From the IMG/VR virus record IMGVR_UViG_3300009509_000073, positions 1 to 31,752 of that record: a stretch of DNA of 31,752 bases, one strand, 5' to 3'. This DNA comes from a virus. This document shows positions 1 through 31,752 of the stretch, one piece after another. A program made the position numbers and the translations under genes. How positions within the stretch are numbered: the first letter of the stretch is position 1; each line of letters starts with the position of its first letter. Below the pieces are notes generated by a model. The model saw only the letters and a program-made list of their open reading frames with translations. It searched no databases and had not been told where the DNA came from.

Positions 1-76
1 GCTTACTATCAATTGATGTTATTTTATCGTAGCTATCAACACCATAGCCGATTATATTAGAACGCAAGTTATCCAT
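1..76 (-). CDS. N-terminal fragment of a tail-region gene, cut by the window edge
   Basis: An ATG at 76-74 on the minus strand opens a frame that runs off the window after 25 codons (begins MDNLRSNIIGYG). A strong ribosome binding site, GAGGGG, lies just upstream and overlaps the end of the preceding gene, whose stop is only 4 bases before this start. It is therefore the next gene of the leftward tail operon. By position after the hub-like genes it could be a distal tail, fibre or host-recognition protein, but 25 residues are too few to assign a family. Confidence 0.6.
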   Translation of the reverse strand, partial: MDNLRSNIIGYGVDSYDKITSIDSK

Positions 77-80
77 TGAA

Positions 81-506
81 TTATCCCCTCGCTGCTGACT
101 TAGCGGCGGTAACATAAGCTGTGATAGTATCCGCTGTAACTCCATTAGTAACAGCAACGATAAACTTCATACCCTCTGCTCGACTGCAATCGTATGAAAC
201 ACAGAAACTTGTATCGCCGCTTATAGCAAGGCTATCACTATATAGCGACAATGTTCCAGTTCCGGCATCGATATCCCGCGACACTGTTTGTCTATACGTG
301 CCATCGCCGGGGTCCCAATAAGGTGTTACTGTTACGGCGGTTCCACTATCTTGAGAAATATCGATATGAACGTCAAGTGATTCTTCAAACTTAAGATCGC
401 TTAATGTAATTGTCCTGTTCGCTTCGCTAGCATCAGCAGCGACTGCATTTAATTGTTGTCCATAGTAGTGATAAGTTCCGCCATTTCTCGTTGTTGGTGC
501 AGCCAT
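81..506 (-). CDS. Small beta-rich tail-region protein, function unknown
   Basis: A 141-residue protein beginning MAAPTTRNGG. The frame is open further upstream, but the start at 506 is chosen because AAGGAG sits at ideal distance before it, and the longer version would overlap the previous gene. The sequence is rich in Thr, Ser, Val and Gly with alternating hydrophobic residues, has no membrane segment or signal peptide, and ends in an Ala-rich tail. It lies between the hub-like gene and the truncated last gene of the tail operon, so a minor virion component (baseplate or fibre-attachment) is the natural guess. I recognise no family. Confidence 0.75.
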   Translation of the reverse strand: MAAPTTRNGGTYHYYGQQLNAVAADASEANRTITLSDLKFEESLDVHIDISQDSGTAVTVTPYWDPGDGTYRQTVSRDIDAGTGTLSLYSDSLAISGDTSFCVSYDCSRAEGMKFIVAVTNGVTADTITAYVTAAKSAARG

Positions 507-532
507 GAGTAAATTCTCCTTATGTAATAGTA

Positions 533-2431
533 TTATCCGACATAAGCAAGTTTCCATTTTATAGAGGGCTTCGAACTAAAGAGATCGAAGCTTTTAGATA
601 TCACTTGCCATTTGTAGCTTGAAATGTCGCTGTCTGTTATTCCGTCTTGAGTCTTCCAATGAATATCTAACAATTCGAGTGATACGAAATCCAATAATTG
701 CACGTCAATTTTAGACAGATTAGTTCTCAGATTAATTATTGGACAACCGTATTTGAAGCGCTCGATATAATAATTTAATAATTTGTAATAGGTGGTTATG
801 TCATACACGCTATCGCCCGCTGAGTGCGCGGCGGCGCTCGTCGATAAAGCGCCGCGAGTTACCGTCGGTAATGTCGCGATAAACGTTGACGTTACTTTTT
901 TTATAGTATCCGCAAATAAAGGACCAATCTGGTCATAAACAGTAACTCTATTTGCGCTTGTAAATGTCGGGGTTCCCGTCCATGTCATGTGTTCGCCGCC
1001 GACATCAATTATTGGAGCGCTTGAACTATCTGGAGTTCTCCAAGAAACTGTCCATATATGACTTGCAGCGTTCGTCGTCGTATGAACCATATTATACAAT
1101 GGTCCGGCGGCTAGATAGATATTATAATCGGTTCCTGTTCCTTTTTTAACCATGAGTTGAGCAAAATTAAATTCGCTTGTGATACGGTCATACCAATCGT
1201 CGCGGAATTCAGCTTGAGTCGAAGGGTTTCCGGTTAAATATAAATCAGTCCCATACACACCATCATCAAATTCGAACCTGATATAATCAGTCGTATAATC
1301 AAATAAATAATAATAGGTTCCCGGCGATATCATATCGTTACTATCAGCGTTGACGAATCCATGGAAGCCACCATTCCGAGTGTAACGATTTCCCGTTATG
1401 TATTCGCTACTTAAAGGTAGCGTTGTTTGACTGCTTGTCATTGCAGAGCCAAGCACGCCTATTTTATTGTTGTGTTCGATATCGAATTCATACCAAACCT
1501 CAAAAGATCCTGAAATGCTACCAGTGTCGCTAGCGGCCGTCGTATCGAGACGATCTCGACGGCGATCTATTGCTACATAAGTTGATGTAGCGGCGTCGCA
1601 TTGATCGGGGTCCCATTCTTTAAAGTAGGCACTCGCTGAATTTTTGATGTTATTATAAATGATTTCATATTCGATATCGGCGATGTCTTCCTCATACCAG
1701 GTATCGACTATGCTATCAGTAGAGTCATACTGCTTTAAATCAAATGTTCCATCTTCTCGCGCTACAAACCAGGCGCGAAGCTGTAAACACATCTGTTCAA
1801 TTAAGTCGCGAGTCGAAATATCTTCCTGAACGATTTCTTCACTTCCATACACGTTAAGAAAACGTTCATCCCAATTGTACCACGGCGTAAAAATATCTAA
1901 GTCAATATTCGTCGTATCAATGCCATCGATGTAAAACGCAGTCCATATATATTGTCTTGGATGCTTATTGCCGACGGCAATATTAAAACTTCTCGCTTCT
2001 TTGTTGTTGTAATAATCAGCGGTTTTACCCTTTATTTTTAAAGAGCCCGGTAATGGTATTACATCGGTTATGACTCCAGACCACACAGGAACAAAGTCAG
2101 ATAAATCAACGCCGTGAGTGCCAAACTTAATATGTAATGATTTATTTCTCAAATATTCGCTATTCAGCAATGTTCTGAGTGTGCCATTGCCGGCGCCTTC
2201 ATCGACGAAATCTACTGTTAAACCGCCTACCTGCGAACTAAAATCTTCTATATCAGCGGTTAATGATATCGACGAAATTTTTGATACAATGTTAGGATAT
2301 CCGTTATACAGCTTATTTGACGCGGTATAATAAGTATGTGTTGTTGTGTCTGTTTGAATATCGACGACAACAACCGGTTCTATTTCAGCGCGGGATAAAA
2401 GGCGTTTTAACTCTGTATCAATTGTTATCAT
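533..2431 (-). CDS. Putative tail hub / baseplate-type protein (632 aa)
   Basis: A 632-residue soluble protein beginning MITIDTELKRLL, directly abutting the upstream gene. The first ~150 residues contain a pattern common to hub and tail-tip proteins: a described surface or region, then strings such as VWSGVITDV and LKIKGKTADYYNN, where a beta-barrel domain is followed by a repeated one. The middle (about 260-480) is rich in Tyr, Asp, Thr and Gly, with strings such as GTYYYLFDYTTDYIRFEF that look like a lectin-like or concanavalin-type beta sandwich. The last 100 residues return to a hub-like fold. Position two genes after the tape measure supports a tail-tip role. The assignment is from context and composition, not from a clear catalytic motif. 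Confidence 0.65.
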   Translation of the reverse strand: MITIDTELKRLLSRAEIEPVVVVDIQTDTTTHTYYTASNKLYNGYPNIVSKISSISLTADIEDFSSQVGGLTVDFVDEGAGNGTLRTLLNSEYLRNKSLHIKFGTHGVDLSDFVPVWSGVITDVIPLPGSLKIKGKTADYYNNKEARSFNIAVGNKHPRQYIWTAFYIDGIDTTNIDLDIFTPWYNWDERFLNVYGSEEIVQEDISTRDLIEQMCLQLRAWFVAREDGTFDLKQYDSTDSIVDTWYEEDIADIEYEIIYNNIKNSASAYFKEWDPDQCDAATSTYVAIDRRRDRLDTTAASDTGSISGSFEVWYEFDIEHNNKIGVLGSAMTSSQTTLPLSSEYITGNRYTRNGGFHGFVNADSNDMISPGTYYYLFDYTTDYIRFEFDDGVYGTDLYLTGNPSTQAEFRDDWYDRITSEFNFAQLMVKKGTGTDYNIYLAAGPLYNMVHTTTNAASHIWTVSWRTPDSSSAPIIDVGGEHMTWTGTPTFTSANRVTVYDQIGPLFADTIKKVTSTFIATLPTVTRGALSTSAAAHSAGDSVYDITTYYKLLNYYIERFKYGCPIINLRTNLSKIDVQLLDFVSLELLDIHWKTQDGITDSDISSYKWQVISKSFDLFSSKPSIKWKLAYVG

Positions 2432-3319
2432 TTATTCGATTCCTATAGGCGATCCGCCTTGCTCTCTAAGCGTCAACGTAACATCGTGTTCAAGATATCC
2501 GCGAGTAACAAGATTGAAATCTTTATTCATAATTTTGAATAACCCTGCTTTTTCAGGTTCACTGTAAGGTTTTTCACAGAAGACGATTGTTTCGGCGCCG
2601 CCATTCGATTCATTCCAAATATCGCGCAGTCGCGAATAAGCAAGGTCATTGTTGGCCATGAATTTAATTGAGAATTCTCGTTGTCCTCTTGAAAATTCTC
2701 GGTAAACAATAATACCTGTTTTGGATTCATACTTTGCGTTTTCTCTTATCGTCGTATTAGAATCATATCCATAAGCAGCATAGTTAAGCTGTATTCGTTT
2801 ACCCATAAATAATTCATTACAATAAAAACTTGTCGAACTTCCAAAAGTGATGGCGACTAAAAAATAATTCAGATTATAAACTATTTTTTCAGTTCCACTT
2901 TTATCAAGCCGCGCCAAGTATCGTCGTATAGTTGTATCAACGCTCGTATCATTATTGAAATCTTCATACGTAGCCCATATCGATGAATCGCTTAATCGTA
3001 CTTTAACCGCGCTTATATTGTTCGATGGATCTTCGCAATGGAAAAAAAATGTATCGAATGTTCCAGCGTTGTTTTGACCTGTTATCACATGAGTTGTTGC
3101 GCTTGAACTGTATGAACCGCTTTTATGATTATAGCCGTCATAGACATTATCAACGGGATAACTTGCATGACTTGAATCAGACATAGCCGGGGTTAAACTG
3201 TTTTGAATGAATGGACCTTGCAAACAATCATTTAAAATATTTTTTGGAATAATGATTGGATTGTCGGCTTCAAAGAGCGTGTTATCAGCAGCCGTTATAC
3301 TTAAAGAAGTATAAGCCAT
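2432..3319 (-). CDS. Tail protein, second copy of a tandem paralogous pair (295 aa)
   Basis: A 295-residue protein beginning MAYTSLSITAADN. It is clearly homologous to the gene just upstream (3319-4206), which is also 295 residues long. Both open with MAYT, share a 'EAD.PIII' type string near residue 18, and share a C-terminal block with the motif IVFCEKPYSEP followed by GLFKI/GLYKI and a final EQGGS. Its ATG overlaps the stop of its paralogue in a TAATG junction, and its own stop abuts the hub-like gene. Location just after the tape measure suggests a distal-tail or tail-tip ring subunit. Exact role unknown. Confidence 0.75.
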   Translation of the reverse strand: MAYTSLSITAADNTLFEADNPIIIPKNILNDCLQGPFIQNSLTPAMSDSSHASYPVDNVYDGYNHKSGSYSSSATTHVITGQNNAGTFDTFFFHCEDPSNNISAVKVRLSDSSIWATYEDFNNDTSVDTTIRRYLARLDKSGTEKIVYNLNYFLVAITFGSSTSFYCNELFMGKRIQLNYAAYGYDSNTTIRENAKYESKTGIIVYREFSRGQREFSIKFMANNDLAYSRLRDIWNESNGGAETIVFCEKPYSEPEKAGLFKIMNKDFNLVTRGYLEHDVTLTLREQGGSPIGIE

Positions 3320-4206
3320 TACATTACCTCGCTTCCACCTTGTTCCAGCAATTCAATATAAACGTCGCGCTCGAATGGTCCTTTTAGAAGGGCTTCATAT
3401 TTATCATTAACAATCTTATAGAGTCCGACATTATAAGGTTCACTGTAAGGTTTTTCACAGAAAACGATTGGATTCATACCATTATTTGATTGTGTCCAAA
3501 TAGATTCATACTGCGATAGTTCTGTCTGATTGCCAGTATTAAATTTTAAAACAGTTCGTCGGCGACCCTGATTGAATGAATATCGCGTTATGATACCGCC
3601 GTTCGATATAAAGTCTTTATTAATAACGACATTTCGTTTTAAGTCGATTGGTCTTAAAGGCTTTCGCGATAACTGAATTCGCAATCCGAGCCACACCTCT
3701 ATGAAGCGATGGCGAACGCTTGAACCATATCTTTGGTCGTAATACCAATAGATCAAACTGCTTACTTCATTATAAGTTCCACCTACATTTTTGAACGGGT
3801 ATATATAGCGCGGATATGAGCCGCCTGGAACTTTATATAATATTACATTAGTATTAGTAGACATAGCGCTATTATCAGCGATAACTATTCTCGAATAAGT
3901 TGGGTTCACTGTTATGTTTGAATCCATAGCGACAAAAATTGTGTCTACTGTTTCACTATCTAAATGACTGTAATATTCACACGATGTATTGTCGGAACTT
4001 AATTGAGTGCAACTATGAGTATATCCATTGTATGAATTAATTGTTGGGAAATCGCTATCGGCTTCATCAGCGCCGTAACTAAAATCGCTATCAAGTCGCG
4101 GTAACTGAGTACTATCTGGAATTACATTCGTCGTCAAAATGATTGGATAGTCGGCTTCTAATAGCGCCGTACTAGAAGCGCTTTTTTGGGTCACTGTATA
4201 TGCCAT
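3319..4206 (-). CDS. Tail protein, first copy of a tandem paralogous pair (295 aa)
   Basis: A 295-residue protein beginning MAYTVTQKSAS, immediately after the tape measure gene with a one-base TAATG overlap. It shares length, N-terminal MAYT, the central 'GLRIQL/GKRIQL' region and the C-terminal IVFCEKPYSEP block with the next gene, while the middle 100 residues have diverged strongly. No signal peptide, membrane segment or enzymatic motif is visible. In siphophages the gene right after the tape measure commonly encodes the distal tail protein, and that is the leading guess. The diverged middle could mean that the copies occupy different ring positions. Confidence 0.75.
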   Translation of the reverse strand: MAYTVTQKSASSTALLEADYPIILTTNVIPDSTQLPRLDSDFSYGADEADSDFPTINSYNGYTHSCTQLSSDNTSCEYYSHLDSETVDTIFVAMDSNITVNPTYSRIVIADNSAMSTNTNVILYKVPGGSYPRYIYPFKNVGGTYNEVSSLIYWYYDQRYGSSVRHRFIEVWLGLRIQLSRKPLRPIDLKRNVVINKDFISNGGIITRYSFNQGRRRTVLKFNTGNQTELSQYESIWTQSNNGMNPIVFCEKPYSEPYNVGLYKIVNDKYEALLKGPFERDVYIELLEQGGSEVM

Positions 4207-5885
4207 TATATTGCTCTCACGAATGCAAGCCTATTGTCCTTAACCAAATCTGTCATAACACGATCCCATTGATCAATCCATAGTCGCGCAATTTCTTCAT
4301 CAGTGCCCGGTTGCACCTCTAAAGTTGTGTTAATGTTAATAACATTACCGCCGCCGCCGCCTTCGCCAGCTTTCGTACGTTCCCATTCACCCGCTTCGCG
4401 TTCATTAAGAACTCTTTCTTTCGGAGCGAGCAAAGCTGGTATTGAATCCGCACCTGGTAAGCCTCCGACAACTTTACCGCCGAACTGCATTGGAACCGCC
4501 GCGCTCATGGCGGCTACTTGAGCATAAGCGGCGGCGGCGGCGGCTGGCGCAAGTTCCGGTCCAACAATAGGGATCGCCGCTGTCGCGGCGAAAGCGTTCG
4601 CGCTTGCAACCGCCGCTGAACCCATAACTTCTTTAACATTAAACAATGCATTAATCGCCATTCCGACAAGTCGTTGCGTAAGCACGTCAAGCGCGGCTTT
4701 CATAATACTTTTACCTATACCCTTCATAACTAGTTCCATCGTCTTACCGAATGATTGTGTTCCCTCAGCGGCCGCCCACATAGCATCAACAACGCCGCCT
4801 GTTATTGTACTCGATAAATCATTAACGAAACCGCTCACATTATCTGCCATCGCTTGCAACTCAGCTTCGTGTTTAGCTTGAAGATCAAGGATTAATTGAG
4901 TCTGCATTTCAATCATGGCCCGTTCTTTTTCTTTACGAGCTAAAAAACGTTCAAACCAATCAGAAGATTTTTCCTCAAGTTTTTCTAATTCATTTTTTTG
5001 CTCAACTATTTTTTCATTCGCTCCGACAATTGATGTCTCAAGCGCTTTAAAAGCATTGGTCGAAGCTTCGCCGATAGCAGTTAAAACAGTGGCCTTAATA
5101 GAATTAATCTTTTTTTCCATATTATCGAGCGACGAAATATTACCTTGGAGGTCCTGTTTGTTTTGCGAAGCTGTTTTGGCGAACTCGTTTTTTAGTCCTT
5201 TAACACTGCCTTGAGCTTTGTCTAAGGCGCTTGAAAGCCCTTCGAATCCAGCTTTAGACAGCAGTGTTGACATACCTCCTAAAATTTTATCGAGACCGGA
5301 TAAGAAGATATCGAAAAATGAATTGACCGCTAGCTGAATAGTATTAATTATCATTAACCAACCATTCCAAGCGCGAGCAACTTGCAATGTTCCCCACGCT
5401 ACGCCTTCAGTCAATAAGTTAGCGGCGTTGGTAAGCCACGTTATAAGTGTTGATCCGATAAGTTTTCTATTAATAACGACCCATTTCGACATACTATCAA
5501 TGATTGGTTGTAGCGTTTTCGATAAGCCTTGAAATATCGGTATAAGCGCGTCGCCTAACCTCGCTCGCAATACATTCGCTGATTTCCCTAATTCCTGGAA
5601 TTGTTTTAAAGCAGGATCGTTCGCTTTTCTGAACGCGAACGCATGTTTAATAGTTTCAGTGATAGACTTATTAAACATTTCGATTGCTTTTTTACCAAGT
5701 TCTAGAGATTGATTCATTAAAGCACTTGCAATGCCTATCCCCTTAAACGCATTTCCTCCAGCTTTAGATAACCCTTCGACGCCTTTCGTCGCGACTTTTG
5801 CGCTTGTTCCAATGCCTGTTAAAACCTTGCTAGCGCTATCTTTTGCGAAAACTAATATTCCGATTTTTTCTGTATTCTCTGGCAT
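4206..5885 (-). CDS. Tail tape measure protein (559 aa)
   Basis: A 559-residue protein with the usual architecture of a tape measure: an N-terminal helical region starting MPENTEKIGILVFAKD, hydrophobic segments around 140-200, a charged coiled coil around 285-345, then an Ala-rich hydrophobic stretch near 410-465. Close to the C terminus is the string FGGKVVGGLPGADSIPALL followed by PKERVLNEREAGEW, which is typical of tape measure proteins. It follows the frameshifted chaperone genes, the standard position. The start overlaps the chaperone extension by 34 bases, and AAAGAG precedes the ATG. At about 1.5 angstroms per residue, the known ruler relation, the tail would be near 84 nm. The length is short for siphophages. 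Confidence 0.9.
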   Translation of the reverse strand: MPENTEKIGILVFAKDSASKVLTGIGTSAKVATKGVEGLSKAGGNAFKGIGIASALMNQSLELGKKAIEMFNKSITETIKHAFAFRKANDPALKQFQELGKSANVLRARLGDALIPIFQGLSKTLQPIIDSMSKWVVINRKLIGSTLITWLTNAANLLTEGVAWGTLQVARAWNGWLMIINTIQLAVNSFFDIFLSGLDKILGGMSTLLSKAGFEGLSSALDKAQGSVKGLKNEFAKTASQNKQDLQGNISSLDNMEKKINSIKATVLTAIGEASTNAFKALETSIVGANEKIVEQKNELEKLEEKSSDWFERFLARKEKERAMIEMQTQLILDLQAKHEAELQAMADNVSGFVNDLSSTITGGVVDAMWAAAEGTQSFGKTMELVMKGIGKSIMKAALDVLTQRLVGMAINALFNVKEVMGSAAVASANAFAATAAIPIVGPELAPAAAAAAYAQVAAMSAAVPMQFGGKVVGGLPGADSIPALLAPKERVLNEREAGEWERTKAGEGGGGGNVININTTLEVQPGTDEEIARLWIDQWDRVMTDLVKDNRLAFVRAI

Positions 5886-6229
5886 TTCTCTTTACCTATG
5901 CGGTTGTTGTGCTCCGCAATTATTTCTCGTATTAAAGAAAACGCTTCAATCACAAAAAATGGTTCGTCGTCAATAGTCTTACTTCCAAATGGAAAAATTT
6001 TGAACTCGTTAAAGTCCTTATAGTCATTGACGATACGAGATGTCGTATTCGTAATAACAAGGTGTGGACAACGCCGCAACCGAAAATCGAACGGATATAT
6101 CGGTTGTTTTGTAGGTTCAAGACAACCGCGAACGGCGCGGATATGCGGTTTTTTTTTGCATTCATCACAATTCCAGTGCAAGCTTTCGTCGCCGCTTAAA
6201 ATCCACTTTATTGAGAATTCAATGTTTTT
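5852..6229 (-). CDS. Tail assembly chaperone extension (GT-type), reached by -1 frameshift
   Basis: This frame has no good start of its own: the first usable initiator is a TTG at 6181, without a ribosome binding site. The frame stays open back through the end of the upstream chaperone gene, where a T TTA AAA slippery heptamer lies in that gene's reading frame. A -1 slip there would join 6633-6229 to 6229-5852 and give a 260-residue product. The extension reads KNIEFSIKWILSGDE and then has a cysteine cluster (NCDEC, RGC, RRCP) that may bind zinc. It ends with TAG at 5852, overlapping the tape measure start. By analogy with lambda G/GT it would recruit the tail tube protein to the tape measure. 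Confidence 0.8.
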   Translation of the reverse strand, partial: KNIEFSIKWILSGDESLHWNCDECKKKPHIRAVRGCLEPTKQPIYPFDFRLRRCPHLVITNTTSRIVNDYKDFNEFKIFPFGSKTIDDEPFFVIEAFSLIREIIAEHNNRIGKEKCQRIQKKSEY

Positions 6230-6633
6230 TTTAAACCTTTTTTGAGCGTTGATATATCTACCGCCGCAATCATCAACTCTTCAAGCAATTCATCTGGAGC
6301 GTATTCCAATAACAAATCAACACTTTTGATTTGCTTTTCGTTATCAGTAGCTATGTCATAAATATAAAAATTTTCGATGGATACTATTGATTTTTTTAGC
6401 GCTTCATTACGCGCTTTTTCAAGCGCTTCTGGCGACATGTTATCGACATTAAATCTCTTATCTTTTGTTACTGACATAGTTAAGTTTGACGCTTCCATTA
6501 TATAGCGTCGATATTCAGAAGATTTCATCGGTTTTATCGATATAACTGTTTGTTTTTCGCTGATTTCTCGGTTTTTTCCGAACGCTGGAATATATTCGAT
6601 AACTCCAGTGCTATAATAACTAGTAATAGCCAT
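6208..6633 (-). CDS. Tail assembly chaperone, short (G-type) form
   Basis: A 141-residue acidic protein beginning MAITSYYSTG, with a GGAG ribosome binding site. It lies between tail tube and tape measure, exactly where G-type chaperones lie. No similarity to lambda G is needed for the call, since these proteins diverge rapidly. The helical second half (for example SPEALEKARNEALKK and APDELLEELMIA) is typical. Its last codons carry the slippery site described separately, so most ribosomes should make this form and a minority the extended form. It should act in the cytoplasm during tail assembly and be absent from the virion. Confidence 0.8.
   Translation of the reverse strand: MAITSYYSTGVIEYIPAFGKNREISEKQTVISIKPMKSSEYRRYIMEASNLTMSVTKDKRFNVDNMSPEALEKARNEALKKSIVSIENFYIYDIATDNEKQIKSVDLLLEYAPDELLEELMIAAVDISTLKKGLKKTLNSQ
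6229..6235 (-). promoter_or_regulatory. Programmed -1 ribosomal frameshift slippery site
   Basis: On the minus strand the chaperone frame reads GGT TTA AAA AAA ACA. The heptamer T TTA AAA (positions 6235 to 6229) fits the canonical X XXY YYZ rule in the correct phase. The following A run offers a second possible A AAA AAA slip site one codon later, which would enter the same frame. Six bases further on, ATTGA and TCAAT (6223-6219 and 6214-6210) can form a short weak hairpin. The zero-frame stop TAA is at 6210-6208. Confidence 0.8.
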
Positions 6634-6660
6634 GATTTTTTCTCCGCTTTTTTTGTAGCA

Positions 6661-7806
6661 TTAAAAGAATTTTATTGAAAAAGCATCATTACCACTTGAA
6701 CCGAATGCTTTGAAAGTACCGGTATATAAAGCGCTATCGCCTTCAGAAACTTCTTTATCGAGCGTTATAAATTTAACGTAGTCCATATCTATTTGCACTT
6801 TACTGCCACTTGTTGATCCGAATAAGACAACAAAGTCTCGACTTGTTATCGCTTGATATTTTCCGATTTCAAGACCCATATCTCTACGTGCTCTGAATTT
6901 TACTGAACCCTCTATTGTGCGTTTACCTTCAATGATATCAGTTATGGTCTGCTCGCCGACTTCATCGTCAACGGGCTTCCAGTTGTTGTTGATTGTTACA
7001 TCAAAAGACATTATTGGAAGTTCAGTGCTATCAATAGTTAGCGAACCATCAATCCCAGCAATAGGAGATCCGGCGGTTGTTTCAGCGGGTAGCCATGGAA
7101 TAATTGGGTCATCGTCGCTCGCTGTCGCGCTATCTGCAATTGTTAAAGTATCGCCCGATACCTCTGTTACTTTATGTCCTGTTCCACTGTTATCGTCTGA
7201 ACCTATTTTAATTAATGAACCGGCGTCAAAATTTAAACCCTCACCACTCTGGACAGCGACGCTTGTTCCTGAAACAGCGCCGTTACAAGTCGCATAACCA
7301 GAATGCGCGTAAGTTTTGCCCATTCCAGAAAATTTTATTTTTGGTTCATCGCGACCGCTCGCGCTTATTGCAATCTCGTTGACATAAGCGCCGAACAATG
7401 AATTCATTTGGATATCAGAAAACAAATCATAAATAGATAATGAACCTTGCACTGCTTGAGTATCAGTTGTCGAATAGACAACACTTGTCGCAGGTGTTAC
7501 GGTTTCAACGCCTAGACCAGCGGTAAGAAATGGACCGCAATCAGGCGCGGTTCCCGCGCTACCATTGGGTAATAGATACATTTCTGCTTCCCATTCATTC
7601 GTAATTGATCCTTCAATCGTTTCGATAATGTCGCGGGAACCGCTATTATCAACGCGATCTTTTATCTCTTTTGAATATTTTATCATTGCTGATAAAACCT
7701 TCATTGCATCGCCTGTTACCGGCTTAACCTGTGTTCCAAATGTGGTTTCAGCTTTAGCAAAAAATGAACGTTCATAGAATAATTGATGCTTTAAATTTTG
7801 ACCCAT
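6661..7806 (-). CDS. Major tail tube protein (381 aa)
   Basis: A 381-residue protein beginning MGQNLKHQLFYERSFF, preceded by AAGGAC. The N-terminal part (AKAETTFGTQVKPVTGDAM) and the C-terminal part (EGSVKFRARRDMGLEIGKY, YVKFITLDKEVSEGDSALY and TGTFKAFGS) follow the usual beta-sandwich pattern of siphophage tube subunits. Around residues 165-235 a small all-beta insertion contains strings such as GSLIKIGSDDNSGTGHKVTEV. This is probably a surface domain on the tube. It is followed by the chaperone pair and preceded by the terminator protein, which is the standard order. It would polymerise as hexameric rings around the tape measure. Confidence 0.85.
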   Translation of the reverse strand: MGQNLKHQLFYERSFFAKAETTFGTQVKPVTGDAMKVLSAMIKYSKEIKDRVDNSGSRDIIETIEGSITNEWEAEMYLLPNGSAGTAPDCGPFLTAGLGVETVTPATSVVYSTTDTQAVQGSLSIYDLFSDIQMNSLFGAYVNEIAISASGRDEPKIKFSGMGKTYAHSGYATCNGAVSGTSVAVQSGEGLNFDAGSLIKIGSDDNSGTGHKVTEVSGDTLTIADSATASDDDPIIPWLPAETTAGSPIAGIDGSLTIDSTELPIMSFDVTINNNWKPVDDEVGEQTITDIIEGKRTIEGSVKFRARRDMGLEIGKYQAITSRDFVVLFGSTSGSKVQIDMDYVKFITLDKEVSEGDSALYTGTFKAFGSSGNDAFSIKFF

Positions 7807-7837
7807 GGCGCAAGTCCTTTATTAGTAATAGTTATCG

Positions 7838-9592
7838 TTATGCAGGTATATCAGCAATGAACTCATATTGGATATTATCAGCTTCAACACCACTATACGC
7901 GCTCGAAGCTAAAGCATTCGTCGCTGGTCGCGTATAAATAACATATATGGTTTCGCCGTCTTCAAAAGTCTCCGATGTATCAAGTCTCACTAGTTTATTT
8001 GTTCCATCAACATAGACATTATTTACAGTTAAAGAACCTGCGAGGCTGCCAGTAATAGCGAAGGCGCTTGTTGCTGGTGTTGTCGAAGCAAGTTGCTCAG
8101 CGAAAGTCATAAATATTCTATTGTTTGCATATTGATTTGTCGCGCTTAAAAATCCTGGTTCCCATTGATTGATCACATGAGATTCAATAGCATCGACATT
8201 ATATGTCCCAGTTGAATCTCTTAGTGGATTCTCGCCTGGAGTGTAACTTATTGTTATAGTTTGAGACTTTGTGATAGTGCCACTTATAGATACTTTGCAA
8301 CGATCTCCAGAAATAGTTACTGATTGAATTGTCGCACTGCCAGAAACAGATCCAATCAAAGTAAAATCAGTTGTTGCTGGAACACTTGTTCCATCAAGGT
8401 TAACGGGATACTCAAGTATAAATCCATTGCTCGTGCTATCAGTCGAAGCATACATACCTATTTTGAAATTGGTGTCTAATACGGCGTTATTAGTTACTGA
8501 CTGCGAACTAAAAGCAACAATGCTTTGCGATTGATCGCCATTATAAATTGGATTAGAACCGACAGCATAAGACAGTGTCAATGTTTCAGTGTATCCTATC
8601 GTCGCGCTCGTTGTGAGCCGCACTCTATTTGGGCTTGATTGTATAGTTACGGCGCTTATTCCAATGGTTCCGCTGACACTTCCTGTTAAAGTAAAATCGC
8701 TTGTATCGGGAACACTTGTTCCATCAATGACATCATTAACTGGAATGTAGACATACAAACCAGTGCTATCGGTTTCCAGTGTATCTGAAACAATGAAATC
8801 AGTGTTATTCGTTACACTTGCGCCAGAAAGATTTGCCGCTTCAAGCGCTCCATTATATGACACAAGAGGATTGTCTCCGCTTGTATAATCAAGCTCAACT
8901 GTTTCGTATGTATCGACAGAACTTTCAAGAGTGAATGTAATATTATTTCCTGATATCGTTATATCAGTAACAGCTATTTCGCCGCTATTGGAGCCTGTTA
9001 CAGTAAAGTCTGTCGTTGATGGTTCGCTCGCGGTATTAAAAATATCTATATGCTTAGAACTATACGTCCATAATGCAGTGAGTGTTGACCCGTCGATACT
9101 TGCGCTTGAAAACGTCGGCGTTGTGTAATGTCGAGTATCGACCTCATAAATAACATTGAAATGAAACACAGCAACCGCGCTTAAGCCATAACTATCACGA
9201 GCATCCGGGTCGCCTTCATCTGTCTGGATATCAACAATATTTGTTGCAATCGCATAGCCGCCTTGGGTCTGGTCATACAGCATACATTCAATGATATCAG
9301 TGATGATATTCGATAACAGATATGTTTTATTCGCTTCATCTGTCGCTGATTGGATTGCGACAATAAATATTGGTAGATTCATTTTGAGGTTATACATTTG
9401 CTGATATATAGGCGTCGACATTTCAGGGAACACGCAAACATAAGGCAACAAACTATCACCTTGCAACAACTCATTCCATGATTTTATTGTTCGCGATATC
9501 GTCGTAATGTTCGTTAAATAATCGTTAGCTTGAGCAATAGTTTGTAAATTGCTGACTATAGTATCGATTATACCTTCTCTTGCTTGAGTCAT
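7838..9592 (-). CDS. Tail terminator/completion protein fused to four Ig-like (SWM-type) repeats
   Basis: A 584-residue protein with two parts. Residues 1 to about 155 (from MTQAREGIIDTIVSNL) have the length and alpha/beta pattern of tail terminator proteins, and the gene sits between the gp10-like connector and the tube gene, where the terminator belongs. The remaining ~430 residues are four repeats of about 100-105 residues, each with a pattern like TSDFTLTGSVSG, then a beta strand ending LSYAVGSNPI, and often closing VTNN. This resembles the SwmB-type beta-sandwich repeats seen in large bacterial surface proteins. In the virion they would project near the neck and could bind carbohydrate. 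The ATG overlaps the upstream stop by 4 bases. Confidence 0.75.
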   Translation of the reverse strand: MTQAREGIIDTIVSNLQTIAQANDYLTNITTISRTIKSWNELLQGDSLLPYVCVFPEMSTPIYQQMYNLKMNLPIFIVAIQSATDEANKTYLLSNIITDIIECMLYDQTQGGYAIATNIVDIQTDEGDPDARDSYGLSAVAVFHFNVIYEVDTRHYTTPTFSSASIDGSTLTALWTYSSKHIDIFNTASEPSTTDFTVTGSNSGEIAVTDITISGNNITFTLESSVDTYETVELDYTSGDNPLVSYNGALEAANLSGASVTNNTDFIVSDTLETDSTGLYVYIPVNDVIDGTSVPDTSDFTLTGSVSGTIGISAVTIQSSPNRVRLTTSATIGYTETLTLSYAVGSNPIYNGDQSQSIVAFSSQSVTNNAVLDTNFKIGMYASTDSTSNGFILEYPVNLDGTSVPATTDFTLIGSVSGSATIQSVTISGDRCKVSISGTITKSQTITISYTPGENPLRDSTGTYNVDAIESHVINQWEPGFLSATNQYANNRIFMTFAEQLASTTPATSAFAITGSLAGSLTVNNVYVDGTNKLVRLDTSETFEDGETIYVIYTRPATNALASSAYSGVEADNIQYEFIADIPA

Positions 9593-10233
9593 TTGGTTAT
9601 CTCTATTCCTGTTTGTATAGCTGTTTGAACGTGCTTACCCATTATTTTATTGACGCCTTCGCGAGCGTTGTTATCAGCTTTTTTTAAGTAGTATTTCGGT
9701 TTTATTCTTTGTTTACTTACTAAAACATAATGGACTTCTAGTTTTTTCTTATCGCCTTTACCTTTAACGGTTGCGAGTAATTTTTTTCCAGTGTTTTTAT
9801 TTAAAATAAATTTTAGTTGTTGTTCGCCTTCAGTTTTTCCCCAGTGCCTCGGCCACATCATCGTGTTTTTAGCGTGCTTGCTTATGGGTATTGCAAGGTT
9901 CTTTTTTTGTCGCGGTATTATAATATGTCTTGGACGATTTTTATGGAGGCGGTCGGTGTCATGAATATCAGCGGCTATATGATTACTGAAAGCACCAGCC
10001 GATATTATATCGCCTTTATCTTCAATGAATTGTGCATGAAATGAATTCGCGATTTCCATGTATAGCTTACCGCCCGACTTTGAAGGCAATCCAAATAATA
10101 CATTTTTGATTTCACCCTCAATATGTTGCGCCGCTTCCAACACACCATTTTTCAATAAGCCTGGTAATGTTCCGTTTATGTTCGCCATTATGCGAGCTAT
10201 GCGGTCGTCCAATGTCGCTTTAATATCTGTCAT
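9589..10233 (-). CDS. HK97 gp10-like head-tail/tail completion protein
   Basis: A 214-residue basic protein beginning MTDIKATLDDRIARIM. The C-terminal pattern, a proline before paired aromatic residues and a long amphipathic helix (KPKYYLKKADNNAREGVNKI), is characteristic of HK97 gp10/minor tail Z proteins. The region from 95 to 130, with NRPRHIIIPRQKKNLAIPIS, is also typical of Mu gpG-like virion morphogenesis proteins. It overlaps both neighbours by four bases (ATGA junctions) and lies between the head completion adaptor and tail terminator. It should act in joining head and tail or in finishing the neck. Confidence 0.7.
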   Translation of the reverse strand: MTDIKATLDDRIARIMANINGTLPGLLKNGVLEAAQHIEGEIKNVLFGLPSKSGGKLYMEIANSFHAQFIEDKGDIISAGAFSNHIAADIHDTDRLHKNRPRHIIIPRQKKNLAIPISKHAKNTMMWPRHWGKTEGEQQLKFILNKNTGKKLLATVKGKGDKKKLEVHYVLVSKQRIKPKYYLKKADNNAREGVNKIMGKHVQTAIQTGIEITK

Positions 10234-10592
10234 GAATAATCGTCCATTCCGATTGAAAAAACTGTTTCTTCATCGTCGTCGCGTTCAGTAACCAATGGCG
10301 ACAAATAGAGATCTGCTTTTTTCTTGAGTTCAATTTTGAGATCTTTATAGTGTTGTATTTGTTGGCTTCGCGTCGCATTCATGCCCGGTCCATTCCTATC
10401 AACGTCGCGAGATAATTTAGCTATTATTGCATCGCAAGAATTGACAGCGGCTTGCCTATAGTCGGGGTTCTCGGTAACTAAAAAATCGATTTCGCTATTA
10501 GACAATAACTGTCTGTTAGTATCTGTATCCCCAACTAAAAATCTTACTTTATCACGATCCGTTGATAATGTATCATCGTATGACCAAGCCAT
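10230..10592 (-). CDS. Head-tail adaptor (gp6-like head completion protein)
   Basis: A 120-residue acidic helical protein beginning MAWSYDDTLSTDRDKVRFLVGDTD. The opening, with a short strand followed by 'DKVRFLVGDTD' and 'LLSNSEIDFL', is the common signature of small head-tail adaptors that bind under the portal ring. It is the first gene after the terminator that follows the capsid gene, so its expression depends on read-through or on its own promoter. The stop overlaps the start of the next gene (ATGA). Confidence 0.8.
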   Translation of the reverse strand: MAWSYDDTLSTDRDKVRFLVGDTDTNRQLLSNSEIDFLVTENPDYRQAAVNSCDAIIAKLSRDVDRNGPGMNATRSQQIQHYKDLKIELKKKADLYLSPLVTERDDDEETVFSIGMDDYS

Positions 10593-10605
10593 TTTTAGCC
10601 TCTAT

Positions 10606-10651
10606 AAAAACTTGCCCGCGCCGAAAAAAGCGGGAAACCGGCGCGGGCAAG
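10606..10651 (-). terminator. Rho-independent terminator after the major capsid gene
   Basis: A perfect 13-bp GC-rich inverted repeat (10611-10623, CTTGCCCGCGCCG, pairing with 10639-10651) with a 15-base loop is followed on the minus strand by TTTTT at 10610-10606. It lies between the capsid stop and the adaptor start. It should cut transcription after the capsid gene, lowering tail gene mRNA relative to capsid mRNA. Confidence 0.9.
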
Positions 10652-10713
10652 AACTTTAACAAATTACATTGTATAAATAATACTTAACGAGACCCGCTTT
10701 GAAGCCTTAAGCA

Positions 10714-11718
10714 TTATGCAATTGCATCGTCTAGATAACCGCCGAGATCCGCACCTGTCAATTTAGGATCGGTCGAAATATTGCCTTCAATCCATTCCGC
10801 GCCGCCGCCGAGTCCCGGGTCATCATAACGACGAATAACGGCGCCATCACCATTGTCGAACTCGTCCCATGAAAACATATAACCCGCGCTCGGTTCGGTT
10901 ATAGATGGGTTATCAGTAACATATCCGACCCATAAATCCTTAGTGGACATAATGTTAGCCATGGAAGCGGTTAGTAGTTCTTTAGCTGTATTTTCAACAC
11001 CATAAGCAATGTGAACTTCTTTTAGCCCGTGGATAGTAGCAATAAGCTGTTCTGTGACAACCGCTGGATTATTCGCGCCGTTATATTGAATGCGACCTAA
11101 GTAGTCACTATGGTTTTTCATAACCTGCCAAACATCAGGTTGGATAACCATTTTATTTGGACGGAAACCGCCGCTTAAAAGGCGAACATCTTCAATCAAT
11201 TGATCGATAATTGTTATTGGTGTTGATGATGAATCATTGAATTGCAAGAATTCATTTGTTGATGGCGAGGCTGCAACACCTTGATATTCAGTCGACCAAA
11301 GTCCTGTTCCCCACATAGCAGTTGCGAATAAACTTTCACGCTCCATTAATCCCTGTCGACCAATAAAGTTAACGTAAGGAGTGACCAGTTCGAGATCGCT
11401 CTGTTTCTGTTTACGTCGAGTTAAAGGCATTCTGCCGCTGTAATAATCGCAGTAATATGAATCATTAGATACGCGAAAACCCAGTCTTGGCGCATAATCA
11501 TCATCTCCCTGCAACTTCATCTGTCGACGGTTTAAGTCGCCTTTATCGAAGATATAATATTTGTCACTCTCTTTTTCGACCGGAACAACCGGAAAAATTT
11601 TTGATGCAATAAAGTTATTATCATTTTGCATATAATTGATAACTAGGTTTGAAAGAGCGGCATCAACATGTAGGTCGCTTGCAAGCGGATTGTTTTTTCT
11701 AAAGCTTTTCCATTGCAT
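10714..11718 (-). CDS. Major capsid protein (334 aa)
   Basis: A 334-residue protein beginning MQWKSFRKNNPL with AGGAG upstream. It has the features of an HK97-fold capsid subunit of the E-type family: an N-terminal segment with 'FIASKIFPVVPVEKESDKYYIFDKG', basic 'GRMPLTRRKQKQSD' in the middle, then a long helix and the conserved 'PNKMVIQPDVWQVMKNHSDYLG' string near residue 195, typical of the P-domain helix and loop. It follows protease, scaffold and decoration genes and is followed by a terminator, all as expected. No long N-terminal delta domain is evident, in agreement with a separate scaffold. Confidence 0.88.
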   Translation of the reverse strand: MQWKSFRKNNPLASDLHVDAALSNLVINYMQNDNNFIASKIFPVVPVEKESDKYYIFDKGDLNRRQMKLQGDDDYAPRLGFRVSNDSYYCDYYSGRMPLTRRKQKQSDLELVTPYVNFIGRQGLMERESLFATAMWGTGLWSTEYQGVAASPSTNEFLQFNDSSSTPITIIDQLIEDVRLLSGGFRPNKMVIQPDVWQVMKNHSDYLGRIQYNGANNPAVVTEQLIATIHGLKEVHIAYGVENTAKELLTASMANIMSTKDLWVGYVTDNPSITEPSAGYMFSWDEFDNGDGAVIRRYDDPGLGGGAEWIEGNISTDPKLTGADLGGYLDDAIA

Positions 11719-11750
11719 AATTTTTTGCTCCTATTTGAAGTATATATTTA

Positions 11751-11775
11751 TTATTAATACAATATATATTAATAA
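11751..11775 (-). repeat. AT-only inverted repeat between decoration and capsid genes
   Basis: TTATTAATA at 11751-11759 is inverted as TATTAATAA at 11767-11775 with a 7-base spacer. The 9-bp stem is entirely A/T, with no GC and no T run after it on the minus strand, so it is unlikely to be a terminator. It sits about 30 bases before the capsid ribosome binding site and may be an mRNA processing or stability element, or part of a capsid promoter. Confidence 0.45.
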
Positions 11776-11781
11776 TTGTTA

Positions 11782-12522
11782 TTACATTGCTTGAGAACAA
11801 ACCATAACAATGGTTCCAGCGCCTTCTATGAAAGCGGTTGTACTAGCCGCTTCTACTGAAATAGTATCATCATTATCGAATGTATTATTAGCTGTAATAG
11901 CAGTTCCAGCGATAACGGTTCCAATTGGCGTACATGTTGCGCTCGTCAATGAAATAACGCCGCCTGTTACATTGGTTGTTCCAATTTCAAGATTTAACGT
12001 TGACGCTTTAGAGGCAGTTGTTACTGGTGTTCCCTGTATCCAATAAACTTTCTCAATAGTTCCCGCATAGCCCGGAGTGATAGTCGTTACGACATCGCCA
12101 TCGGCGATATCGGCCATCGAATAAACTGGTAATGTATAAGTATGCTGAGAACTAGTTTTGAATTGATTACCTGGACCAAATAAATAAGCATAGCCGACTG
12201 ACCCGTCGGAACCCGCATCTATTGATATACCAACGGTATAATAATCATCGCCGGTACTAGCCGCGATAAATTCGCCGCTTGCATCGACCGCTAGTAATAC
12301 ATTCGCCGCGACCGTCGCACCATAACGGACTTTGGCGAAACCAGATACAGCGACATCGGCGATCTCATTCGCCGTCGGTTCATTTTGCAGCGAACCATGA
12401 ATTCTCATTCCGGCGGTTGCTGCAACCGCCGCTTTACCACTAGTTAAATAGACAGCTTTGTATTGAGAACTTGATAAATCTGCATTCGCCGCAACACTGT
12501 TATTCCAAACTTTATCTGACAT
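11782..12522 (-). CDS. Capsid decoration protein (DUF2190-like N terminus, extra C-terminal domain)
   Basis: A 246-residue small-residue-rich protein beginning MSDKVWNNSVAANADLSSSQY, with AAGGA upstream. The first ~115 residues read like the DUF2190 capsid cement family: 'QYKAVYLTSGKAAVAAT', 'GFAKVRYGATVAANVLLAVDASGEF' and 'VGISIDAGSDGSVGYAYLF'. The last ~125 residues form a second beta-rich domain, starting with YTLPVYSMADIADGDVV and containing GYAGTIEKVYWIQG. That second domain is commonly seen alone in head-fibre or decoration proteins. It lies between scaffold and capsid genes, the usual place for a cement protein. It should bind the expanded capsid and stabilise it. Confidence 0.75.
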   Translation of the reverse strand: MSDKVWNNSVAANADLSSSQYKAVYLTSGKAAVAATAGMRIHGSLQNEPTANEIADVAVSGFAKVRYGATVAANVLLAVDASGEFIAASTGDDYYTVGISIDAGSDGSVGYAYLFGPGNQFKTSSQHTYTLPVYSMADIADGDVVTTITPGYAGTIEKVYWIQGTPVTTASKASTLNLEIGTTNVTGGVISLTSATCTPIGTVIAGTAITANNTFDNDDTISVEAASTTAFIEGAGTIVMVCSQAM

Positions 12523-12579
12523 TTTAAATCCTTTTTCCCGTCGCCGGGTAAATGGTTAAACCTTTTATCTGTATGACTT

Positions 12580-13476
12580 TTATCTAATCGCGTTTACCTT
12601 TTTTTCTTCAGTATACTGTTCGTATAGTTTCGGATCTGCTTTGATAACCTTGCTAAACGCTTGAGGCCGCTTCATTTCTGGATTATCAGTAAGCATTTTT
12701 GATACACGCTTATCGATTTCATTCATCGCTGTCGAATCACCTTTAATTGAACCGATTTCATGAAAAGCAATATTGTCGCGAATCATATTATTTGCTGCTT
12801 TAAGCGATCCTATCATCGCGTTAAATTCAGTCGTACTAAGACTTTTAGACATTACTCGCAAAGTCTTACTGAGTGCGGTTGTTTTCATGCCTGGAATATA
12901 TTGAAGCTCTTTAGCTTGTTTTTCGAAGCGGGCGACTTCTTCCTTTTCCTCAAGTTCGGCTACTCTTTTTTGAAGCTTGATATTCGCTGATTTCAGGCGC
13001 TTATTGATTTCGGAACCGGCTTTATCTTCTTCTTCATCAGCTTTATTTTCTTCATTGTCGACTTTATCTTCTTCTTCATCAGCTTTGTTTTCTTCATTGT
13101 CGACTTTGTCTTCTTCTTCATCAGCTTTATTTTCTTCATCGTCGGCGTTTTCTTTGTCGACTTCAGCGGCTTCAGCTAAAGCCGCCATGATAATTGCAGC
13201 GTCGCTTTCGTTGAGCCCTTCTAAAACTTCCTCTAGAGTTTTACCAGATGATGGTTCACCCTCTTGTTTTAGAAACCTTTTTAACAACTTCATCAATTCT
13301 CTTTTATTCATTGCAGATCCCTTTTTTTGTTTTGTGATTAAAATTGGAACATCGACGCCTTCGCCTTCATCGACAAAAGATACTTCATCAATATTGCGCA
13401 TTGTTAGTAGCGTTTTTTTAGGTGTTTTTTTTTCTTCACTATTGCGCGACTTTTTAAAAAATTTTTTTTTAAACAT
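12580..13476 (-). CDS. Capsid scaffolding protein, with protease-tail segment at its N terminus
   Basis: A 298-residue charged helical protein. Residues 27-50 (RNIDEVSFVDEGEGVDVPIL) match the string that normally ends XkdF-type phage proteases. From residue 56 an ordinary scaffold begins: basic MNKRELMKLLKRFLK, a very acidic repeat region at 114-155 and then a long coiled coil around 158-190. An ATG at 13311 (residue 56) with AAAGGG just upstream could be an internal start for scaffold alone. The N terminus is Lys/Phe-rich, and its codons contain A9 and T6 runs that are slippage-prone. The start overlaps the protease stop in TAATG. Confidence 0.8.
   Translation of the reverse strand: MFKKKFFKKSRNSEEKKTPKKTLLTMRNIDEVSFVDEGEGVDVPILITKQKKGSAMNKRELMKLLKRFLKQEGEPSSGKTLEEVLEGLNESDAAIIMAALAEAAEVDKENADDEENKADEEEDKVDNEENKADEEEDKVDNEENKADEEEDKAGSEINKRLKSANIKLQKRVAELEEKEEVARFEKQAKELQYIPGMKTTALSKTLRVMSKSLSTTEFNAMIGSLKAANNMIRDNIAFHEIGSIKGDSTAMNEIDKRVSKMLTDNPEMKRPQAFSKVIKADPKLYEQYTEEKKVNAIR
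13012..13137 (-). repeat. Three tandem 42-bp coding repeats in the scaffold gene
   Basis: The 14-residue unit EENKADEEEDKVDN is present twice and then a third time with its final residues changed to AGS (residues 114-127, 128-141 and 142-155). The DNA copies are nearly identical, so the array probably arose by recent slippage and copy number may vary between related phages. The resulting acidic linker separates the N-terminal part from the coiled coil. Confidence 0.9.
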
Positions 13477-13988
13477 TAAATTTCTTCTTCTCCGGCGAAA
13501 CCACTAATAGAAAATTCCTTGAGTTTACCGGCTTTAATTGCACTCCAGGTTTCATCGTCATGAACAAAAAAACCAATCCACCAACCAGTCTTGCCCGGCG
13601 CTAATCCCATAGCTTTTCGCTTTTCGTCATCCAACCATACACTCTCAACTAATGTAGCGACGCCAAGCTTTTCATGCATGTTGCCGCCTTGTCTTGATTC
13701 AATAACAAAGCGGTATATAGCTGTTTCCATGGAATCGACATCAATTGCATCGAGTGCTTTGTCGAAAACAAGATTTCCGAGATCGTCCAGAACAGTAGAA
13801 CACCATCCGAAAGCAAGTCTTTTTTCGTCGTTAATTTTTTCTATGCGAGCTGGGATACTTTTAATTATTGGTCTTGCGAGGTTTCCATTTTTTCGAACTA
13901 TCAGCGATTGTTTGATAGCAGATTCAACGTTGACGCCAGCGCTGATAAGACTATAGAATTTTTTTAATCGAGTTATTTTTGTTTTCAT
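13476..13988 (-). CDS. XkdF-like prohead maturation protease
   Basis: A 170-residue protein matching the XkdF-type phage serine protease pattern: an N-terminal beta strand region ('RLAFGWCSTVLDDLGNLV'), 'NMHEKLG' with a candidate catalytic His at 105, 'ATLVESVWLDD', 'GWWIGFFVHDDETWSAIKAG', and 'KEFSISGFAGEEE' with a candidate nucleophile Ser at 160 or 162. I use the ATG at 13988. A TTG at 14003 in the same frame is possible but less likely. Neither has a strong ribosome binding site. The gene precedes the scaffold. It would cleave scaffold and capsid precursor during maturation. Confidence 0.8.
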   Translation of the reverse strand: MKTKITRLKKFYSLISAGVNVESAIKQSLIVRKNGNLARPIIKSIPARIEKINDEKRLAFGWCSTVLDDLGNLVFDKALDAIDVDSMETAIYRFVIESRQGGNMHEKLGVATLVESVWLDDEKRKAMGLAPGKTGWWIGFFVHDDETWSAIKAGKLKEFSISGFAGEEEI

Positions 13989-14005
13989 GCTTGCATGATG
14001 CAAGC
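13989..14005. repeat. Near-perfect palindrome at the protease start
   Basis: GCTTGCAT-G-ATGCAAGC is an 8-1-8 palindrome that ends exactly one base before the ATG of the protease gene, in place of a normal ribosome binding site. It could be a protein-binding site or an mRNA hairpin that limits initiation. The next gene upstream encodes a small helix-turn-helix protein. Confidence 0.6.
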
Positions 14006-14053
14006 AAAAGTAAATGTATGCAATAGTATATATTAAGACATTTTTTTAAAAGC

Positions 14054-14383
14054 TTATTTCTTGCAGGTTTCAGCGGTATCATTTGGGAATAATGTATCTA
14101 TTTCTAGTTGCAATAGAAAAGCAGTAATACTAGTTTCGGGTATTAATACGCCGCCTTTAATACCGCGCCTGAAAAATGTTAGCTTGCTATCGCGCATATA
14201 TCTTTCGACTGTTTTAACCGTACAAGATAATTGTTCGGCGACTTCTTTTTTTGAATAAAATTTAACGCGACGACGTAATAATTCGCGAACTTCAATCGCT
14301 GGTTTCCAATACTTTGCTTCATCGTCGGTCAATGGTTGCTCTGCTCGGTCAAGCCTATCAAGGGTTTCCGCTTTATTCTTCAT
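14054..14383 (-). CDS. Small helix-turn-helix DNA-binding protein
   Basis: A 109-residue basic protein from the ATG at 14383, which sits 11 bases after an AAGG motif and overlaps the end of the portal gene by 11 bases. GTG at 14395 and ATG at 14392 are alternatives. Residues from about 42 to 92 form an excisionase/MerR-like winged helix-turn-helix (KKEVAEQLSCTVKTVERYMR, followed by a wing 'FFRRGIKGGVLIPETSI'). The N-terminal half is a charged helix, and the tail ends in Lys. Such a gene between portal and protease is unusual. It might regulate the late operon, or might be a head protein that has kept a DNA-binding fold. Confidence 0.65.
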   Translation of the reverse strand: MKNKAETLDRLDRAEQPLTDDEAKYWKPAIEVRELLRRRVKFYSKKEVAEQLSCTVKTVERYMRDSKLTFFRRGIKGGVLIPETSITAFLLQLEIDTLFPNDTAETCKK

Positions 14384-15824
14384 TTTGTTCATCACCTTCT
14401 ATTTCAGGCATAAAATTATTTAATCCGAGATCATCAAGCGACGATTGGATTTCCGGTCGTGTTTTTTTTTGAGGAGCACTCGCTTCATTTCTTAGCCATG
14501 ACTCCAATTCATTATCGGGGACTATTGCACCCGCTGTAATTAAACTTGAAACGAATGTTGCAAGGACTTGAAGATCTTTTGTCTCGATGTCGCTATGCTT
14601 ATGAATAGGCATTAATCGCGAGTTCCAACCATTGGCATTAAAAATCATTGTTGTGACACTGCGATCAATTGTTTTATCAATAGATGTCAAAATTGCATCG
14701 ATAACCATAGCGAAAGTTTTTGTCTTATCGCTTGATAGCGCATAGCTTCCAGTTGCATCCATTCCGAGCGCTAAGAACTCGCAAACAAGAGCTCGTAAAA
14801 TAACTTTATCTTGGCGGCTTATTGTCACATCAAAATTCATCGGCTGTGTCTGGCCTTGACCCTGAAAGCGAAGTTTGAAACCTGTCGGAGTTCCGTCAAT
14901 CCCTGTTTCAGCGGGTATCAAAACATGTTTAATAGAATCATCGAAAACTTTATCAAGCATCGACTTAAGAGCATTTCGCAACGAAACTTCGCGAGGCGAC
15001 GCTTCAATGTTTAATATGCCTGGAGGAACTTCCATGATTGGAAGTCCTTTCGCGCCGCGCTCCATTCCAATCATTTCTTGTTCTTCTGTATTTTTTTTGA
15101 AAAACCAAGTCCTGTAAATATGTCGAAGCGGCGATCTCCCTTCAGGGTTATCTTTTTTACCTCGAAATTTAAACAACGCGCATTTTTCAATTGGTATTGT
15201 GCGTTCATCGAACGTAGGTTCTGGTGTTTGTACGGCGCCTATAACATATCCGTTGGAATCAAATATCCAGCGGTCAATTGAATCTTGCGGTCGATCTCCG
15301 AACCTGCGAACGCCTATAAGCCCATCGTCGTATTTACTATTAAGACTGCGATATAATGGATTATAACCGCGACGCATTTTGAGTGTAATCTCTTGCAACG
15401 AAAAACCATAAGTCATCATAGTTAGTATATCACTGAGACCTTCAGACCAAGTATGCTCCATATCGCCGCGCATTTCTTCTAGTTTATCTGCGTACCATTG
15501 AGATTGTTTCTTGTCCTGTTCTGATAAATTTTCTGAAATTTCGTAATATGGTCTTGAACTGCGACATAACATTTCAGTTAAAAATAGCATAGCTCCAATT
15601 GTTGCATCATTATCAGACATTTCGCGATATAGCTTCGCGCCGGACTTACCGCGAAGAGTTGAATTCCATTCTTCATTGAGTCGACCATAATATTGTTTAA
15701 TACCGCTCGAACCAATATCCATAAAATTGAGATCGTGTGGAATATTATGAACAGCGTCAACGTCGCTCTGAACGCTTGTTGATGTTATTGCCTTATTAGT
15801 TACTCTACTTTTAACTTTAGTCAT
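14373..15824 (-). CDS. Portal protein (483 aa)
   Basis: A 483-residue protein beginning MTKVKSRVTNKA. Features typical of phage portals: 'MSDNDATIGAMLFLTEML' early, 'GFSLQEITLKMRRGY', 'PIEKCALFKFRGKKDNPEGRSPLRHIYRTWFFKK' near the middle, a 'SDKTKTFAMVIDAILTSID' helix and an acidic C terminus. The pattern fits the Mu gp29/DUF935 type of portal. Its start lies four bases after the stop of the Mu F-like gene. It would form the dodecameric ring at the capsid vertex through which DNA is pumped by the terminase. Confidence 0.85.
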   Translation of the reverse strand: MTKVKSRVTNKAITSTSVQSDVDAVHNIPHDLNFMDIGSSGIKQYYGRLNEEWNSTLRGKSGAKLYREMSDNDATIGAMLFLTEMLCRSSRPYYEISENLSEQDKKQSQWYADKLEEMRGDMEHTWSEGLSDILTMMTYGFSLQEITLKMRRGYNPLYRSLNSKYDDGLIGVRRFGDRPQDSIDRWIFDSNGYVIGAVQTPEPTFDERTIPIEKCALFKFRGKKDNPEGRSPLRHIYRTWFFKKNTEEQEMIGMERGAKGLPIMEVPPGILNIEASPREVSLRNALKSMLDKVFDDSIKHVLIPAETGIDGTPTGFKLRFQGQGQTQPMNFDVTISRQDKVILRALVCEFLALGMDATGSYALSSDKTKTFAMVIDAILTSIDKTIDRSVTTMIFNANGWNSRLMPIHKHSDIETKDLQVLATFVSSLITAGAIVPDNELESWLRNEASAPQKKTRPEIQSSLDDLGLNNFMPEIEGDEQNEE

Positions 15825-15827
15825 GAC

Positions 15828-16703
15828 TTATAGCCTCGCGCTGACTTTGGCTTTAGCGCATAAACAGTTCGCAATGTCACCGATATCGCCTAGAGGATCT
15901 TTCGGATATCGCATAGGTCGCTTGAGTGGACCTTTAAACCAATTATCTGGAGAACCACGAATATCTGAAACACTAATACTTACGCCGTTTAATCGTCCAT
16001 GTCTATGATTTGAACCACTTCGAGCAATCCACCGAATGCGGTCATTGTCTTTTGATGTCGCAAGATAGCCCTCAGCTTCGCCGACCGCTTCATCAATTCC
16101 TATTTCAGTTCGAGCTATAAGAGCTGCTCTTGACGGTCCAAAATGATGAACCTTATCTTTTTCAGGACCACTATATAATGTATTCCTTATACGACGTGCC
16201 ATTTCGCTCATGGCTGGTCGCGGTTGTTCGCGCATACCGTAATGAATAAGATCGCCTATAACTTCTCTAACTTCATTTTTTGTTTGAGTGATAATGTTTC
16301 TAGATCTCTCGTCTTTACCATTCGCCCAAGAATAAAACCATTGAATTTTAGGCAGTCTCCTCTCTGCTACATCGGCTATCATATCTTGAGATATAATTTC
16401 TTGACCGGCGTTTTCGTTAGCGCTATCAGCAAGTGTTCTTACGCCGTGCTTTAGGAGTATAGTTTTTAAATCTTCATATAATACTTGATCGTCACTACGA
16501 CGCGGCGGTTCTATAACACTTCCAGGTTTCTGAATTTTTCTAAAGTTATCAATATTTTCTTTTATCATTTTTCGAGCTTCGCTTTGAGCAAATCTGATAA
16601 GCCATCGCTCAAGATCTTTTTCCATCGCTTTAGACCGCGCATTAACAAACCGTTCACTTTCGCCAGTTAAGCGCTCAACCGTCGATTGTCTTATATTGCC
16701 CAT
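15828..16703 (-). CDS. Mu F-like / SPP1 gp7-like head morphogenesis protein
   Basis: A 291-residue basic protein beginning MGNIRQSTVERLT. The C-terminal half carries the Mu F minor head domain: ARTEIGIDEA at 197-206, 'IRWIARSGSNHRHGRLNG' around 223-240 and a closing NCLC at 279-282. The N-terminal half is helical. The start overlaps the end of the large terminase gene by 13 bases. Proteins of this family are injected or bound inside the procapsid and interact with the portal. Here the gene lies before the portal gene instead of after it. Confidence 0.85.
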   Translation of the reverse strand: MGNIRQSTVERLTGESERFVNARSKAMEKDLERWLIRFAQSEARKMIKENIDNFRKIQKPGSVIEPPRRSDDQVLYEDLKTILLKHGVRTLADSANENAGQEIISQDMIADVAERRLPKIQWFYSWANGKDERSRNIITQTKNEVREVIGDLIHYGMREQPRPAMSEMARRIRNTLYSGPEKDKVHHFGPSRAALIARTEIGIDEAVGEAEGYLATSKDNDRIRWIARSGSNHRHGRLNGVSISVSDIRGSPDNWFKGPLKRPMRYPKDPLGDIGDIANCLCAKAKVSARL

Positions 16704-18151
16704 TGGATTTCCTTGTCGCTAGAAGCCATTAAATCAATGTTATCGATAGCAATATTCAAGGCGACTATCCTATAAGCTCCGCTTGAGCCGTCAACTTGAT
16801 CGTCGTTTTTACCGAATGGAAACGATTGCATTTCAGTAATATATTGTTCATTCCAATCCCTTTTTAACAAATAGACATTACCAGCGTCAACTTGAGTCGA
16901 TAACGGTCGCGCTCGAATGACTTTATTATCTCTTGCTGGAACGAATCGGACATCGAAGCCACTTAATGTTTTAGCATAAGTGTATTTTTCAAAACTTCCC
17001 GCTTGAGCAGGATCAACTTCGAATCCAATAATTGTTTCATCACCGTCAGATATCGCTGTATTATATATGGTTTGTTCAACTTGTCCGGGACCGCCATGAA
17101 AGCGTATAACGTCAAGCACATAATAAGATCCTTTGATATCACGACCAATTAAAACGCCGACAGTATAATCACTCGATTGTTTTTCACTTGACGCTCGGTC
17201 CCAATAACGACATTTTGCGACGATATCAATCGGTGGTTCATTGAGATATCGCCATTTATGTTTTGGGAACATTCCTCCTTTATCTGGCGCCGGATCTTGT
17301 TGATACAACGATGACCAAACACGAGGTCCAACGGTCGTCTCAATAACAGCAAGATCTTTTTTGTCGTATTTATTTTTCCATAGGGCTTCGCCTATAGCTC
17401 GAGGATCTTCTTTATTAGTAAGGTTTTCCCTTATGGCTGGAAAATTGACGACGTGCCATTTATCGCCGTCTTTTTTTTTCATAGCATTAAGTATTCGACC
17501 CCCAAGATCGTCCTCATGCCAGCGCGTCATAACCAATAGAATACGTGCATTTTTTTCAAGACGTGTAAAAAATGTGCTTGTATACCAGTCCCATAATTTG
17601 TTTCTATATGTTTCGCTTTCAGCTTCATCTTGATTTTTTACGGGGTCGTCGATAATACCTATGGTGCATCCCATACCTGTAATACCGCCCATAACGCCAG
17701 CGCTTCTATACGCGCCTTTATGACCGACTATTTCGAAAATTTCTGAATTACGTAAATATGAACCGTGAGCGACAGTTTTTATATTTTTACCGTAAAGTTG
17801 CGAATTAGGAAATAGTTCCCGATAAGCTTCGCTGTCAATTATGCGTTGTGTATCGCGGTTCATACGACTTGCAAGGTCGGCGCTATAAGAACAAGCTATG
17901 ATTTGTTCATCTGGATTTCGCCCGAAAACATAAGCCGGGAAATGTCTTGATACGAGTTGCGATTTACCATGTCGCGGCGGCATAGTGACCATTAATCTAT
18001 TGATATCGCCTTTTAATAAACGGTCCAAATAATCGCATAATACAGCATGATGCCAACTGGCATCATAGTTAGGCATAATATAACAAGAAAAATCTAAAAG
18101 ACTTCGCCGCGCTATTTCCCGTTCAATTGCATCGAGTGTAGGTAATTTCAT
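16691..18151 (-). CDS. terL: Large terminase subunit
   Basis: A 486-residue protein with all expected motor and nuclease elements: Walker A MPPRHGKS at 57-64, an adenine-binding-like 'ACSYSADLASRM', Walker B IGIIDDP at 164-170, and a coupling motif 'MTRWHEDDLGG' at 208-218. The C-terminal RNase H-like nuclease has Asp318 in RYWDRA, Asp328 in SDYTVGVLIG, and a final 'FPFGKNDDQVDGSS' with further Asp residues. Length is normal for phage terminases. The start overlaps the small subunit stop by four bases. It packages DNA into the procapsid using ATP. Confidence 0.95.
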   Translation of the reverse strand: MKLPTLDAIEREIARRSLLDFSCYIMPNYDASWHHAVLCDYLDRLLKGDINRLMVTMPPRHGKSQLVSRHFPAYVFGRNPDEQIIACSYSADLASRMNRDTQRIIDSEAYRELFPNSQLYGKNIKTVAHGSYLRNSEIFEIVGHKGAYRSAGVMGGITGMGCTIGIIDDPVKNQDEAESETYRNKLWDWYTSTFFTRLEKNARILLVMTRWHEDDLGGRILNAMKKKDGDKWHVVNFPAIRENLTNKEDPRAIGEALWKNKYDKKDLAVIETTVGPRVWSSLYQQDPAPDKGGMFPKHKWRYLNEPPIDIVAKCRYWDRASSEKQSSDYTVGVLIGRDIKGSYYVLDVIRFHGGPGQVEQTIYNTAISDGDETIIGFEVDPAQAGSFEKYTYAKTLSGFDVRFVPARDNKVIRARPLSTQVDAGNVYLLKRDWNEQYITEMQSFPFGKNDDQVDGSSGAYRIVALNIAIDNIDLMASSDKEIQWAI

Positions 18152-18561
18152 TTATCAGCTTGAGTTTTCTTGACGAGATTGCGTAATGTTTTTAATTCAT
18201 CGACATTTAAATTGGATAGCCTGTTTTTTTGCGGTTTATCTGGAGTAACATCTTTTGTTTCGACAACGCTCGTTTCGCGCCACTGACATTGAGTTTTCAA
18301 ATAAAAAATAATAGCGGTTAAATTGCCCGCTTCTATTTGTTCCCACAATTTTTTTGTTACACGCGATGCGTGTTCAGATCTACCTTTTTTATATGCGGTA
18401 TTTAAAGCTTCATTGTTTGATTTTTTTTTCCTAAATGTTCTTTCTTCAATTCCAATAACTAAACAAATTTGTTCTTCAGTCAAACCTAGTCCAGCCAACA
18501 CCTTGACTTGAGTTATTTGTTCATCGGTTAAATCTATACGTGGTCGACCGCGTTTAGCCAT
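18148..18561 (-). CDS. terS: Small terminase subunit (helix-turn-helix)
   Basis: A 137-residue protein from the ATG at 18561; upstream in-frame ATGs are possible, but this one has GGA at the right distance. It begins MAKRGRPRIDLTDEQ, with an AT-hook-like GRPR. A helix-turn-helix covers about 15-45 (GLTEEQICLVIGIEERTFRK). A helical oligomerisation region follows (SRVTKKLWEQIEAGNL), and then 'FYLKTQCQWRE', which is a pattern seen in many small terminases. It directly precedes and overlaps the large terminase gene. The pair would recognise the packaging site. Confidence 0.8.
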   Translation of the reverse strand: MAKRGRPRIDLTDEQITQVKVLAGLGLTEEQICLVIGIEERTFRKKKSNNEALNTAYKKGRSEHASRVTKKLWEQIEAGNLTAIIFYLKTQCQWRETSVVETKDVTPDKPQKNRLSNLNVDELKTLRNLVKKTQADK

Positions 18562-19876
18562 TATCATCATCCAGGTTAAGATTACTGAAATCTATATCAC
18601 CTAACCTTGAAGCAGCTTTTTTAGGACTACCTTTAACAAAGCATAATATGTTTTGATGCGTTTTTCCTAATTTCCGTGACCCGTTGAACGGTTGCTGAAC
18701 TCGTAAAGGCAATGTTCCTATAGGGGTTATTAGTATAGCTTCATTGTAATAGCTATATCCCGCATCAATAAAGGCTGAAATGGTATCACTCACGAAATTA
18801 TAATAATGACCGCGCTTATCGCGTATTTCGCCGACGACGAAAATTGCAAAGCTATTATCATTCATAATATTATAGGTCGCCTTGATTATATCTGAATATG
18901 CAACAACAAATTCATCATACTCTAGATTACTTATATCGCCCGGCAAGTCAGAATATTTTTCAAGATAAGCATAAGGTGGACATGATATAAGCAAGTTAGC
19001 AGTTACATTTACATATTGTTGAATATGCCTACTATCGCCGGTAATCCAAGTTGGATTTTCAATAATATTATTTATGCTTGATGCCTGTTTCTTATTCGCA
19101 TCTATTTGTTCCTGTCGTATATCAAGACCGATGTATTTACGTCCCATATATCCAGCGATAAGGCCTCTGACAGAGCCACCTGCGAACGGGTCTATTACTA
19201 TATCGCCATGACTTGAAAACCATAGATATATTAGTTCACATAGAACAGGGTCGAAAACACTTGTGCCTATAGCATCTAACAAATCATCATCACGACCCTT
19301 ATGTGATAAAACTCCTCGTTTTCGCCAGTGAATTTTTCTTTCTTGCCAATCATGTTTTCTCGCATCTAATACAGTGAATGGAGGTACTCCGTATTTGTTG
19401 CGTAAATGACCATTATTAATAATATCGTCGTCATAGCGATCTTTCAGATCGCCCATAACAGAATCGATGACAGGTAAATCAATGGAGTCAAGGACATCAC
19501 CATACTCATCGTTAATGCTTGATACAATTTCTTTTAACATAGCATTGTCGAATTCTGCCATCGCCGCGAGCGGATCAATCGTCGCAAGTATAAGTTTTTC
19601 CTCTTTTTCCGAAACATCGATATAAGAAACAGGAATTTTTTTAATGCCTTCATTGAGCGCCATCTCAACGCGTAAGTGGCCATCAACAAGATTTCCTGTT
19701 CGCTTATTGACGATAATTGATTGCACATAGCCGACTTCATTCAATACATTTTTTAATCCATTTTGCTGGGAAACAGGATGAACACGCCAGTTATGTTTGT
19801 TTTTATTGATCGACTTAGGATCTACTGTATCATGGCCGATAATACGACTTGACCACTTTTGTTTTTTTGTCACCAT
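18554..19876 (-). CDS. ParB-like domain fused to a DNA methyltransferase (440 aa)
   Basis: A 440-residue two-domain protein. The N-terminal ParB/Srx-like domain has the motif VDGHLRVEMA at 64-73, with His67 and Arg69. The C-terminal half is an amino-methyltransferase, with the SAM-binding DPFAGGSVRG at 229-238, 'GRKYIGLDIR' and the catalytic SCPPY at 298-302. This fits the N6-adenine or N4-cytosine class of enzymes, with SAM motif before or after the catalytic one depending on class. Related fusions occur in many phages. It probably modifies phage DNA to evade restriction. It overlaps the small terminase gene by eight bases. Confidence 0.85.
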   Translation of the reverse strand: MVTKKQKWSSRIIGHDTVDPKSINKNKHNWRVHPVSQQNGLKNVLNEVGYVQSIIVNKRTGNLVDGHLRVEMALNEGIKKIPVSYIDVSEKEEKLILATIDPLAAMAEFDNAMLKEIVSSINDEYGDVLDSIDLPVIDSVMGDLKDRYDDDIINNGHLRNKYGVPPFTVLDARKHDWQERKIHWRKRGVLSHKGRDDDLLDAIGTSVFDPVLCELIYLWFSSHGDIVIDPFAGGSVRGLIAGYMGRKYIGLDIRQEQIDANKKQASSINNIIENPTWITGDSRHIQQYVNVTANLLISCPPYAYLEKYSDLPGDISNLEYDEFVVAYSDIIKATYNIMNDNSFAIFVVGEIRDKRGHYYNFVSDTISAFIDAGYSYYNEAILITPIGTLPLRVQQPFNGSRKLGKTHQNILCFVKGSPKKAASRLGDIDFSNLNLDDDNG

Positions 19877-19884
19877 TAACCTCG

Positions 19885-20247
19885 CTATAAACCTATAGAT
19901 TTAAGTTGCTCGATTGCGACATCCGCGCCGTTCGCAACGAACGCATACCAGCCGCGCTTGTTGAGCCGGGCTATCCAGGCTCGTTGCTCGTTGCTTGTTC
20001 GAGCGCTTTTCTGTCGCTTCATTTCGATTGCAACACCACAATAATCTTTAGTCGCTTCAAAAATCAAGTAGTCTGGAACCCCTGGATGCAATCCGAGCGC
20101 CTTAAACCGCGCCGCTTCTATGCGACGACGAAAGCCGCCGTTGGGAACATGCGTAAAAAGATAGCGCTTAAGATATAGATATTTCACTAATACGAGACAT
20201 TCTTGTTCTTCAGTCGGCAATCCATCCTTGCACAATTTTGTTCGCAT
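19885..20247 (-). CDS. VRR-NUC domain nuclease
   Basis: A 120-residue protein matching a stand-alone VRR-NUC (PD-(D/E)XK) domain: acidic residues E13, E14 and E16 near the N terminus, VPNGGFRRR at 34-42, GVPDYLIFE at 56-64 with Asp59, and AIEMKR at 73-78 with Glu75 and Lys77. This is followed by a Gln-containing helix (SNEQRAWIARL). It starts at an ATG with AAAGGA upstream. In phages these proteins are Holliday-junction or structure-specific nucleases, active in recombination or in processing branched DNA before packaging, which fits its position next to the packaging genes. Confidence 0.88.
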   Translation of the reverse strand: MRTKLCKDGLPTEEQECLVLVKYLYLKRYLFTHVPNGGFRRRIEAARFKALGLHPGVPDYLIFEATKDYCGVAIEMKRQKSARTSNEQRAWIARLNKRGWYAFVANGADVAIEQLKSIGL

Positions 20248-20386
20248 TTATCTAATCCTTTCAAAAATGGCCATTAAGAAATTTACTACTATAGGTCGAT
20301 GTCTATATACACGAAAAATGAGATGACTACCTTAAACGCCAAAATTGAAACGATTATAGCTATCAATCAATTACTCGATAGACGTT

Positions 20387-20626
20387 TTATTCGTCGGTAA
20401 TAAAATTAAGTCTCCGATCATTTTTTTTCGCTCCAAGACGCTTGAAATCGCGACCTCGTTTTTCAATGTATTTGTCGACGTTCAGTAAATAAGCGGCTAT
20501 GCGGGCTTTATCCCATGGATATCCATTATGCAAAAATTCATGAGCCTTATTGTTCCATTCATTTTGACGTTCAATTGGCCAGTTTTCAACAATATCTATT
20601 ATAACCGATATCCATGCATGTTCCAT
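20387..20626 (-). CDS. Small protein of unknown function (79 aa)
   Basis: A 79-residue protein beginning MEHAWISVIIDIVENWP, with an aromatic-rich first half (WNNKAHEFLHNGYPWDKARIAAYLL) and a very basic C-terminal stretch (KRGRDFKRLGAKKNDRR) that could bind nucleic acid. It starts shortly after the stop of the next gene to the right, so is probably part of the same mRNA. About 140 bases without a gene separate it from the VRR-NUC gene. No family recognised. Confidence 0.65.
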   Translation of the reverse strand: MEHAWISVIIDIVENWPIERQNEWNNKAHEFLHNGYPWDKARIAAYLLNVDKYIEKRGRDFKRLGAKKNDRRLNFITDE

Positions 20627-20634
20627 GATACTAC

Positions 20635-20868
20635 TTATCCTAGTGTGTCAAATAGCGCTTCCAATGCATCAGCAATCTTGTCCGTACAATCAGCGCAAAC
20701 AACGCATTTTTGACATTGATTTTTTAAATATTCGTTATGATTTTTTTTTCCCATTGTTATTCTAAAGCAATAATTTTCAGCGAAATTATAATTTGGAGAA
20801 TACATTACCTCCATTGGTGTTTCGCAGATCTGACAATTGGTGTGTATACTCGCGTCAATTAAAGACAT
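20635..20868 (-). CDS. Small cysteine-rich zinc-binding-like protein (77 aa)
   Basis: A 77-residue protein with two Cys pairs likely to bind zinc: C12 and C15 (NCQIC), then a closely spaced cluster C52, C55, C58 and C61 (CQKCVVCADC). A C-terminal helix follows (DKIADALEALFDTLG). It has a strong GGGAGGGA ribosome binding site. It lies within the replication end of the leftward operon. The spacing of the Cys residues suggests a zinc-ribbon or small Zn-knuckle protein with DNA or protein binding. Function unknown. Confidence 0.7.
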   Translation of the reverse strand: MSLIDASIHTNCQICETPMEVMYSPNYNFAENYCFRITMGKKNHNEYLKNQCQKCVVCADCTDKIADALEALFDTLG

Positions 20869-20901
20869 AATGGGTCCCTCCCTTTTTTAAAAAAATTCAA
20901 T

Positions 20902-21135
20902 CTATAACAGCGGTATCACTGTAACAATCCCGGTATCAAGATCGAATTCGACGGTCAATTGTTCAAGCTCTTTTATCCATGGCCTGAGCTTTTCAAGCGC
21001 TTTATTGACGCGGATTTCTTTGACCGCCTGTTTTTCATCGGCGTCGAGTGCAAGTTCTTCTAGTTCTGTTTCAACGGCGCTTTCGACGCAATCGAACACG
21101 ATATCCGGATCGTGCCAAGGAATTTTTATTTTCAT
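20902..21135 (-). CDS. Small acidic protein of unknown function (77 aa)
   Basis: A 77-residue protein beginning MKIKIPWHDPDIVFDCVESAV with GGAGC before the ATG. A charged helical middle (ELEELALDADEKQAVKEI) is flanked by a short beta region at the C terminus (VEFDLDTGIVTVIPLL). It is the second gene of the leftward operon, right after the replication initiator, and only 13 bases separate them. The pattern looks like other small phage proteins of the replication region. No function can be inferred. Confidence 0.7.
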   Translation of the reverse strand: MKIKIPWHDPDIVFDCVESAVETELEELALDADEKQAVKEIRVNKALEKLRPWIKELEQLTVEFDLDTGIVTVIPLL

Positions 21136-21148
21136 AATTGCTCCAAAT

Positions 21149-22210
21149 CTAAGCAGTGCAAGGTATTGCGAATTTTTCGATTAATCCGTCGACAATTCCA
21201 CTCAGCATAGAATCGCAACGAACACTTTCTGGAATAGTATCAAGTTCTTGTTTAGCAAGGCGTTCAATCATTTCACGTTCTTCATCACTAAGCTTTTCGG
21301 TGGTTTCAGCTATGCGTTGTTTTCTGTCTTGTGTAGTCGCTGTTCGTTGTGTTATTTCATTCAATAACGACGTTGACTTTATAGTCTGTGTGGCCGGAGT
21401 GTTCCTCACGCTCCGGTCGTTTTGAATCGTCGTTAACACGTAACCTATACCAGCGCCTTTAGCAACCGCCTTGGCCTTGTGAATAGCCGTAACAGCTTCC
21501 CCCATAGTTATAGGACACATCAACTTAAGGCGCTGAGTATGTTTTCCGATACCGCCGAGATTAAATTTTTTGGTCACTTCCAAAAATTCAAAGTAGTCGA
21601 GTTTAATATCGGACTTTTTATCCGGCATAGAAAAATAAGTATGATCCGGTATATGGGTCTGTTCTTCTCTTGGTTTCATAGGAATTTCAGTCATGGCTGC
21701 AATTTCAATTTTTTCGTTACGTGTATCGAGATCCGCACTATTATCTAAGTAAGATCTCACATATTTATTCAGATCTGTATTATTAATATTCTTATCTGAT
21801 CTTATCTTATCTAGCGAGGGACAGTCCCGGGACAATTGGGTTAAATGTTTACTTTCACTCAATAATTCCTGTTTCTTTTTTGCGCGTTGTTGCCGCTTTT
21901 TTAGTCGCTCTGCTATAGTACCCTGATAGTCATACCAGTCATGGATTTTGACGCCTTTTTTTGTCGTATCGAAAAATTTATATTTTTTGAGTGCTGAAAA
22001 AAATTGCCCTTCTTCTCCATCCCATTCGATAGCTGTTTCTATATCGTCGATATCATAGTTATACAATACGCCGTCCGGCGCGTATTCAAGGCACCAATGC
22101 CAGAGTGCTAAAAGGCGACCTGCTAGCTCGTATTTACTGCGACCTAATAATCGGCTAAGTTTAAGCATTTTTGGATGTCTGAGAAAATTATCGTGTACTT
22201 TAATCCACAT
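21149..22210 (-). CDS. Phage replication initiator / replisome organiser-like protein
   Basis: A 353-residue protein. The first ~115 residues form a winged-helix domain like the N-terminal domain of phage replisome organisers, with 'MWIKVHDNFLRHPKMLKLSRLLG', 'YELAGRLLALWHWC' and 'HDWYDYQGTIAERLKKRQ'. A low-complexity, Asn/Asp-rich linker (about 125-175) and a second domain follow. The C-terminal 90 residues are charged and helical. The first gene of the leftward operon, with GGGG at the ribosome binding site. It probably binds the phage origin and recruits host helicase. No helicase or primase gene is visible in the window, so the phage would use host replication proteins. Confidence 0.75.
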   Translation of the reverse strand: MWIKVHDNFLRHPKMLKLSRLLGRSKYELAGRLLALWHWCLEYAPDGVLYNYDIDDIETAIEWDGEEGQFFSALKKYKFFDTTKKGVKIHDWYDYQGTIAERLKKRQQRAKKKQELLSESKHLTQLSRDCPSLDKIRSDKNINNTDLNKYVRSYLDNSADLDTRNEKIEIAAMTEIPMKPREEQTHIPDHTYFSMPDKKSDIKLDYFEFLEVTKKFNLGGIGKHTQRLKLMCPITMGEAVTAIHKAKAVAKGAGIGYVLTTIQNDRSVRNTPATQTIKSTSLLNEITQRTATTQDRKQRIAETTEKLSDEEREMIERLAKQELDTIPESVRCDSMLSGIVDGLIEKFAIPCTA

Positions 22211-22334
22211 ACTGAAACCCCTTTTTTTGTCTGAATTTTAAACATTGATTTATAGGTATATAAACGATGTCGAAAAAATTTTTTCTTATCTGTTTCGAAT
22301 TGTCTTGATTTTTAGCGTTTAGATTGGTAAGCAT
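22200..22334 (-). CDS. Possible leader peptide ORF (44 aa), uncertain
   Basis: An ATG at 22334 opens a 44-codon frame (MLTNLNAKNQDNSKQIRKNF, then FDIVYIPIN) that ends inside the start of the replication initiator gene, overlapping it by 11 bases. The ribosome binding site is weak (AAGAAAGA). The polypeptide is basic and lacks recognisable domains. It may be a translated leader that couples to initiator translation, or chance. I give it little weight. Confidence 0.25.
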   Translation of the reverse strand: MLTNLNAKNQDNSKQIRKNFFDIVYIPINQCLKFRQKKGFQYVD

Positions 22335-22469
22335 TGTTTATCTTTCTTGGCGAAAGAGTTAACCGCTTAAAGCTTGTTCCAGCAGGCTTTGAGCAGCGTC
22401 ACAAGAAGTCGTAAATAGTAGTAACAAAAATGAATCGAAAAACAAACCTAAATTTTACTACTCATTAAA

Positions 22470-22516
22470 AAAAAATTTCGCCGGTCCCGGTAACATAGCT
22501 TCTATGGGGACCGGCG
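22470..22516 (-). terminator. Strong leftward terminator upstream of the leftward operon
   Basis: CGCCGGTCCC at 22479-22488 pairs with GGGACCGGCG at 22507-22516, a perfect 10-bp GC-rich stem. Inside the 18-base loop CATAG and CTATG can pair again. On the minus strand the stem is followed by AAA and then a run of nine T. On the plus strand there is no T run, so the element is directional. It would end transcripts that enter leftward from 22517 or beyond, before the leftward operon. Confidence 0.85.
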
Positions 22517-22594
22517 ATCCCTCCCCCATATATTTCGCAACTCTAAGCAATATAATGATTTAATAACTTTAATTGTATAGTTACATAAAAACTA

Positions 22595-22623
22595 TTTACA
22601 TATCGGGAAACGTAGGCTATATA
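22595..22623 (+). promoter_or_regulatory. Rightward sigma70-type promoter for the recombination operon
   Basis: TTTACA at 22595-22600 and TATATA at 22618-22623 are separated by exactly 17 bases. The start of transcription would be near 22630, giving a ~90-base leader before the exonuclease start at 22720. Confidence 0.65.
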
Positions 22624-22632
22624 AGCGTTCGT

Positions 22633-22670
22633 TGTTCGGTAAACTGCTTAAATACAGTGGTTATCGGACA
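22633..22670 (+). promoter_or_regulatory. Leader hairpin / imperfect operator at the transcription start
   Basis: TGTTCGGTAA at 22633-22642 can pair with TTATCGGACA at 22661-22670 (two G-U pairs), continued inward by ACTG and CAGT after a 2-base bulge. It lies immediately after the predicted transcription start. It could be a repressor binding dyad in DNA or an RNA hairpin stabilising the leader. No T run follows, so it is not a terminator. Confidence 0.5.
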
Positions 22671-22719
22671 ATCCAGAGCAAATGAACCGGATCTTTATAC
22701 ATGAAAGGGGTCAAGAACA

Positions 22720-23667
22720 ATGACAAATTACAAAGAAAAATATCCGCATATTGTATCGAGCGGTATAAGCGGAACCAAGATCGCACCAATAGCGGGTTTA
22801 AGCCCGTATAATACGCCGTTCGATGTCTATATGTCTTGTACTGGTAGAGATAAGCAAGATGAATCATTTCATTATGAGCGTGGACAATTTATGGAACCGG
22901 CGCTACTTCAATGGTATGCATATAGAACAGGCGCGAAAATACAACCGCCTGAAAAATTATTTCATCAAGAACACGATTATATTCTGGCTATCAGCGACGC
23001 CTATGCCTGGTTGCCGGGCGAACACGCACCAAGAAATATTGAAATTAAAGCACCGAACTGGCGCGGCTTATCACACTGGGGTAAACCGGGAACCGACGAG
23101 ATACCGGATTATTACCTGCCACAAGTTATGTGGGAAATGGCGGTTTCAGGAACTAATATAACCGACGTAATATGCTATCAAGACGGCGATATAGCTATAT
23201 ATCACGTCCATTATGACCATGTATTTTTTTGTATGCTCCGCGACATCGCTCATGAATTTTGGTTTAACCATGTCATACCTGATATACCGCCCGCAATTGA
23301 TGAAAGCGATAGTGCTCGCGAATGGATTAATCAACGATATCCAGAGCGTGTTCAAAACATAGGTGAATCAACGCCTGAAATAGATTTTTTAGTTGATGAA
23401 TATAATGTTATTAATGCGCAACTTAAGGAGCTTGATAAGACCAAAAAAAGTATCTCGAATCAATTGATATCTTTGATGGAAGATCACAATAAAGTTCTTG
23501 GCTCATTTGGATCAATAACATATAACAAAGCTAAAGATAGGCTCAAAACAGACTGGGAGTCTATTGCACGCGAGAATAACGCATCGCAAGAATTAATAGA
23601 TAAACACTCTATAACCGAACCGGGTAGATGGACTTTTAGAGTGAACAATTCGAGAAAAAAATCTTAA
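22720..23667 (+). CDS. YqaJ-like (lambda exonuclease family) recombination nuclease
   Basis: A 315-residue protein starting MTNYKEKYPHIVSSGISGTK. The PD-(D/E)XK nuclease core is clear: GQFMEPALLQW with Glu59, ISDAYAW with Asp93, and IEIKAPNW with Glu108 and Lys110, all in the order and spacing of YqaJ/lambda exonuclease. A C-terminal helical coiled coil follows (about 220-260). It is the first gene of the rightward operon with the start sequence ggggtcaagaacaATG. It would resect dsDNA ends for recombination with the adjacent annealing protein. Confidence 0.9.
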   Translation: MTNYKEKYPHIVSSGISGTKIAPIAGLSPYNTPFDVYMSCTGRDKQDESFHYERGQFMEPALLQWYAYRTGAKIQPPEKLFHQEHDYILAISDAYAWLPGEHAPRNIEIKAPNWRGLSHWGKPGTDEIPDYYLPQVMWEMAVSGTNITDVICYQDGDIAIYHVHYDHVFFCMLRDIAHEFWFNHVIPDIPPAIDESDSAREWINQRYPERVQNIGESTPEIDFLVDEYNVINAQLKELDKTKKSISNQLISLMEDHNKVLGSFGSITYNKAKDRLKTDWESIARENNASQELIDKHSITEPGRWTFRVNNSRKKS

Positions 23668-23685
23668 TTACAGGGGTCAAGAACA

Positions 23686-25014
23686 ATGAATCAATGGAAC
23701 AATCAATTCAATGGCAACACGATGAACGGCGGCGGCGCTTTAATGACAACCGAAAGTTTCGGTCAAACATCTCAAATGATGATGCAAGAGACAAGTGTCA
23801 CTGCTATTGCTGAACAAGCTAAAGCAGCGGTTCAAGCACGCTATGTAATGGCGATGCAACGACCGAGAAATTGGGATCAAGTTCGCGTTCGTATGTTGTC
23901 AGCGTGCAAGCGGCCACGGTTCGCTGAAACCGCCATATACCGGAAACCGGTCGCAGGTACAACAATAGAGGGTCCCTCAGCTCGCTTCGCTGAAGAAGCG
24001 CTCCGCTGTATGAATAACCTTATGACCGAAGTTTATAGTGTTTATGAGGACAATGAAAAAATTGTATTAAGAGTTAGCGCAACCGATCTTGAATCTAACT
24101 TAACGTACACACGAGACATTACGATCAAAAAAACTGTCGAACGGCGTAAAGTTCGCGGCAATCAAGAAGTTGTCCAAACAAGAACTAATACGAATGGACA
24201 GAAAGTCTATATTGTCAAAGCAACCGACGATGAACTCTTAAATAAAGTGAATGCTCTTGTCAGCAAGACACAAAGAAATCTTGCTTTGATGATATTACCG
24301 AGCGACATCAAAGAAGATTGCATTGACCAGTGCTACGCAACAATGAAAGATCGCGAGGCAAAGGATCCTGCTTTCGAGCGAAAAAGAATTGTTGATGCTT
24401 TCAATTCTATTGGAATAACGCCGGACGATCTTGTTGATTGGTTATCGCATAGCATTGATAAATCAACACCTGCTGAAATAAATGAATTGCGACAAATGTA
24501 TGCAGCTATTTCTCAAGGCGAAGCTCGCTGGTCTGATTACGCTAAAGACGACGACAAATCAGAAGAAAAACCAGTCCAAACTAAGACCAATGAAGTCAAG
24601 GAAAAGCTATTACAACGCGCTCAAAAAGGCGTTGAAAAAAAAACTGAACTCCAGCCTTCGCCGTCCGAACCTGTCGCGCCGCCGATAAGTCACGACCAAT
24701 CAACACTTCCGCTCGATGAGCCTGAAACCGTTGAAAACAAAGAACCTGAGCTATCATTGCATGAGCAATGGAAACAGCAAGTTAGCGGAGCGGTTAAAAA
24801 TCATACCAGAGCGGTTGTTGATAAATTGCATGAAAAGTCAGGATTGCCTACGGATCTAGCTAAAGGCTGGGATAGCGACGGAAAAATGTTTTCGATTGCA
24901 TTGTGGCGACTTGTCGATAAGCATGGATTACCTGATGAATCAACTTACCAAACATTCAATACGTTAATAAGTGAAGAATTGACAAATATGCAAGAACAAT
25001 TGCGCGGATCTTGA
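23686..25014 (+). CDS. Conserved phage protein next to exonuclease; putative ssDNA annealing partner (442 aa)
   Basis: A 442-residue protein. The N-terminal ~270 residues form the conserved core, with RPRNWDQVRVRMLSACKRP at about 60-78, 'GPSARFAEEALRCMNNL' around 97-113, beta strands through 120-180, and 'LVSKTQRNLALMILPSDI' around 190-208. A low-complexity linker (about 280-360) leads to a small helical domain at the C terminus. The gene is 18 bases downstream of the exonuclease gene and uses the same start sequence. Exonucleases of this type normally pair with an annealing protein, and no RecT, Erf or Redbeta signature appears elsewhere in the window. The role is inferred from position. Confidence 0.6.
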   Translation: MNQWNNQFNGNTMNGGGALMTTESFGQTSQMMMQETSVTAIAEQAKAAVQARYVMAMQRPRNWDQVRVRMLSACKRPRFAETAIYRKPVAGTTIEGPSARFAEEALRCMNNLMTEVYSVYEDNEKIVLRVSATDLESNLTYTRDITIKKTVERRKVRGNQEVVQTRTNTNGQKVYIVKATDDELLNKVNALVSKTQRNLALMILPSDIKEDCIDQCYATMKDREAKDPAFERKRIVDAFNSIGITPDDLVDWLSHSIDKSTPAEINELRQMYAAISQGEARWSDYAKDDDKSEEKPVQTKTNEVKEKLLQRAQKGVEKKTELQPSPSEPVAPPISHDQSTLPLDEPETVENKEPELSLHEQWKQQVSGAVKNHTRAVVDKLHEKSGLPTDLAKGWDSDGKMFSIALWRLVDKHGLPDESTYQTFNTLISEELTNMQEQLRGS

Positions 25015-25036
25015 CCCCTATCAAGCACGCGCTTCA

Positions 25037-25073
25037 AGCGGGAACCGGTATCCGGTTCAAACCGGTTTCCGCT
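25037..25073 (+). terminator. Hairpin after the recombination operon, possible terminator
   Basis: AGCGGGAACCGGT at 25037-25049 pairs with ACCGGTTTCCGCT at 25061-25073, a 13-bp stem with one G-U pair and an 11-base loop. It is followed by an AT-rich stretch ending in TTTT, not a clean T run. It sits 23 bases after the stop of the annealing-partner gene. Confidence 0.55.
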
Positions 25074-25138
25074 ATTATATATATTTTCCCGGCGTCGAAA
25101 CCAATGTCATTAGGTTTTAATTTGTCGTGCAAAAATGT

Positions 25139-25166
25139 AGCGGATTGAGCCGGGCAATCCGCTTTT
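25139..25166 (+). terminator. Rho-independent terminator before the small-gene group
   Basis: AGCGGATT at 25139-25146 pairs with AATCCGCT at 25156-25163 around a 9-base loop, followed by TTTTAAT. It ends just before the GGGG ribosome binding site of the next gene, so it could regulate read-through into the small genes. Confidence 0.6.
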
Positions 25167-25183
25167 AATCGTCGGGGAAAAAA

Positions 25184-25426
25184 ATGATTGTCGATAAACA
25201 CATGAAAGAAACATTGAATCTATACTGGAAAAATAATATACGACCAGGTTCATTCACTTATGCATTGTTATGCAACGACTTATTTCAAGCGGTCGAAAAC
25301 GCCGACGTTTTAAATCGCTATCGCATAACTGATATCGTTAAGTATATACTTCGCTATGGTCCAATAGGTTCTTATGGTTCGCCTGAGATAGTTGAAAGCT
25401 GGATTAAGCAAGGAAAAAATGCATGA
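25184..25426 (+). CDS. Small protein of unknown function (80 aa)
   Basis: An 80-residue protein beginning MIVDKHMKETLNLYWKNNI, with a GGGG ribosome binding site. It has several aromatic residues and the pattern 'IRPGSFTYALLCNDLFQAV' followed by 'ITDIVKYILRYGPIGSYGSPEIV', typical of small phage proteins of unknown role. It overlaps the next gene in an ATGA junction, so translation is coupled. It is the first of four small genes between the recombination operon and the integrase gene. Confidence 0.75.
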   Translation: MIVDKHMKETLNLYWKNNIRPGSFTYALLCNDLFQAVENADVLNRYRITDIVKYILRYGPIGSYGSPEIVESWIKQGKNA

Positions 25427-25668
25427 CTGAAAAAATCGAATTGCCAGATAATGACGACGTTACTATATCGCTATTTGACGCCATGAAAATTACAATGCAG
25501 ACTATTGTCTATTTGCATTTAAAAATTATTGAAACTGAAGATAAAAATTTTTTAGCGGACACTACGTTAGAAGATTTTTTAAACCTCGGTATTATTTCAT
25601 TCGAATCATATTATAAATGTAACACTGAGGACCTCGCACACATAATGTCGCGTATAATAATAAAATAA
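25423..25668 (+). CDS. Small acidic protein of unknown function (81 aa)
   Basis: An 81-residue protein beginning MTEKIELPDNDDVTISLFDAM. It is acidic and helical with several Ile-Ile runs, without a signal peptide or a clear membrane segment. The ATG overlaps the stop of the previous gene by 4 bases. The next gene starts 11 bases downstream with a GGGTAAAAA ribosome binding site. No family recognised. Confidence 0.7.
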   Translation: MTEKIELPDNDDVTISLFDAMKITMQTIVYLHLKIIETEDKNFLADTTLEDFLNLGIISFESYYKCNTEDLAHIMSRIIIK

Positions 25669-25678
25669 AGGGTAAAAA

Positions 25679-25984
25679 ATGAACCACGACTTTGAAAAAT
25701 CGGTTGCTGAAATTTTTTATGGAAATGATACCGAAAGTAAAGCCTACAAAAAATATAATGTTAAAGAACTCGATATGGATGTCATTAAAAAAGCTATAGA
25801 AAAAATCAATGATAATTACCCTGGAATTATTACGTCAATATATCAGAAAGATCTTGAAGGTAAAACTTTACCGGCAGAAACGGCGACGCGATTACTCGCA
25901 ATCAGTTATAACAATTGTATTCATCTAGCGAGTATAATCGATCGGCTTATCAAAAAATATAATCTCGATAAGCCTGATAATTAA
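25679..25984 (+). CDS. Small protein of unknown function, long form of a duplicated pair (101 aa)
   Basis: A 101-residue protein beginning MNHDFEKSVAEIFYGND. Its last ~34 residues (TRLLAISYNNCIHLASIIDR, then LIKKYNLDKP) recur in the next gene, and the first ten residues are also similar. The middle 45 residues (DMDVIKKAIEKINDNYPG and following) are absent from the copy. Both proteins are charged and helical, and contain an Asn-Cys pair before His-Leu. They may form homo- or hetero-oligomers. Function unknown. Confidence 0.75.
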   Translation: MNHDFEKSVAEIFYGNDTESKAYKKYNVKELDMDVIKKAIEKINDNYPGIITSIYQKDLEGKTLPAETATRLLAISYNNCIHLASIIDRLIKKYNLDKPDN

Positions 25985-25993
25985 GGACAAAAA

Positions 25994-26161
25994 ATGAACA
26001 ACGAATTAGAACAATTGGTTGCTGAAAAAATAAGAATGGATCTTGAAAAAGCGACAGAACTACTTGAAATCAGTTTTCACAATTGTGTTCATCTTGCTGA
26101 AATAATCGAACACCTAATAGAAAAATATAAACTCGATAAGCCTGCAACCACCGACAATTAA
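25994..26161 (+). CDS. Short paralogue of the preceding gene (55 aa)
   Basis: A 55-residue protein beginning MNNELEQLVAEKIRMD and ending LDKPATTDN. It starts 9 bases after the previous stop with an AAGGAC ribosome binding site. Nearly the whole sequence aligns to the preceding gene: the N-terminal ten residues to its N terminus and the rest (ATELLEISFHNCVHLAEIIE, then HLIEKYKLDKP) to its C terminus. It looks like a duplication with an internal deletion of about 45 codons. Conserved reading frame and differences mostly at changed residues suggest both copies are functional. Confidence 0.75.
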   Translation: MNNELEQLVAEKIRMDLEKATELLEISFHNCVHLAEIIEHLIEKYKLDKPATTDN

Positions 26162-26174
26162 ACGCGAGCAACTC

Positions 26175-27254
26175 ATGGCAATAAATAAAGTATTAAATAA
26201 AGCGGGAAAGATCCGCTTTCAGATATCGTTTTATTATTTCGATAAAAATGGTGTCAAACAACGCTATCGAAAATATGCTCTCGGAACAAATAAAACCGCT
26301 GCTATCAATGAAGAAAACACAATCAGAAATAACATAGCTCGCGGCGTGTTCCCGGGGGAGATCAAGAACACGCCGCGCCCACCAAACATGCCTTCTTTCG
26401 CGAAAGACTGGTTGTCATTATACGTCAAAGTAAACTCGAAACCAAGTTACTACGAAACAATGAAAAGTATCGTTGATAACCACATAATTCCATTTTTTGG
26501 TAAAAAAAAACTCGACGATATCAAAACAATCCATGTCGAAAAATTTAAGCAGCGGCTTATCCAGCGCGGTTTAAAGGCGCGGTCAATAAATACATATCTT
26601 AAAGCATTGTCCTCGATCTTCAGCGTCGCTGTTCAATGGGAACAAATCAAAGTAGCACCGAACATAAAAATGCTTAAGCCGCCGCCGCAAGAATTCGATT
26701 TCTTATCGCCGGGCGATATCAATACTTTGATTGTTGGTTGCGAAACAATCGGCGACTTTGAACTCAAGCGAATGATTTTAACCGCTATTCATACGGGATT
26801 GCGCATAGGCGAGCTATGTGCGCTGCAATGGGATTGCATAGACTTTGAGCGAAGTTCATTGACCGTCAAGCGTTCGCTATCATATAACGAAATACAACCG
26901 CCTAAAAACAACAAGTCTCGCGAGATACCGCTCAATGACATCGCTATAATGGCGATCAAAGAACAGCGACATCTAAAATCGCAATTTGTTTTTTGTGATG
27001 ATAATGGAAATCATTACACGATAACACGAAAAAATACGGCGTTAAATCAAGCTTTGCGCGTTGTCGATATGAGGCATATACACTGGCATGTTTTCAGGCA
27101 TACTTTTGCAAGCCTTTTAATTTTAAACGGCGCAAATCTGCGTAGTGTTCAAGCGCTTATGGGTCATTCAAATATAAATGAGACTATGCGATACAGTCAT
27201 TTATCACACGACATCAATCGCGACGCTGTTCGTCGCCTTCAAAACATCGGGTAA
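26175..27254 (+). CDS. int: Tyrosine recombinase (integrase)
   Basis: A 359-residue integrase with the full catalytic set: Arg210 in HTGLRIGELCALQW, a likely Lys at 244 or 247, His305 and Arg308 in HVFRHTFASLL, His331 in MGHSNI and nucleophile Tyr340 in TMRYSHL. The N-terminal arm-binding part (1-60), then the SAM-like core-binding domain (about 70-165), are also present. It should integrate the phage into the host chromosome. The ribosome binding site is weak, so expression could depend on coupling or on regulation. Nothing nearby looks like a classical excisionase, although two small helix-turn-helix proteins are present elsewhere. Confidence 0.95.
   Translation: MAINKVLNKAGKIRFQISFYYFDKNGVKQRYRKYALGTNKTAAINEENTIRNNIARGVFPGEIKNTPRPPNMPSFAKDWLSLYVKVNSKPSYYETMKSIVDNHIIPFFGKKKLDDIKTIHVEKFKQRLIQRGLKARSINTYLKALSSIFSVAVQWEQIKVAPNIKMLKPPPQEFDFLSPGDINTLIVGCETIGDFELKRMILTAIHTGLRIGELCALQWDCIDFERSSLTVKRSLSYNEIQPPKNNKSREIPLNDIAIMAIKEQRHLKSQFVFCDDNGNHYTITRKNTALNQALRVVDMRHIHWHVFRHTFASLLILNGANLRSVQALMGHSNINETMRYSHLSHDINRDAVRRLQNIG
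26340..26377 (+). repeat. Perfect 12-bp inverted repeat inside the integrase gene
   Basis: CGCGGCGTGTTC at 26340-26351 and GAACACGCCGCG at 26366-26377 form a perfect GC-rich 12-bp stem with a 14-base loop, over codons 56-68 of the integrase. The surrounding DNA is AT-rich and no T run follows, so it is not an intrinsic terminator. Confidence 0.8.
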
Positions 27255-27387
27255 CAGCAAGGTAATTCAGCTCCTTAGTTAATAGCCCGGTATAAAGCAT
27301 TATAATGATTTCATGTAGTAATTGATGCATAAGTAATATATATTTTTTGCCAACGGCAAATTATACATTGCTGTGAAAGGATTTAAT

Positions 27388-27618
27388 GTGATTGAATTTT
27401 TTTTAGTCCTTATAACGTTACTTTTTTGTGTGTTGAGTCATCAACTACACCTCGTCATCAAATCGCTGCAAAATTTTAATAGGCATGAAAGAAATCGACT
27501 TAACGAGTTATTCAGACTATTCGCCGCAACTACGTATCACTGTAATATATGCGGTCATAGAAGCTTAAATGAAACTGAGATTGATGATCACATAACAAAT
27601 AAACATCCAAGCGAATAA
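27388..27618 (+). CDS. Membrane-anchored C2H2 zinc finger protein (76 aa)
   Basis: A 76-residue protein with start GTG at 27388, chosen because AAAGG lies seven bases before it; a GTG at 27373 is possible in the same frame. Residues 2-24 form a hydrophobic helix (EFFLVLITLLFCVLSHQL). After a basic stretch, a C2H2 finger appears: C52, C55, H68 and H73 (C-x2-C-x12-H-x4-H), in YHCNICGHRSLNETEIDDH. This combination is odd for a phage. It could tether a DNA or protein partner to the inner membrane. Next to the integrase gene, but unrelated to known xis genes. Confidence 0.7.
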   Translation: MIEFFLVLITLLFCVLSHQLHLVIKSLQNFNRHERNRLNELFRLFAATTYHCNICGHRSLNETEIDDHITNKHPSE

Positions 27619-27628
27619 AGGATTATCG

Positions 27629-27841
27629 ATGTCTTCCACGGTTTATAATTTTATTGTTGGTGGTCTCATGCATGAAAAAAATTTAAAAGTTGGAACTAAA
27701 GTTGTTTATATCAATAACGAAAAATGCGAACTTGTTAAGACCACATCAAAGCCATTCCAATCAAGCAGCGGCGAATGGCTTGTTCGTATATCCGGCCATG
27801 GGCTTGCTGTCGCGCTTAATTCAATTAATGAACTCATGTAA
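27629..27841 (+). CDS. Small protein of unknown function (70 aa)
   Basis: A 70-residue protein beginning MSSTVYNFIVGGLMHEKNLK, with AAAGGA before the ATG. The second half (VGTKVVYINNEKCELVKTTS and 'GEWLVRISGHGLAVALNSINELM') is likely a small beta barrel of about 45 residues, of a type often found in phage proteins. The stop codon lies in the first copy of the 70-bp tandem repeat that follows, and the 3' end of this gene resembles the repeat unit. No function assigned. Confidence 0.7.
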   Translation: MSSTVYNFIVGGLMHEKNLKVGTKVVYINNEKCELVKTTSKPFQSSSGEWLVRISGHGLAVALNSINELM

Positions 27842-28008
27842 GAAATCTTTGAAGAAATCTTTTGCTACGTAATTTTTATGACTTGCTGTATCACTCTTAA
27901 TTCTCATGTAAGAAATCTTTGAAGAAATCTTTTGCTACGTAATTTTTATGACTTGCTGTATCACTCTTAATTCCCATGTAAGAAATCTTTGAAGAAATCT
28001 TTCGCTAC
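27836..28008 (+). repeat. 70-bp tandem repeats (about 2.5 copies) with six identical 10-bp dyads
   Basis: Units start at 27836, 27906 and 27976; the first two differ by one base, and the third stops after ~34 bases. Each unit carries two copies of AAGAAATCTT spaced 12 bp apart (27840 and 27852, 27910 and 27922, 27980 and 27992). The 10-mer is a dyad (AAGA..TCTT). The rest of the unit (CTTGCTGT...CTTAATTC...CTCATGTAAG) resembles the 3' end of the gene just upstream, so the array seems to derive from it. Confidence 0.9.
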
Positions 28009-28125
28009 AAATTAAGTTAGCAATTAATACCAATACAACTATTAATGTATCGTGTTATTACTCGAAGTGTATCAATACAATCAATAATACTTTATAAGTA
28101 GCTGAAATCATTACATACTTTTTTC

Positions 28126-28153
28126 TTGCAATCTTGCAATTAAATGTTATAAT
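28126..28153 (+). promoter_or_regulatory. Sigma70-type promoter for the small-gene cassette
   Basis: TTGCAA at 28126-28131 and TATAAT at 28148-28153 are separated by 16 bases. A second TTGCAA (28134-28139) and a second TATAAT (28154-28159) offset by six or eight bases may give an alternative. The -10 is a perfect consensus. Confidence 0.75.
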
Positions 28154-28160
28154 TATAATA

Positions 28161-28179
28161 GTTAGAGTTTAACTCTAAC
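28161..28179 (+). promoter_or_regulatory. Palindromic operator at the transcription start
   Basis: GTTAGAGTT-T-AACTCTAAC is a perfect 9-1-9 inverted repeat starting eight bases after the -10 box. Its size and position, across the expected +1, are those of a repressor binding site. A ribosome binding site (AGAGGG) follows 2-8 bases later, so binding would block initiation. Confidence 0.8.
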
Positions 28180-28194
28180 TAGAGGGCGTATAAA

Positions 28195-28386
28195 ATGAAA
28201 GATTTTAGGGATGCTTATATTTGGTCGGAAGATGATGAAAAAGCCGCCGAGGAAGAGTACAAAAAAGCCGCTGCTGTTTGTAAGAAAAAGGGGCATGCCT
28301 GGCAAACAGATTCTGACCCTGAATATGGGTCGGAAGAAATGTATTGTGATAGATGTGGACTAGTTCACACAGCCTATCACGGATAG
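28195..28386 (+). CDS. Small protein with a C/H metal-binding-like pattern (63 aa)
   Basis: A 63-residue protein beginning MKDFRDAYIWSEDDEKAAEE. C29 and H34 (CKKKGH) are followed by C51 and C54 (YCDRCGLVH), which suggests a small zinc site similar to that found in many short phage proteins. It is the first gene after the operator-controlled promoter. Codon use (few CG dinucleotides) differs from the phage's other genes. No function assigned. Confidence 0.7.
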   Translation: MKDFRDAYIWSEDDEKAAEEEYKKAAAVCKKKGHAWQTDSDPEYGSEEMYCDRCGLVHTAYHG

Positions 28387-28431
28387 TTAACCAAAAACAC
28401 GTGCAGCTTAGGCTGCAATAGGAGGCCAAAA

Positions 28432-28728
28432 ATGGCTAAAACAAAAAATGTAACAACAATAAGAATCGAAAAAATGGCTAAATCTTACGAAGCCAAGATG
28501 CTTCGTAGGATTGAGAACTACAAACAAAAACTTGAAGAGCAAGCAAAATCTGGCTCAGAACTACTAGAAAAACAAATTGAGCTAGAATCACTCAGGGAAG
28601 AGGGAAAAGAAATAAGCCTCCTAATTAAAGAGGCAAGAAAAAAATTAAATTTCGTACTAGAAAGGGGTCGAGAAAACAGAGCTGCGAAAAAAGAAATCCT
28701 CGAAGAAATTGAAAAGATCAAAAAATAA
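28432..28728 (+). CDS. Coiled-coil protein of unknown function (98 aa)
   Basis: A 98-residue, almost fully helical charged protein with a strong AGGAGG ribosome binding site. From about residue 15 to 98 it has continuous heptads (RRIENYKQKLEEQAKSGSEL and so on), typical of a dimeric coiled coil. Arginine codons are AGA/AGG, unlike the CGC-rich use in the main phage genes, which may mean recent acquisition. A small hairpin (TGCAGC/GCTGCA at 28402-28417) lies before it. Confidence 0.75.
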   Translation: MAKTKNVTTIRIEKMAKSYEAKMLRRIENYKQKLEEQAKSGSELLEKQIELESLREEGKEISLLIKEARKKLNFVLERGRENRAAKKEILEEIEKIKK

Positions 28729-28742
28729 AAATAGGTATAACA

Positions 28743-28925
28743 ATGGGTGGTAAAGGTAGTGGAAGAAATAGAGTTCGGACGTATCGCGGCTTAACGCCGC
28801 AACAAATAGTAGCACTGTTTTACGAACACGGATTCTTTGTGTCAGTTAGAACAGTGTACGCTTGGGCTAGAGGTATTCGAAAACCAAGTAAATCACACCA
28901 GGCGATCCTCGATAAAATCACGTAA
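28743..28925 (+). CDS. Small helix-turn-helix-like protein (60 aa)
   Basis: A 60-residue basic protein beginning MGGKGSGRNRVRTYRGLTPQQ. After the glycine-rich N-terminal arm, residues 17-58 form a helix-turn-helix-like fold: 'GLTPQQIVALFYEHGFFVSV', 'RTVYAWARGIRKPSKSHQ'. The position in an operator-controlled cassette makes it a candidate for the protein binding the palindrome at 28161. The ribosome binding site is weak. MGGKGSGR starts occur in other small phage regulators. Confidence 0.65.
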   Translation: MGGKGSGRNRVRTYRGLTPQQIVALFYEHGFFVSVRTVYAWARGIRKPSKSHQAILDKIT

Positions 28926-28957
28926 AGAAACAGGATGGTAAATGAAAGGATCTAAAA

Positions 28958-29566
28958 ATGAAAAAATATCGTATTAGTGAAGGCGAGGGCTATGGCGGTC
29001 GACATTATATTGTCGGTGAAACAGTACAAGCGCCGTGCTATGGTGAATGCTTTGATGATGGCGTCAAATATCTAACAATCCTAGAATCAACTAAAAAATA
29101 TTTCGATGAAGAGGGGATGTCATTTGGGGTCGGTTGCGAAAGCGGCTACGTGTTTTGTGCTATCTGTCGCGAAGCAACGACAGAAGAAATCGAACAATTA
29201 ATAAAAAAGGAGCAAAAAAAGAGAAAACTCAAAAAATATCAAAAAGAATTGTATGAAATAAAACAGACAATTAAGCGCTTGGGAACATATGTACAAACAG
29301 AAGAACAGCTTGTTTTAGACGGCGAAGTTTTGTTTGACAATCAAAATCTATATGGCGGCGGCGACTGGATAGTCGTCCAAAAAGACTTTATATGGTACGT
29401 CGTCAACAATGGTCAGGATGGCGATAATTGGTCGAATAATAATATCAGAACAGGCGGAGCTGGCGCTATTGGTCGGTGCTTAGAAAGAACCGATGAAATG
29501 GTCGAACAATTGCGTGAACTCCAAAAATTTTTCAATGAGGTAAAAAATGAAAACAAGGCGAAATAG
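28958..29566 (+). CDS. Hypothetical protein with Cys-rich N terminus (202 aa)
   Basis: A 202-residue protein beginning MKKYRISEGEGYGGRHYIVG. The N-terminal ~75 residues hold C27, C31, C60, C67 and C70 (CYGEC and CAIC), which may bind metal. A coiled coil (about 80-118, KKEQKKRKLKKYQKELYEIK) links it to a C-terminal part containing 'YGGGDWIVVQKDFIWYVVNN', 'DGDNWSNNN' and 'GAGAIGRCL'. An AAAGGA ribosome binding site precedes it. It overlaps the next gene by 20 bases. Not recognised. Confidence 0.7.
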   Translation: MKKYRISEGEGYGGRHYIVGETVQAPCYGECFDDGVKYLTILESTKKYFDEEGMSFGVGCESGYVFCAICREATTEEIEQLIKKEQKKRKLKKYQKELYEIKQTIKRLGTYVQTEEQLVLDGEVLFDNQNLYGGGDWIVVQKDFIWYVVNNGQDGDNWSNNNIRTGGAGAIGRCLERTDEMVEQLRELQKFFNEVKNENKAK

Positions 29567-29729
29567 AATAATAAAGGGTCTCGAATGTTTTCGTTGCGGC
29601 AACTATTTCAACGTTGATCCGCTGCAACAACTATGCGAGATCTGCATTGAAGAAATTGAAGAAGAAGAAGAAGAAGAAAGCCGATCTCGGTCGTATCAAG
29701 ATCGGCTTTCAACTACAATTACTTACTAA
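29547..29729 (+). CDS. Small zinc-ribbon-like protein (60 aa)
   Basis: A 60-residue protein, MKTRRNRIIKGLECFRCGNY and so on. Two Cys pairs (CFRC and CEIC, spaced about 15 residues apart) form a likely zinc ribbon; a run of Glu residues follows. The last third is encoded by a GAA repeat and by the stem of an inverted repeat, so it may be unstructured. It starts within the previous gene. A role in protein or nucleic-acid binding is only a guess. Confidence 0.65.
   Translation: MKTRRNRIIKGLECFRCGNYFNVDPLQQLCEICIEEIEEEEEEESRSRSYQDRLSTTITY
29676..29710. terminator. Hairpin between convergent operons, likely terminator
   Basis: GAAAGCCGATCT at 29676-29687 and AGATCGGCTTTC at 29699-29710 form a perfect 12-bp stem with an 11-base loop. 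It lies inside the end of the last rightward gene. On the minus strand it is followed by a TTC repeat, on the plus strand by a poor T run. It may end leftward transcripts from the lysis cassette and slow rightward ones. Confidence 0.55.
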
Positions 29730-29750
29730 AGTAAATCGAGTATATAACAC

Positions 29751-30086
29751 CTAATCAATATATCCCCACAATAAAGCGCTTGCAATCATTAATGTAGAAC
29801 CCGCAATAAAGCCGATAAAAAAGCTATCATACCACGGATTATAATCATCACTTGTATTGTTGACTATATAACGTTCATTACTCAATGTTTCAACAATCCC
29901 GCTGCAATATTGGAGTTCATTAGTGCACTCCCACAGCAATTGTAGATCACTGTTACCGTCTATAATGTCGCCGATGTCGCTTGAATTTGTCGACGACATT
30001 TTTTGCGCGGTTGCGAACTTCATCGGCGCGGCGGTTATAACTATTGATAGTATCAAGATTATTTTTATCACGAACAATTTTTTCAT
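29751..30086 (-). CDS. Signal-peptide protein with C-terminal membrane segment, candidate lysis partner
   Basis: A 111-residue protein from the ATG at 30086 with AGGGA upstream. The N-terminal signal peptide (MKKLFVIKIILILSIVITAA) ends near ATAQ, likely a signal peptidase I site, with no lipobox Cys. The middle holds two Cys residues (ECTNELQYC). A C-terminal hydrophobic helix (FFIGFIAGSTLMIASALLW) would anchor it. It overlaps the preceding spanin-like gene by 134 bases in another frame, as Rz and Rz1 do. A non-lipoprotein outer component is unusual. Confidence 0.6.
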   Translation of the reverse strand: MKKLFVIKIILILSIVITAAPMKFATAQKMSSTNSSDIGDIIDGNSDLQLLWECTNELQYCSGIVETLSNERYIVNNTSDDYNPWYDSFFIGFIAGSTLMIASALLWGYID

Positions 30087-30252
30087 CGATTTCCCTAAGC
30101 GTTGTTTCAAGCCGGTCATCGCGATTTCTTATTGCGTTTTCGATCTGTGTATCATAGTCGATTTCTTTTTTTCTCGTTATAAATAAAGCAGCAACAAGCG
30201 CGACAAATAAACTGATAATAACAATAACTATAGTTGTAATTGTTTGTATCAT
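29953..30252 (-). CDS. Spanin-like inner membrane protein (99 aa)
   Basis: A 99-residue protein with an N-terminal membrane helix (TTIVIVIISLFVALVAALFI) followed by a basic stop and a long charged helix extending to the C terminus (AIRNRDDRLETTLREIDEKI and beyond), ending in a strongly basic HRRHYRR tail. The topology matches i-spanins: anchored in the inner membrane with a periplasmic coiled coil. It follows the holin candidate, with ATGA overlap, in a standard lysis cassette order. The next gene overlaps it. Confidence 0.7.
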   Translation of the reverse strand: MIQTITTIVIVIISLFVALVAALFITRKKEIDYDTQIENAIRNRDDRLETTLREIDEKIVRDKNNLDTINSYNRRADEVRNRAKNVVDKFKRHRRHYRR

Positions 30253-30467
30253 TTGTTTAATCCTTTGACTAAGGCGCGGCTTACGCTATAGGCGCCGGTC
30301 AATGAAGCTGGAACCCATTTCGCGAGATTAAGCCAATCATCTGATTGAATCTTACCGAACCATAGCATCAAAGTTCCGATACATAATGTCGTGAGTATAA
30401 CGATAACAGTAAGCCACAATTCAGTTGTTTCAAGGCCATTTCTCGTCGCGTGTTGATAACCATTCAT
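30249..30467 (-). CDS. Holin candidate (72 aa)
   Basis: A 72-residue protein beginning MNGYQHATRNGLETTELW. One clear membrane helix (LTVIVILTTLCIGTLMLWFG, about 19-38) and a second weaker one (LAKWVPASLTGAYSVSRAL) are followed by a basic C terminus (VKGLNK). The 'GAYSVSRALVKG' ending is typical of small phage holins. It lies directly after the amidase gene with an ATGA overlap and before the spanin-like genes. It would control the timing of lysis by forming holes in the inner membrane. Confidence 0.75.
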   Translation of the reverse strand: MNGYQHATRNGLETTELWLTVIVILTTLCIGTLMLWFGKIQSDDWLNLAKWVPASLTGAYSVSRALVKGLNK

Positions 30468-31078
30468 TTCTCAAGCCCTTTCAAAAATGATTTACTGATA
30501 GTCATTATTGTTCTACCTAAATATGGAATTGAACTATTCAATTGAATCCATCTTTGAGCAGCCGTTGACGTTAAGAAAAACGGTTCTAGTAATACCGTAG
30601 GGACATCGCTTAGAATAACACTTCTAAGTCGCGGCCATTTTTGATCGGGTAATCCAACAACTAAAAATTTTTCTAGTTGCATACCATAATTCAGCGATGG
30701 AAATAATGCTTTTTTAAAGCACTCTGCAAGTCGCATTGATATAGGGTCATCTTTTTTATAGAACGCAACACCATAATTGACGTTGATGTCAGTGCTAGCG
30801 TTCAAATGTATTTCAATCGCGAATGGACAATTAAGCTGTTTGGCTTCGAGCGATTGTGGTCCAATAGATTCATAACTTCTGTCGCTCGCTGGATAATCGA
30901 TTAGGCAATAACGGTCGAAACCGTCCTCATAAGCCGCATATTGGGCACTGGCAAGTATATCACGATTATAATTATACTCAGGCTTGAAGCCTGGAACATT
31001 GACGCCGAAAGGAGATCTGTAACTATGTCCAGGTATCCAGCCGACCGGGGGAAGATTTATCGAATTATTTTTTTTCAT
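30464..31078 (-). CDS. N-acetylmuramoyl-L-alanine amidase endolysin
   Basis: A 204-residue amidase_3-type zinc hydrolase: His18 in IPGHSY, a probable Glu34 in KPEYNYN, His91 in IEIHLNAS and catalytic Glu165 in TVLLEPFFL. These match the H-E-H-E pattern of the family in order. No signal peptide or SAR segment is visible, so it should need a holin to reach peptidoglycan. The start overlaps the previous gene by 14 bases; the stop overlaps the holin gene. It cleaves the bond between glycan and peptide. Confidence 0.85.
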   Translation of the reverse strand: MKKNNSINLPPVGWIPGHSYRSPFGVNVPGFKPEYNYNRDILASAQYAAYEDGFDRYCLIDYPASDRSYESIGPQSLEAKQLNCPFAIEIHLNASTDINVNYGVAFYKKDDPISMRLAECFKKALFPSLNYGMQLEKFLVVGLPDQKWPRLRSVILSDVPTVLLEPFFLTSTAAQRWIQLNSSIPYLGRTIMTISKSFLKGLEK

Positions 31079-31367
31079 TTCTTATCCAATCAATACTAAC
31101 AGCAATGTTATGGACTTCATCAGTAAGCCGAGCAATACTTCGACTTAATTCATTTATTTGTTCGAGCAATTTTTCATGGGCGACTGATTGAGACATACGA
31201 TGTCTTATGCAAGCTTGCTGGCAACGATCTTGAATTTTTTCATGGTCAAGTTTCGTTATAAATTTTTCTCCAAGCATTGTTGCCATGAAGCGATATATCA
31301 GCATAATAAGACCAAATAAGCCGCCGAGACCACCGACAACCGCGCTTGCAACCGCAAGATCTCGCAT
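31065..31367 (-). CDS. Membrane / coiled-coil protein of the lysis region (100 aa)
   Basis: A 100-residue protein from the ATG at 31367, five bases after the previous stop, with AAGAG before it; the frame is open further upstream but that would overlap the previous gene. The first ~30 residues form a membrane helix (VASAVVGGLGGLFGLIMLIY). The rest is charged and helical (EKLLEQINELSRSIARLTDE). It might be a second holin, antiholin or structural component. No family recognised. Confidence 0.65.
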   Translation of the reverse strand: MRDLAVASAVVGGLGGLFGLIMLIYRFMATMLGEKFITKLDHEKIQDRCQQACIRHRMSQSVAHEKLLEQINELSRSIARLTDEVHNIAVSIDWIRNEKK

Positions 31368-31372
31368 TGCTC

Positions 31373-31687
31373 TTACTCGCTTATATAGTCTGGATGTCCA
31401 GGTGTTGGATTTCCGAATGCATCGATGAAGCCTTCGCCGCTTGGCGTAAATAACGGAGTGCCCCAAAATTCATGAACGGGCTTACCATTTTTTTTGTACT
31501 TTTCCGGCAAGTCGCTCCAATCTTTATCTTTAACTTCCTTAACTTCATTGGACTTAAATTTTGATTTCATTTCGTCGAGATCGTTTTCATCAACAAGCGC
31601 CATTGTGAAATAGCCCGAACCATCGGGCAATGGAACACTTACCGCGCTATGGATATTAATATCTAATACGACTTGTTTTAACGCCAT
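31373..31687 (-). CDS. Soluble phage protein of unknown function (104 aa)
   Basis: A 104-residue protein beginning MALKQVVLDINIHSAVSVPL with AAAGGG as a ribosome binding site. The N-terminal part could be a short beta domain. A charged middle (EMKSKFKSNEVKEVKDKDW) leads to a Pro/Gly-rich C terminus (FGNPTPGHPDYISE). It is the first full gene of the group containing the endolysin, and follows a truncated gene at the window end. It may belong to the tail fibre or lysis region. Confidence 0.65.
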   Translation of the reverse strand: MALKQVVLDINIHSAVSVPLPDGSGYFTMALVDENDLDEMKSKFKSNEVKEVKDKDWSDLPEKYKKNGKPVHEFWGTPLFTPSGEGFIDAFGNPTPGHPDYISE

Positions 31688-31703
31688 TGCTTAAGCCCTT
31701 TAT

Positions 31704-31751
31704 TTACTGGGGTTTAGGTTTGTCATAGATTTTTATATTGCTGATTATTCC
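31704..31751 (-). CDS. C-terminal end of a gene cut by the window edge
   Basis: On the minus strand a frame enters from the right edge and reads GIISNIKIYDKPKPQ before TAA at 31706-31704. The next gene starts 17 bases later with its ribosome binding site in the gap. The other two frames hit stops early or lack a suitable end. By position it may be the end of a tail fibre or related gene. Too short to identify. Confidence 0.45.
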   Translation of the reverse strand, partial: GIISNIKIYDKPKPQ

Positions 31752-31752
31752 A

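What the first reader, a model, noticed from the sequence alone, without database searches (positions are those of the whole stretch)
27629..28008. 70-bp repeats with six identical dyads, apparently derived from a gene's 3' end
Two almost identical 70-bp units and a part of a third carry AAGAAATCTT pairs at a fixed 12-bp offset, six sites in all, phased by 70 bp (about 6.7 turns). The outer part of the unit resembles the last 40 bases of the upstream gene, so an original 3' end was copied in tandem. Such arrays are typical of iterons, partition sites or cooperative operators. They sit ahead of the separately promoted cassette.
Basis: seen in the sequence. Interest (0 to 1): 0.6.

Follow-up and report, generated by a model that had tools for sequence, protein, structure and literature searches.

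The report
Probable phage integrase-binding attachment-site repeats
A temperate phage carries three back-to-back pairs of a 10-base DNA word past its integrase gene; they most likely are sites its integrase grips when inserting the phage into a bacterial chromosome, an ordinary role in an unusual tandem layout.

Summary
The repeats are real. Two identical 70-bp units (27833-27902, 27903-27972) and 36 bp of a third (to 28008) carry AAGAAATCTT six times, as three head-to-tail pairs with a 12-bp offset, and the unit does resemble the 3' end of the upstream gene. They lie 586-738 bp past the stop of a lambda-type tyrosine integrase gene (26175-27254).

In 115 non-redundant phage loci with related integrases, exact direct-repeat pairs at 10-12 bp offset are about tenfold enriched in the 300 bp after the integrase stop and fall to background beyond. 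That is the layout of arm-type integrase sites in attP, and the same scan recovers the published sites of phage Pixie. The best reading is an attP arm array, with the strand-exchange core perhaps in the gene-free stretch 28009-28125.

Iteron or partition roles are not supported: the GC-skew minimum is at about 22-23 kb and the only ParB-like protein found is a methyltransferase fusion.

Weak points: the array lies farther from int than in relatives, no second arm is visible, no relative shares the sites, and host and attB are unknown. A neutral tandem duplication or an operator array remains possible. Interest is modest.

The parts
26175..27254 (+). Tyrosine integrase (359 aa) of lambda/Tn1549 type, proposed binder of the array
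   Evidence: Pfam Phage_integrase 1.3e-32 and Phage_int_SAM_3 8.4e-14; phrog_1 integrase 4.6e-76; model aligns along full-length lambda Int
26175..26339 (+). Integrase N-terminal domain, residues 1-55, beta-beta-beta-alpha, candidate arm-binding domain
   Evidence: AlphaFold2 models; fold search with the domain alone not significant
27629..27841 (+). 70-aa ORF of unknown function whose 3' end is homologous to the repeat unit (diverged 'unit 0')
   Evidence: no family match and no tblastn match in phages
27833..27902 (+). 70-bp unit 1
27903..27972 (+). 70-bp unit 2, identical to unit 1
27973..28008 (+). partial third unit
27840..27861 (+). site pair 1, AAGAAATCTT x2 at 12-bp offset, proposed arm-type sites
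27910..27931 (+). site pair 2, proposed arm-type sites
27980..28001 (+). site pair 3, proposed arm-type sites
28009..28125 (.). gene-free AT-rich stretch, proposed (unproven) location of the attP core
   Evidence: inference from the order int - pair - element end in relatives and from published attP sites

Best explanation
The array is the arm-type (integrase N-domain) part of the phage attachment site attP. The integrase encoded at 26175-27254 would grip the AAGAAATCTT sites with its N-terminal domain, adjacent monomers on the two sites of a pair, while its other two domains act at a low-affinity core that probably lies in 28009-28125. The three-pair layout probably grew by tandem duplication of a segment reaching from the neighbouring gene's 3' end through one pair. 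Shown: the repeats, the integrase and its domain order, and the enrichment of such pairs beside related integrases. Inferred: that this integrase binds these sites, the position of the core, and the history of duplication. Not known: host, attB and the second arm.
For: In 69 non-redundant loci with related integrases, exact direct repeats of >=9 bp at 10-13 bp offset occur at 0.92 per kb in the 400 bp after int, 0.04 before it and 0.09 elsewhere. In 115 loci the density is 1.63, 0.67 and 0.36 per kb in the first three 100-bp bins and background beyond, and all 25 pairs within 300 bp have offsets 10, 11 or 12 (binomial P about 1e-14). Four loci have two pairs of one motif 169-232 bp apart, as two arms around a core would be. 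The scan recovers the published arm sites of phage Pixie. Paired 10-bp direct repeats flank the attP core 3' of int in Cluster J phages, and six-site attPs are reported in Pixie and O. oeni phages. The window's only other such pair lies inside the int gene. The integrase is of the three-domain type. The sites are unchanged in all copies while the gene-end part diverged (rough Fisher P 0.03).
Against: The array is 586-738 bp from the int stop with two ORFs between, a distance at which relatives show only background density. Three pairs at 70-bp steps and no recognisable second arm within 27154-28700 differ from the two-pair layout of relatives. The three pairs are not independent, being copies of one another. 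The offset range scanned was chosen after seeing the window's pairs. The N-domain fold search was not significant. No relative shares the sites, and no core, attB or host was identified.
Confidence: 0.55

Rival explanations
1. Operator array: the pairs bind a phage or host transcription factor (head-to-tail dimers or cooperative dimers on the partial dyads) that controls the cassette promoter at 28126-28153 or read-through from the integrase operon.
For: The sites have partial dyad symmetry (AAGA-TCTT) and lie 125-290 bp upstream of a promoter-like sequence with an extended -10. Direct-repeat operators are common (established knowledge).
Against: The cassette promoter already has its own perfect 23-bp palindrome at 28159-28181. 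The array is far upstream for a repressor, and no copy of the pair lies at another promoter in the window. A promoter-like match is at chance frequency here.
Confidence: 0.17
2. Neutral minisatellite: slippage first doubled a 12-bp stretch, then duplicated a 70-bp stretch; nothing binds it.
For: Units 1 and 2 are identical, so the last duplication is recent. Another gene and its partial copy lie in tandem upstream of int (25679-26144), so this region duplicates readily. No conservation can be shown.
Against: The nested 12-bp pair has the form and offset found beside related integrases, and the paired sites have not changed while the gene-end part has.
Confidence: 0.2
3. Iterons of a replication origin or a centromere-like partition site.
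For: Tandem direct repeats; a replication-initiator homologue and a ParB-like domain are encoded in the genome.
Against: The GC-skew minimum and the initiator gene are at 21-23 kb, about 6 kb away. The ParB-like domain is fused to a DNA methyltransferase and no ParA was seen among the proteins checked. An integrating phage does not need plasmid partition.
Confidence: 0.04

Closest known systems
Mycobacteriophage Pixie attP (PMC3203893)
   Same: Six arm-type sites, mostly direct, including a pair at 12-bp offset
   Different: Sites lie on both sides of a known tRNA core and upstream of int; no 70-bp duplicated units
Cluster J mycobacteriophage attP (PMC3706429)
   Same: attP on the 3' side of int; pairs of 10-bp direct repeats
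   Different: One pair on each side of a 44-bp core about 100 bp from int; sites imperfect
Oenococcus oeni phage attPF (PMC8074189)
   Same: Six 10-bp direct repeats as putative arm sites
   Different: [quoted passage not shown] integrase unrelated in detail
Phage lambda attP
   Same: Three-domain integrase; annotated int-binding run overlaps the 3' end of a gene (27814-27854 over int), as pair 1 overlaps the stop of ORF 27629
   Different: Sites too degenerate for the exact scan; core within 100 bp of int; mapped experimentally

Membership tests
attP of a heterobivalent tyrosine integrase | Linked tyrosine integrase gene | tested here: met
   26175-27254
attP of a heterobivalent tyrosine integrase | Integrase with an N-terminal arm-binding domain | tested here: inconclusive
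   beta3-alpha order predicted and full-length alignment to lambda Int; domain-only fold search not significant
attP of a heterobivalent tyrosine integrase | Repeated arm-type sites about 10-12 bp apart | tested here: met
   Three exact pairs at 12-bp offset
attP of a heterobivalent tyrosine integrase | Sites close to the int gene, as in relatives (within 300 bp) | tested here: not met
   586-738 bp away with two ORFs between; proximity is usual, not a strict requirement
attP of a heterobivalent tyrosine integrase | Core identical to host attB, with arms on both sides | not testable with these tools
   Host not identified; no second arm seen within 27154-28700; no tRNA remnant
attP of a heterobivalent tyrosine integrase | Integrase binds the sites | not testable with these tools
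   Needs gel shift or footprint
Iteron replication origin | Repeats next to the initiator gene and at the skew switch | tested here: not met
   Initiator at 21149-22210, skew minimum about 22-23 kb
Partition site (parS-like) | Linked ParA/ParB pair | tested here: not met
   Only a ParB-domain methyltransferase; no ParA among the proteins checked

The most novel reading that the evidence does not exclude
The 70-bp unit contains an attachment core as well as an arm pair, so attP is a tandem of two or more complete core-plus-arm modules that incorporate the 3' end of a neighbouring gene. The phage would then carry a multi-core, extendable attachment site whose copy number tunes integration or excision.
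Probability: 0.06. Interest if true: 0.65.

Novelty: new member of a known kind. Interest (0 to 1): 0.33.

Why it matters
It gives a concrete, testable attachment-site prediction for a phage with no close relatives in the collections searched. The comparison also yields a simple signature, exact direct repeats of 9-15 bp at 10-12 bp offset within 300 bp of the integrase stop, that finds putative integrase arm sites in phage contigs without knowing the host or attB. If the array is attP, its recent 70-bp duplication would show how the number and spacing of arm sites can change quickly.

Tried and rejected
Exact 22-mer search of IMG/VR: none. Single-sequence searches for relatives of int, ORF 27629 and terminase: none close. 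DNA similarity to sequenced phages: none. Genome-contig scans with int: no relatives, so host and attB stayed unknown; the genome search draws no relatives for a virus record. RNA element: no structure beyond shuffles on either strand, no Rfam match at gathering score. tRNA-overlapping core: no tRNA or tRNA piece found. Origin at the array: GC skew points elsewhere. Synteny with 80 terminase-related loci: the ORFs flanking the array do not recur. Fold search with the integrase N-domain alone: nothing significant. A second copy of the cassette palindrome: none.

Full report
Observation. The window is a whole IMG/VR record of 31,752 bases, classed linear, with no close relatives found. At 27833-28008 there are 2.5 copies of a 70-bp unit. 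Units 1 and 2 are identical; the third is a 36-base piece with two changes. AAGAAATCTT occurs six times as three head-to-tail pairs at 12-bp offset, against 0.23 copies expected in the whole window. A pair of at least 11 matching bases at 10-13 bp offset occurs in 0.15% of shuffles of 27255-28194. The part of the unit ahead of the dyads matches the 3' end of ORF 27629-27841 apart from an 11-bp gap and a few substitutions, so the gene end behaves as a diverged 'unit 0'. The paired sites are identical in all copies. A rough contrast (about 6 changes in 30 positions of the gene-end part, counted by hand, against 0 of 23 in the paired sites) gives Fisher P = 0.03, a weak sign of constraint.

Context. 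The + strand gene order is RecE-like exonuclease, a phrog_3657 protein, small ORFs, integrase (26175-27254), ORF 27373-27618, ORF 27629-27841, the array, a promoter-like sequence followed by a perfect 23-bp palindrome (28126-28181), then a cassette of small genes. The structural and lysis genes are on the other strand and appear to continue across the contig ends, which suggests a circular or permuted genome cut near a tail gene. The array therefore sits at the end of the integrase operon, a usual place for the attachment site of a temperate phage.

Comparative test. I collected loci encoding related tyrosine integrases (nearest ones 36-43% identical) and scanned them for exact direct repeats of at least 9 bases at 10-13 bp offset. 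In 69 non-redundant loci there were 18 pairs in the 400 bp after int (0.92 per kb), 1 in the 400 bp before it (0.04 per kb) and 33 elsewhere (0.09 per kb). In 115 loci the density fell with distance from the int stop: 1.63, 0.67 and 0.36 per kb in the first three 100-bp bins, then 0.06 (300-500), 0.11 (500-1000) and 0.04 (1000-2000); all 25 pairs within 300 bp had offsets of 10, 11 or 12. Allowing one mismatch, four loci carry two pairs of the same motif and orientation 169-232 bp apart (L029, L086, L196, L211), as two arms around a core would be. The scan also recovers the published arm sites of phage Pixie (PMC3203893), though not those of lambda, which are more degenerate. The motif differs from phage to phage. 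The window's pairs have the same form: exact, direct, offset 12.

Integrase. The protein belongs to the lambda/Tn1549 type: the predicted model aligns along the full length of lambda Int, and its first 55 residues have the beta-beta-beta-alpha order known for arm-binding domains (the comparison with Tn916 and lambda N-domains is from general knowledge). A fold search with that domain alone was not significant, so this is supportive only.

What does not fit. In relatives the pairs lie within 300 bp of int; here they are 586-738 bp away with two ORFs between, where relatives show only background. There are three pairs at 70-bp steps, and no second arm is visible within 27154-28700. Conservation cannot be tested. 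The offset range was chosen after the window's pairs were known, and the three pairs are copies of one another. These points hold the confidence to 0.55.

Rivals. An operator array for the cassette and a neutral minisatellite both remain possible. A second tandem duplication upstream of int (25679-26144) shows that this region duplicates readily, which helps the neutral reading. Iteron and partition readings are disfavoured by the GC skew, the position of the initiator gene and the lack of a ParA/ParB pair among the proteins examined. There is no RNA structure beyond chance.

Mechanism proposed. Adjacent integrase monomers bind the two sites of each pair with their N-domains and bridge to a core, placed provisionally in 28009-28125 because relatives and published phages with attP 3' of int have the order int - arm pair - core. 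Tandem duplication has given three pairs and so more bridging options. Binding, core position and host site are not shown.

Verdict. A real repeat array, most likely a new example of a known kind (attP arm-type sites) in an unusual layout; modest interest.

Noticed in passing
window 22466-22518, minus strand: Strong GC-rich hairpin followed by nine T in the 510-bp gene-free divergent region upstream of the replication-initiator gene (-29.5 kcal/mol, z -2.9); looks like a terminator or attenuator. No Rfam family matches at gathering score. No repressor gene was identified in the phage.
   Followed up: partly
window 25679-26144: A 101-aa ORF is followed by a partial, diverged copy (77-84% identical stretches) just upstream of int: a second tandem duplication in the same region.
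   Followed up: no
window 28126-28181: Promoter-like sequence with extended -10 followed by a perfect 23-bp palindrome TAGTTAGAGTTTAACTCTAACTA, single in the window: probable operator of the small-gene cassette.
   Followed up: partly
window 1-80 and 31690-31752: A minus-strand reading frame starting near 78 runs off the contig start; tail and lysis genes continue from the left end to the right end, so the record is probably a circular or permuted genome broken near a tail gene.
   Followed up: partly
window 18554-19876, minus strand: ParB-like N-terminal domain fused to a DNA methyltransferase next to the terminase genes.
   Followed up: no
window 13019-13144: 21- and 42-bp tandem repeats inside gene 12580-13476 encoding an acidic NEENKADEEEDKVD protein repeat.
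   Followed up: no
downstream of int in L011, L016, L029, L034, L086, L189, L196 and others: Putative arm-type integrase sites: exact direct-repeat pairs at 10-12 bp offset within 300 bp of the integrase stop, a different motif in each phage.
   Followed up: yes
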